DNA of 64,000 bases from Pedobacter sp. MC2016-24 (GTDB lineage: Bacteria > Bacteroidota > Bacteroidia > Sphingobacteriales > Sphingobacteriaceae), in contig NZ_JADFBX010000003.1 of NCBI RefSeq assembly GCF_015223055.1, positions 310,001-374,000 on the forward strand, in the 5' to 3' direction. Numbering within the stretch: the first letter of the stretch is position 1; every line of letters starts with the position of its first letter. Positions 1 through 64,000 of this stretch are shown here, piece after piece. Below the pieces are notes generated by a model that saw nothing but the letters and a program-made list of their open reading frames with translations, was not told where the DNA came from and did not search any database. The position numbers and the translations under genes were made by a program.

Positions 1-314
1 AAGTGCTAAAGCCTGGGCAGCAGTCTGTTTTGGACAATGCCAGCAACAATATCAAAGTTGCCGAGGTGGATACAGAAGAAGCTGTGGCCTGGAAAAATGG
101 CTTTTTCCAGTTTAATGAAGCTGATTTGCCCAGCATTACACGTCAGCTGGCCCGCTGGTATAACATAGATATCGTTTTTGAAGGAAAACCTGCAAACGAC
201 CTGTTCCATTTTAAAATTTCTAAAAATTTAAGCCTTACACAGCTGCTGAAAATATTTGAAACCAATGGTATTAACTTTAAAATAGAAGGGAGAAAGCTTA
301 TTGTAAAATCATAA
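1..314 (+). CDS. FecR-like anti-sigma factor, C-terminal part
   Basis: Only the last ~103 codons are in the window; the 5' end lies upstream. The visible part has the pattern of the FecR C-terminal domain (DUF4974): a segment reading FQFNEADLPSITRQLARWYN, then a hydrophobic region ending FKIEGRKLIVKS, with stop TAA at 312-314. In this family the protein sits in the inner membrane, receives a signal from a TonB-dependent receptor carrying an STN domain, and releases an ECF sigma factor. The next gene downstream is exactly such a receptor, so the pair probably forms a trans-envelope signalling unit. The sigma factor gene would be upstream of the window, which I cannot see. Confidence 0.85.
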   Translation, partial: VLKPGQQSVLDNASNNIKVAEVDTEEAVAWKNGFFQFNEADLPSITRQLARWYNIDIVFEGKPANDLFHFKISKNLSLTQLLKIFETNGINFKIEGRKLIVKS

Positions 315-342
315 CCAGAGAGATTTTACCGGGGCAAAAAAA

Positions 343-371
343 ATCCGAAAGTGTTTCGACCACTTCCGGAT
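343..371. repeat. Inverted repeat between fecR-like gene and susC
   Basis: Arms ATCCGAAAGTG (343-353) and CACTTCCGGAT (361-371) pair at 10 of 11 positions around a 7-nt loop. Eight A residues precede it (336-343), so read on the minus strand it is a hairpin followed by a T run, i.e. the shape of an intrinsic terminator. No minus-strand gene ends here in the window. On the plus strand it would be a hairpin in the leader between the two genes. Confidence 0.55.
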
Positions 372-501
372 AAAAATGTTCCAGGTAAATAAAAAATGAA
401 TTCGGATAGAACCACATTAAATTATCAACCAAATCGCAGTGAAGAACCAAATCTCTTTAATTAAAGGGAAAGGGATAACTACGACTAAACCAAACAAAAA
501 T

Positions 502-3500
502 ATGAATAAAATTTTAGACACATTAAGGGTCATGAAATTAATTATATGCTTACTCATCCTCAGTTTCCAGGCAAACGCAGTCGCATTTAGCCAGAGCATC
601 ACTTTGACGGAAAAAAATGCCAGCATTGAACGTGTGATCAAAAACATAGAAAAGCAAAGTGGCTATTCTTTTTTTTACAAAATTGATTTGCTACGGAACA
701 ACCCATCCAAAATTAGCCTGAGCCTGAAAAACGTAACTGTTGACCGGGCACTGCAGGAAACTTTAAGCAATCAACCTTTAACCTTTGTAATTGTTGACAG
801 AACGGTTATCATCAAACCGAAGGCTGGGATATTGGAAGTTAAGGATAATCCTGAAGCCAGAAAACCAGTTAAAGGGAAGGTAACAGATGGAAAGTCCCCA
901 ATCCCGGGTGTCTCAGTCAAGGTGGATGGTACCAATCTAATGGCCATCACTGACGCGGGTGGAAATTTTGTATTGAATTTAACTGCTGGTACTTACCGTT
1001 TGGTATTTAGTTCTGTGGGATATGAAAGTAGGCGCATTGAAAAGGTAATTACTGAAGATGACGATACGCAGATTAATGTGATTTTGAATCCTGCTATTGC
1101 CCAATTGCAAGAAGCTGTAGTGGTAGGTTATACCGTTAAAAAAGCCAGCGAGATTACTGGTTCTTTACAAACTTTTAGTGCACGTGAATTGGAAGGAGTA
1201 ACCTCGAACAACCTGATCTCGCAGTTGAAAGGTAAAATTGCAGGTATGTATATTACTGAACCTTCGGGCGATCCGAACAAAAAAGCAACATTTGTGGTAC
1301 GTGGACAGGGTACTTTGCCTATTGACGGAGCTAATGTACGGGTAACGAATAACCTGAACCCGCTGATTGTGGTAGATGGAATCATTTACTCGGATGTGAT
1401 GTATCCAAGCGATATCGTGTCCTCAACAGATATCGAAACGGTAACCTTGTTGAAAGATGCGGCCTCTACAGCCATATATGGTTCAAGGGCAAGTCAGGGC
1501 GTATTGGTGATTACCACCAAACGTGGTATTGCCGGGCAGTCGCAACTGAACGTGAACAGTAGTTTTGGTGTAAGCCAAAGGTATATGGGTAAAATTAAGT
1601 TTATGAACAGCCAGGAGTTGTACGATTATCAACGTAAAATGCTCCTGAACTCTTATGCAATTAAGACAGAGAACTTAACCCAGGACGCTTATCTGGCTAA
1701 ATACTTACCTCCGGCATCCGTTTTGGGAACCAATACCGATTGGAACGACGAATTGTACCGCAACGGTTTAACCAAAACGTTGGACATGTCTTTATCTGGC
1801 GGAAACGAAAGAACACGCTATTATTTTGGTGCCAACAATTATGATGAGCAAGGCCCCCTGAGAGGGAATGACCTGAAAAGAAATAGCTTTAAGCTGAACC
1901 TGGATCAGAATATCACCTCCAAACTGAGCTTTAATGCCAATTTGAGTGCAATTTTTGATAAAGGAAATGCGAGTCAGATTACTGGAACGCCAAATTTATT
2001 GCCATGGTATACACCAAACAATGAAGATGGATCGCCTAAAAAGATAATGGGAACAGACGTGTTGAATAATGTGACACAAAACCCGCTTTACGATGCACCC
2101 TACAACTCCACAATTACCAATACACAACAGGTTTTGGGTGTGTTTTCTGCGAAATATAAAGTGTTCGATTGGTTGACCCTTTCGTCTAACAATTCGTACA
2201 ACACGACTTTCCTTACAACCAATGATTATAAAGATCGCCTGTCTCTAAGTGGATTAAGCAATAAAGGTAGTTTGGCGCAGCGGAAAACCAATGCTTATTC
2301 TTTTTTAACCTCTAACCTGATTACCGCACGTAAACAATTTGGTTTACATACGCTAGGTGGCCTGGGCGGTTTTGAATACAATAAAGGAGGTAGTGAATAC
2401 AATGCAATTGCAGTCAGGAATTTGCCAACAGGAATTAAGGTGCCTTCGGCTGCTTCGGAAGTATGGAATACCTATTCAGGGAAGTCCTTTGCCGGTGAAA
2501 AATATGTAAGGGGTTCTTACTCGTTATTTACCGAAGGCAATTACAATTATGATGAGCGTTATTTTGCAAATGCATCCTACCGGATGGACTACTCGACCAA
2601 TTTTGGTATCGACAACAGGGCCGGACATTTCTATTCCTTTAGTGGTGCCTGGCTGGCCAGTAATGAGCAGTTTTTAAAAGATAACGCCTACCTGAGCAAT
2701 TTGAAAATCAGGGCCAGTTATGGTACCAGTGGAAAAATTGCAGGGGAAGATTTTCTGACTGAGAGTTTTTACAATTTCGCTTACCAATATAGCGGCGATC
2801 CTTCGGCCATCATCAACCAGCTGGGAAATCGTCAGATTACCTGGGAACGCGCACATGTATCCAACCTCGGTATAGACCTGGGCTTGTTTAAACGTGTATC
2901 GGTATCGGCTGATTTTTACCGGAAACGCACGACCGACTTATTGCAAAAGGTTGCCACATCTGCTTTATTGGGTGTGCCTAGTCAATACCAAAACATAGGT
3001 GCCATTTTAAACCACGGGGTAGAAATTGTGCTGAACAGCAAAAACCTGGTTGGTGCATTTACCTGGGAGACAGGCTTAAACTTAACCTTTAATAAAAATA
3101 AGGTAGAGAAGGTGTATGGCGGCAGGGTTCTTTTCGGCTATGCAGGCTATATATATGAAGGTGATGACATCAGCAGCGTGCATGCCTACAAATGGCTTGG
3201 CGTGGATGCTCAATCCGGTTTGCCTGAATTTGAACGTCTGGAACGAGATCCGGTAACCAATGTCATTAGCCGTAAAGTGGTCAATACCTACGATGATGTT
3301 TCTAAAGGATTGACGGGGGACGATGCCAACAGGCAGTTTCAACTGATTGGAAATACGACGCCTAAGTATTACGGTGGTTTGCAGAATACTTTTGGCTACA
3401 AAGGTGTGGAGCTGTCAATATTGTTGAACTTCGCGGCGGATTATATTGTATATAACAATTCCAGATCTGGTTATTTCTCCTCTGAAGGGAATGACCTGTT

Positions 3501-3882
3501 GAAAGGCAATCAGATTAAACCGAACGCTGGACAGGTAATTTGGGAAAAACCAGGAGATCCGGCTACGGAGCCGATGATTTATCGCAACCGTACGGATGGC
3601 GCCAATACGGGACAAACTTCGAGATATTGGGAAGATGGCAGCCACATCAGGGTACGTAACGTACGTTTGGGTTATTCATTACCAACACAACTCATCAGTG
3701 CGATTAAATTAAAAAGAGCCAACATTTACCTGAGCGGCGACAACCTGTTCATTTTTACAAAAAAAGGCTTTTACGGGGTGGATCCGGAAGGTGGCTTGGC
3801 GGGCGACTCAAATAACTTTGGAGTAGGTGCCGGTTATGGTGCCAGTCGTAAATATCTTTTGGGTTTACAGTTAACTTTTTAA
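502..3882 (+). CDS. SusC/RagA-family TonB-dependent outer-membrane receptor with STN domain
   Basis: About 1126 residues from ATG 502. Order: signal peptide (hydrophobic MKLIICLLILSF, ending near residue 31), STN domain (~33-107), carboxypeptidase-regulatory-like Ig fold (~122-198), plug with the family motif around EAVVVGY (~200-335), then a long beta-barrel ending in LLGLQLTF, an outer-membrane C-terminus. It should import a ligand with TonB energy together with the SusD lipoprotein encoded 11 bp downstream. The STN domain is the part that contacts FecR-type regulators. Start is uncertain: a GTG at 439 would add 21 residues in frame, and ATG 532 is also possible. The ligand is not evident; no glycosidase lies next to it, while two thioredoxin-fold proteins do. 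Confidence 0.93.
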   Translation: MNKILDTLRVMKLIICLLILSFQANAVAFSQSITLTEKNASIERVIKNIEKQSGYSFFYKIDLLRNNPSKISLSLKNVTVDRALQETLSNQPLTFVIVDRTVIIKPKAGILEVKDNPEARKPVKGKVTDGKSPIPGVSVKVDGTNLMAITDAGGNFVLNLTAGTYRLVFSSVGYESRRIEKVITEDDDTQINVILNPAIAQLQEAVVVGYTVKKASEITGSLQTFSARELEGVTSNNLISQLKGKIAGMYITEPSGDPNKKATFVVRGQGTLPIDGANVRVTNNLNPLIVVDGIIYSDVMYPSDIVSSTDIETVTLLKDAASTAIYGSRASQGVLVITTKRGIAGQSQLNVNSSFGVSQRYMGKIKFMNSQELYDYQRKMLLNSYAIKTENLTQDAYLAKYLPPASVLGTNTDWNDELYRNGLTKTLDMSLSGGNERTRYYFGANNYDEQGPLRGNDLKRNSFKLNLDQNITSKLSFNANLSAIFDKGNASQITGTPNLLPWYTPNNEDGSPKKIMGTDVLNNVTQNPLYDAPYNSTITNTQQVLGVFSAKYKVFDWLTLSSNNSYNTTFLTTNDYKDRLSLSGLSNKGSLAQRKTNAYSFLTSNLITARKQFGLHTLGGLGGFEYNKGGSEYNAIAVRNLPTGIKVPSAASEVWNTYSGKSFAGEKYVRGSYSLFTEGNYNYDERYFANASYRMDYSTNFGIDNRAGHFYSFSGAWLASNEQFLKDNAYLSNLKIRASYGTSGKIAGEDFLTESFYNFAYQYSGDPSAIINQLGNRQITWERAHVSNLGIDLGLFKRVSVSADFYRKRTTDLLQKVATSALLGVPSQYQNIGAILNHGVEIVLNSKNLVGAFTWETGLNLTFNKNKVEKVYGGRVLFGYAGYIYEGDDISSVHAYKWLGVDAQSGLPEFERLERDPVTNVISRKVVNTYDDVSKGLTGDDANRQFQLIGNTTPKYYGGLQNTFGYKGVELSILLNFAADYIVYNNSRSGYFSSEGNDLLKGNQIKPNAGQVIWEKPGDPATEPMIYRNRTDGANTGQTSRYWEDGSHIRVRNVRLGYSLPTQLISAIKLKRANIYLSGDNLFIFTKKGFYGVDPEGGLAGDSNNFGVGAGYGASRKYLLGLQLTF

Positions 3883-3893
3883 TCCTACAGACA

Positions 3894-5414
3894 ATGAAGA
3901 AATACATATTATCTATATATATAGGTTTTGCAGCAATGGTTTTATTTGGCTGCAAAAAAGCGATCGATGAGAACATTCGTCCATTTAACGATAAAGCGGA
4001 TACCGAACTGTTGACCACCATTGATGGGCTATTAACAGCAACTAATGGTAATTATACGTTATTGGTAGGTTCAGCTGGCGATACGCAGTATGATGTAAGT
4101 TGGTTTAACATGAGCGAAATGAAAGGTAACAACCTCTTTTCTGTCGTTCAGGCTTATCCACAAACCAGGAACGATGCTTATATTTTTAACAATTCGCCAA
4201 GTCAGGGTGCGACGACTAGTTTCTGGCGCATGTCTTACCGCCTGATTTTTGGTGCCAATAAGATCATTGACGCCGTAAAAGATGGTGAAGACGCGGCGCA
4301 TGACCAGGTAAAAGGGGAAAACTACTTTTTGCGTGGCCTGGCTTATTTTAACCTTGTCAGGGTTTATGGTCGTCCTTATTATCAGAATAATGGCGACAAT
4401 CTGGCTGTTCCGCTTTCTTTAAATTCCTTAGTAAATAAAGATTATCAGCCAAAACGAAATACCGTGAAAGAGGTATACGCACAGGTTGTTTCAGATTTGG
4501 AGAAAGCTGCGGCTTTAATGAACCAGCCCAGAACCGGTAATCCAAATAATTATGCCTCAAAAGAAGCCGCCTGGGCATTATTATCGCGTGTTTACCTGTA
4601 TATGGGGGGTACTCCTGCAATTCCACAAGCCGCAAACAATACCAAAGCAGTGGAGTATGCCGATAAGGTCATCGGTTCGAATAAGTATACCCTGATTTCA
4701 GGAACAGCTTATGCCAGTGCTTTTGCGTCAGATAGTAAGACCAATAAGGAGTTTATATTCAGTTTCAGGCATGACGATGCCAATGGAAACTTTGTGAATG
4801 AGTTTTTATCGGCAAGGGATGTATTTGGAAGCCTTTATCAGGGCGAATATGCAGCATCACCCGATTACATGGCCATCCTGAAACAGAACCCTGCAGATTT
4901 AAGGATGAACTTTGTGACACTTGAGAATGACAAAAGAATTACCACGACTGATAAAACCAGGTATTCGGTAAACAAATACAATTATCAGCAGATTTTTCCT
5001 TTGGGTGGATTTGATTACAGTGCAAAAAGCAGAAGCGGGACAACCTACCTCCGTTTAGCGGAAATGTATTTGAATAAAGCTGAGGCTTTGGCTAAAGCCG
5101 GGAACAATGGCGATGCATTGACAGCCTTGAATGTGGTTAGGGTTAGGGCCAATGCACCTGCCTGGACTACCGCTACTTTGGCGACTGCAGGTTTATCTGT
5201 TTTTCAGGCGGTATTGAATGAGCGCCGATTGGAACTCGCCTGGGAAGGGCACTCTTCTTATGACTATTTCCGCAATGGCTTGCCGATGACAAGGAATTAT
5301 ATCGATTATTTTTTTACTGCGCCATTGACCATTCAACCCGAGGATCCACGTGTGATTTATCCATTGCCGCCAGTAGAAATTCAAATGAACCCAAACCTGG
5401 AACCAAATCCATAA
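3894..5414 (+). CDS. SusD/RagB-family surface lipoprotein
   Basis: 506 residues. Signal peptide with lipobox LFGC, lipid-anchored Cys at residue 20. The N-terminal half has the helical TPR-like SusD fold; the C-terminal half shows the family signatures TYLRLAEMYLNKAEALAKAG and ERRLELAWEG. SusD proteins cap the SusC barrel from outside and bind the nutrient. It follows susC by 11 bp and is certainly co-transcribed with it. The protein ends at ...NPNLEPNP, the usual type of SusD C-terminus. Ligand specificity cannot be read from the sequence. Confidence 0.93.
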   Translation: MKKYILSIYIGFAAMVLFGCKKAIDENIRPFNDKADTELLTTIDGLLTATNGNYTLLVGSAGDTQYDVSWFNMSEMKGNNLFSVVQAYPQTRNDAYIFNNSPSQGATTSFWRMSYRLIFGANKIIDAVKDGEDAAHDQVKGENYFLRGLAYFNLVRVYGRPYYQNNGDNLAVPLSLNSLVNKDYQPKRNTVKEVYAQVVSDLEKAAALMNQPRTGNPNNYASKEAAWALLSRVYLYMGGTPAIPQAANNTKAVEYADKVIGSNKYTLISGTAYASAFASDSKTNKEFIFSFRHDDANGNFVNEFLSARDVFGSLYQGEYAASPDYMAILKQNPADLRMNFVTLENDKRITTTDKTRYSVNKYNYQQIFPLGGFDYSAKSRSGTTYLRLAEMYLNKAEALAKAGNNGDALTALNVVRVRANAPAWTTATLATAGLSVFQAVLNERRLELAWEGHSSYDYFRNGLPMTRNYIDYFFTAPLTIQPEDPRVIYPLPPVEIQMNPNLEPNP

Positions 5415-5427
5415 TCATAGGACAGAA

Positions 5428-6627
5428 ATGAAAAAATTACTCATAGGAATAGCCTGTCTCAGTAGCCTTGCTGCTGCAGCGCAAAACAGAGAAATCTCGT
5501 TTAAGGACGCAGATTGGAAAACGCAATTGGCTAACGCGAAGAAAGAAAATAAACTCATCTTTTTTGATGCTTATACCTCCTGGTGCGGACCTTGCAAAAT
5601 GATGGCTAAGGATGTATTTACCCGCGACAGTGTGGCTGATCTGTTCAACAATACTTTCTTAAACGTAAAGTATGATATGGAAAAAGGGGAAGGGCCTGCT
5701 TTAAAAGATAAATATGCAGTGGCTGCTTATCCGACCTATTTGTTTATCAATGGTGATGGTGAAGTGGTACACAAGATTGTGGGCAGCATGTCGGCACCGG
5801 AGTTTATAACGGAAGCCAGCAAAGCACTGAAGCCTGAAAGTACAGCTTTTGGCCTGGCCCGTAAGTTTGACAAAGGCGACCATTCTGAAGCTACTGCTGT
5901 AGCCTATATGGAAGCACTTGATAAAGCTTATGAAGCGGATAAAATGGGTACAGTAGCTAAGGTGTATTTTGATGGACTTCCTGAGTCAGCTTTGCTGGAA
6001 GCCCGCAACTGGGAGTTGGCTTTAAAATACCTGAATAACCCAGCTTCTAAGGCTTTTGCTGAGCTATATGCCAATAAAGCAAGTTTGGAAAAGAAATACG
6101 GGGCCGAAAAAGTAAATCGGTATTTCCAGAGTACATTCCTGTCTGCTGGGTACTCGATTAAAAGAGCTTATGAGAAAAATGCAAATGTAAAGCAGGCTTC
6201 AGAAAAAGCCGCCGCCATTAGAAGATTGCAAAGTCAAGGTACTGAATATTCGAAAGCTTTGCTGGCGCAACTGGATTTGACGGAATTTGCTGCGGCAGGG
6301 AAATGGGACAAATTTATAGCTAAAGTGGATGCCGTTTGGGGAGATGACGATTTTAAAAATAAAGCCAGCTTTGTAATTGCCGCAGCCAATGATGTGGTTA
6401 CAGCAGCTCCGGCCGTGTATTATAAAAATGTTTTAAGATGGGCGGACCAGGTAGAGCGGAACAATCCAAACCTGTTTGCAAATATCCAGCTGGCAGATCT
6501 GAGAAAAAGAACCTTTAAAAAACAGGGTAAAACAGCCGAAGCGGAAGTAATGGCCAATAAAGCAACAGATTTAAGAAAAGAGGCCGCCCAAAAAGGACAG
6601 ATGACGCCTCCAATGATGAACAACTAA
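5428..6627 (+). CDS. Exported thioredoxin-family protein with helical C-terminal domain
   Basis: 399 residues. Signal peptide of ~19 residues (cleavage after AAA-AQ), then a thioredoxin fold with active site WCGPC at residues 52-56 and the cis-proline in the segment AAYPTYLF (~107). Residues ~150-399 are helical and rich in Ala, Lys and Glu, without a fold I recognise; they could be a partner-binding domain. It would act in the periplasm as a thiol-disulfide oxidoreductase. It lies 13 bp after susD and 24 bp before a second thioredoxin-fold gene, so the locus is one transcription unit. Its substrate is unknown. Confidence 0.85.
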   Translation: MKKLLIGIACLSSLAAAAQNREISFKDADWKTQLANAKKENKLIFFDAYTSWCGPCKMMAKDVFTRDSVADLFNNTFLNVKYDMEKGEGPALKDKYAVAAYPTYLFINGDGEVVHKIVGSMSAPEFITEASKALKPESTAFGLARKFDKGDHSEATAVAYMEALDKAYEADKMGTVAKVYFDGLPESALLEARNWELALKYLNNPASKAFAELYANKASLEKKYGAEKVNRYFQSTFLSAGYSIKRAYEKNANVKQASEKAAAIRRLQSQGTEYSKALLAQLDLTEFAAAGKWDKFIAKVDAVWGDDDFKNKASFVIAAANDVVTAAPAVYYKNVLRWADQVERNNPNLFANIQLADLRKRTFKKQGKTAEAEVMANKATDLRKEAAQKGQMTPPMMNN

Positions 6628-6651
6628 CAACCAATTAATTCACAAAACAAA

Positions 6652-7812
6652 ATGATCAAACGAAGTTTATTATTCACAATTGCTGCCTTACTTATGGTAT
6701 GTAGCAGTTTTGCACAAAAAGGAAAAACAGTAACGTTTACCGGTAACGTAAAGTTTCCGGATACCGAAAACAAATACCCGATTTATCTTGGTAAGTATGA
6801 AGGCGAAGGTTTTAAACGCGCTTTCAAAGCCATAGACAGTACTAAAGTAGACGCAAATAACAATTTTTCATTTAAAGTACCGGCCGATAAGCCTGACTTT
6901 TACCAGGTTCGGGTGTATTATTTTGACCGCATTGATTTTTGGGCAAATAAAGACAACATCCATGTGAATGTGAGGGGAATTGATACTGCTAAGATGAAGA
7001 TCAAAAATCCACCATATATTTATATGGAGAATACATCGGCTGAGAATGATGTGATCAACGATGTGAATTTGGTGTCTTACCTGGATTATCAGCAAATGAT
7101 TGCTGTAGGACAGGAACAATGGAAAGCCGGACTCTCGAAAGATACGCTGTGGATCAACTACATGAAAGATGGGTATGACCGAATTAGCAAAGACCGTGAT
7201 TTTCGCATCAAGTATTTGGTGAACAAGTACAAAGATCAGCCGACGGTTTTGTATGCCTTAAATTCACTGAATCCTAAAAGAGATCGGGAATTGATCATGT
7301 CTACCCTGGATAACCTGACCAAGAAATTCCCGAACCTGGATCAGGCTAAGAATAGAAAAAAGGAAATTCTGGATGGTATTGCCCAGGCTGAAAAAATTGC
7401 TGACGGACAGAAAACACCTGATTTTGCTTTCCCTGATGTAAACGGTAAAAAATGGGGTCCTAAAGATTTCAAAGGTAAATACCTGATCATTGATTTCTGG
7501 GCTTCATGGTGCGGTCCTTGTCGCCAGGAAATCCCGCATTTGAAAGAAGTTTATAAAAAATACAAAGATCAGGGACTGGAAATTTTATCTGTTTCTGTGG
7601 ATGCAAAACCGACAGACTGGAAAAAGGCGATGGCTGAAGAGCGCATGGCTTGGCCACAGATCAATGCTGTAGAATCTAAACCCGTAATGGCTGCTTATTT
7701 ATTTAGCGGTATTCCTTACCTGGTTGTGGTAGATAAGGAAGGAAAGATTGTAGAGAAAAATGTTCGCGGAGAATCTTTGGATAAAGCGATGAAGAAAATA
7801 TTTGGTAAATAA
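6652..7812 (+). CDS. TlpA/ResA-like exported thiol-disulfide oxidoreductase
   Basis: 386 residues. Signal peptide ends near SSFAQ (residue 21). Residues ~25-110 form a beta-rich N-terminal domain like the DUF4369-type domain common in Bacteroidota TlpA proteins. A helical linker follows, then a TlpA-like domain from ~250 with active site WCGPC at 286-290 and cis-Pro in GIPYLVVVD. The family reduces periplasmic disulfides, for instance during cytochrome maturation or stress. Having two WCGPC proteins in tandem behind a SusCD pair suggests the imported ligand or a partner needs redox handling; that is inference. Confidence 0.88.
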   Translation: MIKRSLLFTIAALLMVCSSFAQKGKTVTFTGNVKFPDTENKYPIYLGKYEGEGFKRAFKAIDSTKVDANNNFSFKVPADKPDFYQVRVYYFDRIDFWANKDNIHVNVRGIDTAKMKIKNPPYIYMENTSAENDVINDVNLVSYLDYQQMIAVGQEQWKAGLSKDTLWINYMKDGYDRISKDRDFRIKYLVNKYKDQPTVLYALNSLNPKRDRELIMSTLDNLTKKFPNLDQAKNRKKEILDGIAQAEKIADGQKTPDFAFPDVNGKKWGPKDFKGKYLIIDFWASWCGPCRQEIPHLKEVYKKYKDQGLEILSVSVDAKPTDWKKAMAEERMAWPQINAVESKPVMAAYLFSGIPYLVVVDKEGKIVEKNVRGESLDKAMKKIFGK

Positions 7813-7826
7813 TAAATACGGTACAG

Positions 7827-8363
7827 ATGAAGAAGATTATATTATCACTTATGCTCTTGATTTCTTTCTCAACAGTTAAAACATATGCGCAAATGGGGGC
7901 TGCCCAAAAGGTGAGCTGGGATCTGGATAAGAGCGTAGACATCAATATGGAAGCAGACCAGGTATGGGAAATTTTTACCAATATCGATTTGCTAAAAAAA
8001 GCCTCGAACGGTTATGTAACCGAGATAATGGTTGTAGATGCCAATATGCCTGTATCCAGAAAGATTGCTTTTGCAAATGGTGGAAGCCGCTTGGAAAACA
8101 TTACGCAACAGGAAGCGCACAATAAACTGATTGCCATAGATTTTGCGGACAGTAATTTACCTAAGGGCATCAAATCTGCACAATATGCGATATTTATCAA
8201 AGCTAAAGACAACAAAACAAATGTAACCTGGAGAGGCTTGGTGAAAGGTGATACCGAAGCAAAAAAAGCTCTTGTTGCGCAATTGATGGCTGAATTTGAC
8301 AGCTATGCTTCAGGTTTGGATCAAATGACGAAGAAAGTAATTCCGGCTGCAAAGTTAAATTAA
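7827..8363 (+). CDS. Exported SRPBCC (START/polyketide-cyclase-like) protein
   Basis: 178 residues. Signal peptide ends near TYAQ (residue 22). The mature part begins KVSWDLDKSVDINMEADQVW, then a helix and an antiparallel sheet (NVTWRGLVKG) and a long C-terminal helix (~150-170), which is the SRPBCC ligand-pocket order. Most SRPBCC proteins are cytoplasmic; this one is predicted to be exported. It has no Cys. It is the last gene of the SusCD unit (14 bp after the TlpA gene) and is followed by a strong terminator. It may bind a hydrophobic small molecule in the periplasm; the ligand is unknown. Confidence 0.72.
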   Translation: MKKIILSLMLLISFSTVKTYAQMGAAQKVSWDLDKSVDINMEADQVWEIFTNIDLLKKASNGYVTEIMVVDANMPVSRKIAFANGGSRLENITQQEAHNKLIAIDFADSNLPKGIKSAQYAIFIKAKDNKTNVTWRGLVKGDTEAKKALVAQLMAEFDSYASGLDQMTKKVIPAAKLN

Positions 8364-8392
8364 GTGGGTAGGAATGTCAGCCTGAATTCAAG

Positions 8393-8451
8393 CTGACAAA
8401 ATAAAAAAGTCTGAATCATGATGAATGATTCAGACTTTTTTATTTTGTCAG
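8393..8451. terminator. Long perfect inverted repeat, bidirectional terminator-like
   Basis: Arms 8393-8419 and 8425-8451 are perfectly complementary over 27 bp around a 5-nt loop (GATGA). The core arm contains AAAAAAGTCTGAATCAT, so there is a T run on the 3' side on both strands. It starts 29 bp after the SRPBCC stop. A second small hairpin overlaps it: GTCAGC at 8376-8381 can pair with GCTGAC at 8392-8397, competing with the outer end of the long stem. Confidence 0.88.
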
Positions 8452-8575
8452 TTTTGTAACGCTAAAAGTCAGTTCTGTTTGGTTTCTTTTAGGGAGATTT
8501 ACATCGTAAAGCAAGCTTGTTTCTCTTTGCGGTTTTTGCAAAGTCGTAATTAGATATTATTTTAATAACAGCTAT

Positions 8576-8617
8576 ATGAAATTTGCAATTATCATCCCGG
8601 TATTGAACAGATTTTAG
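8576..8617 (+). pseudogene. 13-codon ORF resembling a GT2 glycosyltransferase N-terminus
   Basis: ATG at 8576, stop TAG at 8615-8617, encoding MKFAIIIPVLNRF. This is almost the canonical first beta-strand of family-2 glycosyltransferases (MKFSIIIPVYN-type). The sequence after the stop does not continue a GT2 gene in any frame I can follow. It may be a remnant of a deleted glycosyltransferase, a leader peptide for the gene at 8640, or chance. Confidence 0.3.
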
Positions 8618-8639
8618 GTTTTAACCCTTTTTTACTCAT

Positions 8640-10109
8640 ATGTTTTTGATTCGTTTTCGCTCTCCTGGGTCGCGTCTAGTTCGCGGCCTTGTTTTACCCT
8701 TCCTGTTGGCCATTTTTTTGCCGGCTACATTGTCTGCAAATTATAATGACAATACACCACGACCCATTACGATCTGTTCTGGTGCCAGTATCCTGATTCT
8801 GGGAGATCCGCTAATCATTGCTCCGGGTAATTACACCTGGGAAATGTTGCAGAATGGGGTATGGGTAACTGCGCCGGGAACAAACAATACTACGGATTAT
8901 CTGGCATCTTCTCTTTTAAACGCAAGTAATGTGGATGTGGTTTATAACCTGAGGCGGCGGATGACCGTTTTGGCCTTGCCAGTTTACGACTCTTATTATA
9001 TGGTGACCGTGCAGCCCATTCTGCCAATTCTAAATAACATCATTACCGCACCTGCAATTGCCATTTTTTGCGGGACGGCTAATCCGACAACCATCAATGG
9101 TTCGATTCCCTCCAGTGGCAATTCTACATTTATTTACCAGTGGCAAAGTTCAGTCGACAACATTAGCTTTAGCAACATCAATGGTGCAAATGCCAAAGAC
9201 TATACACCTGGGTCACTGAGCAGCACGGTTCATTTTCGTAGAATTGCCATCAGCGGAGGCTGTGGGCTCACATCGACAAGTAATGTGGTGACGATGACAG
9301 TTTCTGCGCTCCCAACATCCCCAGAGGTGACGGATACCAAATTGAGTATCTGTGCAGGTACTGCTGCAGCTCTGAAGATTAAAAATCCCCTGCCGGGATT
9401 GGTTTATAAATGGTACGATTCGTCGGCTAAGACTAATTTGCTGTTTACAGGGGAAACCTATTTGACTGATGTGCTGAACCAAAGCAAAACGTATTATGCA
9501 GAGAGTGGCAATGGTACCTGTACCAGTACGACCATGCAACAGGTAGAAGTAGAGGTTATGCCACGCTTGACGAACATAACGGTAACTGCGGAGGTAATGA
9601 GCGCGAGCAGCATGACTTTTAGATGGAACGGAGTTGCGGGGGCTACCGCTTACCAGATTAGTATGGACAATGGTTTGACTTTTATTGATCCGAGTTCGGG
9701 AAAATTGGGCTTAAGTCATACCGTGACCGGGATGAAAGGTAAACAGTCGGTTGCAGTTCAGGTGAAAGCCATCGGTGTACTTGCTTGCCAGGAAAGCAAT
9801 TCTACGAAGTTGAATGCACAAACGCCAAGTGAATATGACGATATCTATGTACCCAATGCTTTTACCCCTAATGGGGATGGTAAAAATGATGTCCTGTATG
9901 TACGTAGCGAAACGATAAAAAGCCTGAGCTTTTACATTTACAGTCAGTGGGGGGAGCAAATTTTTTATTCCAACAGCGTATCGGTGGGCTGGGACGGGAA
10001 TTACAAAGGCAGTCGGCAGCCGGTAGGTGTATATGTATATTACCTGAAGGCCATTATGGAAAACGGACGGGAATTGAATAAAAAAGGAACCATAACGCTA
10101 ATCAAATGA
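8640..10109 (+). CDS. Surface protein with gliding-motility-type (T9SS type B) C-terminal sorting domain
   Basis: 489 residues. The N-terminus has a basic stretch then a hydrophobic signal segment ending near LSANYN (~35). The middle holds Ser/Thr-rich Ig-like repeats with paired Cys, and a fibronectin-III-like segment (~315-385). The last ~90 residues are the CHU_C/TIGR04131-type domain: VPNAFTPNGDGKND, then WGEQIF, GWDGNYKG, and PVGVYVYYLKA. That domain directs export by the type IX secretion system and usually needs a partner PorP/SprF barrel, which is the next gene and overlaps it by 4 bp. It is short compared with giant adhesins of the SprB type. Confidence 0.88.
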   Translation: MFLIRFRSPGSRLVRGLVLPFLLAIFLPATLSANYNDNTPRPITICSGASILILGDPLIIAPGNYTWEMLQNGVWVTAPGTNNTTDYLASSLLNASNVDVVYNLRRRMTVLALPVYDSYYMVTVQPILPILNNIITAPAIAIFCGTANPTTINGSIPSSGNSTFIYQWQSSVDNISFSNINGANAKDYTPGSLSSTVHFRRIAISGGCGLTSTSNVVTMTVSALPTSPEVTDTKLSICAGTAAALKIKNPLPGLVYKWYDSSAKTNLLFTGETYLTDVLNQSKTYYAESGNGTCTSTTMQQVEVEVMPRLTNITVTAEVMSASSMTFRWNGVAGATAYQISMDNGLTFIDPSSGKLGLSHTVTGMKGKQSVAVQVKAIGVLACQESNSTKLNAQTPSEYDDIYVPNAFTPNGDGKNDVLYVRSETIKSLSFYIYSQWGEQIFYSNSVSVGWDGNYKGSRQPVGVYVYYLKAIMENGRELNKKGTITLIK

Positions 10110-11104
10110 AAGAGTTTATCTTAACGGTATTGGCCATGCTATTGATGTTTTGTGCCATTAGAGTAAATGCACAGGTCGATCCACATTTTTCACAATATTA
10201 TGCTTATCCATTATGGCTAAACCCGGCATTGACTGGTGTGGTGGATGGTAATGCAAGGCTGACAGCCAATTATAAAGACCAGTGGACTGGTCTGGATAAC
10301 GGTTTTAAAACCGTAGCTATTTCCGGGGATTTCAGAACTTCGGATAAGATGGCCCTGGGTTTCAATATCCTGGATCAGAAAGCAGGTGCTGCAGGTTACA
10401 ATTACTTGTCTGGTTACGGCTCTTTTGCTTACCAGGTTCCGGTCTCAGCCAATGGCTACCATAAACTGAGTTTTGGTGTGCAGGCGGGTTTAATTTACCG
10501 CGGGATTGATGTAAATAAACTGCAAATGGACGATCAGTACAATCCGACGCTGGGTTACGATCCGGGGATGGCTAGTGGAGAGAACTTTACAAGCACATCT
10601 GCTGCGGCATTTGATGCCAATGCGGGCGTATTTTATTATGATGGAACTCCTGCTGGAAAAGTCAATGTATTTGCTGGATTTAGTGCAGGACATTTGGCTG
10701 CTGCAAAGGATCCTTTTGCCAATGGCGGAATGGATAGTAAAATTCCGATGCGCTATACCTTTCATGGTGGTTTGCGTTTATTTGCGGGTGATTTCATGGA
10801 TTTGACACCACACGTGATCTACATGAGACAACAAAATTCGCAGTTGAAAGCTGCCGGTTTAAATGTGGAGTTTAGTCTGGATACGGATTGCAGTTTGACT
10901 TTGGGCGGTCTATATCGGCTTAAAGATGCGGCTGTAGGTAGCTTGGGTTTGAACGTGAAAAGTCTGGTGATCGGTGTAAGTTACGATTATACCACCTCCT
11001 CCTTACAGAAATCAGCCAATGTTCGCGGCGGCTATGAGGTGTCTTTGAGTTATGTATTTAAACGCCGTTTATCAGGCAGGAGCCAGGTATGTCCACGTCT
11101 TTAA
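10106..11104 (+). CDS. PorP/SprF-family T9SS outer-membrane protein
   Basis: 332 residues. Signal peptide ends near RVNAQ (residue 23), followed at once by the family hallmark DPHFSQYYAYPLWLNPALTG. The rest is a beta-barrel of the PorP/SprF type. The start codon overlaps the stop of the preceding gene (ATGA, 10106-10109) and its own stop overlaps the next start, so the three genes are translationally coupled. SprF-like proteins help attach or export type B sorted proteins, so this one probably serves the surface protein encoded just upstream. Confidence 0.92.
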   Translation: MKEFILTVLAMLLMFCAIRVNAQVDPHFSQYYAYPLWLNPALTGVVDGNARLTANYKDQWTGLDNGFKTVAISGDFRTSDKMALGFNILDQKAGAAGYNYLSGYGSFAYQVPVSANGYHKLSFGVQAGLIYRGIDVNKLQMDDQYNPTLGYDPGMASGENFTSTSAAAFDANAGVFYYDGTPAGKVNVFAGFSAGHLAAAKDPFANGGMDSKIPMRYTFHGGLRLFAGDFMDLTPHVIYMRQQNSQLKAAGLNVEFSLDTDCSLTLGGLYRLKDAAVGSLGLNVKSLVIGVSYDYTTSSLQKSANVRGGYEVSLSYVFKRRLSGRSQVCPRL

Positions 11105-13074
11105 TGAAACATGTTATGAAGAACTATATACTGATTTTGTTGGTATGCATTGCTCAGCTGGGGCTGGCACAAAATAAAATATTTGTGAAGCGTGCCGATG
11201 AGGCTTTTGCACATAAGGATTATGTGACTGCCGCTTATTATTATGATAAAGCGCTTGGTGATGAAACGGCTACACCGATCGGTAAAGTGCCTTATTTTTC
11301 AGCAAAAAGGCATAAAGCTAAAGATGGAATTGCTGATGTAACTTATCGGATGGCGGAAAGTTATCGTCTGGAACAGAATTATGTTTTTGCGGCAAAATGG
11401 TACCGTAAAGTGATGGAACAGCATGAACAGGCTTATCCATTGGCCCGCATGTGGTATGGTGACTGCCTTAGGGCCAATAATCAATTGACCGATGCGGTTA
11501 ACCAGCTACAGCTATTTGTGAGCGGCAATAAAAACAATGGAGAAAATTTGAGTTTAGGTTTGAAGGCATTGGAGACCGCCCGTTACGCGCAGGCCCAAAT
11601 GGCGCAGAAGCAACCCGTAACCATAGCCCGGATGGCTGGTGGTTTTAGTAAGGATGAAAATGATTTTGCGCTGAGCCGGAACAATGGCAAATATTGGTTT
11701 ACTGCTACGCTAGCGGAAGCGAATAATGGACATTTAAATCAGATTTATCTGAGTGGTGCCGATTCCTTATCGAAAAGGACTGCGCTTTCTTTTAAAGCGG
11801 ATCCGAAAAATCCGGTGAATTTTGGTGCGGCAAGTTTAGAGGCTACAGGTGCAAGGATGTATTTAACGCGTTGGTATCGGCAGGCCGGTAAGTTGTACGC
11901 TGGTGTTTACCTGAGCCGTTGCGTGGATGGGCGTTGGCTGGAACCACAGCGCTTGAATAGTTTTGTGAATGCCGATGGCTTTGTAGCTATGCAGCCTTTT
12001 GTAACACCTGATGGGAAAACTTTATATTTCGTGTCTGACCGACAGGGAGGCTTTGGCGGTACGGATATATGGAAGGCAGAGTTGAATATCGAAGGTTTAC
12101 CCATGAATGCGGTAAATCTGGGCGCTACGGTAAATACCAAAGCGGATGAGCAGGCTCCTTTCTATGATCCAAAAGAGCAGCGCCTGGTGTATAGCTCTAA
12201 AGGTTTTACCGGAATGGGGGGCTTTGATTTGTTTGAAAGTTTCTGGATTGGACAGGAGCATTGGAGTGTACCGCGTAACCTGGGTTATCCTTACAGTTCT
12301 ACCAAGGACGATTTACATTATTGTCCGGATGAAGAGGCGGAAGGTGTGGCATATGTAAGTTCTGACCGGGAGTCAGACTGCTGCCTGCATGTATTCAGAC
12401 TGCATTATACAAAACCTGAGCGCGTGATTGCTTCGGCTACATTAACCGGTGTGGTGCTCGATTGTGATACGCAAAATCCATTGGCAGGGGTAGAGGTTAG
12501 TTTAAAAGATCTGACAAGCCGCAAAGCTGACCTGGTGTTGAGTTCAGGCACCGGCCGTTATGATTTTAAAATACTGCTGAACCGTGCTTATGAATTGCGC
12601 CTGGAGAAGTCTGGATATTTTGCTAAAGTAATGGTTTTGCCCGCCCTGGCCGTATTTAAGACCGATACCTTGCTGAATCCCGAAATTTGTCTGAAAATGT
12701 TTGTGGTAGATAAGCCGATTGTGATTGAAAACATATTGTATGATTTCAATAAAGCGGTACTAAAGCCTGCATCGTTTGTGGTACTGGATGAATTGGTGAA
12801 TGTTCTGGAAATTAATCCTAAAATCAGAATAGAACTGAGTGCACATACCGATTCCATGGGTCCTGACTGGTATAACCAAAAATTATCACAGCAGAGGGCA
12901 CAGTCTTGTGTAGACTATATTTTGTCTAAGGGAATTGCTGCAGACCGGATACTGGCAAAAGGTTATGGTGAGAGCATGCCCATTGCAGCGAATACCTTAC
13001 CTGATGGAAAGGATCATAAAGAAGGTCGAAAGCTAAACCGTAGGACAGAATTTAAGGTGTTGAAGGCGAATTGA
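11104..13074 (+). CDS. PorE-like OmpA-family protein (TPR, propeller, CRD, OmpA)
   Basis: About 656 residues from ATG 11104, which overlaps the PorP stop (TAATG); ATG 11116 or 11089 are alternatives. Order: signal peptide, TPR-like helices (~25-160), a WD40/PD40 propeller with repeats such as DGKTLYFVSDRQGGFGGTDI (~175-440), a carboxypeptidase-regulatory-like domain (~450-520), and an OmpA C-terminal peptidoglycan-binding domain with SAHTDSMG and NRRTEF. This is the domain order described for PorE of Porphyromonas gingivalis, which links T9SS outer-membrane parts to peptidoglycan. It probably anchors the PorP-like barrel. The last 23 bp overlap the minus-strand gene ending at 13052. Confidence 0.9.
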   Translation: MKHVMKNYILILLVCIAQLGLAQNKIFVKRADEAFAHKDYVTAAYYYDKALGDETATPIGKVPYFSAKRHKAKDGIADVTYRMAESYRLEQNYVFAAKWYRKVMEQHEQAYPLARMWYGDCLRANNQLTDAVNQLQLFVSGNKNNGENLSLGLKALETARYAQAQMAQKQPVTIARMAGGFSKDENDFALSRNNGKYWFTATLAEANNGHLNQIYLSGADSLSKRTALSFKADPKNPVNFGAASLEATGARMYLTRWYRQAGKLYAGVYLSRCVDGRWLEPQRLNSFVNADGFVAMQPFVTPDGKTLYFVSDRQGGFGGTDIWKAELNIEGLPMNAVNLGATVNTKADEQAPFYDPKEQRLVYSSKGFTGMGGFDLFESFWIGQEHWSVPRNLGYPYSSTKDDLHYCPDEEAEGVAYVSSDRESDCCLHVFRLHYTKPERVIASATLTGVVLDCDTQNPLAGVEVSLKDLTSRKADLVLSSGTGRYDFKILLNRAYELRLEKSGYFAKVMVLPALAVFKTDTLLNPEICLKMFVVDKPIVIENILYDFNKAVLKPASFVVLDELVNVLEINPKIRIELSAHTDSMGPDWYNQKLSQQRAQSCVDYILSKGIAADRILAKGYGESMPIAANTLPDGKDHKEGRKLNRRTEFKVLKAN

Positions 13075-13267
13075 TGTGGAGATTTTCGATCTTTACATAG
13101 GTTTTCTTTCCGCAGGAATCGCATTTGTAACGTCTTACGTTTGACCTTAAAATGTATTTAACTACAAAGCTTCTGGCTACCCTGGTATTCAGGACTCCGT
13201 TTTTACATTTTGGGCATCTGCTATAACTTGTTACGGTTTTAATCCAGGTATTCTCTGATTTTTCCAA
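13052..13267 (-). CDS. Small zinc-ribbon protein, CxxC-x27-CxxC
   Basis: 71 residues from TTG at 13267, the only usable start before an in-frame stop upstream. It has CPKC and CDSC separated by 27 residues, a basic middle, and KK just after the second pair. It matches the small protein at 15960-16157 in spacing and in the R-x-x-R-(S/G)-(F/Y) pattern between the Cys pairs. Four Cys in this layout suggest a zinc-binding ribbon. It runs divergently from the sugar transferase at 13603 and its 3' end overlaps the PorE-like gene. Function unknown; a regulatory or scaffold role is only a guess. Confidence 0.6.
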   Translation of the reverse strand: MEKSENTWIKTVTSYSRCPKCKNGVLNTRVARSFVVKYILRSNVRRYKCDSCGKKTYVKIENLHINSPSTP

Positions 13268-13602
13268 CGTTTGATTTACTTTAATATTGTTAATAAGGTT
13301 TCACATTTTTCACGGTAGTTAAATGTCTGCTTTTACAAGTAATTCTCATATTGGGGATGATGCTATAAAGGTGCAATAAAATATTTGTTTTTTAGAATAA
13401 GTTATTGTTAAAATAAAATGTTGGGGCTTTTTTTACTCTCTTATCTCGTTTTCGATGCTTTAAAAAGAGTAGTGTGGTTTTTATTTATAATATGTTAATG
13501 ATTATTTAACTGATTTGGTTATTTTTTTATTAATTGTACTATTTTATTGTCTGTTACGTTCATTATTGGGTATATTTGTTTAGTTCCTAGTTTTATTTGT
13601 AT
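13268..13602. other. AT-rich divergent intergenic region
   Basis: 335 bp between the minus-strand zinc-ribbon gene and the first sugar transferase. It is very T-rich on the plus strand. The only clear signal is the promoter at 13547-13578. Short ORFs inside it (up to ~18 codons) look random. No repeat array or RNA gene was recognised. Confidence 0.6.
13547..13578 (+). promoter_or_regulatory. Bacteroidota-type promoter of sugar transferase 1
   Basis: TTG at 13547-13549, 21-nt spacer, TATATTTG at 13571-13578, which fits the Bacteroidota sigma-A pattern TTG...TAnnTTTG. Transcription would start near 13585, about 18 nt before ATG 13603, so the leader is short. Confidence 0.55.
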
Positions 13603-15000
13603 ATGCAGACACGTTATTTATACCTCTTGCGATATATTTTGCCGATTACAGATGTTCTAATGCTGAATCTGGTGTATTTTTCGGCATATTATATTACGAA
13701 TTATTTTGGAAAGTTTGTTTCTTATGAGTTGTTGCAACACTATGTTGTGGTTTGCAATTTGATCTGGGTGTTTAATGCACTGTTTTTTGGATTGTACTCT
13801 GAATATGGTGCAAGGCGTCTGGAACGCATTTATAGAGGAACCTGGCGCAGTGTGCTTTCGCATTTTATTTTATTCTCTGTTTATTTATTGTTTCAGAAAG
13901 ATGTAGAGTTTTCCCGTACTTTTCTGCTTGTATTTTATATTTTATTGGCGGGTTGTTTTGTGCTGAATCGATTTATTGGGACAGCCATCCAGTTTTTACT
14001 CATCAATAAATTTAATGTGACTAAAAAAGTTGCTGTAATGGGCGCAAATCAAACTGGGAGCCGGTTGGCGGAGTACCTTGGTAAGCAACGCAATGTTGAT
14101 TTTTATGGATTTATAGCAAATGCCAATAAGGACAGTCTTTTTAGCGACGAAACGGGCTTGCTTTCTGATCTTGCCATTTCTGAGATGGAGCGTGCTGCGG
14201 CTGCTGGTGTTCAGGATTTATATGTTTCTGTACCTCCTGAGCGCATGTCTAAAATTCATACACTGGTTAGGGAAGCAGACAGGCAATGTTTGCGCCTCAA
14301 ATTTATTCCGGACATTGCAGGTTCCCTGGCGGCACCTTATACCATCAGCTATATGGGGGGCGAGTTTCCAATTATTACCTTGCGTCACGAGCCATTGGAG
14401 ATCATGAGTAACCGATTTAAAAAGCGTGCCTTTGATTTGGTGTTTAGCAGTTTGGTGATTGTTTTTTTGTTGAGCTGGCTATTGCCGATTATTGCTATAC
14501 TGATAAAAATGGAAAGTAAAGGCCCTGTGTTTTTTAAGCAATTGCGCAGCGGACGTAACGACGAACCTTTTTGGTGCCTCAAATTCAGAAGTATGCGGAT
14601 GAACAGCGAAAGTGGTAAAAAGCAGGCAACAAAGGACGATGACCGGATTACTCGGATTGGTCGGTTTTTACGGAAAACGAGTATGGATGAATTGCCGCAG
14701 TTTTTTAATGTATTTTATGGTAGTATGACTGTGGTTGGGCCAAGGCCACATATGCTTAGTCATACCGAGCAATATAAAGCCATCATCAGCCAGTTTATGG
14801 TGCGTCATTTCATGAAACCGGGTATAACTGGCTGGGCGCAGGTTAACGGTTTGCGTGGAGAGACAAAGGCTGATGGGGCAATGGAAAGAAGGGTGGAGTA
14901 TGACATCTGGTACCTCGAAAACTGGACCGGCATGCTGGATGTGAAGATCATTTTTATGACCATCATCAATGTCTTTCGCGGTGAAGATAATGCTTATTAA
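13603..15000 (+). CDS. Polyprenyl-phosphate sugar-1-phosphate transferase 1 (WcaJ-like)
   Basis: 465 residues from ATG 13603 (a TTG two codons earlier aligns with the ATG of its paralogue). The N-terminal third has four to five membrane segments, the middle a Rossmann-like CoA-binding-type fold with GANQTGSRLAEYL, the C-terminal ~190 residues the bacterial sugar transferase domain with KFRSMR, DELPQFFNVF, GPRPHM, PGITGWAQVNG and LENWTG. The family moves a sugar phosphate from a nucleotide sugar to undecaprenyl phosphate, the first step of exopolysaccharide or glycan assembly. It converges with the PAS-AraC gene, 2 bp apart. Two close paralogues lie downstream. Confidence 0.9.
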   Translation: MQTRYLYLLRYILPITDVLMLNLVYFSAYYITNYFGKFVSYELLQHYVVVCNLIWVFNALFFGLYSEYGARRLERIYRGTWRSVLSHFILFSVYLLFQKDVEFSRTFLLVFYILLAGCFVLNRFIGTAIQFLLINKFNVTKKVAVMGANQTGSRLAEYLGKQRNVDFYGFIANANKDSLFSDETGLLSDLAISEMERAAAAGVQDLYVSVPPERMSKIHTLVREADRQCLRLKFIPDIAGSLAAPYTISYMGGEFPIITLRHEPLEIMSNRFKKRAFDLVFSSLVIVFLLSWLLPIIAILIKMESKGPVFFKQLRSGRNDEPFWCLKFRSMRMNSESGKKQATKDDDRITRIGRFLRKTSMDELPQFFNVFYGSMTVVGPRPHMLSHTEQYKAIISQFMVRHFMKPGITGWAQVNGLRGETKADGAMERRVEYDIWYLENWTGMLDVKIIFMTIINVFRGEDNAY

Positions 15001-15002
15001 GC

Positions 15003-15764
15003 TTAGAGCATGTCGTTAATGTCGTAGCCGTTGATTTGCTTGAATAGTTTTCTGAAATACGATGGGGTTTCGAAGCCTGAGGCATAAGCAACTTCGCTGA
15101 TGGTTCGGTATTTTCCGGATTCAATAGCTTCTTTTGCAATCTGCAGCCTGATTTGCCGGATGAAAGCGTTAGGAGTTAAGTTAAGCAGGCTTTTAATCCG
15201 GCGATGGAGTTGTCTTTCGCTGATGGCAAGCTCATCACTGATGTTCTGAATATTGAGATCTGATTTTCCCGCGTTTTTTCGGATCAGGTTTTCGAATTCC
15301 TGCAGCCAGACTTTGTCAGACGTTGAGGCAATTTGTTCGTGATTTTCTGTATGCAGGGGCTTTTCTGCCGGTTTTTTCTTTGCGCTGATGTTTTTGGCAA
15401 TCGCAAATATAGTTTTGTCTCTTTCAATGGGAATAGAGGTCCAGGATAGCCATACGGTTTCCCCGTTTTTTGTCATGTACCTGTTTTCGAAATTGATCAG
15501 GTGCTTCCCTGAGCGCACATTGTTGCGGCTATTGTTGGTCATGCCCTGATCCTCGGGGTGCACAAAAGAATTGATTGGCCTGGACATGAGTTCTTCATTG
15601 GTATAACCTAAGGTTTTGGAGACCGCAGGATTGATTTTTCTGAAGTATCCGTCATAGCCAGCGATGCAAATCAGATCGGGCGAGAGTTCGAAAAAGTATT
15701 CAAGGTCGAATACCTTTTCTGAATTGGGTTTGTCCGTAGGGTCTTCTTTCTTTTCTGGAAACAT
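15003..15764 (-). CDS. PAS-domain AraC-family transcriptional regulator
   Basis: 253 residues. Residues ~20-130 form a PAS sensor domain (FFELSPDLICIAGYDGYFRK, then a PAC-like tail ending in FAIAKNISAKK). Residues ~150-253 are an AraC/HTH_18 DNA-binding domain with two helix-turn-helix units (ISERQLHRRIKSLLNLTPN and ISEVAYASGFETPSYFRKLF). No transmembrane segment, so it senses an intracellular cue. It sits between sugar transferases 1 and 2, divergent from the zinc-ribbon/transferase-2 unit, and is the obvious candidate to regulate this cluster. That role is inference; its ligand is unknown. Confidence 0.88.
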   Translation of the reverse strand: MFPEKKEDPTDKPNSEKVFDLEYFFELSPDLICIAGYDGYFRKINPAVSKTLGYTNEELMSRPINSFVHPEDQGMTNNSRNNVRSGKHLINFENRYMTKNGETVWLSWTSIPIERDKTIFAIAKNISAKKKPAEKPLHTENHEQIASTSDKVWLQEFENLIRKNAGKSDLNIQNISDELAISERQLHRRIKSLLNLTPNAFIRQIRLQIAKEAIESGKYRTISEVAYASGFETPSYFRKLFKQINGYDINDML

Positions 15765-15898
15765 TGAATTGTAAATGTAGTCAATTATTGATTTGCCTTA
15801 TACAAAAAATTGGATGAAATGCGCAAATTACCTGCTATTGGGTATTTTTATGTCAGTTTGGTTATTGAAAATGGCAGTTTTGTTTTTGTATTATTAGT

Positions 15899-15906
15899 TA
15901 ACTTTG
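15899..15906 (+). promoter_or_regulatory. Candidate -7 box for zinc-ribbon/transferase-2 unit
   Basis: TAACTTTG matches TAnnTTTG. The nearest TTG upstream (15880-15882) gives a 16-nt spacer, slightly short. Transcription from here would give a ~47-nt leader to ATG 15960. Confidence 0.4.
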
Positions 15907-15959
15907 TTGCATAATATTTTCTACCTGGATAAATATTTTATTTAGCTAAATTTTTGTTC

Positions 15960-16157
15960 ATGACTTCATTCGTTTCAAATTCAGAACCTAAGTCGCAGGT
16001 TTATAATCACCTGCATTGCCGTTATTGTGGTGCTGTCGGTCTTGATCGCATTCCTAGAGGGTATTTGGCCAAAACAGTTTTCGTGTGGCTGCCATTACAG
16101 CATTTCATTTGTTATCGCTGCTTGAAAAAACAATATAAGTTCCAACACGCAAAATAA
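15960..16157 (+). CDS. Small zinc-ribbon protein, CxxC-x27-CxxC, co-transcribed with transferase 2
   Basis: 65 residues from ATG 15960 (a TTG two codons earlier is also in frame). CRYC and CYRC are separated by 27 residues, the same spacing as in the minus-strand protein at 13052-13267, and KK follows the second pair in both. The segment between is more hydrophobic (VFVWLPLQHFI) than in its relative. The gene ends 11 bp before the second sugar transferase and is on the same strand, so the two are almost certainly one transcript. I do not recognise the family. Zinc binding is likely; its role in glycan synthesis is unknown. Confidence 0.65.
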   Translation: MTSFVSNSEPKSQVYNHLHCRYCGAVGLDRIPRGYLAKTVFVWLPLQHFICYRCLKKQYKFQHAK

Positions 16158-16168
16158 TATTTCGTTAA

Positions 16169-17572
16169 ATGATTTTGCAGACCCGTTATTTGTATATTTT
16201 GCGTTATGTATTGCCAATTGCAGATATACTAACACTTAATCTGGTTTATTTTCTTTGGCTTTATGGTCTTGAATTTACATCCGTATCTGCTGGAATTGAT
16301 TTTTTGCGCCGTGATCTGGTGGTTTGCAATTTAGTCTGGTTATTTGCTGCATTGTATTTTGGTTTATATGCCGCGCATGAGTATGGGCGTTTAGAGCAGA
16401 TTTATCGCTGTACCTGGAGGACTGTAGTTATGCATGCTTTGCTTTTTGTGGCTTATCTTTTTTTACAGCATGATTTAAAGTCTTTAGGCATATCCATGTT
16501 GATTTTGTACGCCTTATTGTCTTTTGCCTTCATTTTAAGCAGGTTTATTGGGACTGCCATTCAGTTCTTGCTGATTCATAAATTTAATGCGAGTAAAAGA
16601 GTGGCTGTAATGGGTGGCAATGCAACGGGAGCCAGGCTTGCAGATTATTTAAAGGGGCAGCGGAATATTGACTTTTATGGTTTTATACGTGACAACAATA
16701 AAGATGGTTTGTTTAACGACGATGAGTTTCACCTGGATGAACTGGCTTTGGTAGAAATGCAGCTTGCTGCAACTGAAGGTGTAGAAGATTTATATGTAGC
16801 GGTTCCGCCTGATCGGATGGCCAAAATGCATACCCTGATCCATGAGGCAGATAAGTATTGTCTGCGGCTTAAATTTGTTCCTGACATTGCAGGAGCTCTG
16901 GCTGCACCTTATCAGATCAGCTACATGGGCGGGGAATTTCCTATCATTACCTTGAGGGAAGAGCCGATGGAACTGATGTCTAATCGTTTCAAAAAGCGGG
17001 CCTTTGATTTGGTGTTTAGCAGTCTGGTGATTGTTTTTGTGCTGACCTGGTTATTTCCTGTAATCGCTTTATTGATTAAATTGGAGAGCAAAGGTCCGGT
17101 GTTGTTCCGGCAACTGAGGAGCGGACGTAATGATGAGCCTTTTTGGTGTTTTAAATTTAGAAGTATGCGGTTGAATACAGATAGTGAACGGAAGCAGGCT
17201 GTAAGAGGGGATGATCGAATTACCGCTATCGGCGCTTTCCTGAGAAAAACCAGTCTGGATGAAATGCCTCAGTTTTTAAATGTGTTTTTAGGTAGCATGT
17301 CTGTGGTAGGGCCAAGGCCGCATATGCTGAGTCACACGGAGGCTTATAAGGCGGTCATCGACCAGTTTATGGTCAGGCATTTTATGAAACCGGGCATTAC
17401 TGGCTGGGCACAGGTTAATGGTTGTCGGGGGGAAACCAAAGAAGATGGGGCAATGGAGGAGCGCGTGAAACATGATGTCTGGTATCTGGAAAACTGGACG
17501 GGGATGCTGGACGTGAAAATCATTTTCATGACGATTATCAATATGTTTAAAGGAGATACCAATGCCTTTTGA
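16169..17572 (+). CDS. Polyprenyl-phosphate sugar-1-phosphate transferase 2 (WcaJ-like)
   Basis: 467 residues, clearly paralogous to the protein at 13603 along its whole length: it begins MILQTRYLYILRYVLPIAD, has the same membrane N-terminus, a Rossmann-like VMGGNATGARLADYL, and the catalytic C-terminal domain with KFRSMRLN, DEMPQFLNVF, GPRPHM, PGITGWAQVNG and LENWTG. All signature residues of the sugar transferase domain are kept, so it should be active. It is preceded by a small zinc-ribbon gene 11 bp upstream. Followed by a hairpin terminator ~140 bp downstream. Two near-identical catalytic domains suggest duplication within the locus. Confidence 0.9.
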   Translation: MILQTRYLYILRYVLPIADILTLNLVYFLWLYGLEFTSVSAGIDFLRRDLVVCNLVWLFAALYFGLYAAHEYGRLEQIYRCTWRTVVMHALLFVAYLFLQHDLKSLGISMLILYALLSFAFILSRFIGTAIQFLLIHKFNASKRVAVMGGNATGARLADYLKGQRNIDFYGFIRDNNKDGLFNDDEFHLDELALVEMQLAATEGVEDLYVAVPPDRMAKMHTLIHEADKYCLRLKFVPDIAGALAAPYQISYMGGEFPIITLREEPMELMSNRFKKRAFDLVFSSLVIVFVLTWLFPVIALLIKLESKGPVLFRQLRSGRNDEPFWCFKFRSMRLNTDSERKQAVRGDDRITAIGAFLRKTSLDEMPQFLNVFLGSMSVVGPRPHMLSHTEAYKAVIDQFMVRHFMKPGITGWAQVNGCRGETKEDGAMEERVKHDVWYLENWTGMLDVKIIFMTIINMFKGDTNAF

Positions 17573-17902
17573 TGGCTGTGTAAGTAAATTAATCCTGGTT
17601 TAACATATTTGTATTCAAATTTAACATGATTAGGTATGAAGTAAGTGCTTTTTTTTAGTATATAGGCCGTTTATTTCTTATATGTTGCTGATAGTTAATG
17701 TCGAATTATTTAAAATACCTCATAGTAGGTATTTTTTTGACATTAATTTTTCTCAAATTTGTAGCATTAATTTCAGTGTTTGAGATTAAGGAAATAAATT
17801 AACTCTGTTTTGATATCATTATCCTATATTCGGACTGTTACTAAAGAGATTTTATCTCCACGGAATAAATATGATGCGGAATATTACAACCAGTCAACCT
17901 CG
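17573..17902. other. Intergenic region between transferases 2 and 3
   Basis: 330 bp. It holds the terminator at 17712-17738, directly followed by TTGACA (17737-17742), which could be the -33 element of a promoter for transferase 3. The last ~93 bp (from TTG 17810) are open in the frame of transferase 3 and may be coding if that gene starts earlier. Confidence 0.5.
17712..17738 (+). terminator. Intrinsic terminator after transferase 2
   Basis: Perfect 9-bp stem AAAATACCT (17712-17720) with AGGTATTTT (17727-17735), 6-nt loop, and a T run extending to 17738. It separates transferase 2 from transferase 3. Confidence 0.7.
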
Positions 17903-19297
17903 ATGACAGAAAAATATGGTACCTATTATAAGATCATCGGTGCTTTAATCGACCTGTTCATTGTCAATTTTTCTGGTTATATCGCTTACCTTCTGGTGCA
18001 TTGGCCAGTAACTACGCTGGACAGGACAAATGTGAATATGATTCATATTTTGCTGATCAATCTGATCTGGTTTAATGTGACTCAGCTGACGCGCTTGTAT
18101 CAGGATATGTTTGCTAAGGATGCGATTCCAACAATTAAACAAAGTCTGTCTTCTTTGCTTCTATTTACGGTTTCTATTATCCTGATCCTATTTTTAACAA
18201 CAGGTTTTGGCGTTTCCAGTAAACTGATTGCCTACATGATGCTGATTTTTGCACCGTCGTTTCTGATGGCTAAAATCATTTTTCTATTGTTGCGCCGCTC
18301 CAGACGCGCCAGTTTGATCAATTACACAGATATCGTAATTGTAGGTGCTGGTCCAGTTGGTGTAGAATTACATAATATTTTTGAAAACCGCCCGTTTTTG
18401 GGCTATCGTGTTGTTGGTTTTTTTGACGACAAACCGCATTTACGTGGAGATGGAATTCCAGTACTGGGTAATGTAAGTGACTGTATTGCTTATGTTAAAA
18501 AGTTTAACATCAAGGAAGTGTATTGTGCACTGCCCGATCGGGCCATCAATAAAATCAACCGACTGATGCGGGAAGCAGATCAGGAAATGGTTCGCTTCAA
18601 ACTAGTGCCGGATGTTAAGGATTATTTCAAGAAAAATGTGAATGTGAAAATGTTGGCGCACTTTCCGATCATCAGTCCGCGTGCAGAACCTTTGGAAAGT
18701 AAAAGTAACCAACTCTTTAAGCGGGTATTTGATGTAGCCTTCTCTTTATTTGTGATTGGATTTGTAATGAGTTGGTTGGTCCCGCTGATCGCATTGCTGA
18801 TCAAACTGGAGTCAAAAGGCCCAATATTTTTTAAGCAATTGCGCTCTGGTAAAGATAATGAGCCTTTCTATTGTTTGAAATTCAGAAGTATGCGGGTAAA
18901 TCAGGATTCTGATAAAACACAAGCTACCAAGAACGACAGTAGAATTACCCGTTTGGGTGCCTTTATGCGAAAAACCAGTATTGATGAATTGCCACAGTTT
19001 TTTAATGTACTAATGGGGGATATGTCAGTGGTGGGGCCCCGGCCCCACATGCTGCAGCACACCCATGAGTATTCTGCGATTATTGATCAGTTCATGGTAC
19101 GCCACCTGGTGCTGCCGGGAATAACCGGTTGGGCGCAGGTAAGCGGGCATAGGGGTGAAACCAAAGAAGAAGGAACTATGGAGGCCCGTGTGGAAGCAGA
19201 TATTTGGTATTTAGAGAATTGGTCGATGTTTTTGGATCTTAAAATTGCTTTCTTAACTGTGTGGCAAGTTTTCGCAGGGCATAAAAACGCGTATTAA
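17903..19297 (+). CDS. Polyprenyl-phosphate sugar-1-phosphate transferase 3 (WcaJ-like)
   Basis: 464 residues from ATG 17903, which matches the paralogues in length and starts just before the first membrane helix (MTEKYGTYYKIIGALIDLFI). A TTG at 17810 would add 31 hydrophilic residues. Rossmann-like IVGAGPVGVELHNIF in the middle; C-terminal sugar transferase domain with KFRSMRVN, DELPQFFNVL, GPRPHM, PGITGWAQVSGHRGET and LENWSM. It is more diverged from the other two, especially in the N-terminal half and in the motif GPVGV, so it may use a different sugar. It appears to have its own promoter. Confidence 0.9.
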   Translation: MTEKYGTYYKIIGALIDLFIVNFSGYIAYLLVHWPVTTLDRTNVNMIHILLINLIWFNVTQLTRLYQDMFAKDAIPTIKQSLSSLLLFTVSIILILFLTTGFGVSSKLIAYMMLIFAPSFLMAKIIFLLLRRSRRASLINYTDIVIVGAGPVGVELHNIFENRPFLGYRVVGFFDDKPHLRGDGIPVLGNVSDCIAYVKKFNIKEVYCALPDRAINKINRLMREADQEMVRFKLVPDVKDYFKKNVNVKMLAHFPIISPRAEPLESKSNQLFKRVFDVAFSLFVIGFVMSWLVPLIALLIKLESKGPIFFKQLRSGKDNEPFYCLKFRSMRVNQDSDKTQATKNDSRITRLGAFMRKTSIDELPQFFNVLMGDMSVVGPRPHMLQHTHEYSAIIDQFMVRHLVLPGITGWAQVSGHRGETKEEGTMEARVEADIWYLENWSMFLDLKIAFLTVWQVFAGHKNAY

Positions 19298-19483
19298 TTT
19301 GAAGTGAATTTTTAAAATTGAATAAAATAAAGCGATTTTTTTATTTAAATCGATGTTAATCACTAACTTAGTGCCGAAATTTAGAGTGTTTTAACTGAAA
19401 ATCAATGTGTTTTTGATGATAATTGCAAATAATGACTAAATAAACATCCCTTTAACAACAATATAACGATTATAAGATTAACT

Positions 19484-20191
19484 ATGAAAAGAAGATTTAC
19501 TATTTTGATATGTGCCGTGCTGATGCTGGTTGGAGTGCGGGTAAATGCACAAACAGATTCTACTGCTGTTGACAGTACAAAACGCAGCATTTACTATATC
19601 AGTGCGCATGCTGCAACACAGGGATTGGGTTTAGAGTTTAAATATTCGCCTTTGGCTAAGTTTAATTTCCGCGCTGGATTTAGTATCCTGCCATTGAAAA
19701 CGGATGGTGTATATAGCATTAAAGCAAATTCAACCGACATTAACCTGAAAGCTGAATTTTCAAATGCCCACCTGATGGCTGACTGGCATCCATTTTTGGA
19801 TAAACAAAACTTTGCAAGCAAGCTGATCCTGACTGCCGGTGCTGCGTATTTCTGGCAAGCTAAAGGTGATGCCATCATTACTTATAACGGAACTAGCTAT
19901 TATGGAGAGATTCCGGTAACCAGTGAAGATTTAGGTGAATTGTACGGATCTGTAAAATGGAACAAAGTTGCGCCGTATGCAGGTTTCGGTTTTGAAAATG
20001 CATTCCCAAAACATAAATTCAATTTAGGCTTTGCTTTAGGTGCTTATTATATGGGTAAACCTGATGTAACCCTAACTGGAACGAAATTGCTGACCAAAAG
20101 TAATCAAAACGAAGAGCAGCTGAGAAAGAACATGTCTGGTTACCGATTTTTACCGGTATTGCAGATTAACTTCAATTACAGCTTAAACTAA
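19484..20191 (+). CDS. Putative outer-membrane beta-barrel protein
   Basis: 235 residues. Signal peptide of 22 residues (LMLVGVRVNA before QTD), then alternating amphipathic beta-strands with aromatic girdles (FNFRAGFSILPL, APYAGFGFENAF, FNLGFALGAYYMG) and the C-terminal strand VLQINFNYSLN ending near an aromatic residue, as in outer-membrane barrels. I do not recognise a specific family. The lipoprotein gene starts 28 bp downstream and shares a terminator with it, so the two probably work together at the outer membrane. Function unknown. Confidence 0.7.
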   Translation: MKRRFTILICAVLMLVGVRVNAQTDSTAVDSTKRSIYYISAHAATQGLGLEFKYSPLAKFNFRAGFSILPLKTDGVYSIKANSTDINLKAEFSNAHLMADWHPFLDKQNFASKLILTAGAAYFWQAKGDAIITYNGTSYYGEIPVTSEDLGELYGSVKWNKVAPYAGFGFENAFPKHKFNLGFALGAYYMGKPDVTLTGTKLLTKSNQNEEQLRKNMSGYRFLPVLQINFNYSLN

Positions 20192-20219
20192 TTATCTACT
20201 TACCTCTAATTGTATCCCA

Positions 20220-21854
20220 ATGAGAACCTTTTTTAAATTATTCAGTTTTGTACTTGCACTGGGCTTTGTGTTCAATAGCTGCAAGAACCCGGCTGACAAT
20301 CTGAACATCCTTGTGGATGCAGACATCATCAAGTATAAAGCAACCTTTATTTTATCGACTTCCGACGGAACTGCGATCCCAAATGACATCACCGTTACGG
20401 CTACAGGCACGGACGCTGGTTCGATCTACGACTTTTCAGGCTCTAAAAAGATTTATGCGCCTGCAGGTGTGGCAACCATTGGTGTTGCGCCAAGTGGGGT
20501 GCCGAAAGGATCAACAAAGCTGAACTTTAACGTTGTGATTAAAGCAACCGGTTTCCTGGATAAAAACCTTCCGGTGAGCATCGAGCAAGATCAGTTTAGC
20601 CAGATCATTAAAGTGACTTTATTGAGAGCAACAACGCCTTCTCCTGCAAGTTCTGTTGTAGTAGCAGAGGTTGGTTTAGGTACTGATGGAAAAACGACAA
20701 CGTCAACCACGATCAGTACACCAGTTACAGGTACGGTTACAGAAACGACTTCAATCACAGTTCCTGCAGGTGTACAGTTTAAAGGTGCTGATGGTACCAT
20801 TTTATCTGGTGGTAACCTGAGCGCACAAGCGGTTAACTTTGATCCGACTGATCCTGCAGCATTGGCTTTATTCCCAGGCGGAAAATTAAGTGCACCAAAC
20901 ATCACTACGCCAGGTGGTACAACTGGTTCTGCGGTATTCTTGCCTGCAGGTTTTACAGACATCCAGATGTTTGTAGGTGGTGTGGAAGTGAAAAACTTTA
21001 CAACCCCGATTAACATTGGCGTTCAATTGGATCCAACGTATAAGCCACAATCTTCGGGTCAGCTTTTAAAGGCTGGTGATAAACTTGCCGTTTACAGTTA
21101 CCAGGTGAGCACAGGTCAGTTTAAATATGAAGGTCTGGCTAACGTAGCGCTGGATGCCAGCAATAAACTTGCAGCTTCTTTTACAACGGATCACTTAACT
21201 GTATTTATTGTTGGTGATGTGGTTTCTACAGCAAGTTGTACAGAACCAAACGTTACGTTTATCGCACCTTGGTTAACTGGTGGAGCTACACGCACGGTAA
21301 ATGTGGAGATTTCAAACAACGACGGTAAGGTGCTTGCAACCTCGGAGGTTTTATTAAAAGACGGATTAGCAGATAAATTCCGCGGTTTACCTCCAATACC
21401 GGTTAGATATAGAATTATTGACGTAACTACAAGCACTGTATTGGCTTCAGGATCAATCGCTGATCCTTGCGCAGGCGGTAACCTTAGCATCACAGTTGGA
21501 CAACCTGGTGGCCCTGCTATACAGAACGTAACCCTGGTGTTAAATGTAGTATGTCCTAACAAAGGACCTGTAACTCCACCTAATTTTGACATGTTCTACA
21601 AAACTGCAGGTGCTGCTGAAAGTGCTTACGTTTTATTGGGAACTGCCAATCAGGGTTTGATCAAAACTTCATTGTTGAAAGTTGGAAGTACTTATGATTT
21701 CAGGGTAACCTGGAAAAATGAAACCAAACGTGTAAATAACAGAACAATCACAGATCTGGATATGTCTACTACGGTTGGTGAAGGCTTAAACTTAGGTACA
21801 AATACCGCTTCTAACAGAGCATTATTAATTGAAGCTTGTAAAAGTTTGAACTAA
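20220..21854 (+). CDS. Large lipoprotein of unknown function
   Basis: 544 residues. Signal peptide with lipobox FNSC; lipidated Cys at residue 21. The mature protein is Thr/Ser/Gly/Pro rich and beta-strand rich (for example TGTVTETTSITVPAGVQFKG), with a segment ~290-330 that resembles a beta-sandwich and further beta domains after it. No catalytic motif is visible. Composition suggests an exposed, elongated surface lipoprotein. It is paired with the barrel gene upstream and followed by a strong terminator at 21888. Confidence 0.7.
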   Translation: MRTFFKLFSFVLALGFVFNSCKNPADNLNILVDADIIKYKATFILSTSDGTAIPNDITVTATGTDAGSIYDFSGSKKIYAPAGVATIGVAPSGVPKGSTKLNFNVVIKATGFLDKNLPVSIEQDQFSQIIKVTLLRATTPSPASSVVVAEVGLGTDGKTTTSTTISTPVTGTVTETTSITVPAGVQFKGADGTILSGGNLSAQAVNFDPTDPAALALFPGGKLSAPNITTPGGTTGSAVFLPAGFTDIQMFVGGVEVKNFTTPINIGVQLDPTYKPQSSGQLLKAGDKLAVYSYQVSTGQFKYEGLANVALDASNKLAASFTTDHLTVFIVGDVVSTASCTEPNVTFIAPWLTGGATRTVNVEISNNDGKVLATSEVLLKDGLADKFRGLPPIPVRYRIIDVTTSTVLASGSIADPCAGGNLSITVGQPGGPAIQNVTLVLNVVCPNKGPVTPPNFDMFYKTAGAAESAYVLLGTANQGLIKTSLLKVGSTYDFRVTWKNETKRVNNRTITDLDMSTTVGEGLNLGTNTASNRALLIEACKSLN

Positions 21855-21887
21855 TCTGCGAGCTTAAAAAGCAAAAATAAAATACGG

Positions 21888-21920
21888 AAACCCGGTCATG
21901 ATTTCATGACCGGGTTTTTT
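21888..21920 (+). terminator. Intrinsic terminator after the lipoprotein gene
   Basis: Arms AAACCCGGTCATG and CATGACCGGGTTT pair perfectly around a short loop, followed by TTT. It ends the 19484-21854 unit. Confidence 0.85.
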
Positions 21921-22037
21921 CATGCGCCTGATTTTTACTTGTTGTGCTGCGATCTGAAGCCGGGGTACATATCAAGTGCCAGCTACTGTAATAATCATGA
22001 TAGATGTTCTTTGCTTTTGCGGAAATATCAATTTATG

Positions 22038-22053
22038 CATGACAGTACATGAC
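22038..22053 (+). promoter_or_regulatory. Direct repeat CATGAC upstream of the rhamnose operon
   Basis: CATGAC occurs at 22038-22043 and again at 22048-22053, exactly 10 bp (one helical turn) apart, about 60 bp upstream of rhaT. A weak -7-like TACTTTAG follows at 22075-22082. The spacing suits a regulator binding one face of the DNA; which regulator is not known. Confidence 0.3.
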
Positions 22054-22109
22054 GCTTTTCTACAGGCATACTCTTACTTTAGGCAAACCAAATTTTAAAA
22101 ACCTAAACG

Positions 22110-23189
22110 ATGCAAATTTTATTCGGTGTTATTTTTCATTTTATCGGCGGCTTCGCCTCCGGGAGTTTTTACATACCTTTTAAGAAGGTTAAGGATTGGG
22201 CCTGGGAAAGCTATTGGATTGTTGGAGGTTTATTCTCCTGGCTGATTGTGCCACCATTGGCTGCATGGTTAACCATTCCCGGGTTTATGGACATCATTGC
22301 CCAAACCAATGGTAAAATTTTGTTGCTGACTTATTTCTTTGGCCTGCTCTGGGGGATTGGTGGTTTAACTTACGGACTTGGCGTACGCTATCTGGGGATT
22401 TCCTTAGGAAGTACCATCATATTGGGCCTGTGTTCTGTTTTTGGCGCTCTGGTTCCTTCTTTATATTACAATTTTAATCCAACACCAGGTAAAGACAGTT
22501 TGTCGGACATGGCTGGTGCACAATGGGGACAAATGGTATTGCTGGGTTTATTGGTCTGTGTGATCGGTATTGTGGTTTGTGGTTTGGCCGGTAGCATGAA
22601 AGAAAAAGACCTTGTGGCTTCTGGTAAAGGAGATCCGTCTAACAAAGATTATAAAATCGGTATTGGTCTGATCGTATCGATCGTTTCGGGTGTGTTAAGC
22701 GCCTGTTTCGCCTTCGGTATTGATGCAGGTAAAGATATGGCCAATCATGCCAACGAAGCCTGGAAAGCTTTGAATCCGGGACAGGGCGAATTTTTGTTCC
22801 AGAATAACGTGACTTACGTGGTGATTTTGTGGGGCGGACTGACCACCAATTTCTTCTGGTGCATGCTGCTAAATAAACGCAACAAAACTTTTGGGGATTA
22901 CACCAATAAAAAAGCACCATTAACAAAAAACTATATTTTCTCTGCACTGGCAGGTACCACCTGGTTTTTACAATTCTTCTTTTATGGAATGGGGGAAAGT
23001 AAATTGGGTAATGGTGCCAGCGGCTGGATTTTGCACATGGCCTGCATCATTTTGGTGGCCAACGGCTGGGGACTGTTCTTTAAAGAATGGACTGGCGTAA
23101 AGAAAAAAACTTTTGCAACTGTAATATCCGGAGTGGCCATCCTCATTTTGTCAATTTTGATTGTGGGATACGGTAACTCCTTGAAATAA
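22110..23189 (+). CDS. rhaT: L-rhamnose/proton symporter RhaT
   Basis: 359 residues, about ten hydrophobic membrane helices in the drug/metabolite transporter-like fold. The start MQILFGVIFHFIGGFASGSFY and the motif YGLGVRYLGISLGSTI are typical of RhaT, which imports L-rhamnose with a proton across the inner membrane. It leads the operon: the aldolase/dehydrogenase gene begins 33 bp downstream. No mutarotase gene is present in this window. Confidence 0.93.
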   Translation: MQILFGVIFHFIGGFASGSFYIPFKKVKDWAWESYWIVGGLFSWLIVPPLAAWLTIPGFMDIIAQTNGKILLLTYFFGLLWGIGGLTYGLGVRYLGISLGSTIILGLCSVFGALVPSLYYNFNPTPGKDSLSDMAGAQWGQMVLLGLLVCVIGIVVCGLAGSMKEKDLVASGKGDPSNKDYKIGIGLIVSIVSGVLSACFAFGIDAGKDMANHANEAWKALNPGQGEFLFQNNVTYVVILWGGLTTNFFWCMLLNKRNKTFGDYTNKKAPLTKNYIFSALAGTTWFLQFFFYGMGESKLGNGASGWILHMACIILVANGWGLFFKEWTGVKKKTFATVISGVAILILSILIVGYGNSLK

Positions 23190-23222
23190 ATAAAAATTTA
23201 AAAGAACCAATGAATACTAATT

Positions 23223-25343
23223 ATGACTACTAAAGCAACTGAATTTAAACATGTAAGCTATTTGTGGGACGATGCAAAGGCGGCTGAAATGGCTGGCGAT
23301 GAGGTTGCATTGTTAATCTACCGTTCAAACCTTTTAGGAGCGGATTTACGTTTAACCAATTATGGTGGAGGAAATACTTCATGCAAGGCGATGGCGAAAG
23401 ACCCATTGACCGGTAAGGAATCTGAAATCATGTGGGTTAAAGGATCTGGTGGTGACTTGGGTACTTTAAAGAAAAGTGGTCTGGCCGCTTTATATGTAGA
23501 TCGCTTACGCGATCTGAAAAATATTTACAGAGGGCTGGATCATGAGGATGAAATGGTGGAATTGTTTAACCACTGTATTTATGACCTGAACTCTAAAGCT
23601 CCTTCAATCGATACACCTTTGCATGGCTTTTTGCCTTTCAAACACATTGATCACTTGCACCCTGATGCGGCAATTGCCATTGCAGCAGCAGCAGATGGTG
23701 AGCAAATTACCAAAGAACTGTTTAACGGCACCATTGGCTGGGTAAAATGGCAAAAACCAGGTTTTGAACTGGGTTTGATGTTGCGTCAGTGCCTGGATGA
23801 AAATCCTGGAATCCGCGGCATCATGCTGGGATCACATGGTTTATTTACCTGGGGTGATACCGCGTTTGAAAGTTATATCAATACTTTGGAAGTGATTGAG
23901 AAATGTGCAGAATACCTGGAAGCCAATTATGGCAAAAAAGGTCCTGTATTTGCCGGACAGAAAATTCAAAGTGCAGAGAAAGCACAACGTGAGAAACAAG
24001 CGGCTGCCATTGCACCGGTATTGCGTGGTTTCTGCTCCAGCGAGCGTCACATGGTAGGACATTTTACCGATGACAGCCGCGTACTCGAGTTTATCAACTC
24101 CAATGATCTGGACCGTTTGGCTCCATTGGGTACCAGCTGCCCGGATCACTTTTTACGTACCAAAATTTCACCATTGGTGTTGAAATTAGACGTGAATGAA
24201 GATTTATCGGATGTTAAAGCCTTAAAAGAAAAATTAGCACCTGAGTTTGAGGCTTACCGTAAAATGTATGCTGAATATTACAACTCATGTAAACACGACA
24301 ATAGCCCGGCCATGCGCGATGCAAATCCGGTGATTATTCTATATCCAGGAATTGGTATGTTTTCTTTCTCTAAAGATAAACAGACAGCCAGGGTAGCTGC
24401 TGAGTTTTATACCAATGCCATCAATGTAATGAAAGGCGCTGAAGCGATTTCATCTTATACTTCTTTACCGAGACAGGAAGCATTTAACATTGAGTACTGG
24501 TTATTGGAAGAAGCTAAATTACAGCGTATGCCTAAACCAAAGCCACTTTCTGGAAAGATAGCTTTAGTAACCGGCAGTGCTGGTGGTATTGGCAAGGCTA
24601 TTGCCCGTAAATTTGTGGAAGAAGGTGCTGTAGTGATCCTGAATGACATGAATGCGGAGCGTTTGCAGAGTGCTGGTGATGAGTTTAACAGCAAATATGG
24701 TAAGGACAGTTATGCTACGGCGATATTGAACGTAACCAGTGCTGCAGATATCGAATCGGCATTCAATACGGCTGCACTTGCTTTTGGTGGTGTAGACATT
24801 GTAGTGAACAATGCAGGTTTGTCGATCTCTAAAACCATTGCTGATCATACTGAACAGGATTGGGACTTATTGTATGATGTATTGGTAAAAGGTCAGTTCC
24901 TGGTTACCCAGGCAGCTGCTGCAGTGATGCAAAAACAAGATAAGGGTGGTGATGTATTGAACATTGTGAGTAAAAATGCCCTGGTGAGCGGTCCGAACAA
25001 TGCGGGTTATGGTTCTGCCAAAGCTGCACAATTGCACCTGAGCCGTTTAAATGCTGCTGAACTGGGTGCCGATGGTATCCGTGTGAATGTGGTAAATCCG
25101 GATGCCGTGATCAGCGATAGCAATATCTGGGCTGGAGGATGGGCTGAAGGTCGTGCGAAAGCTTACGGAATTACTGTGGCTGAGTTGCCTGCATATTATG
25201 CAAAGCGTACCTTGCTGAATGAAATAATTTTACCGGATGATATTGCCAATGCTTGTTTTGCCTTTGTAGGCGGATTGCTGAGCAAATCAACCGGAAATGT
25301 ATTAAATGTGGATGGTGGCGTAGCAACTGCCTTTGTCCGTTAA
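23223..25343 (+). CDS. rhaEW: Bifunctional rhamnulose-1-phosphate aldolase / lactaldehyde dehydrogenase
   Basis: 706 residues. Residues ~15-400 are a class II aldolase/adducin domain with TNYGGGNTSCK and metal-binding His in HLHPDAA and LGSHGLFTWG. Residues ~440-706 are a short-chain dehydrogenase: nucleotide-binding TGSAGGIG near 448, NNAG, and catalytic YGSAK with Tyr 596 and Lys 600. It splits L-rhamnulose-1-phosphate into dihydroxyacetone phosphate and lactaldehyde, then oxidises lactaldehyde, as for the RhaEW/YuxG type fusion. The isomerase gene starts 11 bp downstream. Confidence 0.93.
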   Translation: MTTKATEFKHVSYLWDDAKAAEMAGDEVALLIYRSNLLGADLRLTNYGGGNTSCKAMAKDPLTGKESEIMWVKGSGGDLGTLKKSGLAALYVDRLRDLKNIYRGLDHEDEMVELFNHCIYDLNSKAPSIDTPLHGFLPFKHIDHLHPDAAIAIAAAADGEQITKELFNGTIGWVKWQKPGFELGLMLRQCLDENPGIRGIMLGSHGLFTWGDTAFESYINTLEVIEKCAEYLEANYGKKGPVFAGQKIQSAEKAQREKQAAAIAPVLRGFCSSERHMVGHFTDDSRVLEFINSNDLDRLAPLGTSCPDHFLRTKISPLVLKLDVNEDLSDVKALKEKLAPEFEAYRKMYAEYYNSCKHDNSPAMRDANPVIILYPGIGMFSFSKDKQTARVAAEFYTNAINVMKGAEAISSYTSLPRQEAFNIEYWLLEEAKLQRMPKPKPLSGKIALVTGSAGGIGKAIARKFVEEGAVVILNDMNAERLQSAGDEFNSKYGKDSYATAILNVTSAADIESAFNTAALAFGGVDIVVNNAGLSISKTIADHTEQDWDLLYDVLVKGQFLVTQAAAAVMQKQDKGGDVLNIVSKNALVSGPNNAGYGSAKAAQLHLSRLNAAELGADGIRVNVVNPDAVISDSNIWAGGWAEGRAKAYGITVAELPAYYAKRTLLNEIILPDDIANACFAFVGGLLSKSTGNVLNVDGGVATAFVR

Positions 25344-25354
25344 ACTACTCGAAT

Positions 25355-26629
25355 ATGATCATAGAAAAACACCAGTTAGATGAGCACAACAGTGACCTGT
25401 TGGGCAGCCATAAGCGCAAGCTTGACTTTATTGCCGGCGAAATTGCAAATGCTGATGCCATAATTGAGAAACTGATTGATTTCCAGATTGGGATTCCAAG
25501 CTGGGCCCTGGGTACAGGCGGGACTCGTTTTGGCCGTTTTCCGGCCGGAGGTGAGCCTAGAAATATTGAAGAAAAAATTGAAGATATCGGCCTGTTGCAT
25601 AAATTAAATGCAGCAAGTGGTGCCATTTCATTGCACATTCCCTGGGATACTGCAGACAATGTGCCGGCCATTAAAGCTTTGGTTGCGCAGCACGGTCTGC
25701 GTTTTGATGCGATGAACTCAAATACTTTCCAGGACCAGGCTGGTTCTTCGGAAAGCTATAAGTTCGGTTCTTTGCAGAACGTAGATAAGGGTGTTCGTAA
25801 ACAAGCAATTGAGCACAACATTGAAGTGATCCGTCAGGGTGTAGAACTGGGTTCTAAAGAACTGACCATTTGGTTAGCAGATGGTTCTTGTTTCCCCGGA
25901 CAGTTAAACTTCAGGAAAGCATTCCAGAACACTTTGGAAAGCTTACAGGAGATTTATCAGGCTTTGCCTGCAGATTGGAAAGTGTTTGTAGAATACAAGG
26001 CTTTTGAGCCAAACTTCTATTCAACTACGGTTGGAGATTGGGGACAGTCTTTATTGTATGCCAATAAATTGGGTCCGAAAGCCTATACTTTGGTAGACTT
26101 AGGTCACCATTTGCCAAATGCGAACATTGAACAAATTGTTTCTTTGTTGCTGATGGAAGAGAAATTGGGTGGTTTCCACTTCAATGATTCTAAATATGGT
26201 GATGATGATTTAACGGCCGGAAGTATGAAGCCATATCAGTTGTTCCTGATCTTTAATGAACTGGTGGAAGGTATGGATGCACGTGGTATGAACCATGCCA
26301 GTGACTTGGGTTGGATGATTGATGCTTCGCATAATGTGAAAGATCCATTGGAAGATTTGTTACAATCGGTAGAAGGCATCATGATGGCTTATGCACAAGC
26401 TTTATCTGTTGACCGTAAAGCGCTTCAGGAAGCTCAGGCTTCCAGTGACGTGGCACGTGCACAGGAGATTTTGCAAAATGCTTTCCGTACGGATGTTCGC
26501 CCATTGGTAGCAGAAGCACGTTTGCGTGCCGGCGCCGCTTTGGCACCGCTTGAATTGTTCAGACAATTGAAAGTAAGAGAGAATTTAATTAAAACCCGCG
26601 GGTTGAAAACTGTTGCAACAGGACTGTAA
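25355..26629 (+). CDS. rhaI: L-rhamnose isomerase (TIM-barrel type)
   Basis: 425 residues from ATG 25355; an earlier in-frame start would run into the upstream gene. TIM-barrel sugar isomerase of the Pseudomonas/Gram-positive RhaI type, not the E. coli RhaA type. Metal- and substrate-site segments are visible: EYKAFEPNFYSTTVGDWG, DLGHHLPNANIEQIV and GGFHFNDSKYGDDDLTAGSM. It converts L-rhamnose to L-rhamnulose, the step before the kinase encoded 23 bp downstream. Confidence 0.92.
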   Translation: MIIEKHQLDEHNSDLLGSHKRKLDFIAGEIANADAIIEKLIDFQIGIPSWALGTGGTRFGRFPAGGEPRNIEEKIEDIGLLHKLNAASGAISLHIPWDTADNVPAIKALVAQHGLRFDAMNSNTFQDQAGSSESYKFGSLQNVDKGVRKQAIEHNIEVIRQGVELGSKELTIWLADGSCFPGQLNFRKAFQNTLESLQEIYQALPADWKVFVEYKAFEPNFYSTTVGDWGQSLLYANKLGPKAYTLVDLGHHLPNANIEQIVSLLLMEEKLGGFHFNDSKYGDDDLTAGSMKPYQLFLIFNELVEGMDARGMNHASDLGWMIDASHNVKDPLEDLLQSVEGIMMAYAQALSVDRKALQEAQASSDVARAQEILQNAFRTDVRPLVAEARLRAGAALAPLELFRQLKVRENLIKTRGLKTVATGL

Positions 26630-26652
26630 TTTTTAAAGATATATAATTTGAT

Positions 26653-28005
26653 ATGAAGGGAATTCCCGTAATCGCTGTGTTTGATGTTGGTAAGACCAAC
26701 AAGAAGTTGTTTCTATTTGATGAAGATTACAAGATTGTATTTGAACGATCGGCGCGGTTTACAGAAACAGTGGACGAGGACGGCGATCCTTGCGAGAATC
26801 TGGAGAGCTTAAGGCTGTCTATTTTTGACTCTTTACGGGAGGTTTTTAAAGATCCTTCATTTGAAATTAAATCGATAAACTTTGCAACCTACGGGGCTAG
26901 CTTTGTATATATAGATGCCAATGGGAAACCATTGGCACCTTTATACAATTACCTGAAGGAGTATCCTCAGGAATTAAAGGAGCAATTTTACAATACCTAT
27001 GGTGGTGAGGAAGAATTTTCTAACCGTACGGCCTCGCCGGTATTGGGCAGTCTGAATTCGGGCATGCAGTTGTACCGTCTCAAGTATGAGAAACCGGAAC
27101 TGTTTGAATCGATCAAATATGCTCTTCATTTGCCGCAATATTTAAGCTACCTGATTTCAGGTGAAGCTTATTCTGACATCACCAGCATTGGTTGTCACAC
27201 GAATCTTTGGGATTTCACTAACAACCAGTACCATGAATGGGTGGAAAAAGAAGGCATTGCTGAAAAGCTGGCGCCGATTGTTTCTTCACAGCATGTGATG
27301 CCGGCCGCATTTCCGGGTAACAACTATGCAGTTGGTGTGGGTTTCCACGACAGCTCTGCTGCCCTGATTCCCTACCTGGTTAATTTTTCCGAACCTTTCA
27401 TCTTGTTGTCGACCGGTACCTGGTGCATCAGTTTAAATCCTTTTAATTCATCGCCTTTGACAACTGAAGATCTGGAAGCGGATTGCTTGTGTTATCTGCA
27501 GTATGAAGGTAAACCGGTGAAGGCATCGCGATTGTTTGCAGGTTACCAGCATGAGCAGCAGGTGAAACGTATTGCTGCCCATTATGGTACCGATGTAATC
27601 ACTTACCGTGCGGTTCCTTACAGTCCGACAGTAATGGCGAAGTTAAAGGATAAAGCTAAGGTAGCCGATTTTGCAGTGCGTGATCTGAACGATTACCCAA
27701 CAGATGTGATGGCTTATCACCAGTTGATCAAAGATTTGATTGATCAGCAGTATGTATCGACACAAAGGGTACTGCAGGGTACCGAGGTTCGCCGGATCTT
27801 TGTAGACGGTGGTTTTAGCAAGAATGCCATTTTTATGAATTTGCTGGCTGCTGTTTTTCCGGATGTAGAAGTGTTTGCAGCCCATATGGCCCAGGCTACA
27901 GCGGTAGGCGCGGCACTGGCCATTCACGATTCCTGGAATACCAAGCCGCTTCCAAATGACATCATTGCGTTAAAATATTATGCAGGGGGAACCGTTTTAT
28001 ATTAA
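26653..28005 (+). CDS. rhaB: Rhamnulokinase-like FGGY-family carbohydrate kinase
   Basis: 450 residues of the FGGY kinase fold. The N-terminal phosphate-binding motif is FDVGKTNKKLFLFD; the middle has STGTWCISLNPF; the C-terminal ATP-binding motif is IFVDGGFSKNAIFMNLLAA. Its place between the isomerase and regulator genes argues that the substrate is L-rhamnulose, giving rhamnulose-1-phosphate. It is somewhat diverged from E. coli RhaB, so the substrate assignment rests partly on context. Confidence 0.88.
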   Translation: MKGIPVIAVFDVGKTNKKLFLFDEDYKIVFERSARFTETVDEDGDPCENLESLRLSIFDSLREVFKDPSFEIKSINFATYGASFVYIDANGKPLAPLYNYLKEYPQELKEQFYNTYGGEEEFSNRTASPVLGSLNSGMQLYRLKYEKPELFESIKYALHLPQYLSYLISGEAYSDITSIGCHTNLWDFTNNQYHEWVEKEGIAEKLAPIVSSQHVMPAAFPGNNYAVGVGFHDSSAALIPYLVNFSEPFILLSTGTWCISLNPFNSSPLTTEDLEADCLCYLQYEGKPVKASRLFAGYQHEQQVKRIAAHYGTDVITYRAVPYSPTVMAKLKDKAKVADFAVRDLNDYPTDVMAYHQLIKDLIDQQYVSTQRVLQGTEVRRIFVDGGFSKNAIFMNLLAAVFPDVEVFAAHMAQATAVGAALAIHDSWNTKPLPNDIIALKYYAGGTVLY

Positions 28006-28071
28006 TTAGTATTATCTTGCTGCTGCAATGGTATGCTAAATACCCTTGTGATTCTGAATTTAGTACTAACC

Positions 28072-29103
28072 ATGAAACCTGAGCAATTTTTTAATTTCAT
28101 TCACGTTGATGCTTTTTCGGCAACGCCCAAATATCTGCAACTCACCAATTCTATTTTAAATGCAATAGAGTTTGGAAAGCTGGAGAAGGGATATTTATTG
28201 CCTTCTATTAATGAGTTGAGCTATGAACTGGAGATTTCCAGGGATACAGCCGAAAAAGGTTATCGCTATTTGAAAAGAATTGGGGTAGTGGCATCGGTGC
28301 CGGGCAAAGGCTATTACATTGTAAGTACAGAGTTTAGGCAGAAACTCAAGATATTTTTGTTATTTAACAAATTGAGTGCGCACAAGAAGATCATTTATGA
28401 TGCTTTCATTAAAGCACTGGGTGATCATGTGGCCGTAGATTTCTACATCTACAACAATGATTTTAACTTGTTTAAAAAACTGCTTTTTAATAAAAAAGAA
28501 GAGTATTCACATTATGTGATCATTCCACATTTTATCGATGAATGTGAAAATGCCCATGAGGTACTCAATCTGATTCCTAAAGACAAACTGATTCTACTCG
28601 ATAAACTGATTCCTGAGGTAAATGGAGAGTATGCGGCAGTTTATGAAAATTTTGATGCCGATATTTATGGCGCTTTGGAGCAGGCAAAGGAGCAGCTGAG
28701 TAAATACCATACCATTAAAATCATTATGCCTAAAAGGAGTTATTATCCAATAGAGATTTTAAAGGGGTTTTACCGGTTTTGTCAGCAGTATGCCTTTACA
28801 TCTAAAGTGGTGAACGAAATTAGCAATGAACCGATTGGTGAGGGTGAGGTCTTTATCAGTCTGATGGAAGATGACCTGGTGATTTTGATTGAGCGGCTGG
28901 TGAATACCAAGCTCAAGATTGGCCGGCAGGTTGGTGTCATCTCTTACAATGAAACACCTTTGAAAAAGATCATACTGAACGGCATAACCACTGTATCTAC
29001 CGATTTCAGACAGATGGGTGAAATGGCCGCCAGGTTGATTCTCGAGAACTCCAAGGCACACCAGGAAGTTCCTTTTTACTTAACGCTCAGGGCTTCACTG
29101 TAA
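28072..29103 (+). CDS. GntR-family regulator with periplasmic-binding-protein-like sensor
   Basis: 343 residues from ATG 28072 (a start at 28033 would add 13 hydrophobic residues). Residues ~10-80 are a winged helix of the GntR type (LPSINELSYELEISRDTAEKGYRYL, then GKGYYI). The rest is a two-lobed LacI/PBP-type ligand domain ending in STDFRQMGEMAARLIL. It is the last gene of the rhamnose operon and most likely its regulator, sensing rhamnose or a derivative. The 3' end overlaps the convergent nucleotidase gene by 28 bp. Confidence 0.88.
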   Translation: MKPEQFFNFIHVDAFSATPKYLQLTNSILNAIEFGKLEKGYLLPSINELSYELEISRDTAEKGYRYLKRIGVVASVPGKGYYIVSTEFRQKLKIFLLFNKLSAHKKIIYDAFIKALGDHVAVDFYIYNNDFNLFKKLLFNKKEEYSHYVIIPHFIDECENAHEVLNLIPKDKLILLDKLIPEVNGEYAAVYENFDADIYGALEQAKEQLSKYHTIKIIMPKRSYYPIEILKGFYRFCQQYAFTSKVVNEISNEPIGEGEVFISLMEDDLVILIERLVNTKLKIGRQVGVISYNETPLKKIILNGITTVSTDFRQMGEMAARLILENSKAHQEVPFYLTLRASL

Positions 29104-29633
29104 GTTTTCTGATCTTCCATCAGGTCCAGCACTTCTTTCCAGTTGTTAACGCGGGTATGGTGGTTAAAACTAGCATTGTGGCCTGCACTAAACATGATGG
29201 GCATCCCTTTACAGTAATCCAGATTTTTGCAATGGTCATCAATCAGGTAGTCGGTCGCGATGATACTTTTATCTCCACAGAAAATAATGTTTCTCCAATC
29301 GATGAAAGGGAAATGCTCCGCAAGCCATTCACGTTTTTCAAATAAGGATAAAGGAAATTCCATAGCTGCCGAGACGATGTAAATTTCAAAATCTTCAGAC
29401 AATTGCTTTACAGCTGCTACTGCACCTTCCATGACCGGCAGGTTCCGGAAAAATCCCGGCGTAAATACATATTTAAGTACTGCCGATTTATCAGGAAAGG
29501 CATCAGCCTCTCTTACACCTGTGAAAATCGATTTGTCAAATTTAACACCATAGTCGCGTTCGTACCATGTTAACCAAAGGGCTTCGGTGTCTGCTAAAAC
29601 CCCGTCCATATCTATTCCTATTGTTTTCTTCAT
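29076..29633 (-). CDS. 5'(3')-deoxyribonucleotidase-like HAD phosphatase
   Basis: 185 residues from ATG 29633. HAD superfamily with the nucleophile motif DMDGVLAD (Asp 8 and Asp 10), TWYERDYGV in the cap, SAAMEFP for motif II, and the C-terminal acidic motif in YLIDDH. This layout fits NT5C-type 5'-nucleotidases, which dephosphorylate deoxyribonucleoside monophosphates; the exact substrate is not certain. It is transcribed divergently from a DeoR-type regulator and its promoter carries one of two identical operator-like sites. Its 3' end overlaps the GntR gene by 28 bp. Confidence 0.88.
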   Translation of the reverse strand: MKKTIGIDMDGVLADTEALWLTWYERDYGVKFDKSIFTGVREADAFPDKSAVLKYVFTPGFFRNLPVMEGAVAAVKQLSEDFEIYIVSAAMEFPLSLFEKREWLAEHFPFIDWRNIIFCGDKSIIATDYLIDDHCKNLDYCKGMPIMFSAGHNASFNHHTRVNNWKEVLDLMEDQKTYSEALSVK

Positions 29634-29655
29634 TGTGTTTTGTATTATGTTGCAG

Positions 29656-29688
29656 CAAATGTAGTTATTAATTGCATAATATTGCAAA
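29656..29688 (-). promoter_or_regulatory. Promoter of the nucleotidase gene
   Basis: On the minus strand TTTG (complement of 29685-29688) is followed after 21 nt by TACATTTG (complement of 29656-29663). Transcription would start a few bases further, leaving a ~15-nt leader to ATG 29633. The first operator copy lies inside the spacer. Confidence 0.6.
29672..29687. promoter_or_regulatory. Operator-like site 1 for the DeoR-type regulator
   Basis: TTGCATAATATTGCAA, arms TTGCA and TGCAA with a 6-bp centre. An identical copy lies at 29703-29718, start to start 31 bp (about three helical turns). This copy sits between the -33 and -7 boxes of the nucleotidase promoter. Confidence 0.65.
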
Positions 29689-29697
29689 TTTAAATGT

Positions 29698-29705
29698 TAT
29701 ATTTG
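29698..29705 (+). promoter_or_regulatory. -7 box of the DeoR-type regulator gene
   Basis: TATATTTG matches TAnnTTTG exactly. Its last bases overlap operator copy 2, so a bound repressor would block RNA polymerase. No clear TTG at the ideal upstream distance. Confidence 0.55.
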
Positions 29706-29718
29706 CATAATATTGCAA
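29703..29718. promoter_or_regulatory. Operator-like site 2 for the DeoR-type regulator
   Basis: Identical to site 1 over all 16 bp. It overlaps the -7 box of the regulator gene and ends 7 bp before its ATG, which suggests autorepression. Confidence 0.65.
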
Positions 29719-29725
29719 TTAAGAA

Positions 29726-30475
29726 ATGATTAAAGCAGAAAGACAGCAACTCATTATTACCCACATCAGTAAGGATCAAAAGGTACTTCTGAGTGATTTA
29801 AGCACTTTATTAAATGTATCTGAAGATACCATACGCCGGGATATTAAAGAGCTTTCTGACCAGGGATTGGTGAAAGCTGTGCGGGGTGGTGCAATTTCGC
29901 ATTCACCGATTCCGCTGCATTTCAGGGACCGGGAACATTATGATGTGAGCCACAAACAGATCATTGCAGAGAAGGCTTTGCGCTTTATCAAAGACGGACA
30001 GGTGGTGCTGTTTGACTCGGGAACTTCTGCTCTGGCCGTGGCTACGCACTTGCCCAAAGATTGTAAGATTACGGCGATAACCAATAGTTTTCCGGTTGCT
30101 GCCGTATTGGAAGACCATGCAACCGTTGAAGTGATTTTTATTGGGGGACGTTTAAACAAAACAGGCTTTTCGACCAGTGGTTATGATGCCATTCGTGCTT
30201 TAAGTGCTATTCGTGCCGATATTTGTTTTCTGGGAATTTGCAGCATCGACATTGATCTGGGGCTGACCGGAATTGATTATGAAGACTCGCAGGTGAAAAG
30301 GACCATGGTAGAACATTCGAAAAAGGTGATTGCCTTATCTACCCTGGAGAAAATAGGTACTGCTGAGCATTATAAGATTTGCAGCTCCAATGCCATCGAT
30401 ACCATCATTACAGATATAGATCCTGCACATCCTGAGCTGCTGCCTTACAGCCAGGCAGGGATAGAAATTGTATAA
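29726..30475 (+). CDS. DeoR/GlpR-family transcriptional regulator
   Basis: 249 residues. N-terminal DeoR helix-turn-helix (residues ~5-55: LLSDLSTLLNVSEDTIRRDI, then VRGGAI), C-terminal DeoRC sugar-phosphate-sensing domain (~75-235) with VLFDSGTSALAVA and IGGRLN. Such proteins usually repress and are released by a phosphorylated sugar or nucleotide derivative. It is divergent from the nucleotidase gene, and both promoters carry the same 16-bp palindrome, so it most likely controls both. The inducer is not known. Confidence 0.92.
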   Translation: MIKAERQQLIITHISKDQKVLLSDLSTLLNVSEDTIRRDIKELSDQGLVKAVRGGAISHSPIPLHFRDREHYDVSHKQIIAEKALRFIKDGQVVLFDSGTSALAVATHLPKDCKITAITNSFPVAAVLEDHATVEVIFIGGRLNKTGFSTSGYDAIRALSAIRADICFLGICSIDIDLGLTGIDYEDSQVKRTMVEHSKKVIALSTLEKIGTAEHYKICSSNAIDTIITDIDPAHPELLPYSQAGIEIV

Positions 30476-30481
30476 TAAAAA

Positions 30482-30524
30482 AAGCTGGGCAGCTCATCCC
30501 TTGCTTGGGTTTGCTGTCCAGCTT
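30482..30524. terminator. Shared terminator between convergent genes
   Basis: Arms AAGCTGGGCAGC (30482-30493) and GCTGTCCAGCTT (30513-30524) pair with one G-U; the loop contains a smaller stem of ATCCC with GGGT. A runs on the left and T-rich sequence on the right make it usable from both sides, for the DeoR gene and the barrel gene. Confidence 0.75.
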
Positions 30525-30543
30525 CTTTATAGATTTTCTCAGA

Positions 30544-31242
30544 TTAGAACGCGAAACCTACACGTACACCAGTGATGATGCTTGGGTTGATCTCAAAGTT
30601 GTTACCTGCAGATTTAACTTTTACGGTAGTTGTAGTTCCGTTTACAGTCGTTGTGTTGGTTTTTTTACCTTCTTTTTCGTAAGCGAAACCGAAACCAGCT
30701 TCAACACCTAAAAATAAACGTTTAGCGATATAGTAATCAGCACCGATTACACCACGTAAACCGAAAGAAACATAACCAGGACCTTTAGATTCGCTGCTTG
30801 TGTTGTCTGCATATAATGGTGCGTTAGCAGGGCCAGTTGCATTTTCGAAAGAAACTTTTCTTGTACCAGCTCCGAAAAGAATATCACCACCTACATATGG
30901 AGATAAACGCTCAGTACCAGTGAAGTGTTTTTCAACACCTAAGTTTACTAAGAAATCTGTTGCTCTGCTTTTTGCTGAACCTTCTTTGTTGTCGGTTCCG
31001 TAAGCATTTTTAGTTACGTTATTGCTTCCAACATTGAAACCTAAACGGTAAGCTAAGTTTTCTTTTTGGAAATAACGGAAACGCAACATACCAGCGCCCT
31101 CGTTCAAGTTGAAGTTTGTGTTGTTGATGCCGCCGGTTAAACCAAACTCAGTAGTAACGTCACCTTGAGTAGGTTTGAAGTCTTGTGCTTTTGCTGTAAC
31201 GCCTAATACTGCGATACTTAAAATTAATAGTGCTCTTTTCAT
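30544..31242 (-). CDS. Outer-membrane beta-barrel protein (OmpX/porin-like)
   Basis: 232 residues. Signal peptide ends near TAKAQ (residue 20). The mature protein alternates strands with aromatic and glycine residues (GMLRFRYFQKENLAYRLGFNVG, SPYVGGDILFGAGT, VSFGLRGVIGADYYI) and ends in IITGVRVGFAF, a classic barrel C-terminus with terminal Phe. Small barrel of the Bacteroidota OMP_b-brl type; the function is not evident. Monocistronic, with its own promoter and a shared terminator. Confidence 0.82.
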   Translation of the reverse strand: MKRALLILSIAVLGVTAKAQDFKPTQGDVTTEFGLTGGINNTNFNLNEGAGMLRFRYFQKENLAYRLGFNVGSNNVTKNAYGTDNKEGSAKSRATDFLVNLGVEKHFTGTERLSPYVGGDILFGAGTRKVSFENATGPANAPLYADNTSSESKGPGYVSFGLRGVIGADYYIAKRLFLGVEAGFGFAYEKEGKKTNTTTVNGTTTTVKVKSAGNNFEINPSIITGVRVGFAF

Positions 31243-31291
31243 AAATGTGTTTTTAATGTTAACTAACTGTTACGTTAATAATTTAAGCGTG

Positions 31292-31325
31292 CAAAAGTAG
31301 GTTTAATAGCATGAGTTCTGTCAAA
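31292..31325 (-). promoter_or_regulatory. Promoter of the outer-membrane protein gene
   Basis: Minus-strand TTTG (complement of 31322-31325), 22-nt spacer, TACTTTTG (complement of 31292-31299). The leader to ATG 31242 would be ~42 nt. Confidence 0.55.
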
Positions 31326-31523
31326 ATAATGTCATTACAGAGTTAGGCTTAGTTAACTGCCTGAGTCTCTGTTTGGCTATCTTTTTTTCAAAAAAACTTG
31401 ATTTTTTGACTTGAAATGCAGGTTTTGATCTTTTGGAACAATAGAGGAAATGGTGTTGCAACACCTGCTTGTGTTTTTTGTATTTTCTTAAACTGTTGAA
31501 ACTCGAACGGCTGGAGGTAGAGC

Positions 31524-31566
31524 AAAAAAAAGAACCTAATGTCCAGGGACAATAGGTTCTTTTTTA
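31524..31566 (-). terminator. Intrinsic terminator after dxs
   Basis: Stem AGAACCTA (31531-31538) with TAGGTTCT (31553-31560), extended by an inner TGTC/GACA pair and flanked by A and T runs. Read on the minus strand it ends in a long T run, directly after the dxs stop. Confidence 0.8.
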
Positions 31567-31580
31567 AGCAGTGAATTCAA

Positions 31581-33509
31581 CTAAGACGCGATCGTCTTAG
31601 TCGTTCTACTGACTGCAATTTTTTTTACTGTAGTAATGATCGCATTTGTGTCATAACCACAATACGCCCAGAGTTCTGGTTGCTCGCCATGTTCAATGAA
31701 CTCATCCGGAATACCCAGACGAATGACGGTTGAATTGTATTCATGATCTGCCATGAACTCCAGGATGGCACTGCCCATACCGCCTTGTATACAGCCATCT
31801 TCAACGGTGATGACGTGGTTATAGCGTTTGAATACATCGTGAAGCAATGTTTCATCTAGCGGTTTTACAAAGCGCATGTCATAGTGTGCCGGATGGATAC
31901 CTTCACTATTTAATTCTTTACAAGCTTCGACAGCAAAATTACCTACGTGGCCAATGGTCAGGATGGCAACATCCTCTCCATCACATATTTTTCTGCCTTT
32001 TCCTATTTCTAATGCTTTAAACGGTCTTTTCCAGTCTGGCATCACGCCACTTCCTCTTGGGTAACGGATAGAGAACGGACCCATATTTTCCTGCTGAGCA
32101 GTATACATCAGGTTACGCAATTCTTCTTCGTTCATGGGTGCTGCTACTGTCATCTGTGGGATGCAACGCATGTAGGCGAGGTCATATGCACCGTGATGGG
32201 TTGCGCCATCGGCACCTGCCAGACCTGCACGGTCTAAACAGAACACGACATTTAAATTTTGTATGGCCACGTCATGAATAACCTGATCGTAGGCCCGTTG
32301 CATAAAGCTGGAATAGATGTTGCAAAAGGGGACCAAACCTTGTGTAGCTAAACCTGCAGAGAAAGTAACGGCATGCTGTTCAGCAATACCCACGTCAAAG
32401 GCACGGTTAGGCATGGCCTTCATCATGATGTTCATGGATGAGCCGGAAGGCATTGCAGGGGTGATCCCCACAATATTTTTATTGGCTTCGGCCAATTCAA
32501 CCAAGGTATGTCCGAAAACGTCCTGGTATTTTGGTGGCTGAGGCTTATCGGAGACCGATTTTTTGATTTCACCGGTAATTTTATCAAATAGGCCAGGTGC
32601 ATGCCATTTGGTCTGATCTTTTTCTGCAAGGGCAAAGCCTTTACCTTTCAAAGTAACACAATGCAGCAATTTAGGGCCAGGGATATCTTTTAGTTCGCGG
32701 ATGACCTGGGCCAGTCGCTGTACGTCATGCCCGTCAACCGGACCAAAATACCTGAAATTAAGGGCCTCAAAAAGATTACTCTGCTTAAGAAGGGTACCCT
32801 TGATGCTTTTTTCGATCTTCTTCACGAATTTGTGGGCATTTGGCCCAAGTTCGGAAAGCTTGATCAGTACTTGTGAGATATCTTCCCGGAAACGGTTATA
32901 AGATTTGGAAATGGTGATGCTGGTCAGGTATTCTTTCAGCGCGCCTACATTGGGATCGATTGACATACAGTTGTCGTTCAGGATCACCAATAGGTTGGAG
33001 TTTTCAATACCTGCATGGTTTAAGCCTTCAAAGGCCAGTCCCGCAGTCATTGCACCATCACCAATTACAGCTACATGCTGCCGATCGGTTTCTCCTTTAT
33101 ATTGAGAGGCAACAGCCATACCCAATGCCGCAGAAATGGAAGTGGAAGAGTGACCTACACCAAAAGTATCGTATTCGCTTTCACTGATTTTTGGGAAACC
33201 GCTAATGCCATGAATGACACGATTGGTGTGAAAAACGGATTTTCTTCCCGTTAATATTTTGTGTCCGTAGGCTTGGTGACCTACATCCCAAACCAGTTTG
33301 TCGTATGGCGTATTTAATACGTAATGCAGGGCTACGGTGAGCTCTACAACCCCCAGACTGGCAGCGAAATGGCCACCGTTAACACTTACTGTATCAATAA
33401 TGTACTGGCGTAGTTCCTGAGCGATTTGTTCGAGATCTTCTTCCTTATACTTCTTTAAATCAGAAGGATAGTTTATGTTGGGTAATAGTGGACCGTTGAT
33501 ATCTTCCAT
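31581..33509 (-). CDS. dxs: 1-deoxy-D-xylulose-5-phosphate synthase
   Basis: 642 residues, usual length for Dxs. Thiamine-diphosphate motif GDGAMTAGLAFEGLNHAG with NDN, catalytic His in GGHFAASLGVVEL, WDVGHQAYGHKILTGR, and the pyrimidine-domain Glu in DVGIAEQHAVTFSAGLA. It condenses pyruvate with glyceraldehyde-3-phosphate, the first step of the MEP isoprenoid pathway, which also feeds undecaprenyl phosphate and menaquinone. Divergent from glyA with 92 bp between the starts. Followed by its own terminator. Confidence 0.97.
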   Translation of the reverse strand: MEDINGPLLPNINYPSDLKKYKEEDLEQIAQELRQYIIDTVSVNGGHFAASLGVVELTVALHYVLNTPYDKLVWDVGHQAYGHKILTGRKSVFHTNRVIHGISGFPKISESEYDTFGVGHSSTSISAALGMAVASQYKGETDRQHVAVIGDGAMTAGLAFEGLNHAGIENSNLLVILNDNCMSIDPNVGALKEYLTSITISKSYNRFREDISQVLIKLSELGPNAHKFVKKIEKSIKGTLLKQSNLFEALNFRYFGPVDGHDVQRLAQVIRELKDIPGPKLLHCVTLKGKGFALAEKDQTKWHAPGLFDKITGEIKKSVSDKPQPPKYQDVFGHTLVELAEANKNIVGITPAMPSGSSMNIMMKAMPNRAFDVGIAEQHAVTFSAGLATQGLVPFCNIYSSFMQRAYDQVIHDVAIQNLNVVFCLDRAGLAGADGATHHGAYDLAYMRCIPQMTVAAPMNEEELRNLMYTAQQENMGPFSIRYPRGSGVMPDWKRPFKALEIGKGRKICDGEDVAILTIGHVGNFAVEACKELNSEGIHPAHYDMRFVKPLDETLLHDVFKRYNHVITVEDGCIQGGMGSAILEFMADHEYNSTVIRLGIPDEFIEHGEQPELWAYCGYDTNAIITTVKKIAVSRTTKTIAS

Positions 33510-33601
33510 GAAGGTTTTATAGAATACAAGTACAAAGTAAGGTATTTTGTTACCAAACTAAGAAGGAAAATCGTTAATTTTACAAAAATATACTTCGATA
33601 A

Positions 33602-34873
33602 ATGACTAGAGATACTTTAATTTTTGATTTGATTGACAGGGAATTGGACCGTCAGGAAAATGGTCTGGAACTGATAGCTTCTGAGAACTTTGTAAGTAAG
33701 CAGGTAATGGAAGCTGCGGGTTCTTGTTTAACTAATAAATATGCTGAAGGCCTTCCGGGCAAAAGGTATTATGGTGGTTGCCAGGTAGTAGATGAGGTGG
33801 AGAGCATTGCAATTGAGCGTGCAAAAAAACTTTTTGGTGCAGCATGGGTAAATGTACAACCGCATTCAGGAGCACAGGCTAATGCAGCAGTGATGTTGGC
33901 CGTAATTCAGCCAGGAGATAAAATTTTAGGTTTCGATTTGTCTCATGGTGGTCACTTAACTCATGGGTCTCCAGTTAACTTTTCAGGAAAATTGTATCAT
34001 CCGTTATTTTACGGAGTAACTAAAGAAGACGGCAGAATTGATTATGCAAAATTAGAGGAAATCGCTTTGGCGGAACGTCCGAAATTGATCATCGTTGGTG
34101 CTTCTGCCTATTCAAGAGAGTGGGATTATGCTTTTGTACGTAGCGTTGCTGATAAAGTTGGCGCTTTGGTGATGGCAGATATCTCTCACCCTGCAGGTTT
34201 AATCGCCCGCGGACTTTTAGAAAACCCACTTCCACACTGTCATATTGTAACGACCACTACTCACAAAACTTTACGCGGACCACGTGGTGGTATGATCATG
34301 ATGGGTAAAGATTTTGAAAATCCTTTTGGTTTGAAAACACCTAAAGGTGAAACCCGAATGATGTCATCTGTATTGGATATGGCTGTATTTCCAGGGACGC
34401 AGGGCGGACCTTTAGAGCACATCATTGCAGCGAAAGCTATTGCTTTTGGTGAAGCGTTGAGCGATGAGTACCTGGAGTATGTGAAACAAGTACAGGCCAA
34501 TGCACAGGCAATGGCTAAAGCTTTTGTTGCCAAAGGTTATGGTATCATTTCTGGTGGTACAGACAACCACTTGATGCTGATTGACCTGCGCAATAAGAAC
34601 ATCACAGGTAAAGTAGCTGAGCAAGCTTTGGAAAAAGCAGACATCACTGTAAATAAAAATATGGTTCCTTTTGATGACAAATCACCTTTTGTAACTTCAG
34701 GTATCCGGGTAGGTACTGCAGCGATTACCACCAGAGGTTTCAAAGAAACTGAAATGCAGGAAATTGTTGATCTGATTGATCAGGTAATTACCAATGCGGA
34801 AGATGAAGCCAATTTGAAAGCAGTAAAAGAGAAAGTAATTGCTTTGGTAAGCCGTTTCCCTTTGTATAAATAA
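33602..34873 (+). CDS. glyA: Serine hydroxymethyltransferase
   Basis: 423 residues, complete. PLP-binding Lys at residue 222 in [17 protein letters not shown] near the N-terminus, [11 protein letters not shown] and SGAQANAAV as in the family. It converts serine and tetrahydrofolate to glycine and methylene-tetrahydrofolate in the cytoplasm. Single gene with a terminator 25 bp after the stop. Confidence 0.98.
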
Positions 34874-34897
34874 GCGGATAAATGGAATAATATTAGG

Positions 34898-34928
34898 AAA
34901 GGGTGATCAGTAATGATTGCCCTTTTTT
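34898..34928 (+). terminator. Intrinsic terminator of glyA
   Basis: Stem AAAGGGTGATCA with TGATTGCCCTTT (two G-U pairs), GTAA tetraloop, then a T run to 34928. Confidence 0.8.
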
Positions 34929-35088
34929 GTGGACTTGTTGTGCAGGTTCTTGTAAAAGATAAAGGGCCGATACCTCATGTGAATGAAACTATCGACCCTT
35001 AAATTAACGCTCTCAAGGACAAAGGAAAGCATAATTTTTATAACTGCAAAATCTTTTTTAAAAAAAAATGAAAGCCGACATTTCTGTG

Positions 35089-35787
35089 TCATTCTGCAAA
35101 TGCGATGGTAGCAATACTTAATTTATGAATACCACATTTAAATAGCTCAATACCACAGGCTTCTAGTGTAGCGCCGGTAGTCATGACGTCATCCACAAGC
35201 AAAATGTGTTTGCCCTGAATGGTTGAAGGATTGGAGAGGAAAAATACCGTTTGCATATTTTCGAAGCGGGTAAAACGTCCTTTTCGGGTCTGACTGCTGG
35301 TGTTTACTGATCTTAAAAGTAGTTTCGGTTGCACGGGTATGTTCAACATGGCTGAGATGCCATTGGCGATACAGAGACTTTGATTGTAACCCCTGGTTCT
35401 TGCCCGTGCGGGATGTAAGGGTACAGGGATGATGAGATCGGCCTGGGCATAATCCGGATTTAGCTTAATTTTTTCTGCCAGGAGTCCGCCCAGTTTAACA
35501 CCCAGCTCTTGCCGGCCCTTGTATTTCAAATGGTGAATCAGATTTTGAACCCTGCTGCCTTTTTTGAAATAACACATTGACATGACCGCAAGGCAAGGGA
35601 GGCGGCCCCACAATTGTTTGGCTGCTTTGTTTGCTGCATGTTCGTGATGATCGGTATAGGGGAGCTGGAATAAACAGGAGCTGCAGATTTGCGTTTCGCC
35701 TTTAAACAGGGGCTGTCCGCATCCACAGCATAGGTTAGGAAATAGCAGGCCAGTCAGGTCCGTAACAAGTTGATAGAACAGATTCAT
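35089..35787 (-). CDS. ComF-family phosphoribosyltransferase
   Basis: 232 residues. N-terminal zinc-ribbon-like Cys cluster (CCGCGQPLF and CSSC at ~20-37) and C-terminal PRPP-binding motif ILLVDDVMTTGATLEACG. ComF proteins are linked to DNA uptake in competent bacteria, with an unclear biochemical role. It starts 44 bp after the rlmN stop on the same strand, so it may be co-transcribed with it. Confidence 0.9.
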   Translation of the reverse strand: MNLFYQLVTDLTGLLFPNLCCGCGQPLFKGETQICSSCLFQLPYTDHHEHAANKAAKQLWGRLPCLAVMSMCYFKKGSRVQNLIHHLKYKGRQELGVKLGGLLAEKIKLNPDYAQADLIIPVPLHPARARTRGYNQSLCIANGISAMLNIPVQPKLLLRSVNTSSQTRKGRFTRFENMQTVFFLSNPSTIQGKHILLVDDVMTTGATLEACGIELFKCGIHKLSIATIAFAE

Positions 35788-35831
35788 CTGCCAATCTACG
35801 GTGTTCTTCGTAAAGAATGGTAATCTGTACC

Positions 35832-36881
35832 TTAGTTTTGTTCTTTTACAGCCAGCTGTCCACAGGCCGCATCAATGTCTTTACCGCGACTACGGCGGAT
35901 ATTCGTATTGATGCCCTGACTTTTCAGGTAATTGGAGAAAGCATCTATTTTATCGCCATCGGCATTGATGAAGTCAGCAAACTGGATCGGATTATATTCG
36001 ATCAGGTTAACCTTACAAGGAATGTGCTTGCAAAATTTAGCCAGTTCCATGGCATCCTGAATTTCATCGTTAAAATTGTTGAAAACGATGTATTCATAGG
36101 TTACCGGGTTCTTGGTTTTGGAAAAGTAATAGCGCAAGGCTTCTGACAGTGCTTTGAGTGAGTTGTGCTCATTAATTGGCATGATCTCATTCCGCTTTTG
36201 ATCATTTGCTGCGTGTAGTGACAGTGCCAGGTTAAACTTAGCGCCATCATCTGCCAGTTTTTTGATCATTTTGGATATCCCTGCTGTAGAAACCGTGATG
36301 CGTTTATAAGACATGTTCAGTCCGTCTGGCGCGGTGATGCGTTCAATCGATTTCATCACATTGGCATAGTTTAGCAGGGGCTCGCCCATACCCATGTACA
36401 CAATATTGGTTAGGGGTACATTGTAATTCTTTTTCGCCTGCTGATCAATCAGTACCACCTGGTCGTAGATTTCATCAGCATTGAGATTCCGTTTGCGGTC
36501 CATATAACCCGTTGCACAAAACTTGCAGGTTAAACTACAGCCTACCTGTGAGCTGACACAGGCCGTCATGCGGTCGTCCATAGGAATTAAAACACCTTCT
36601 ACAATATTTCCATCGTACAATCTGAACGCATTTTTGATTGTATGGTCATTGCTGAACTGTGAATTGTTGACTTCAACTACGTTAATAGCATAATTTTCAT
36701 CCAGTTTATTGCGCAAGTCTTTGGAAAGGTTGCTCATTTCGGCAAAAGACCGGGCAGACTTTTCCCAAAGCCATTGATATACCTGCTTAGCTCTGTAAGC
36801 GGGTTCTTGCATGGTTATAAAGTGTTGTTGCAGCTGACCTAAGTCTAACGAACGGATATCTATTTTTTTTGTAGCAGGCAT
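35832..36881 (-). CDS. rlmN: 23S rRNA (adenine(2503)-C(2))-methyltransferase RlmN
   Basis: 349 residues. Radical-SAM cluster motif CSLTCKFC (CX3CX2C), MGMGEPLLNYANV, and STAGISKMI, with the C-terminal VNLIEYNPI region. It methylates A2503 of 23S rRNA and A37 of some tRNAs through two active Cys. A -7-like TAACTTTG lies only 7 nt before the ATG. Followed by comF-like, preceded by rluF on the same strand. Confidence 0.96.
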   Translation of the reverse strand: MPATKKIDIRSLDLGQLQQHFITMQEPAYRAKQVYQWLWEKSARSFAEMSNLSKDLRNKLDENYAINVVEVNNSQFSNDHTIKNAFRLYDGNIVEGVLIPMDDRMTACVSSQVGCSLTCKFCATGYMDRKRNLNADEIYDQVVLIDQQAKKNYNVPLTNIVYMGMGEPLLNYANVMKSIERITAPDGLNMSYKRITVSTAGISKMIKKLADDGAKFNLALSLHAANDQKRNEIMPINEHNSLKALSEALRYYFSKTKNPVTYEYIVFNNFNDEIQDAMELAKFCKHIPCKVNLIEYNPIQFADFINADGDKIDAFSNYLKSQGINTNIRRSRGKDIDAACGQLAVKEQN

Positions 36882-36888
36882 TTGGTTA

Positions 36889-36896
36889 CAAAGTTA
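36889..36896 (-). promoter_or_regulatory. -7-like box very close to the rlmN start
   Basis: Minus-strand TAACTTTG (complement of 36889-36896) ends 7 nt before ATG 36881, so transcription from it would give a leaderless or nearly leaderless mRNA. No -33 element is clear. Confidence 0.35.
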
Positions 36897-36958
36897 CTAA
36901 AATTTTGAAACCTTGGATGCTGAGGCTACAATTACAGAAATGTTTGACAAATAGCTGT

Positions 36959-38035
36959 TTATCTTTTCGGACTTCTGGTTTTGGCAGCAGGTGCTCCCGA
37001 TCTTCCTTTAGAAGGTCTGGTTGGTCTTTTACTTGGACCATTACTTTTGTTCCAGTCGGTACTGCTACTTGAAGCTGAAGATCTGCCGTTGCTGGCTGCA
37101 CCTGCAGGTTTTGGCGATGATTTTCCTTTACCTCCGGCCGGACGCTCAGCCCTGGTCATAGACGCAGGTGCTTTTTTGCCTGGTCTTTTTCCCGCAGATT
37201 TAGTTGCATGGCTACGCCCAGCTGGTCTTCCTGGTGTTACATTCTGCATTAAATCCTCTTCTTCAGCTTTGGCTTTCGACTTTTTAGCAACTCTTTTAGG
37301 GGTATGGTCGGCTTCTGAACTTGACTTGGCAACCATGTTGAAGATGTCTGTCTGCTCCTGAGGCGTTAACTCCCGCCATTCACCAACAGGAATACCTTTG
37401 ACACTGATGTTCATGATCCGCACACGTTCCAGTTTGGTTACTTCAAATCCGAAATACTCGCACATCCTTCTGATTTGACGGTTGAGGCCCTGGATCAGGA
37501 TGATCTTAAATACAAAAGTGCTTTCTTGTGTGACCTTGCATTTTTTAGTCATCACGCCCAATACCGGAACACCCTTGGCCATGCCGGCCAGGAAGTTTGC
37601 TGTGATGGGTTTGTTTACTGTAACCACATATTCTTTCTCGTGGTTGTTTCCTGCACGCAGGATTTTATTTACCAGATCACCGTTATTGGTGAGGAAGATA
37701 AGTCCTTGAGAATCTTTATCTAAACGGCCAATAGGGAATACCCTTTCGCTATGGTTAACATGATCAACCATATTGCTTTTAACACCCGCTTCGGTAGTAC
37801 TGGTGATGCCTACGGGTTTATTATAAGCAATCAATATCGAGTTTTCAACTTCTTTAGGCTCGATAGTTTGCCCGTTAACGGTAATGATATCTCCAAAAAG
37901 AACTTTGTCACCTACTTTAGCCTTGCGACCATTGATAAATACATTGCCTTGCTCAATATATCTGTCGGCTGCTCTTCTTGAGCATAAACCGCTTTCACTA
38001 ATGTATTTATTTAATCGGGTAGTAGAATCAGACAT
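36959..38035 (-). CDS. rluF: 23S rRNA pseudouridine synthase (RluF/RsuA family) with long basic tail
   Basis: 358 residues. S4 RNA-binding domain (~6-60), catalytic domain with Asp 106 in [17 protein letters not shown] and the RsuA-family motif [13 protein letters not shown]. That core ends near residue 236. The remaining ~120 residues are a low-complexity tail of Lys, Arg, Pro, Ser, Ala and Gly, unlike E. coli RluF. Such tails may bind RNA. An inverted repeat lies just upstream of the start. Confidence 0.9.
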
Positions 38036-38045
38036 GTGTATTGGA

Positions 38046-38087
38046 ATTATAAATTGATTTCTTTTTACAAAGGAATCAATTTATAAT
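38046..38087 (-). promoter_or_regulatory. Inverted repeat in the rluF leader
   Basis: ATTATAAATTGATT (38046-38059) and AATCAATTTATAAT (38074-38087), 14 bp perfect with a 14-nt loop, 11-52 nt before ATG 38035. It could be an operator, an mRNA structure affecting rluF translation, or the weak end of the upstream DinB gene. Confidence 0.5.
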
Positions 38088-38124
38088 CACATATGCTATC
38101 AAAATATTTTAAAGCTGTCTGAAA

Positions 38125-38622
38125 TTAAAAGCTTTGGTCATCTGCACTTGGCCCATAACTGCCCGGAATCGGGATATCAAGGAGTCTTAAATATACACCC
38201 AGCTGTGCCCTATGGTGGATTATCTGACTGAGTGCCATTCTGATCACACCTGATTTTGGATCGTTGCTGTAAATCTGTTCGCCGTTTCTTAATTTCCAGG
38301 GTTTATCCAGCAGCACTTCATTTTCTGCGATGAGTTCGGATTTACCGTCTTCAAGTGATTTTTCGAACAGATCCATCACGTCCTGGTTGGTGCTGACCTC
38401 AACAGGTGTATAAGGGTTGCTGGCAAAGTCAAGCTCATCTGTTTTCATAGCCATGGTGATCCAGGTTGGTAGCTCTGCAATGTGGGTTGACAGCGCTTTC
38501 AATTTCATGCTTTTTGGGTGAGGTTGCCAATCAAATTTTTCGGCAGGTACACGTTCAAGCATTTTGCGGGTAGTTTTGGATTCGCTTTCTAACTCTTCCA
38601 AATACATGTTAATTCTGTTCAT
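38125..38622 (-). CDS. DinB-family protein
   Basis: 165 residues, four-helix bundle of the DinB/YfiT type. Candidate metal His residues: in ALSTHIAELP (~47) and in SQIIHHRAQLGVYLRLL (~136). These proteins are thought to be metal-dependent enzymes, often thiol transferases, but the role of most is unknown. It sits 89 bp upstream of rluF on the same strand, with an inverted repeat between. Confidence 0.88.
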   Translation of the reverse strand: MNRINMYLEELESESKTTRKMLERVPAEKFDWQPHPKSMKLKALSTHIAELPTWITMAMKTDELDFASNPYTPVEVSTNQDVMDLFEKSLEDGKSELIAENEVLLDKPWKLRNGEQIYSNDPKSGVIRMALSQIIHHRAQLGVYLRLLDIPIPGSYGPSADDQSF

Positions 38623-38704
38623 CGCTTTCGTTTTTTGTTTTGTAACACAAATAAAAGCAGAGGCACTGACAACCCTATGGCAGTGTAGTTGTGCTTAAAA
38701 AAAT

Positions 38705-38712
38705 TATCTTTG
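38705..38712 (+). promoter_or_regulatory. -7 box for the AsmA-like gene
   Basis: TATCTTTG matches TAnnTTTG; 26 nt separate it from the TTG start at 38739. No -33 element at the ideal distance. Confidence 0.4.
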
Positions 38713-38738
38713 CGCACATTTATTAAAACGTTATTCTT

Positions 38739-41700
38739 TTGAAGAAAGTTCTTAAAATTTCAGGAGCTGTAATCGCAGTTCCGATTTTGTTGTTATTGGT
38801 TATTCCTTACTTATTACCTGGTACGATTGCTAAAGAGGCGAAGTACTGGATCAATCAACATATTAAAGGTGAAGTTCAGTTTAAAGATACGAGCCTGTCT
38901 TTTTTTAAGCATTTCCCATCGCTAACCTTAAGCTTAAATGATTTTTTACTGAAGGGTGCCGCACCGTTTGCGCAGGATACCTTATTATATAGTAAAGCAT
39001 TGTCCTTCCGGGTGGATTTAAGTACCGTTTTTTCGGATCAGATCAAAATTGACCAGGTGTTTCTGGATCAGAGTGTGATCAACGTAAAAGTAGACGCAAA
39101 AGGAAATGCCAATTACAATGTTTATCAGGAGGGCGGCAAAACAACAGCACCTAAAGACAGCAGCAATAAAGCCATTCAAATTGCAGGTATATTTATCAAC
39201 AAGAGCAGACTCACTTACCAGGACCTTTCTGTACCGATGCTGGTTCAAGCTGCTGACCTGAATTATTCGGGAAAAGGCGATTTTACTAAGGCGATTTTTG
39301 ATTTGAAGAGTAACGCTGAGATCGGATCTTTAGATGTGTTTTACAATGGAGCGCCTTACTTGCTGCATAAAAAAGTAGATGCGCGTTTGGTGACCAGGAT
39401 CAACACCAATTCACTGGATTTGATGTTCAATGAAAATGACTTGAAAATCAATTCACTGCCGATTCAGTTTATCGGTCGTTTCTCGTTTATTCAGGATGGT
39501 TACGACATCAATTTTAGAACCAAGGCCAAAGAAACCGATCTCCATAACATTTTTACGGCTCTACCGCCTGCAATTGCTGAACGCATGGAAAAAACCAATA
39601 TGAAAGGTTACGCAGAAATCAAAGCCTCATTAATTGGTAAATACCTGGCCGGACAGCAGATCATGCCGACTTTGTCTTTTAACCTGAAAATTCGGGATGG
39701 AGAAATTTCCAATCCAAATGCACCTGAGCCAATTCGTAAATTGTACCTGAACTTGCAGACGAAATTGCCTTCGCTGAATATGGATAGTTTATATATCAAT
39801 ATGGACAGTCTATATTTCAATATGGGTAAAGACTATGTCGCTGCTGTGGTTAACTTCAGGGGATTGAAAGAACCAGAAGTTTATGTCAGAAGCAGGGCAG
39901 ATATCGATTTGAAGAAATGGGCCGGTGTTTTTGAAATGGATCAGCTGGCCGGGCGTCTTGTGGCAAATTTGACGGCAGAAGGAAAATACACTAAGAAAAT
40001 AGTGCGGAGTGGTTTGAGACAAGTAGATACGTTGATTGCGACGATTCCAGTGTTTAAACTTAATGCTGCTTTAAGTAAAGGATATTTTAAATATCCGACT
40101 TTGCCAGCAGCAATAGATCAGATTAATTTCAAGATTAAAGGAGAGAACCCGGATGGGGATTATCGAAAAACCTGGTTTGAAATCAGTGACTTGAACATCC
40201 AGGCGCTTTCAAATTATATCCGGGGTTATGCAAAAGTCAGAACTTCGGAGCACATGCCGTTGGACGTTCAGTTGAAGGCCATGGTTGATTTTGCGGAAAT
40301 TAAAGATTTTTATCCGCTTAAAGATTTAGAATTGAAAGGTAAACTGGACCTGGATCTGAAGAGTAAAGGCGGATATCATCGGACAAAGAAACTTTTTCCG
40401 ATTACTGAAGCCCATATTTTATTGCGTAACGGCTGGATTAAAACCGCGCATTTTGACCAGGCGCTGGAACAGATTACGATTGACGGCCGATTGCTGAATA
40501 GAGACGGTACTTTGAAAGGAACGCAGTTGAACATTAAGCCGATCTCTTTTCAAATGGCCGGACAACCTTTTATGTTAAAGGCCAATGTTCGCAATTTTGA
40601 TAATATCGCTTATGATATCACTTCGAAAGGGAAAATTGACCTGGGAAAAATGTACCAACTGTTTGCGGTTAAAGGATATGGATTGAAGGGATCGATTAGT
40701 ACAGATGTTTCATTGAAAGGTTTACAAAGTGATGCGCTTGCAGGTCATTATGGCAAATTGAAAAACAGAGGTATGGTGCTGGTTAATAATTTGACGCTTA
40801 ATTCCGACCTGTTTCCAAAGTCGTTCCTGATTAAAAATGGAATTTTTTCTTTTAACCAGGACAAAATGAAGTTTGAGCAGTTTAAAGGAAGTTATGGGCG
40901 GTCGACCTTTAACATGCATGGTTATTTAGGCAATGTGATCAATTATGTTCTGGCCGATGGGGCAATGTTGACAGGTACATTTAATCTGAACAGTGAACGT
41001 ATTTTTGCAGATGAGCTAATGGCCTTTAATGATCGGGGAACAGCTGCTAAAACAACCGTGGCCAGTGGTGTCATCATCATTCCTGATAATTTGAACGTTT
41101 CAGTTCAGGCAAAGGCAGGTATAGTATACTATAATGGCATGCAAATTAAAAATGCCAAAGGAGAGTTGAAACTGAACAGTGGTACCTTGTCATTAAATGA
41201 CATGGCCTTTAACCTGGTTGATGCCCCGGTAAGTATGTCTGGAAATTACAAAAGTACCTCGGCTAAGTCGGCTGTATTTGATTACCACATCCAGGCAAAG
41301 GAATTCGATATTGCAAAAGCTTATCGTAATCTGAAAATGTTCAGAGAGCTGGCTACTTCAGCCTCAAAAGTGAAGGGTGTGGTGGGAATTGACTATCAGT
41401 TGTCAGGCAAGTTGAACCAGGATATGGCTCCGGTTTATCCTTCTTTGAAAGGAGAGGGCGTGCTTTCTGTAAAAAAGGTGAGTTTGATGGGTTTTAAATT
41501 GATAAATTCGGTAAGCAAGGCTACCAGACGGGATAGCTTAAGCAATCCGGATGTATCTCAGGTAAATATTAAAAGTAAAATCAACAATAACATCATTTAT
41601 ATTGAGCGATTTAAAATGCGTATTGCCGGTTTCAGGCCAAGGTTTGAAGGACAGGTGAGTTTTGATGGGCGACTGAATATGAGCGGGCGACTAGGTTTGC

Positions 41701-41810
41701 CGCCATTTGGTATTATTGGCATTCCCTTGAGCATTACAGGGACGCAGGAAAATCCTAAGGTTGCGCTGAAGAGAAATAAAGAAGGTAAGCTGGAGGAAAT
41801 GCCGGAGTAA
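38739..41810 (+). CDS. Very large AsmA-family envelope protein
   Basis: 1023 residues, TTG start (no ATG fits). One membrane helix at the N-terminus (residues ~8-28), then a long periplasmic beta-rich part with the AsmA/DUF3971-type repeats, including the C-terminal segment SGRLGLPPFGIIGIPLSITGTQENPKV, which is the AsmA C-terminal signature. Such proteins are proposed to bridge the two membranes and help move phospholipids. The stop is 4 bp from the stop of the convergent WYL regulator. Confidence 0.85.
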   Translation: MKKVLKISGAVIAVPILLLLVIPYLLPGTIAKEAKYWINQHIKGEVQFKDTSLSFFKHFPSLTLSLNDFLLKGAAPFAQDTLLYSKALSFRVDLSTVFSDQIKIDQVFLDQSVINVKVDAKGNANYNVYQEGGKTTAPKDSSNKAIQIAGIFINKSRLTYQDLSVPMLVQAADLNYSGKGDFTKAIFDLKSNAEIGSLDVFYNGAPYLLHKKVDARLVTRINTNSLDLMFNENDLKINSLPIQFIGRFSFIQDGYDINFRTKAKETDLHNIFTALPPAIAERMEKTNMKGYAEIKASLIGKYLAGQQIMPTLSFNLKIRDGEISNPNAPEPIRKLYLNLQTKLPSLNMDSLYINMDSLYFNMGKDYVAAVVNFRGLKEPEVYVRSRADIDLKKWAGVFEMDQLAGRLVANLTAEGKYTKKIVRSGLRQVDTLIATIPVFKLNAALSKGYFKYPTLPAAIDQINFKIKGENPDGDYRKTWFEISDLNIQALSNYIRGYAKVRTSEHMPLDVQLKAMVDFAEIKDFYPLKDLELKGKLDLDLKSKGGYHRTKKLFPITEAHILLRNGWIKTAHFDQALEQITIDGRLLNRDGTLKGTQLNIKPISFQMAGQPFMLKANVRNFDNIAYDITSKGKIDLGKMYQLFAVKGYGLKGSISTDVSLKGLQSDALAGHYGKLKNRGMVLVNNLTLNSDLFPKSFLIKNGIFSFNQDKMKFEQFKGSYGRSTFNMHGYLGNVINYVLADGAMLTGTFNLNSERIFADELMAFNDRGTAAKTTVASGVIIIPDNLNVSVQAKAGIVYYNGMQIKNAKGELKLNSGTLSLNDMAFNLVDAPVSMSGNYKSTSAKSAVFDYHIQAKEFDIAKAYRNLKMFRELATSASKVKGVVGIDYQLSGKLNQDMAPVYPSLKGEGVLSVKKVSLMGFKLINSVSKATRRDSLSNPDVSQVNIKSKINNNIIYIERFKMRIAGFRPRFEGQVSFDGRLNMSGRLGLPPFGIIGIPLSITGTQENPKVALKRNKEGKLEEMPE

Positions 41811-41814
41811 CTGC

Positions 41815-42504
41815 CTAGTAATTTACAGGAAGTGATTTCATGTAGTCGTTTAAAGATAGATGTGGTGTTTTTTTGAAAGGGATTTCGAGATTTCTGACTT
41901 TGACAATTCTGGATACCCTGAAATCGCGGTACTCCAGACGAAGGTGGCACCAGGCAATCAGATGCCAGTTGAAAGCATAAAATACCAAACCAATGGGTTC
42001 AACCTGGCGATTGCTATTTTCCTGATTGTAGTTGCTATAGGCAATTTCGATTATATGCTGGGCAGAAATGGTCTGTTGTAAAACAGATAAATACTCGAAT
42101 TCATTTTTAATAGATTCAGGCAACTGAAGTTTGATGTTGTTGTCCAGGAATTCCAGTTTTTCCTTTTGATTGTGTTTAAGTACTGCTTTAACCTTGTTTA
42201 AGGCGGTGTTGTAATGGGTGGTGATCGATTGGTCTGTAAAACCTGCCACCAGTTTCTCCATAATTAATAAGGCATTGGCTTCGTCCGAGTTGAACGATAT
42301 GGGTGGTAAAAAGTAGCCCTGTACGATAAAATAGCCTTTGGCTGGTTCAAAGCTAATCGGGATGCCTTGTTCACAGAGCGCCCGGATGTCGCGGTAAACG
42401 GTACGGATGCTGATTTGATATTGATCTGCAATCCGGTCGGCATTCGTATACTTTCTCGTTTGAAGTAATAGTAAAATTCCAAAAAGTCTGTCTATACGAT
42501 TCAT
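41815..42504 (-). CDS. HTH/WYL-domain transcriptional regulator
   Basis: 229 residues from ATG 42504 (14 further residues in frame upstream look non-coding). N-terminal HTH_11 (MNRIDRLFGILLLLQTRKYT, then ADQYQISIRTVYRDIRALCEQG), followed by the helical linker and the C-terminal WYL domain (VEPIGLVFYAFNWHLIAWCHLR). WYL regulators sense small ligands or nucleic acids. It is divergent from the amidohydrolase gene, 72 bp apart, and may control it. Confidence 0.9.
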   Translation of the reverse strand: MNRIDRLFGILLLLQTRKYTNADRIADQYQISIRTVYRDIRALCEQGIPISFEPAKGYFIVQGYFLPPISFNSDEANALLIMEKLVAGFTDQSITTHYNTALNKVKAVLKHNQKEKLEFLDNNIKLQLPESIKNEFEYLSVLQQTISAQHIIEIAYSNYNQENSNRQVEPIGLVFYAFNWHLIAWCHLRLEYRDFRVSRIVKVRNLEIPFKKTPHLSLNDYMKSLPVNY

Positions 42505-42576
42505 TACTTTGTTTGTGGTTTTGATGGATACAAATATATTCATTTGGACTAGCGAAATTTTCCTTTTCTTTGCATC

Positions 42577-43755
42577 ATGGTTTCTTATATTTCAGCTTCG
42601 TACATTTATCCGGTTGCCGGAACTCCAATTCAAAATGGTGTACTTGCTATGGATGCTGAAGGTACTATCGTGGATGTTTTAACTCCTGAACAGGCAAATT
42701 CCGCTGGAATTGAACAGATCAAACACCATGAAGGTCTACTGGTGCCAGGTTTAATCAATACCCATTGCCATTTGGAATTGTCGCACATGAAAGGTCGCAT
42801 TCCAAAATATACGGGATTACCTGAATTTGTACAAACGGTGATTAAACAGCGCAGTGCTGATGAATATGAAATCGATGTTGCAATGTTGAGTGCTGATAAG
42901 GAAATGTTTGAAAACGGCATTGTGGCAGTCGCTGATATTTCCAATCAGCTGGTTTCAAAAATGACGAAACGGGGCAGTCTGATTCATTACCATACCTTTT
43001 TGGAAGTGATGGGTTTTAATCCAACTACTGCCGGAGAGGCCATGCAGCGCGCATTGGAGTTGAAAGAAGCTTTTAGACCTTTAGCTACGTCGATTGTACC
43101 GCATGCACCTTATTCTGTTTCGAAGCCGTTATTTGAGGAACTGAGACTGCATGGAGGTGCTGAAATGGAATTGCTAAGCATACACAATCAGGAAACCGCA
43201 GATGAAAATGCTTTTTTTGAAACTAAAAGCGGTGCGTTTTTAGGTTTATATGCCTTTCTAGGATTAGACATTGGTTTTTTTCAGCCTTCAGGAAATACCT
43301 CTCTACAAACTTTCCTCCCTTGGTTACCTGTGGAGCGTAAAACTTTGTTGGTACACAATACTTTTACCGCTTTAACAGATGTTTTGTTTGCCAAAGAAAA
43401 TCATCCAAATTTATATTGGTGTCTTTGTCCCAATGCGAATTTATATATAGAGAATAAACTGCCGGATGTAAACCTGCTGAAAGATGCAGGGTTGAAAATT
43501 ACTTTAGGAACAGATAGTTTAGCGAGCAATGATCAACTGAGCATTTTTGCTGAGATGAAGACTTTACAAGCACATTTCCAAATCCCAACAGAGGAGCTTT
43601 TACGTTGGGCTACCTGGAACGGGGCTGAATTTTTAGGTCTGGAGGCACAATTTGGAGCTTTTGAAAAGGGTAAACGACCAGGCGTTAATTTGATCGATTT
43701 TACCGAAAAAGATGGTGCCATTGTATTGGGTGATTGGATTAAACGTTTATTTTAA
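42577..43755 (+). CDS. Metal-dependent amidohydrolase (TRZ/ATZ, deaminase-like)
   Basis: 392 residues. TIM-barrel amidohydrolase: His63 and His65 in NTHCHLELSH, His176 in PHAPYS, His203 and Glu206 in HNQE, Asp313 in GTDSLASND. This set matches the deaminase branch (guanine, aminofutalosine or related). The cytoplasmic substrate cannot be fixed from sequence. The flavin oxidoreductase gene begins 3 bp after its stop, so they form an operon. Confidence 0.88.
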   Translation: MVSYISASYIYPVAGTPIQNGVLAMDAEGTIVDVLTPEQANSAGIEQIKHHEGLLVPGLINTHCHLELSHMKGRIPKYTGLPEFVQTVIKQRSADEYEIDVAMLSADKEMFENGIVAVADISNQLVSKMTKRGSLIHYHTFLEVMGFNPTTAGEAMQRALELKEAFRPLATSIVPHAPYSVSKPLFEELRLHGGAEMELLSIHNQETADENAFFETKSGAFLGLYAFLGLDIGFFQPSGNTSLQTFLPWLPVERKTLLVHNTFTALTDVLFAKENHPNLYWCLCPNANLYIENKLPDVNLLKDAGLKITLGTDSLASNDQLSIFAEMKTLQAHFQIPTEELLRWATWNGAEFLGLEAQFGAFEKGKRPGVNLIDFTEKDGAIVLGDWIKRLF

Positions 43756-43758
43756 ACT

Positions 43759-44709
43759 ATGAGGAATAGAATTACTGATCTATTAGGAATACGCTATCCG
43801 ATTATTCAAGCCGGCATGGTGTGGTGCAGTGGCTGGAAGCTGGCTGCTGCGGTCTCTAATGCAGGCGGGCTTGGCATTATTGGGGCAGGTTCTATGTATC
43901 CGGATGTATTGCGTATGCATATACAAAAATGTAAGGCTACAACGTCAAAATCTTTTGCCGTAAATGTGCCGCTTCTTTATCCTAATGTGGAAGAAATTAT
44001 GCAAATCATTGTAGAAGAAGGGGTAAAAATCGTTTTTACATCAGCGGGTAACCCGGCTACCTGGACTTCCTTTCTGAAAGATAAAGGCATTGTGGTGGTT
44101 CATGTAGTGGCCAATACCAAGTTTGCGCTTAAAGCAGAAGCTTGCGGTGCTGACGCTATTGTTGCTGAAGGTTTTGAGGCTGGTGGGCACAATGGACGGG
44201 AGGAGACAACCACCATGTGCTTGATTCCGATGGTTAAAGATGTGGTAAAAATCCCTGTAATTGCAGCCGGGGGAATAGGAAGTGGAAGGGCAATGCTTGC
44301 TGCAATGGTACTGGGTGCTGAGGCGGTACAGGTTGGATCGGCATTTGCAATTGCCGAAGAATCATCGGCACATGCCAACTTTAAAACACGCATCTTAAAG
44401 GCAGCAGAGGGTGATACCCGGCTGAGTTTAAAAAAACTTGTACCTGTACGTTTATTGAAAAACGAGTTTGCAGATGCTGTTGCCCAGGCTGAGGCAGCCG
44501 GCGCCGATGCAGATACTTTAAGTCAGCTGTTGGGAAGGGCACGTGCAAAAATTGGGATGTTTGAGGGGGATATGGAAGAAGGGGAGTTGGAAATTGGACA
44601 GGTATCGGCAATGCTAAAGGAGCTTAAGCCTGCAGCGATAATTTTAGAAAATATTTGGCAATCTTTTTTGACCGAACAGCAGCGCATTTGCGCAATGAAT
44701 TTTAAATAA
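43759..44709 (+). CDS. Nitronate monooxygenase / FabK-like flavin oxidoreductase
   Basis: 316 residues. FMN-binding TIM-barrel: N-terminal YPIIQAGMVWCSG, catalytic His in EAGGHNG, and GGIGSGRAMLAAMVLGAEAVQVGSAF. Nitronate monooxygenases oxidise toxic nitronates; FabK is an enoyl-ACP reductase with the same fold. The sequence does not separate the two cleanly. It follows the amidohydrolase by 3 bp and precedes acylphosphatase by 23 bp. Confidence 0.85.
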   Translation: MRNRITDLLGIRYPIIQAGMVWCSGWKLAAAVSNAGGLGIIGAGSMYPDVLRMHIQKCKATTSKSFAVNVPLLYPNVEEIMQIIVEEGVKIVFTSAGNPATWTSFLKDKGIVVVHVVANTKFALKAEACGADAIVAEGFEAGGHNGREETTTMCLIPMVKDVVKIPVIAAGGIGSGRAMLAAMVLGAEAVQVGSAFAIAEESSAHANFKTRILKAAEGDTRLSLKKLVPVRLLKNEFADAVAQAEAAGADADTLSQLLGRARAKIGMFEGDMEEGELEIGQVSAMLKELKPAAIILENIWQSFLTEQQRICAMNFK

Positions 44710-44732
44710 ACAATTTAAATAGTAAAAGATAC

Positions 44733-45011
44733 ATGGAAATAAAACATATAGATATCAAGATTTCAGGGAAAGTGCAGGGGGTGTCTTTCAGGGCGGTAAC
44801 AAAAGTAGTGGCTGACCAGATGGGGGTTAGGGGGATGATCAGAAACGAGGCGGATGGTTCTGTGTATATCGAGGCTGAAGGCGATGATACTTTACTGGAA
44901 GTTTTTACAGACTGGTGCAATGAGGGAACCGACCGTGCCAAAGTTGAACATGTAGAGGTTACCCCGGGGGAACTGAAAAACTATCAGAATTTTGAAATTA
45001 TTAAGCGGTAG
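44733..45011 (+). CDS. acyP: Acylphosphatase
   Basis: 92 residues, full length. Phosphate-loop GKVQGVSFR with catalytic Arg 20, and Asn 38 in GMIRNEADGSVY. Hydrolyses acyl phosphates in the cytoplasm. The flippase gene starts directly after the stop, so they are translationally adjacent. Confidence 0.95.
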   Translation: MEIKHIDIKISGKVQGVSFRAVTKVVADQMGVRGMIRNEADGSVYIEAEGDDTLLEVFTDWCNEGTDRAKVEHVEVTPGELKNYQNFEIIKR

Positions 45012-46511
45012 ATGTCGGTTTTAAAAAAGTTTTTAGGTCAGACGGCAATCTATGGTATCAGTACCGTATTTTCAAGGTTGTTCAATTTTATTTTAACACC
45101 ACTTTTTACCCGCGCTTATGCTTCGGCAACATATGGTATTTTTACTAAAATGTATGCTTACTCTTCCATGATCAATGCCATTCTGGCTTTTGGTATGGAA
45201 AGTACTTATTTCAGATATCTGAATAAACATGAAGATCAGAAACAAGAGGTCTACAACAATTCTTTTTTATGTATTGCCTTTATTTCGACACTCTTTCTAA
45301 TCAGCGGATTTGTATTTATCAATCCGATTTCAGCTTATTTATCTGCTGATCCGAAACAGCTGGCCGATTATCGGCTTTACGTACAGCTGTTTATTGGCAT
45401 CTTATTTCTGGATGCCATCTGCGTAATTCCCTTTGCCAAACTCAGGGCAGAGGACAGGGCATTTAAATACAGCGTTGTAAAATTTTTGAATATAGGAAGC
45501 TTCGTAGGCTTTAATCTGGTCTTTATTTACCTGATTCCGGCAATTATTAAGCACGATTGGGCAATGGCTGGTTGGCTGGTTTCCTGGTACCGCGAGAAGT
45601 GGATCGGTTATGTTTTTGTCTCTAATCTGATTGCCAGTCTGGTTACGCTTTTGATGTTAATTCCAGAGTTTTTAAAACTACAGCTCCGCTTTGATAAAGT
45701 GCTGTTTGCAAAAATGTTTTCCTACTCCTGGCCGATCCTGGTGGCAAACTTATCTTTTATTGTCAATGAAAACCTGGATAAAATTGTGCTGAGTGAGCTC
45801 TTGCCCAAAAATATTGCAGATAAGCAGGTTGGCATATACGGTGCAGTATGTAAAATAGCCGTTTTCATGAGCATTTTTGTAACTGCTTTCCGGCTTGGTG
45901 CGGAACCCTTCTTTTTCAGCTATGCTAAAAACGCCAATGCAAAGAAAACATATGCCATTATATTGCATTATTTTGTGATTGCACTGGCTGTATTGTTTGT
46001 TGCGCTGATTGCCAATATCGAAATTCTGAAATACTTTATCAGCAGGGACAAAGCACATGTTGCTGAATACTGGGTTGGATTGCCGGCAGTACCTTACTTA
46101 TTATTTGGCTACGTTTGTCTGGGAATTTATATGAATTTATCAATCTGGTACCGTTTATCTGACCAGACCCGTTTTGGTTTATACATTTCCATCATTGGTG
46201 CCATAATTACAATCGTATTGAATTTTGTACTGATCCCTAAATACAGTTACATGGGATCGGCCTGGGTTTCGATGCTGGCTTATTTTGTCATGATGGTGAT
46301 TTCCTATGTGCTTGGTCAGAAACATTATCCGATACCATACGATCTTAAACGGATATTGGCCTATTTGATGGTGTCGGTACTGCTCGTCATACTTTCTTTC
46401 TGGGGCTTTAACCGAAATATATATATTGGAAATGCCATGCTGATCGTTTTTATCGCGGGGATTTACTATTTTGAAAAAGATCAGCTGAAGACCATATTGT
46501 TTAAAAAATAA
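45012..46511 (+). CDS. Polysaccharide flippase / MATE-like biosynthesis protein
   Basis: 499 residues, about 12-14 hydrophobic helices, with the family start LGQTAIYGISTVFSRLFNFILTPLF. Such proteins move lipid-linked glycans across the inner membrane. It could export products begun by the sugar transferases at 13.6-19.3 kb, but it is far away and sits in a housekeeping block, so the link is only possible. ATG 45012 follows the acyP stop with no gap. Confidence 0.88.
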   Translation: MSVLKKFLGQTAIYGISTVFSRLFNFILTPLFTRAYASATYGIFTKMYAYSSMINAILAFGMESTYFRYLNKHEDQKQEVYNNSFLCIAFISTLFLISGFVFINPISAYLSADPKQLADYRLYVQLFIGILFLDAICVIPFAKLRAEDRAFKYSVVKFLNIGSFVGFNLVFIYLIPAIIKHDWAMAGWLVSWYREKWIGYVFVSNLIASLVTLLMLIPEFLKLQLRFDKVLFAKMFSYSWPILVANLSFIVNENLDKIVLSELLPKNIADKQVGIYGAVCKIAVFMSIFVTAFRLGAEPFFFSYAKNANAKKTYAIILHYFVIALAVLFVALIANIEILKYFISRDKAHVAEYWVGLPAVPYLLFGYVCLGIYMNLSIWYRLSDQTRFGLYISIIGAIITIVLNFVLIPKYSYMGSAWVSMLAYFVMMVISYVLGQKHYPIPYDLKRILAYLMVSVLLVILSFWGFNRNIYIGNAMLIVFIAGIYYFEKDQLKTILFKK

Positions 46512-46551
46512 ATACATCCGGCTTTTGGCCGTTAAATGATAAATACTAGAT

Positions 46552-46983
46552 ATGAAGATCAATATCATCAATAAATCCGGACATGATTTGCCACAATACG
46601 AAACCGCACATGCTGCGGGAATGGATTTGAGGGCTTTTACAGAAAGTGAAATCGTCATTAAACCTTTACAACGTTTGCTGGTGCCTACAGGCTTATCTAT
46701 TGAATTGCCTATAGGTTATGAGGCGCAAATCCGCCCGCGTAGTGGTCTGGCTTATAAACATGGGATTAGCATTGTAAATGCGCCCGGAACGATTGATGCA
46801 GATTACAGGGGAGAATTGAAAGTATTATTGGTAAACTTATCTGACACTGATTTTGTTATTAACAATGGTGACCGGATTGCGCAAATGGTAATTGCAAAAC
46901 ATGAAACCATTTCCTGGCAGGCTGTAGATGCGTTAAGCGATACGGCAAGGGGAGAAGGCGGATACGGACACACCGGTAAATAG
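46552..46983 (+). CDS. dut: dUTP diphosphatase
   Basis: 143 residues. Trimeric dUTPase motifs: [40 protein letters not shown] and the C-terminal [10 protein letters not shown]. Hydrolyses dUTP to dUMP, keeping uracil out of DNA. Seven bp before the TPR gene. Confidence 0.97.
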
Positions 46984-46990
46984 GCCCATA

Positions 46991-48364
46991 ATGATTAGAA
47001 AAGCTTTTTTAAGTGTATTGCTTTGTACTGGCTTGTCGGCGGTTGCCCAGCAGCCTGCTGTTTTAGCCAAGGTGGATAGTAATGCCATAAAAACGCTTTT
47101 TTTTGAAGGTCTGAGAGATAAGCTCAATGAAAACTATGGCAAAGCAACCGAGAGTTTCAATAAGATCATTGCTTTAGATCCAAACAACGCTGCTGTATTT
47201 TATGAAATAGCCACGTTAAACTATCGGCAGAATAAACTGAAGGAAGCTGAAACGGCAATCCAGCGTGCTGTGGTTCTGGATGCTGAGAATGTATGGTACT
47301 GGAAAATGCTGGCGGAGCTTTACAAGCGTAAGGGCGATATGGAATCGCTGACTAAAGCACTGGATCAATTGATCCGGCTTGATCCGGACAATGATGCTTA
47401 TTATTTTGACCATAGCAATGCCCTGTTGCTTTCGGGAAAAACGGCCGAAGCTTTAAAAGGTTATGATGCCATTGGAAAGAAGTTTGGCAGCTCTGTGGCG
47501 CTTACTCAGGCCAGGCAAAGAATTAGTCTCGGTACCGGCGCAGCAATAGATAAACAAGCTGTGGATAAGATTGTTAAGGAGGAAATCGGGGATGTACGGA
47601 GTCACGTGGAGCTTGCTGGCGCATTGATGCAAAAAAAACAGTTTGAACCTGCTTTGTCTGTACTCCGGAAGGCCCGCTTGATGGAGCCTCAAAATTATCA
47701 GATAGATCTGGCGATGGCGGATGCGTACAAGGCTTTGCAACGTTATCCCGAAGCGATTACGTCTTTGAAAAGTGCCTTTGAAGATCCGGAAATGCCAGCC
47801 GATCAGCAAATAAAAATTGTAATGATGCTGCTTTCCGGAGCAGATAAGAAAGAACGCCTTGATGATGCCATGGTCCTAGCGAGAACTGCTGTGAAGCTGC
47901 ATCCCGGTGAACTTAAATTGATAGCCTTATATGGCGATGCTTTATATGAACAGGATGATTTAACTGCTGCTTTAACGCAATTCGAGCAGGTGCTGAAAGT
48001 GACTGATCAGATTTACGGTGTCTGGGAGCGGGTTGTGATTATCCAGATCAGACAGGCTAAATTTGGAGATGCCATCAAAACAGCTGATGCGGCCTTGTCT
48101 GTTTATCCCAATCAGGCCATTTTGTTTTATTATATGGCATTGGCTTTGCATCGGAATCATCAGGATGATGAGGCTTTGAAGCAAATTCAAAATTGCCTGC
48201 AGCTGGATGCTGAAAATGGGATTTATCTCGAGCTTTATGGAGATATCTTATATTTAAAGGGAGATCATAGTGCCGGATTGGTGCAGTGGAAAAAGGCGCA
48301 GGCAGGTGGCAATCAATCTAAAAAATTAATACAGAAGATCAATGAAAAGAAATATATGGAATAG
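46991..48364 (+). CDS. Exported tetratricopeptide repeat protein
   Basis: 457 residues. Signal peptide ends near SAVAQ (residue 19), then about ten TPR units of ~34 residues (for example FEPALSVLRKARLMEPQNYQ). TPR proteins bring partners together; here probably at the periplasmic side of the outer membrane. It overlaps the next gene by 23 bp, so the two are coupled. Function in this block unknown. Confidence 0.85.
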   Translation: MIRKAFLSVLLCTGLSAVAQQPAVLAKVDSNAIKTLFFEGLRDKLNENYGKATESFNKIIALDPNNAAVFYEIATLNYRQNKLKEAETAIQRAVVLDAENVWYWKMLAELYKRKGDMESLTKALDQLIRLDPDNDAYYFDHSNALLLSGKTAEALKGYDAIGKKFGSSVALTQARQRISLGTGAAIDKQAVDKIVKEEIGDVRSHVELAGALMQKKQFEPALSVLRKARLMEPQNYQIDLAMADAYKALQRYPEAITSLKSAFEDPEMPADQQIKIVMMLLSGADKKERLDDAMVLARTAVKLHPGELKLIALYGDALYEQDDLTAALTQFEQVLKVTDQIYGVWERVVIIQIRQAKFGDAIKTADAALSVYPNQAILFYYMALALHRNHQDDEALKQIQNCLQLDAENGIYLELYGDILYLKGDHSAGLVQWKKAQAGGNQSKKLIQKINEKKYME

Positions 48365-49127
48365 CTTATGGTTTGTTGGGATGGTTTCTTTAACTGCGGC
48401 ATGTAAGACAAGAAAAATGGTGGTGGTAGCACCTCCTGTGGTTAAAACCGAGGTTGTCGCCGATAAAAAAGCCGATAATTTAAAATTGCTGGCAGGAAAT
48501 GATCTTTCTTTTCGTACCCTGGCTTTAAAAGGTAAGGCAAATCTTGATGTAAACGGTAGTGCGAACAATGTAGGGATGACGATTCGTATGGAAAAGGACA
48601 AAGTAATCTGGGTAAGTGTAACCTCAATCATTGGCGAGGTGGCACGTGTGCTGATTACGCCCGACAGCATCAAAGTGAGGAATAACTTTCAGAGTGTATA
48701 TTTACAGAAGCCTTTCCGGTACATCCATACCTTTACAAGCAATCAAGTGGATTTTAAACTGTTGCAGGCCATACTGTCTGGAAATACGGTGGAAAAGTTC
48801 ATGACATTAAAGTCTGACCTTGACCAGCAAAACGGGGTCTGGGTATTGAAAGGCAGGCAAGAACAACTCAATTACCAGATGCTGTTCAATACTTTATTAA
48901 AGGTCGCAGAGACCAATTTAAATGATGTGAATTCTGGACAGGCATTGAAGGTCGTTTATGACGACTATCAAAAAGTATTGGAGGAATTGTCTCCCTCAAG
49001 TATGAAGATCAGTTCGATGTCGGGAACAAAAAAAATAAACGTTAATTTGGATTTTTCAAAGATAGAGCGCAATGTTCCATTGGAATTTCCGTTTAGTGTT
49101 CCTAAGAAGTATGAAGTAATAAACTGA
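48342..49127 (+). CDS. DUF4292 lipoprotein, LolB-like candidate
   Basis: 261 residues. Lipobox LTAAC, Cys 21. DUF4292 features: LALKGKANLDVNG, IRMEKDKVIWVSV, ARVLITPDSIKV, and FKLLQAILSGNT. This domain has the same architecture as LolB: a lipoprotein with an eleven-strand half-barrel. Bacteroidota lack an E. coli-type LolB, so this could insert lipoproteins in the outer membrane; that is inference. It overlaps the TPR gene by 23 bp. Confidence 0.78.
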   Translation: MKRNIWNSLWFVGMVSLTAACKTRKMVVVAPPVVKTEVVADKKADNLKLLAGNDLSFRTLALKGKANLDVNGSANNVGMTIRMEKDKVIWVSVTSIIGEVARVLITPDSIKVRNNFQSVYLQKPFRYIHTFTSNQVDFKLLQAILSGNTVEKFMTLKSDLDQQNGVWVLKGRQEQLNYQMLFNTLLKVAETNLNDVNSGQALKVVYDDYQKVLEELSPSSMKISSMSGTKKINVNLDFSKIERNVPLEFPFSVPKKYEVIN

Positions 49128-49136
49128 TTTTTTTTA

Positions 49137-49144
49137 TACTTTTG
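49137..49144 (+). promoter_or_regulatory. -7-like box just before the EnvC-like gene
   Basis: TACTTTTG matches TAnnTTTG and ends 5 bp before ATG 49150. A start from here would be leaderless; it may be chance, since the genes are in a run. Confidence 0.3.
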
Positions 49145-49149
49145 ACCAA

Positions 49150-50472
49150 ATGAAGTTACGCAAATTTCTACTACTCTTATTTTTTGTCCTGTTCGCTTCC
49201 CTAACTTTCGCGCAAAGCAGTGCAGAGTTGAAGAGGAAGAAAGAAGCCATCCAACGGGAAATTGAATTGTTGCAAAAAAATCTAAACAGGACAGCCAATA
49301 GCAAAAAACTGACGTTAAATCAGATCAATGCCCTGAATACAAAAATTAAATTGATGCAGGATAAAATCGGCGTCATCAATTCTGAGATTAAAAATCTCGA
49401 CAATCAAATCCATGAGAATACAAATACCGTAATTACCCTTAAAGGCCAGCTGTCGCAATTGAAAAAGGAATATGCTGCCATGATCAGATTTGCGCAACGG
49501 AATAAAAATGCTTATGAAAAGATGATGTTTGTTTTTGCAGCTAAAGATTTTAATCAGGCCTATAAGCGAATTAAATACTTGCAGCAGTTTGGGCAGTATC
49601 GGAAAAAGCAGGCTGGCTATATTCAAGGTACGCAAAAAGACATTAACCATAAGATTGTTATCCTGGATAAAAATCTGAAAGAGAAAAGTAGCCTGTTACA
49701 GGAACAGGAGAACGAGAAAGATAAATTGGGTAAAAATAAGACAGAGCAATCGGCTGTGCTCAATAAGTTTAGCAAGCAGGAAAGCAAATTTCGTCAGGAT
49801 ATTGCCACCCGAAAGAAACAACAGGCTCAGTTAGACCGGAGTATCCGGACTGCCATTGCCAGAGAGATTGAGTTGGAGCGTAAAAGAGCTGAGGAAGCGG
49901 CCCGTGCCGCAGCCAGGGCTGCCGCTGCTGCCGCCGCAAAAGCTGCTGCAATTGCTGCAGCGAAGGCCAAAGCTGAAAACAGACCGGCACCAGCAGCACC
50001 AGCTCCGGTTGCAGCTGCAGTGCCGAAAGCGAATAGTTCAGGATATCTGGCCGCAACTCCCGAAGCTGCAAAGTTATCTGCAGCTTTTGAAAGTAACCGG
50101 GGTTCATTGCCATGGCCTGTGACGTCAGGTACCATTACCGAGCATTTTGGTAAACATAAACTGGGGCAAGCCAATTATGACAATGCCGGGGTAAGTATTC
50201 AGACTGCAGAAGGCGCAGGGGTTAGGGCTGTATTTAATGGGAAAGTAACCAAAGTCGGAAATGCACTGGGCCGATATTATGTGCTGATTAAGCATGGACA
50301 GTTTTTTACAGTGTACCAAAATCTGAGATCTGTGAGTGTTAGTGCAGGAGATGAGGTGAGTACAAAACAGAATATTGGATCTGTGGCTACGGAAGGTGAT
50401 GTGCCTCAATTGCAGTTCCAGATTTATCGGGGGACTGCCGCGCAGAATCCTGAGGCCTGGATTGCAAAATAA
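49150..50472 (+). CDS. envC: EnvC-like murein hydrolase activator with degenerate LytM domain
   Basis: 440 residues. Signal peptide (ends ~TFAQ, residue 22), long coiled coil (~23-250), an Ala-rich linker (~250-295), and a C-terminal LytM/M23 domain (~330-440). The fold is kept but the zinc ligands are not: the usual HxxGxD position reads YDNAGVSI, the YxH position reads YQN, and the GPHLHF position reads VPQLQF. Degenerate LytM proteins such as E. coli EnvC activate amidases rather than cut peptidoglycan. So this is probably an activator for septal cell-wall splitting. Confidence 0.9.
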   Translation: MKLRKFLLLLFFVLFASLTFAQSSAELKRKKEAIQREIELLQKNLNRTANSKKLTLNQINALNTKIKLMQDKIGVINSEIKNLDNQIHENTNTVITLKGQLSQLKKEYAAMIRFAQRNKNAYEKMMFVFAAKDFNQAYKRIKYLQQFGQYRKKQAGYIQGTQKDINHKIVILDKNLKEKSSLLQEQENEKDKLGKNKTEQSAVLNKFSKQESKFRQDIATRKKQQAQLDRSIRTAIAREIELERKRAEEAARAAARAAAAAAAKAAAIAAAKAKAENRPAPAAPAPVAAAVPKANSSGYLAATPEAAKLSAAFESNRGSLPWPVTSGTITEHFGKHKLGQANYDNAGVSIQTAEGAGVRAVFNGKVTKVGNALGRYYVLIKHGQFFTVYQNLRSVSVSAGDEVSTKQNIGSVATEGDVPQLQFQIYRGTAAQNPEAWIAK

Positions 50473-50490
50473 ACTATTAATTTAAAAATG

Positions 50491-50498
50491 TATATTTG
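50491..50498 (+). promoter_or_regulatory. -7 box before the tandem tatA genes
   Basis: TATATTTG matches TAnnTTTG, 26 bp before ATG 50525. The leader would be ~20 nt. No -33 element at the ideal distance. Confidence 0.45.
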
Positions 50499-50524
50499 TA
50501 TTAGCAGATAAAAACACCATTAAA

Positions 50525-50908
50525 ATGTATACTGGAACATTAGTTGAATTCTTAAATATAGGCGGATCAGAGATGATGCTGATTCTTGGTGCTGTACTTT
50601 TGTTATTTGGAGGTAAAAAAATGCCCGAATTGGCCAGAGGCCTTGGAAAAGGAATTCGTGAATTTAAGGATGCATCAGAAGGTGTAAAAAGAGAAATCCA
50701 TAGGAACATAAATTCCGTAGGTATTGTAGATGACATTAATGATATCGTAAATGACAACAGCAGACATCATCCTACAGATGAACCAGCTGCTGCTGCTGAA
50801 ATTACAGGACATCATGAACCAATCAATTTAAATAAAGAAACTGTAACTGTTGACCATCAGGTTGACGATAACAGCAGAATAGAAACGGATAAAACGAAAC
50901 TTAATTAA
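50525..50908 (+). CDS. tatA: TatA/TatB-like twin-arginine translocase subunit
   Basis: 127 residues. One membrane helix (~14-30) followed by [22 protein letters not shown], the TatA amphipathic helix. The C-terminal ~75 residues are acidic and polar, making it longer than most TatA; it may take the TatB role. Tat carries folded proteins across the inner membrane. The second tatA starts 6 bp downstream; no tatC is visible here. Confidence 0.9.
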
Positions 50909-50914
50909 AATATC

Positions 50915-51115
50915 ATGTTTAATACAACCATATTGGCCTTTCTAGGGGCTCCGGAAATCCTAATCATCCTAGCAGTTGTGCTACTGCTTTTTGGTGGTAA
51001 AAAAATCCCTGAATTGATGCGTGGATTAGGAAAAGGTATTAAGGAATTTAAGGAAGGTAAAGAAGGTACTGATGGCTCTGAATCTATAGAAAGCCGTACC
51101 AATAAACCTTTATAG
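50915..51115 (+). CDS. tatA: TatA-like twin-arginine translocase subunit, second copy
   Basis: 66 residues. Membrane helix (~8-24), then [22 protein letters not shown] and a short polar tail. Typical TatA. Paired with the 127-residue protein just upstream; the two may split TatA and TatB functions. Confidence 0.92.
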
Positions 51116-51151
51116 GTTTTCTAACCCGATTTTTAAATCTTTAATGTATTC

Positions 51152-52597
51152 TTGAATTTGAAGAAGTATAGCTCCTTAACAGAGATACAGGTTCTTATTG
51201 AGCAAAAAAAGCTTAGTTTACCGGAATTGCTGGCTTATTATTTTAAGCAAATAGAAATACATGAACACCTCAATGCTTTTAATGAGGTGTTTTTTCATTC
51301 TGCGGCCCAGCAAGCTGAAATTGTACAGCAGAAAATTGCAAATGGTACTGCTGGCAAACTTGCCGGTATGATCATTGGTATCAAAGATAACATTTGCTAT
51401 AAAGACCATGAGGTCACCGCATCTTCCAAAATGCTGGAAGGTTTTGTGGCACCTTATTCTGCCACAGTGGTGGAAAGGTTAATCGAAGCAGATGCCATCA
51501 TCATTGGTCGCCTGAATTGCGATGAGTTTGCTATGGGAGGCTCTAATGAGACTTCTTATTATGGAAGCGTCAAGAATGCGGCAGATCATGAACGTGTTTC
51601 CGGCGGTTCATCCGGAGGCTCTGCTGTTGCTGTTCAGGCCGACTTATGCTTGTCTGCTCTTGGTACAGATACCGGTGGTTCTGTGCGGCAACCGGCAGCT
51701 TTTTGTGGTTGTATAGGACTTAAACCTACCTATGGTAGAATCTCAAGGTATGGAGTGATTGCTTATGCTTCCTCTTTTGACCAGGTTGGTACCATTACTT
51801 CTTCTGTTGAGGATGCGGCAATTTTACTGGAAGTTTTAGCCGGAGCTGACGATCACGACAGTACCGTGTCTAAGCAACCCGTTTTAAAATATAGTGCTGG
51901 TTTGGCAGCAAATGGCAAAAAACGAATTGCTGTACTTAAAGAAACTTTAGACAGTCATGCTTTGGATACCGACATTAAAAAGGGTATTTTACAGGCTATT
52001 GAGGATTTTAAAGCGGATGGCCATACGGTAGAATATGTTTCTTTTGATTTGTTGGACTACCTGGTGCCGGCATATTATGTGCTGACCACCGCAGAGGCAT
52101 CATCAAACTTATCCCGTTATGATGGTGTGCATTATGGACACCGGAATCTAGATGCTGTGAGCTTGGATGAATTGTATAAGACATCCCGGTCCGAAGGTTT
52201 TGGCGCGGAAGTCAAAAAACGGATTCTAATCGGGACTTTTGTTTTAAGTGCAGGCTATTACGATGCCTATTATCAAAAAGCACAACAGGTAAGAAGACTC
52301 ATCCGTGAAAAAATGGAAGAGATGTTGAACGATTATGATCTGGTGATTAGTCCGGTTACGCCAACACCGGCTTTTAAAACTGGTGAAAACCTGGACGACC
52401 CTTTGGTGATGTATATGGCAGATATATTTACAGTCCTGGCTTCTTTAACCGGAATTCCTGCAATAGCAATCCCACTGGGCAATAATACTTTAGGTTTACC
52501 GTTAAGTGTACAAATAATGGCCAGACATTTTGCCGAGCAAGAGTTACTTGTAGTGGCAAAAGCATTTTTAACCAGGAATCAAGTTCTGGCCAACTAA
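51152..52597 (+). CDS. gatA: Asp-tRNA(Asn)/Glu-tRNA(Gln) amidotransferase subunit A
   Basis: 481 residues from TTG 51152. Amidase-signature catalytic triad Lys78 (GIKDN), Ser153 (GGSSGGSA) and Ser177 (GTDTGGS), each one residue earlier than in Staphylococcus aureus GatA. It makes the ammonia for transamidation of misacylated tRNA. A terminator-like hairpin lies inside its 5' coding region (51264-51295). gatB and gatC are not in the window. Confidence 0.96.
   Translation: MNLKKYSSLTEIQVLIEQKKLSLPELLAYYFKQIEIHEHLNAFNEVFFHSAAQQAEIVQQKIANGTAGKLAGMIIGIKDNICYKDHEVTASSKMLEGFVAPYSATVVERLIEADAIIIGRLNCDEFAMGGSNETSYYGSVKNAADHERVSGGSSGGSAVAVQADLCLSALGTDTGGSVRQPAAFCGCIGLKPTYGRISRYGVIAYASSFDQVGTITSSVEDAAILLEVLAGADDHDSTVSKQPVLKYSAGLAANGKKRIAVLKETLDSHALDTDIKKGILQAIEDFKADGHTVEYVSFDLLDYLVPAYYVLTTAEASSNLSRYDGVHYGHRNLDAVSLDELYKTSRSEGFGAEVKKRILIGTFVLSAGYYDAYYQKAQQVRRLIREKMEEMLNDYDLVISPVTPTPAFKTGENLDDPLVMYMADIFTVLASLTGIPAIAIPLGNNTLGLPLSVQIMARHFAEQELLVVAKAFLTRNQVLAN
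51264..51295 (+). terminator. Terminator-like hairpin within gatA
   Basis: AACACCTCA (51264-51272) pairs with TGAGGTGTT (51283-51291), nine bp perfect, 10-nt loop, then TTTTT. It lies at codons ~38-48 of gatA. It could lower transcription of gatA, or be a by-product of the conserved protein sequence. Confidence 0.45.
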
Positions 52598-52621
52598 ACT
52601 AAACCATTCGCATGTATCGCC

Positions 52622-53869
52622 ATGCGGACCAAGAAACAAATGCCTATGAAATTAAACGTACATTTCGTATTCTTCTGTATTTTTACTTTAGTTTGCTCAT
52701 CAGTCTCTGCGCAACAGCGGGTGCTTTCCATCATGGATACGACCTATGTTCCGGTTTTGCCGGAAACACCAGAGTTCCACAATTACAATTATGTGTACAA
52801 ATCCCGACTGGATTCGATCACTAAAACAGTTCCCTTAAGTTACAATGAACACGTTCAGAAATACATTGATATCTATACAGAACGTAAGGATATGATGGGT
52901 AAGATGCTTGGAATTTCTAATTACTACTTTCCAATTTTTGAAAAAGCTTTAAAAAGCTTAAATATTCCTGAAGAGATCAAATATTTGCCCATTATAGAAT
53001 CCTCTATGAATCCACACGCCGTTTCGCGTGTTGGGGCTACCGGACTTTGGCAGTTTATGTTTACTACAGCTAAAGGTTATGGCTTAAATATGGACAATTT
53101 TGAGGATCAGCGTAAAGATCCGATCCAGGCCAGTTATGCTGCAGCTGCGTACTTTAAAGATGCTTACCAGGAGCTAGGTGATTGGTTGCTTGCGATTGCC
53201 GCATACAATTGTGGCGTTGGCAACGTAAACAGGGCCATTGCAAAAGCGGATTCCAGGGATTTTTGGGAAATCAGAAGGTTCCTGCCACTAGAAACAAGGA
53301 ATTATGTACCTGCATTCATTGCGGCGGTTTATGTGATGAATTATTCCGGAAATCACCAGATTAAAGTGCAGAAATCTGAATTGGTTAAAAATACAGATAC
53401 CATTCATGTTAACCATTTTGTAACCATTGCCTCCTTAGCCGAAGCCTTAAATATGGAAGAGTCTGCGCTGTGTGAGCTCAATCCATCCTACAAAAGGAAA
53501 ATTATAAATGGCACAGAGCTTTCCCCAAAAAGAGTCATTTTGCCTAAAGTGAGTTTGGCTGATTTTTCTAAATTATATGCGGTGCTGAACGAATCTGTAA
53601 TGGATGTCAATAAAAATATCGTTCTGGCTTCCAATGAAGACCGCAGGATCAAGAGAAAGCCTTCGGTAGAATCGAGGCCGGCATTTATGTACCACAAAGT
53701 AATTCCAGGACAGAATTTAAGTACCATTGCAGATAAATACCATGTGGAAGTGCAGGATTTAAAAGTCTGGAATAAACTGAAAAACTCAACAATTGTACCT
53801 GGACAGAAACTTAAAATTTACAACAACAATACCTCAACCAGACATAGCTCGGGAAGCACAAGCGGTTAA
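52622..53869 (+). CDS. Lytic transglycosylase with LysM domain (MltD-like)
   Basis: 415 residues from ATG 52622 (ATG 52640 or 52646 also possible, all before the signal peptide KLNVHFVFFCIFTLVCSSVSAQ). Catalytic SLT domain (~110-230) with Glu126 in IIESSMNPHAVS, GATGLWQFM and AAYNCGVGNVNRAI. A degenerate LysM-like stretch near 260, and a clear C-terminal LysM (~350-400). It cleaves peptidoglycan glycan strands during growth. Followed by maeB after ~100 bp. Confidence 0.92.
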   Translation: MRTKKQMPMKLNVHFVFFCIFTLVCSSVSAQQRVLSIMDTTYVPVLPETPEFHNYNYVYKSRLDSITKTVPLSYNEHVQKYIDIYTERKDMMGKMLGISNYYFPIFEKALKSLNIPEEIKYLPIIESSMNPHAVSRVGATGLWQFMFTTAKGYGLNMDNFEDQRKDPIQASYAAAAYFKDAYQELGDWLLAIAAYNCGVGNVNRAIAKADSRDFWEIRRFLPLETRNYVPAFIAAVYVMNYSGNHQIKVQKSELVKNTDTIHVNHFVTIASLAEALNMEESALCELNPSYKRKIINGTELSPKRVILPKVSLADFSKLYAVLNESVMDVNKNIVLASNEDRRIKRKPSVESRPAFMYHKVIPGQNLSTIADKYHVEVQDLKVWNKLKNSTIVPGQKLKIYNNNTSTRHSSGSTSG

Positions 53870-53938
53870 CAGCTGTCTTACTTATTGAGCTGCAAGCTTA
53901 CCCTCCTTATTTTTATTTTTAGGCTGATAAAAGAATTG

Positions 53939-53946
53939 TAACTTTG
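53939..53946 (+). promoter_or_regulatory. -7 box of the maeB-ruvA-sprA unit
   Basis: TAACTTTG matches TAnnTTTG; leader to ATG 53969 ~17 nt. The -33 region reads TTTAG, a weak match. Confidence 0.45.
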
Positions 53947-53968
53947 GCGTTTTACAGATGACCATTTT

Positions 53969-56278
53969 ATGAGTAAGATTAATAGAAAACAAGACGCGCT
54001 AGATTACCATTCGCAGGGACGGCCGGGTAAAATACAAGTTGTACCGACCAAACCAACAAATTCTCAAAGAGATTTGACCCTTGCTTATTCACCAGGTGTA
54101 GCTGAGCCTTGTTTAAAAATAGCTGAGAATAAAGAAGATGTTTATAAATATACTGCCAAAGGAAACCTGGTTGCAGTAATTAGTAACGGAACAGCCGTTT
54201 TAGGTTTGGGAAATATAGGCCCTGAAGCCGGTAAACCGGTTATGGAAGGAAAAGGTCTCCTATTTAAAATCTTTGCAGATATTGATGTGTTTGACCTTGA
54301 GCTTGATGTAACCAATGTAGATGATTTTGTCAAAATTGTGAAATCATTGGAACCTACTTTTGGCGGAGTAAATCTGGAAGACATCAAAGCACCGGAATGT
54401 TTCGAAATTGAGCGTCGCTTGAAAGAAGAAATGAATATTCCGGTAATGCACGATGACCAGCATGGTACTGCGATCATTTCTGCAGCTGCGTTATTAAACG
54501 CCTGCGAGTTACAAAAAAAGAAAATGGACAAGATTAAGATTGTAGTGAATGGCGCTGGCGCTGCTGCAATTTCTTGTACCCGTTTGTATGTTTCTTTAGG
54601 AGCGAAAAAAGAAAATATTGTCATGTGCGACCGTACTGGTGTGATCCGGGATACCCGTGAAAACCTGGACGACATTAAAGCCGAATTTGCAACTTCAAGA
54701 AAGTTGGATACGCTGGAAGAAGCGATGAAAGATTCTGATGTATTTATCGGACTTTCTTCTGCAGACTGTGTAACCGAAGATATGCTAAAATCAATGGCTA
54801 AAAATCCGATTGTATTTGCAATGGCCAATCCGAATCCGGAGATCGCTTATGAACTGGCAATTAAATCGCGTAAAGATATCATTATGGCCACCGGCCGTTC
54901 CGATTATCCAAATCAGGTAAATAATGTTTTGGGTTTCCCTTATATTTTTAGGGGTGCATTGGATGTGCGTGCAACAGGAATCAATGAGCCGATGAAAATA
55001 GCTGCTGTGAGGGCTATTGCTGAACTGGCGAAAAAATCTGTTCCGGAAGCCGTTAATATGGCCTATAATGAAAACAACATCAAATTTGGTAAGGAATACA
55101 TCATTCCGAAACCAATGGATCCAAGATTAATTACCAATGTGTCTATGGCCGTTGCTAAAGCAGCCATTGAATCAGGAGTTGCCCGTAAAGTAATTGCAGA
55201 CTGGGCTGCTTATGAAGAGGAGCTGACACGCAGATTGGGGCAGGACGATGCCATTATGCGGGCCATTACCAACAAGGCGAAGTCTGATCCTAAACGTGTG
55301 GTGTTTGCAGAAGCTGACAATTATAAGATCTTAAAAGCGGCGCAGATCGTTAAAGACGAAAATATAGCTATTCCTATTTTATTAGGAAACAAAGACATCA
55401 TCAATAAAATTATTGACGAAAATGCGCTCGAACTGGAAGGTGTTACCATTATTGACCCATTCCAGGAACCTGAGCTGATGGCTAAATATTCGCAGTCGCT
55501 TTATGAAAAAAGACAACGCAGGGGCGTAACTTTATTGGAAGCAACTAAGTTTATGCGCGACAGGAATTATTTTGGTGCTTCTATGGTTGAATTTGGGGCT
55601 GCCGATGCCATGATTTCTGGTCTGACTAAAAATTACGCCTCAACCATTAAACCTGCTTTACAGGTGATTGGTACTCAGGAGGGGGTGAACCGCGTTGCAG
55701 GTATGTATATGATGATGACGCAGAAAGGACCTGTATTTTTTGGTGATACTACTGTAAACGTAGACCCAAGTGTGGAGGAACTGGTTGACATCACCTTGTT
55801 ATTGGAACGTGCCGTACGTAAGTTTAACATCCAGCCCCGGATTGCCTTGTTGTCGTATTCTAACTTTGGTTCGAATGAGGGAATTGTTCCTGAAAAAGTT
55901 AGAAAAGCAGTTAAGATTTTGCACGAACAACATCCAGAGATCGTGGTTGATGGAGAGATGCAGGGTAATTTTGCGATCAATAGTAGTTTGCTGAATGATA
56001 ATTTTCCTTTCAGTCGATTGGTAGATGGTCCGGCAAATACCTTGATTTTCCCAAATCTGGAATCGGGTAATATTGCTTACAAATTATTGCAGGAACTGGG
56101 TGGTGCAGAAGCTGTGGGACCGATTTTGCTTGGACTCAACAAGCCTGTTCATATTGTTCAACTTGGAAGTTCAGTTAGAGAAATTGTAAATATGGTTACT
56201 TTAGCTGTATTAGACGTTCAGGGCAAGGCCCAGAAATTGAACGAAAAGGCTGGATTATTAAAAAAGATAAAGAAATAA
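53969..56278 (+). CDS. maeB: NADP-dependent malic enzyme with phosphotransacetylase-like domain
   Basis: 769 residues. Malic enzyme part (~1-430) with HDDQHGTAIISAAALLNA and the nucleotide-binding VVNGAGAAAISC; C-terminal phosphotransacetylase-like domain (~440-760), inactive or regulatory in most MaeB proteins. It turns malate into pyruvate with NADPH. ruvA begins 6 bp after its stop. Confidence 0.96.
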   Translation: MSKINRKQDALDYHSQGRPGKIQVVPTKPTNSQRDLTLAYSPGVAEPCLKIAENKEDVYKYTAKGNLVAVISNGTAVLGLGNIGPEAGKPVMEGKGLLFKIFADIDVFDLELDVTNVDDFVKIVKSLEPTFGGVNLEDIKAPECFEIERRLKEEMNIPVMHDDQHGTAIISAAALLNACELQKKKMDKIKIVVNGAGAAAISCTRLYVSLGAKKENIVMCDRTGVIRDTRENLDDIKAEFATSRKLDTLEEAMKDSDVFIGLSSADCVTEDMLKSMAKNPIVFAMANPNPEIAYELAIKSRKDIIMATGRSDYPNQVNNVLGFPYIFRGALDVRATGINEPMKIAAVRAIAELAKKSVPEAVNMAYNENNIKFGKEYIIPKPMDPRLITNVSMAVAKAAIESGVARKVIADWAAYEEELTRRLGQDDAIMRAITNKAKSDPKRVVFAEADNYKILKAAQIVKDENIAIPILLGNKDIINKIIDENALELEGVTIIDPFQEPELMAKYSQSLYEKRQRRGVTLLEATKFMRDRNYFGASMVEFGAADAMISGLTKNYASTIKPALQVIGTQEGVNRVAGMYMMMTQKGPVFFGDTTVNVDPSVEELVDITLLLERAVRKFNIQPRIALLSYSNFGSNEGIVPEKVRKAVKILHEQHPEIVVDGEMQGNFAINSSLLNDNFPFSRLVDGPANTLIFPNLESGNIAYKLLQELGGAEAVGPILLGLNKPVHIVQLGSSVREIVNMVTLAVLDVQGKAQKLNEKAGLLKKIKK

Positions 56279-56284
56279 GTAAAT

Positions 56285-56869
56285 ATGTTTGAATACATTG
56301 ATGGTAAGCTCAGTTTTAAATGTCCAACCTACATTGTTGTGGAGGCAGGTGGCATTGGTTACCACATTCATATTTCATTGAATACCTACAGCAGCCTGAA
56401 AGATACCGAAAGGTGTAAAATCTATACCTGGCTGCACATTAAAGAGGATGCGCACACCCTTTACGGCTTTGCTGATGAGGGTGAGCGCAGGCTCTTTTTA
56501 CATTTGATCTCCGTATCAGGAATTGGACCCAATACGGGCCGAATGATGCTCTCATCGATTACCCCAACAGAAATTCAAACGGCAATCGTAAATGCAGATT
56601 TACCTTTGATACAGCGGATTAAGGGGATAGGTGCCAAATCCGCGCAGCGATTGGTGCTTGAGCTGCAAGATAAATTAAAAAAAGAAGGTTCGGGATCATT
56701 AATTTCTGCACCTTTAAACAATACAGTAAAAGAAGAAGCATTGTCAGCATTGATGATGTTAGGCTTTGCCAAGGCAGCTTCGGAAAAGGCAATAGACAAT
56801 GCGGTGAAAATTGGGGGACAAGATCTGTCTGTTGAACAAATGATAAAAACAGCATTGAAGAACTTATAA
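56285..56869 (+). CDS. ruvA: Holliday junction branch migration protein RuvA
   Basis: 194 residues. N-terminal OB fold (MFEYIDGKLSFKCPTYIVVEAGGIGY), helix-hairpin-helix pair (LISVSGIGPNTGRMML and IQRIKGIGAKSAQRLVLEL), C-terminal RuvB-contacting helices. It binds four-way DNA junctions for RuvB. sprA starts 9 bp downstream. Confidence 0.97.
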   Translation: MFEYIDGKLSFKCPTYIVVEAGGIGYHIHISLNTYSSLKDTERCKIYTWLHIKEDAHTLYGFADEGERRLFLHLISVSGIGPNTGRMMLSSITPTEIQTAIVNADLPLIQRIKGIGAKSAQRLVLELQDKLKKEGSGSLISAPLNNTVKEEALSALMMLGFAKAASEKAIDNAVKIGGQDLSVEQMIKTALKNL

Positions 56870-56878
56870 ATTCTACCA

Positions 56879-59800
56879 TTGAAAAACTTATTAGCGCTAT
56901 TCTTACTTCTCCTCATTTCTTTCGGTGGACAACAAGCTTTTTCGCAGGTTGCTCCCAAAAAGAAAGTTGCAGATACTCTACAAAACTCTTTCGGTCTCAA
57001 AGAAAAACAAAGACTTGGATTAAGATCGCTCTCAAACCCATTTTATCCACTTCCTGACAATGTAAAAAGGGAGGTTGAATATGATGCGGTGAACAAACGA
57101 TACATCATTCGGCAATTGATCGGAGACCGATTATACGCACCACCCCAATACCTTACAGTAGAGGAATACCAGCGTTTGGTAAATAGTGAAATCAAACGGG
57201 GAAATTGGCGGGAATTGTCAGACCAGGAGATCAACGACGTACGTAAAACAGGTGTCATCCCGACTTTAAAGGTAAACAGCAAATCGTTTGAAAGAATTTT
57301 CGGTGGGACAACCATTGACATCCAACCCAGGGGTGAGGCTGAATTGACTTTTCTTGGCCGGATCAATAAGAATGAAAATCCGCTGTTTAATCAGCGTCAG
57401 CGTGTACAGGGCAATTTTGATTTCAATCAACGTATCCAGATGGATGTGGTTGGTAACATCGGTACCAAGTTGAAAATCAACATGAATTACAATACGGAAG
57501 CGCAATTCGATTTTGAAAATCAGGTGAAGCTGGACTATACCGGGGGAGAAGATGACATTATTCAAAAAATAGAGGCAGGTAATGTAAGTTTACCCCTCAA
57601 TACCACATTGATAAACGGCACGCAGGCCCTGTTTGGAGTCAAAACACAATTGAAATTTGGTAAACTGAATGTAAGTACTGTTTTTACCCAGCAAAAATCG
57701 CAGTCGCGCCAGATTCAGATCAATAATGGCGCACAGCAAAATGAATATCGGATTAGTGCCGACAACTATGAGGCCAATAAACACTATTTCCTGGCCCAGT
57801 ATTTTAGGGACAACTATAACAAAACCCTGCAAAATCCGCCAACTTTAACTACGAGTATTTTAATTACCAAAATTGAAGTTTGGATTACCAACAAAAATGG
57901 AAATACACAGGATTCCAGGGACGTACTGGGGCTGATTGATTTGGGGGAGAATAAGCCATACAACAACTCGCTCATAGGAGGCCAGTCAACCCTGCCTTCC
58001 GGCTTTTTAAATACGACATTTCCAACCAATTCCAATAATTTGCTGCAGCGTTTGCCCGCAGATGCCAGGCTAACCAATTCCAACAGCGTGATTGGCTTTT
58101 TTGCGGCTAATGGCGGTACAGACAATTATGCCAAATTAACCTATGCCCGTAAATTGACCGAAAGGGAATACACCTTTCATCCGCAATTGGGTTACATCTC
58201 TTTAAATAATGCTTTAAATAGCGATGAGGTTTTAAGTGTGGCATACCGCTACACTTTTAATGGAGTAGAATACCAGGTTGGTGAATTCTCCACAGATGTG
58301 ACATTTGACCAGGCTACACCAAAAGTACTTTATACCAAATTGCTAAAAAATGAAACTACCAAAATCAACCTGCCTACCTGGGACTTGATGATGAAAAACA
58401 TTTATGCCATTGGTGGGTACCAGATCAGTCGGCAGAATTTCAGATTGGATATTTTTAGGATTGATGAACAGACTGGGGTAGAAAAACCATTGATTCAGGA
58501 GGGTGAAAAACTGGATGCAGATCGCGTCCCCTTAAATGGGAAACAATGGATCCAGGTTACTGGTCTGGATCGTTTGAACCAACAGCAGGAGCGTAAGCCT
58601 GATGGAGTATTTGACTTTCAGGCTGAAAATAAACCTTTCGTAGCAAGCAATAGCAATAGTACTTCACAAACGCAGATTTTTGGAAACAATGGTTCCGGAT
58701 CAGGCGCTACGGGAAGCAACCAGATTAATTTCTCGGTCAATACCATGACAGGGTACATTACCATAGATCCACTGAACGGACGTATCATATTTCCGTTGAT
58801 AGAACCTTTTGGAACGGATCTGGCCGCTCAGTTTTTGCCTACAGAGCAAGCCTTAATTGACAAATATACCTTTACGGCTTTATACGATTCCACCAAGGTA
58901 ATCGCGCAGCAATTGTTCAGTAAACAAAACCGGTACATCATCAAAGGATCTTATCAATCTGAAATCTCATCAGAGTTCAGCTTGAATTCCATCAATGTTC
59001 CCGAAGGTTCGGTCCGGGTATTTGCGGGGACCATTCCATTACAGGAGGGCGCAGACTTTACCGTAGATTACCAGGGCGGAAGAGTCCGGATCATCAATCC
59101 GGCTTTGTTGAGTTCTGGACAACCAATACGTATTACGACAGAAAATAATGAGTTGTTTGGTTTACAGCAACGGTCCTTGTTTGGAACCCGTTTGGATTAT
59201 AAGGTGAACAACAAATTGAATATAGGTGGTACTTTAATGAACCTGACCGAGAAACCCCTGACCGCCAAAGTAAATGTGGGTGAGGAACCGATCTCGAACA
59301 CCATGTGGGGAATGGATTTGAACTACAGCTCGCCTTCAAGGTTCCTGACTAAAATGGTGGACAAAATTCCGTTTATATCTACCAAAGCACCTTCGAGTTT
59401 TACCTTTTCGGGAGAGTTTGCCCAATTGATTCCTGGGCATCCAAGTGCACTTAATTTTGGTGGACAAAATCGCGGCACCAGTTATCTGGATGATTTTGAG
59501 GCTTCGCGTTCCGTGATCGATTTAAAAAGTGCGGTAGCCTGGCAGTTATCGGGTACACCACAGCTTTTCCCGGAATCGCAATTGGTAGACAACCTCGCCT
59601 ATGGTTATAATCGGGCGCGTATTGCTTTTTATAACATTGACCCTGTATTTTATAATCGGACCAGCGGCATCATTCCATCAAGTCTGATCAACAACCGGAA
59701 TGAGCAGTCCAATCATTATGTGAGGCAGATTATTGAGCAGGAGGTTTTTCCGTTCAAAGAAACGAGTACAGGACAGGCATTAACTTTGCCAACACTGGAC

Positions 59801-62800
59801 GTTGCATTTTATCCGACAATTCGTGGTCCTTATAATTTCGCTACTACAGGATTTAATCCGGATGGTACTTTGAGAAATCCGAAAACCAGGTGGGGTGGTT
59901 TGTTTAGAAGAATAGAAACCAATGACTTTGAGGCTTTGAATATTGAATATATAGAGCTTTGGGTGATGGACCCTTTCATTTATAAAACCAATGCTGCAGG
60001 TGGAGATCTTTATTTTAACATCGGTAACATCTCAGAAGATATTTTAAAAGACGGACGTAAGTCTTTAGAAAATGGTTTGCCAGCCAATGGCGACCCAAGC
60101 AAATATGATGAAACCAATTGGGGAAGGGTGCCGAAACTGCAACCGGTAGTACAGGCATTTGACAATGACCCAGCGGCAAGAAGATCACAGGATGTTGGTT
60201 TGGATGGGCTATCTAATGTGGATGAAAAAGCTAAGTTTGGCTCATTGATCAATCAAATCAAATCTCAGCTCAATCCCGATGCTGCCGCTTCCATAGACAA
60301 TGACCCGTCTTCGGATGATTATGTTTATTTCAGAGGACGTGTTTTAGATCAGGAAAACGCAGGAATATTGAAGCGTTACGAGCGTTTTAACGGTACGGAG
60401 GGTAACTCTAAAACTGCACAGCAATCCATAGAAGATTTTGGTGTGGACAACTCAGCCTCTACTTCTTTGCCAGATGGAGAAGATATCAACCGGGATAACA
60501 ACATGACCCAGAGTGACGAGTATTTTCAATATAAAGTATCTATCCGTCCGGGCGACTTAGTGGTTGGTCAGAAATTTGTAACCGATAAAGTGACTTCAAC
60601 CGTTGCATTGGCGAACGGACAAAAGGCACCGGTAACCTGGTATCAGATCAGGATTCCATTAGATCAGTATCAGGATAAAGTGGGCGGGATTCAGGATTTC
60701 AAGTCTATCCGTTTCATCCGGATGTTCATGACCAATTTCGCAGATACTACCGTATTGAGGTTTGGAAAGATTCAATTGGTCAGAGGAGAATGGAGACAGT
60801 ACAATTCCAATAACGAGGCTTCACAGGTTATTCTTGATCCGGCACTCCAAAATGTGGGGGCAGACAATTCTACAATCGAAGTTTCTACAGTGAACATTGA
60901 AGAGAACGGTAAACGTACACCAATTCCTTATGTAGTTCCTCCTGGTATTGAAAGAGAACGTGACTTTAGCAATTATCGCGGAGACACCAGACAAAATGAG
61001 CAGGCACTGGCACTGACAGTTAAAAACCTGAGAGATGGTTATGGAAGGGCAACTTTTAAGACTGCCATGAGTGATTTCCGCTCTTATAAACGTCTGGAAA
61101 TGTTTGTTCACCTGGAAGCACTAGGGAATTTACCGTTGAACGATAACGATCTGAATGCATTTTTAAGAATCGGCACCGATAATCAGGATAACTATTATCA
61201 ATATTCGCAACCCCTTAAAGTAACACGTCCCGGAACAAGTGATCCTTACGCCATATGGCCGGATCAGAATAAACTGGATATTGACCTGACGCTTTTCCAA
61301 CAGGCTAAACTTGCCCGTAATAAAGCCCTTGATGTGGATGGCTTACCATGGAACATCAGTAAACCATTCCCTTATATTATCAATGGTAAAACCATTATTG
61401 TAAAGGGGCAGCCAGATATGAGTAAAGTTAGGGTTTACATGCTGGGGGTAATTAACCCGGCTAAGAACAATGCTGTCGGTACTGGGGATGATGGATTGGA
61501 TAAATCCGCTCAGGTTTGGTTTAATGAGTTGAGGTTGACTGAGTTTGATGAAAGGGGCGGTTGGGCTGCAACGGCGCGGATGAGCGCGAAACTGGCTGAT
61601 TTTGCGGATGTAAACATTTCCGGAAGTAAATCTACCGTTGGTTTTGGGTCTTTGGAGAAACGGGTGAGTGAACGAAACCGTGCGGATAATGTATTTTTTG
61701 ACATCTCCTCCAGCATGGAGCTGGGTAAATTCCTTCCTCAGAAGACGGGGGTAAAAATACCCATGTTTGTGAGTTATTCTTCACAGGTAAGTACGCCTCA
61801 GTACGACCCGAAAACTCCGGATATTGAATTGAAAAATGCATTGGATGTAGCTTCGAAGTCAGAAAAGAAAGCCATACTGGAATATGCCCAGGACTATACC
61901 ACCAGAAGTAGCATCAACTTTACCAATGTACGTAAAGAACGGACCAATCCGGATAAAAAACCTCAGGTATGGGATGTAGAGAACTTTAACGCCAGCTATG
62001 CTTATACCAAGCTTGCACATCGTGATTTTATCATTGAAAATAATGTACAGCAAACCTACCGGGCATCCTTAGCTTATAATTATTCTGGAGGTCCTTCAAA
62101 AAGTATCGAACCGTTCAGGAAAATTATTAAATCGAATACGTTGGCCTTATTGAAAGATGTAAACTTTAGCTTATTGCCGAGCTCCATCAATTTCAGGATA
62201 GATGTGGACCGTTATTATTCAGAAAATAATTTGAGAAATAATGATCCAAATAATAGCATCCCGATCAGGGCAACTTTCAATAAGAATTTCCTGGTTACCC
62301 GTGTATATGGTATATCCTGGAATTTGACCAAATCGCTGACCCTAGATTTTGATGCCACCAATTACTCCATTATTGACGAACCAGATGGCAAAATTGAAGG
62401 CCTGAAAAGGGATACATTGTGGCAAAACATGAAGCGTTTAGGTCGTACGACTGACTATACGCACAACATGAACATCAGCTATAACCTGCCAATTAACAAA
62501 ATTCCTGGCATGGATTGGGTAACTGTAGCTACCCGTTACGGAACTAATTTTAACTGGCAGACTGAACCGCTTTCTACCTTAAGGGATCCTTTGATCGACT
62601 TGGGTAATACCATTCAGAATTCAAGAACGATACAGTTGAATCCGACCCTCAATCTGGCCGGACTGTACAATAAGTTTGGCTTTGTAAGAAGAGCCAATAA
62701 AGGTGCCGGAGATAAGGAATCTGGAACAGGCTTCCTGGTTGGGCTACTCACCAGCGTGAAGAATTTAAATGCCGCATATACCAAAACGCAAGGGATATTT

Positions 62801-64000
62801 TTACCGGGTTATTTACCTAAAACCAGTTATTTTGGAATTGACAATATCACCGGAGCACCTGGTCTGGGCTTTGTATTTGGTAGCCAGCGCGACATCAGGG
62901 AAATGGCGCTTAACCATGGCTGGATTACAAGAGATACCCTGCAGTCGCAGCTTTACATCAACACCCTGCGTGAAGACATTAGCATTACCGGACTGGTTGA
63001 ACCGATCAGGGACCTGAGCATTACTTTAACAGCAAACAAGAACCGCACGCTCAACTATTCTACCAATTTCAGGTATGACAGGTCACTCCAGGATTTTCAA
63101 AATCTGAGTCCCTTTACTACAGGTGACTATAGTGTATCTTTTATCTCTCTCGGAACTGCTTTTTCTGACAAGACCGGTAGTACCGTCTCCACTTTGTTCA
63201 ACAAGTTTATGGATAACCGGCAGGTGATTTCTCAACGCCTGGGTGCTGAGAACCCGAATTCATCCGGTACGCTACCTTCGGGATACGCCAATGGTTATGA
63301 CAAGAATGCACAGGATGTAATTGTTTCTGCTTTCCTTGCGGCTTATACCGGCAAAGATGCCAGCTCTTCCAGCTTAAATTCTATGCCTAAGATTCCTTTG
63401 CCCAACTGGAGGATCAACTACCGCGGCTTAACCCGGATTGCCTTCCTGGAAGAGCGCTTTAGTTCCATAGATTTAAGACATTCTTATCGTTCTGTATATA
63501 GCATCAATGGATTCAATTCTTTGCTTCGTTATCAGGAAGCAAATGGCGCTGTAATCAGTAAAGATGAAAACAGCAATTTCTTGCCAAAGTACCAATATGC
63601 ACAGGTTACCATAGCAGAACAGTTTGCACCACTGATTGGTGTAGATACCAGGCTGAAAAACAACATGACCGTTAATTTTGAAATGGGAAGAACACGTTTG
63701 CTTGGTTTAAGTTTGGCGAACAGTCAGCTTGCGCAGATGTCTGAAAATAACATGGTATTTGGTTTAGGATACCGTACAACCAAATTCAGGTTTCCTTTTG
63801 GTTTGCTGAAAGGTGTTAAGACGGATAACAACATGGACTTTAAACTGGATATTGCCATCCGGGATAATAAGACGGTGATCTATCGGGCTGACATCTTAGA
63901 TGCGGAAGTGTCATCAGGAGCAAAGAACATCACCTTTAGACCAAGCGTGGATTATATCCTCAACCAAAGATTCAACGTTAGGTTGTTTTATGATTCGAAC
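56879..64000 (+). CDS. sprA: T9SS outer-membrane translocon protein SprA (3' end beyond window)
   Basis: 2374 codons are inside the window and the frame stays open at its end. Start TTG 56879 begins a signal peptide (MKNLLALFLLLLISFGGQQ). Family landmarks in one frame: GGTTIDIQPRGEAELTF (~142), GTSYLDDFEASRSVIDLKSA (~866), and DNKTVIYRADILDAEV plus RPSVDYILNQRFNVRLFYD at the end. SprA (Sov in P. gingivalis) is the huge barrel through which T9SS cargo leaves the cell. Translation was sampled at six places and stays in frame, so it appears intact. Confidence 0.95.
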   Translation, partial: MKNLLALFLLLLISFGGQQAFSQVAPKKKVADTLQNSFGLKEKQRLGLRSLSNPFYPLPDNVKREVEYDAVNKRYIIRQLIGDRLYAPPQYLTVEEYQRLVNSEIKRGNWRELSDQEINDVRKTGVIPTLKVNSKSFERIFGGTTIDIQPRGEAELTFLGRINKNENPLFNQRQRVQGNFDFNQRIQMDVVGNIGTKLKINMNYNTEAQFDFENQVKLDYTGGEDDIIQKIEAGNVSLPLNTTLINGTQALFGVKTQLKFGKLNVSTVFTQQKSQSRQIQINNGAQQNEYRISADNYEANKHYFLAQYFRDNYNKTLQNPPTLTTSILITKIEVWITNKNGNTQDSRDVLGLIDLGENKPYNNSLIGGQSTLPSGFLNTTFPTNSNNLLQRLPADARLTNSNSVIGFFAANGGTDNYAKLTYARKLTEREYTFHPQLGYISLNNALNSDEVLSVAYRYTFNGVEYQVGEFSTDVTFDQATPKVLYTKLLKNETTKINLPTWDLMMKNIYAIGGYQISRQNFRLDIFRIDEQTGVEKPLIQEGEKLDADRVPLNGKQWIQVTGLDRLNQQQERKPDGVFDFQAENKPFVASNSNSTSQTQIFGNNGSGSGATGSNQINFSVNTMTGYITIDPLNGRIIFPLIEPFGTDLAAQFLPTEQALIDKYTFTALYDSTKVIAQQLFSKQNRYIIKGSYQSEISSEFSLNSINVPEGSVRVFAGTIPLQEGADFTVDYQGGRVRIINPALLSSGQPIRITTENNELFGLQQRSLFGTRLDYKVNNKLNIGGTLMNLTEKPLTAKVNVGEEPISNTMWGMDLNYSSPSRFLTKMVDKIPFISTKAPSSFTFSGEFAQLIPGHPSALNFGGQNRGTSYLDDFEASRSVIDLKSAVAWQLSGTPQLFPESQLVDNLAYGYNRARIAFYNIDPVFYNRTSGIIPSSLINNRNEQSNHYVRQIIEQEVFPFKETSTGQALTLPTLDVAFYPTIRGPYNFATTGFNPDGTLRNPKTRWGGLFRRIETNDFEALNIEYIELWVMDPFIYKTNAAGGDLYFNIGNISEDILKDGRKSLENGLPANGDPSKYDETNWGRVPKLQPVVQAFDNDPAARRSQDVGLDGLSNVDEKAKFGSLINQIKSQLNPDAAASIDNDPSSDDYVYFRGRVLDQENAGILKRYERFNGTEGNSKTAQQSIEDFGVDNSASTSLPDGEDINRDNNMTQSDEYFQYKVSIRPGDLVVGQKFVTDKVTSTVALANGQKAPVTWYQIRIPLDQYQDKVGGIQDFKSIRFIRMFMTNFADTTVLRFGKIQLVRGEWRQYNSNNEASQVILDPALQNVGADNSTIEVSTVNIEENGKRTPIPYVVPPGIERERDFSNYRGDTRQNEQALALTVKNLRDGYGRATFKTAMSDFRSYKRLEMFVHLEALGNLPLNDNDLNAFLRIGTDNQDNYYQYSQPLKVTRPGTSDPYAIWPDQNKLDIDLTLFQQAKLARNKALDVDGLPWNISKPFPYIINGKTIIVKGQPDMSKVRVYMLGVINPAKNNAVGTGDDGLDKSAQVWFNELRLTEFDERGGWAATARMSAKLADFADVNISGSKSTVGFGSLEKRVSERNRADNVFFDISSSMELGKFLPQKTGVKIPMFVSYSSQVSTPQYDPKTPDIELKNALDVASKSEKKAILEYAQDYTTRSSINFTNVRKERTNPDKKPQVWDVENFNASYAYTKLAHRDFIIENNVQQTYRASLAYNYSGGPSKSIEPFRKIIKSNTLALLKDVNFSLLPSSINFRIDVDRYYSENNLRNNDPNNSIPIRATFNKNFLVTRVYGISWNLTKSLTLDFDATNYSIIDEPDGKIEGLKRDTLWQNMKRLGRTTDYTHNMNISYNLPINKIPGMDWVTVATRYGTNFNWQTEPLSTLRDPLIDLGNTIQNSRTIQLNPTLNLAGLYNKFGFVRRANKGAGDKESGTGFLVGLLTSVKNLNAAYTKTQGIFLPGYLPKTSYFGIDNITGAPGLGFVFGSQRDIREMALNHGWITRDTLQSQLYINTLREDISITGLVEPIRDLSITLTANKNRTLNYSTNFRYDRSLQDFQNLSPFTTGDYSVSFISLGTAFSDKTGSTVSTLFNKFMDNRQVISQRLGAENPNSSGTLPSGYANGYDKNAQDVIVSAFLAAYTGKDASSSSLNSMPKIPLPNWRINYRGLTRIAFLEERFSSIDLRHSYRSVYSINGFNSLLRYQEANGAVISKDENSNFLPKYQYAQVTIAEQFAPLIGVDTRLKNNMTVNFEMGRTRLLGLSLANSQLAQMSENNMVFGLGYRTTKFRFPFGLLKGVKTDNNMDFKLDIAIRDNKTVIYRADILDAEVSSGAKNITFRPSVDYILNQRFNVRLFYDSN

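Follow-up and report, generated by a model that had tools for sequence, protein, structure and literature searches.

A family of small basic zinc-ribbon proteins associated with AraC-type regulators, a conserved tandem repeat and surface genes in Pedobacter

The CPxCG-related small zinc-finger proteins have been defined as proteins of <100 residues in which 7-40 residues separate two Cys/His patterns, one or both of them CPxCG-like, and one of these, Brz of Halobacterium salinarum, regulates bop, a function established by mutants (PMC2253796). Small one-domain zinc-finger proteins are widespread and, as summarized in one account, have an assigned role in few cases (PMC11241148). For Haloferax volcanii, 12 of 16 deletion mutants are reported to show a phenotype under one or more of four conditions, with biofilm formation and swarming among those tested (PMC6562870, PMC11241148), and several of the zinc-finger micro-proteins of this species do not bind zinc (PMC11241148). 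Here, we describe two such small proteins, P1 and P2, encoded beside genes for initiating sugar transferases in a 64,000-nucleotide stretch of the Pedobacter sp. MC2016-24 genome (the window). The relevant features are:

8445..8478 (+), second copy of the tandem repeat, 161 bp upstream of the 8640 ORF; differs from the first pattern by two mismatches
8640..13074 (+), presumed operon: Ig_7/CHU_C protein with a T9SS signal, PorP/SprF and an OmpA-family protein
13052..13267 (-), P1, 71-aa basic zinc-ribbon protein, CPKC-x27-CDSC, TTG start
13603..15000 (+), T1, WcaJ-like initiating sugar-phosphate transferase (TIGR03023 1.9e-127, Bac_transf 9.2e-67); the ATG at 13603 is, judged from homologues, the likelier start
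15003..15764 (-), PAS-AraC regulator, 253 aa (PAS_3 5.2e-16, HTH_18 1.5e-17)
15850..15883 (+), tandem repeat ATGTCAGTTTGGT-N8-ATGGCAGTTTTGT with a 21-bp period, between the PAS-AraC gene and P2; presumed PAS-AraC site
15899..15906 (+), TAACTTTG, plausible -7 box
15960..16157 (+), P2, 65-aa basic zinc-ribbon protein, CRYC-x27-CYRC, ATG start
16169..17572 (+), T2, T1 paralogue with 69% identity, located 11 bp past P2
17810..19297 (+), T3, WcaJ-like transferase, 43% identical to T1

The two small proteins and their family

A preliminary description had presented P1 and P2 as related proteins, and both ORFs, the spacing of exactly 27 residues between the Cys pairs, the KK one residue past the second pair and the shared pattern between the pairs (RVARSF in P1, RIPRGY in P2) were verified. 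The relationship is above chance. CxxC-x20..35-CxxC occurs in 3 of 983 stop-to-stop window frames of up to 130 aa, P1 and P2 being two of the three, and a profile of 45 relatives, from which P1 and P2 were left out although the relatives had originally been found with one or the other as query, scored P2 at 1.8e-19 and P1 at 8.8e-16 among 1,040 window frames, with the next best at 0.34. BLASTP gives no alignment of P1 with P2 and their identity is 25% over 60 residues, so that the kinship is visible only through the family. P1 belongs to a subfamily with the pattern W..Y..CP.C..G.LDTR, and two of its relatives have an ATG (MEK...) at the place aligned to the P1 TTG. As also described, P1 is divergent from T1 and the P2 stop codon lies 11 bp ahead of the T2 ATG (16169); the co-transcription then claimed for P2 and T2 is suggested by this gap.

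By their sequences, P1 and P2 fall into a single uncatalogued family whose members are basic CxxC-x27-CxxC zinc ribbons, fast-evolving stand-alone proteins of the Sphingobacteriaceae group in which the four Cys presumably bind zinc. The distribution of the family within the genus is patchy, with members in 78 of the 145 genomes, and these are conserved as proteins. In length and pattern both fall within the CPxCG-related definition (PMC2253796), as do 145 of 187 unique family members. P1, over the best 25 of its 30 Pfam matches, and P2 fall under every curated Pfam/NCBIfam cut-off shown, a comparison made for these two of the 45 members scanned; for all 45, no Pfam match was better than 7.3e-5 among the best 25 of 37 families, and two NCBIfam families were matched, each by a single member. 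A survey-level literature search found no description of the family or of the tandem repeat. In other Bacteroidota, a membrane-anchored, divergent relative is encoded beside metK. Domain fusions offered no functional clue: across the regions of 12 kb and 16 kb a single ORF exceeded 100 aa, and it is unconvincing as a fusion.

No convincing relative was found among solved structures, the best (E 0.0076) being a eukaryotic zinc finger. Confidence in the structure models is middling (mean pLDDT 69 and 67.5), and fold searches with them gave no significant match, the best non-significant ones being the zinc ribbons of NrdR and of RNA polymerase. For the P2 model, the N-terminal zinc ribbon of NrdR ranks first among structural neighbours (by Foldseek, E 0.16 and probability 0.98; by VIA, Z 4.2 and rmsd 2.9 with 47 aligned residues). 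NrdR consists of a zinc ribbon and an ATP-cone, and its chains of 135-153 residues have a further nucleotide-binding part that is absent from P1 and P2; identity with NrdR was rejected as 65-71 aa leave no room for a second domain. A Spt4/NusG-like arrangement, with a small zinc protein and a NusG paralogue, was likewise discarded, the two NusG-family matches being on other contigs. The family has a mean core net charge of +9.5, a median pI of 9.9 and Arg and Lys residues that are invariant or nearly so. These basic ribbons, which weakly resemble those of the ribosome and of RNase P, would suit post-transcriptional regulators that act on mRNA or the ribosome to tune translation of the neighbouring genes, but the NrdR and RNA polymerase ribbons, to which the resemblance is just as weak, rank slightly higher, and we regard this role as unlikely.

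A tandem repeat before P2 and before surface genes

In an AraC-type operator, a pair of direct half-sites spaced by about two turns of the helix lies upstream of the target. The regulator divergent from P2 combines an AraC HTH with a sensor domain, and the intergenic region has a predicted site of this layout, the conserved repeat with a 21-bp period upstream of P2. Its half-sites are conserved between the window and locus L201, where the PAS-AraC gene and a P2-like gene are also divergent; in L187 the same pair is convergent. Ten further AraC-adjacent loci were scanned with the pattern common to the window and L201, and the repeat is present before the family gene in four of them, with no mismatches in L187, two in L209 and three in L149 and L216. 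The window itself, at 3 mismatches, has the sites at 15850-15883 and 8445-8478 and no other, and so P1, which is classed with the family, and T1 have no such repeat there.

With at most one mismatch, the repeat occurs nine times in the 145 genomes and its reversed control not at all. Six sites precede a zinc-ribbon gene and three precede genes for surface proteins homologous to that encoded at 8640, two in other loci (L379 and L383), the 8445-8478 copy being the third. The pattern used was altered after L187, L209, L149 and L216 were known, so that only the sites in G202 and G167:C2 are new. A family-wide search of 151 genomes added three sites, all in another genus, each of which follows a hybrid kinase-AraC gene and precedes a family gene; 5 of the 12 sites in that search have unrelated surroundings, and the reversed control gave one. 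In its own genome the repeat has seven further sites with 3 mismatches (reversed control, one). Most family genes lack such a repeat: when a matrix was used, 7 of 192 were above the 99th background percentile, six of them members of the matrix training set and the seventh with no adjacent AraC gene. The main group of family genes linked to cNMP-AraC regulators lacks the repeat.

The Bacteroidota -7 box has the consensus TAnnTTTG, and TAACTTTG is a plausible fit; the TTTG 16 bp before it falls inside the second half-site. A terminator and sigma-70 scan gave counts no higher than those in shuffles. The k-mer enrichment upstream of family genes yielded signals that seem to come mainly from a group linked to a CobW-type GTPase.

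Regulators, polysaccharide genes and transferases near family genes

A gene with an AraC domain adjoins 15 of 147 family genes, in 12 cases upstream and on the same strand. AraC genes occupy 15 of 286 positions within one gene of a family gene versus 11 of 1,207 further out (Fisher p 1.2e-5), and the adjacency recurs in 11 of the 35 sequence clusters into which the family divides at 60%, the window counted in. In the named loci, mostly from Mucilaginibacter, receiver-domain genes occupy 28 of 58 adjacent positions versus 1 of 58 next out, but this stems entirely from 14 largely orthologous loci, and the named-locus counts are therefore not independent. Profiles for AraC, kinase and receiver domains were built for this analysis from its own sequences rather than taken from Pfam. 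Surface-polysaccharide genes are near family genes in 36 of 139 regions, as compared to 1 of 60 random regions drawn from contigs that carry family genes. The 139 regions represent most of the 150 listed family genes, the others being in the window, within those regions or unfetched, and 12 polysaccharide markers were used, seven of them verified with Pfam and two (WcaJ) with Pfam/NCBIfam, whereas Gmd, ManC and the second Ugd were named by eye. With P1 and P2 assigned by hand as polysaccharide-linked, 81 of the 147 family genes lack both a polysaccharide marker and a regulator gene next door.

These genes might simply accumulate in variable regions rich in regulators and surface genes, their own task being a general one unrelated to their neighbours. 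P1 shares ~50% identity with its counterparts, and the T1 orthologues next to these are 79-80% identical; this fast divergence, the patchy spread over the genus and the diversity of contexts, with one group of 15 loci beside a CobW-type GTPase, are consistent with such a history. The AraC enrichment is, however, limited to the immediate neighbour, and in 9 of 9 genus-wide cases the repeat precedes a family gene or an 8640-protein homologue; accumulation is an improbable explanation.

The preliminary description had suggested that these proteins assist or regulate WcaJ-like enzymes as a hitherto unreported partner, with the pairing to be sought in related genomes. Such pairing is rare: among the matches listed, 9 of 150 family genes are within 1 kb of a WcaJ-like gene, versus 0.13 expected (assuming an average genome size of 5.4 Mb and with 19 partial or weak rows left out). 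T1/T2 homologues occupy 34 places outside the own genome, and a zinc-ribbon gene is within 1.5 kb in 3 of the 29 fetched, a fourth match (0.0061) having been judged spurious. One of the five unfetched places has a family gene ~1.5 kb away. On these counts an obligate partner of the transferases is rejected. The transferase link is weak, yet above chance, and the 36 of 139 regions indicate that it reaches surface-polysaccharide genes at large. In two other genomes (L214 and L226) a P1-like gene and the T1 orthologue are divergent, as are a family gene and a WcaJ-like gene in another genus. At E <= 1e-190, the matches to T2 in the 145 genomes are the T1-like genes and none is an orthologue specific to T2, and hence no further P2-T2 pairing was seen. 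Although these divergent pairs, the count within 1 kb and the 11 bp between P2 and T2 could be expected of accessory subunits that bind WcaJ-like transferases or other polysaccharide membrane enzymes and set their activity, the orientations are mixed, most listed family members are elsewhere, few fetched homologues have a family gene nearby and 8 of the 13 closest T1 orthologues (among the matches listed) are in genomes with no family match at E <= 0.001, and this role is very unlikely. The regulatory half of the earlier suggestion gains support from the AraC neighbours and the repeat.

A proposed surface-gene regulon and its closest counterparts

We propose, with a probability of about 0.6, that P2, with T2, and the surface operon at 8640-13074 form a regulon of the PAS-AraC protein, and that the zinc ribbons are small local regulators that act as Brz does. 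The PAS-AraC protein would bind the tandem repeat at 15850-15883 in the P2 promoter region, and T2, 11 bp downstream, would be co-expressed with P2. Through 8445-8478, the same protein would also control the CHU_C/PorP-SprF/OmpA operon. We infer both the binder of the repeat and the direction of regulation; P2 is very probably a direct target of the divergent PAS-AraC protein, with 15850-15883 as its presumed operator. The zinc ribbon most likely would bind nucleic acid (or the regulator) and so tune transcription of neighbouring surface genes, and a role as a small local regulator is probable by analogy with the archaeal Brz. As one zinc ribbon is apparently sensor-controlled together with surface genes, the arrangement points to a surface-control circuit rather than a transferase helper.

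More tentatively, this may be a bacterial counterpart of Bat-Brz, in which AraC-type sensors act through one tandem operator on a zinc-ribbon co-regulator, T9SS operons and, here, an initiating transferase. If so, the sensors would be the PAS-AraC and hybrid kinase-AraC proteins, and the family would be a general class of small local regulators of cell-surface output in the Sphingobacteriaceae. A conserved DNA repeat ties a bacterial zinc-ribbon family to sensor proteins and surface genes, the two sites in the window are precise, testable targets, and together they offer a starting point for learning how the onset of polysaccharide synthesis may be coordinated with secreted surface proteins in Pedobacter-type bacteria.

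T1, T2 and T3 are WcaJ-type undecaprenyl-phosphate glucose phosphotransferases, as in known loci, but a nearby zinc-ribbon gene is absent from most of the WcaJ-type loci examined across the genus. The zinc-finger micro-proteins described from Haloferax volcanii are, like P1 and P2, one-domain proteins with two Cys pairs, there of <70 aa (PMC6562870, PMC11241148), although they belong to a different domain of life. Brz, as described, is also a small stand-alone zinc-finger protein of <100 aa, but is archaeal and has a His (H52) in its second pattern, whereas P1 and P2 are bacterial (PMC2253796). The likeness is one of gene position and size, with function established there by mutants and deduced here (PMC2253796). 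The tandem repeat is a feature of the zinc-ribbon case and not of Brz, and P1, divergent from T1, lacks the Brz-like position upstream in the same orientation. The brz gene is directly upstream of its target and in the same orientation, as P2 is to T2, its presumed target, and a small zinc-finger gene lies next to each of the two Bat homologues or one gene further on (PMC2253796), a position often shared by the AraC-type regulators described here.

Small zinc ribbons of the window and their family

According to the preliminary description, two small related ORFs, here P1 and P2, lie beside WcaJ-like initiating sugar transferase genes (T1 to T3), and both are present as described.

13052-13267, minus strand: P1, 71 aa, TTG start
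13603-15000, plus strand: T1, WcaJ-like transferase (TIGR03023)
15003-15764, minus strand: PAS-AraC regulator gene, between T1 and P2
15960-16157, plus strand: P2, 65 aa
16169-17572, plus strand: T2, WcaJ-like transferase (TIGR03023)
17810-19297, plus strand: T3, WcaJ-like transferase (TIGR03023)

The features held to be common to P1 and P2, namely CxxC-x27-CxxC, KK after the second Cys pair and R-x-x-R-(S/G)-(F/Y), are all present. Although BLASTP does not align P1 with P2, their relatedness was borne out by a profile from which both were left out. Its 45 members are relatives that were themselves recruited using P1 or P2 as query, and it matches P2 (1.8e-19) and P1 (8.8e-16) among 1040 window frames, the next-best frame being at 0.34. 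Neither protein has a Pfam or NCBIfam match above cut-off. The AlphaFold models of the two agree in element order (strand, short helix, two strands), with core blocks averaging 75-82, and this predicted order is as expected for a zinc ribbon; the best fold matches, none of them significant, are to the zinc ribbons of NrdR and of RNA polymerase. Both proteins fall within the published CPxCG-related definition (PMC2253796).

Single-protein searches at the level of the taxonomic family (151 genomes) found matches to P1 in 43 and to P2 in 47. With the profile, the zinc-ribbon family was detected in 78 of 145 genus genomes and in 11 of 296 from the phylum. All counts include the window's own genome, which has two family matches at E <= 0.001. 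The genus is Pedobacter, and Mucilaginibacter is the most frequent of the other genera. Four Cys, two Arg and one Lys are invariant or nearly so, the core, with a mean net charge of +9.5 and a median pI of 9.9, is strongly basic and, among 187 unique members altogether, 112 of the 166 with the pattern have the spacing of 27. Divergent relatives in other Bacteroidota families (L331, L332, L333) adjoin metK and likely have an N-terminal membrane segment. One group within the genus, at L170 and 14 further loci, is downstream of a CobW/G3E-type GTPase gene, with ATGGTAGTTTT as a recurrent upstream sequence.

Transferase, polysaccharide and regulator neighbours

The proposed tie of the zinc ribbons to WcaJ-like transferases is true locally and does not extend to a rule. 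Among the matches listed, a WcaJ-like gene is within 1 kb of 9 of 150 family genes and within 5 kb of 12. Gene numbers, together with a genome size taken as 5.4 Mb, would predict 0.13 and 0.42, respectively. Five of the nine closest pairs are convergent, three are divergent (P1 included) and only P2 is in line. There are 34 T1/T2-like places in other genomes; of 29 fetched, three have a family gene at a distance of at most 1.5 kb, not counting a fourth match (0.0061) judged spurious, and one of the five unfetched (G120) has one ~1.5 kb away. Of the 13 closest T1 orthologues, eight belong to genomes that have no family match. On these counts, the zinc ribbons are not transferase partners by rule. 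No T2-specific orthologue was found at E <= 1e-190, the matches to T2 elsewhere being T1-like genes, and P2-T2 is therefore a local arrangement that probably arose through duplication of T1. A probable outer-membrane protein gene and a SCKNP lipoprotein-like gene also recur beside WcaJ-like genes (window 19484-21854; L180, L214, L226); Pfam has no match for either of the window's two.

When 12-kb regions centred on family genes were examined, 36 of 139 contained a polysaccharide marker; for random regions drawn from the same contigs the figure is 1 of 60 (Fisher p 1.4e-5), the sole random match being on a G158 contig that bears a family gene and a WcaJ-like gene a few kb away. Of the 12 markers (two WcaJ, Gmd, two Ugd, CapD, CpsB, two Wza, Wzc, Wzz and ManC), seven were confirmed by Pfam, WcaJ was checked separately and the remainder were named by eye. 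The bias is carried by some subfamilies: 20 of 29 regions are positive for the FHYQ type, 3/3, 2/2, 2/3 and 1/3 for some P1-like clusters and 0/7 for another, and 5 of 50 for the largest cluster. In a set of 30 named, mostly Mucilaginibacter loci, 1 of 30 is positive. At L179 (4188-6089) and L246 (4053-6089), one polysaccharide gene (Ugd or Gmd) is flanked by two different zinc-ribbon genes, a layout resembling that of T1 between P1 and P2.

Based on a home-made AraC-HTH profile, 15 of 147 family genes have an AraC-type gene next to them, in 12 cases upstream and co-oriented. Such genes occupy 15 of 286 positions at a distance of one gene and, beyond that, 11 of 1207 (p 1.2e-5); by 60% clusters, adjacency holds in 11 of 35, window included. 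None of the 43 family genes in the named loci has an adjacent AraC gene. There, in loci largely orthologous to one another, receiver-domain genes occupy 28 of 58 adjacent positions versus 1 of 58 at the next, and 14 of the 30 loci have two family genes of different subfamilies in tandem, in all 14 with a receiver-domain gene on both sides.

~7900-8490 in L094, L099, L101, L103, L104, L106-L108, L112-L115, L118 and L120: tandem zinc-ribbon pairs, Mucilaginibacter

A polysaccharide marker or adjacent regulator accompanies 66 of the 147 genus family genes, and 81 have neither.

A tandem repeat before zinc-ribbon genes

Locus L201 (genome G165) has a divergent pair like that of the window, its PAS-AraC being 58% and its P2-like gene 49% identical to the window's, and no polysaccharide marker within its 12 kb. 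Aligned with each other, the two intergenic regions conserve a tandem direct repeat in which ATGNCAGNTNNGT occurs two times at a period of 21 bp. An AraC-type site would be expected to have this geometry.

15850-15883: tandem direct repeat, candidate AraC-type site (window/L201 alignment)
15899-15906: TAACTTTG, 3' of the repeat, candidate promoter element

The second half-site holds a TTTG that would presumably act as the -33 box. Because 55 of 1514 other upstream regions have a comparable match, this promoter before P2 is only plausible.

When the window and L201 pattern was run on 10 further AraC-adjacent loci, the repeat was found just before the family gene in L187 (exact, with the PAS-AraC gene on the far side), L209 (2 mismatches), and L149 and L216 (3 mismatches). 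Matches in L217 and L147 have 4 mismatches and are sited elsewhere, the best in L173 and L144 have 5, and L205 and L127 have none up to 5. With up to 2 mismatches, the window's genome has two sites, both inside the window (15850 and 8445-8478); 3 mismatches add seven sites versus 1 for the reversed pattern, with 0.05 matches expected in the window alone. A matrix scan of 192 family genes found the repeat in only 7, six of them the matrix training set; other subfamilies must be under some other control.

Genus-wide, the pattern, slightly altered after L187, L209, L149 and L216 had been seen and with one mismatch allowed, matches at 9 sites, which are spread over 7 of the 145 genomes; reversed, it matches nowhere. 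Six are directly before a zinc-ribbon gene and three precede genes of one family, the window's 8640 protein and its homologues in G202 and G167, the sites in G202 and G167:C2 not having been known when the pattern was made. Ig_7 and the T9SS signal domain CHU_C were identified in the 8640 protein, and downstream of its gene come PorP/SprF and OmpA-family genes. The homologues (50% over 231 residues in G202, 36% over 307 in G167) have Ig_7 domains in sequences that stop short of the end, where any CHU_C domain would lie, and a PAS-AraC gene is divergent from that in G167. The 151 genomes of the taxonomic family have 12 sites, the window's 8445 site included, and 1 for the reversed control. Five are before zinc-ribbon genes; three of these had not been found in the genus-wide scan and belong to Mucilaginibacter, each behind a hybrid kinase-AraC gene. 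Another five are in unrelated surroundings, one with an AraC gene ~1 kb off. The remaining site, in G017 (L385, ~1500-1880), has a PAS-AraC gene on one side and, in place of a zinc-ribbon gene, the gene of an unrelated small protein, probably helical, on the other. From these contexts, the repeat accompanies AraC-type sensors, with zinc-ribbon genes and one surface-protein gene family as its recurring targets.

Proposed regulation and archaeal precedents

In the best-supported chain, a signal would be sensed by PAS-AraC, which would bind the repeats at 15850 and 8445 and so presumably control both P2, expressed together with T2, and the CHU_C/PorP/OmpA operon. P2, as a small basic zinc ribbon, would then probably bind nucleic acid, or the regulator, and tune neighbouring genes. 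Of the accessory or regulatory partner originally suggested, the regulatory part gains an independent and testable line of evidence; the transferase tie is retained only locally.

In Haloferax volcanii, of 16 deletions of such small zinc-finger proteins, 12 had a phenotype in one or more of four conditions, biofilm formation and swarming being among the four (PMC6562870). In Halobacterium salinarum, high bop mRNA requires Brz, a small zinc-finger protein whose gene lies immediately upstream of bop in the same orientation; Bat is its companion regulator, and the two Bat homologues have small zinc-finger genes next to them or one gene away (PMC2253796). Brz is the closest precedent, P1 and P2 resembling it in form and setting rather than by demonstrated kinship.
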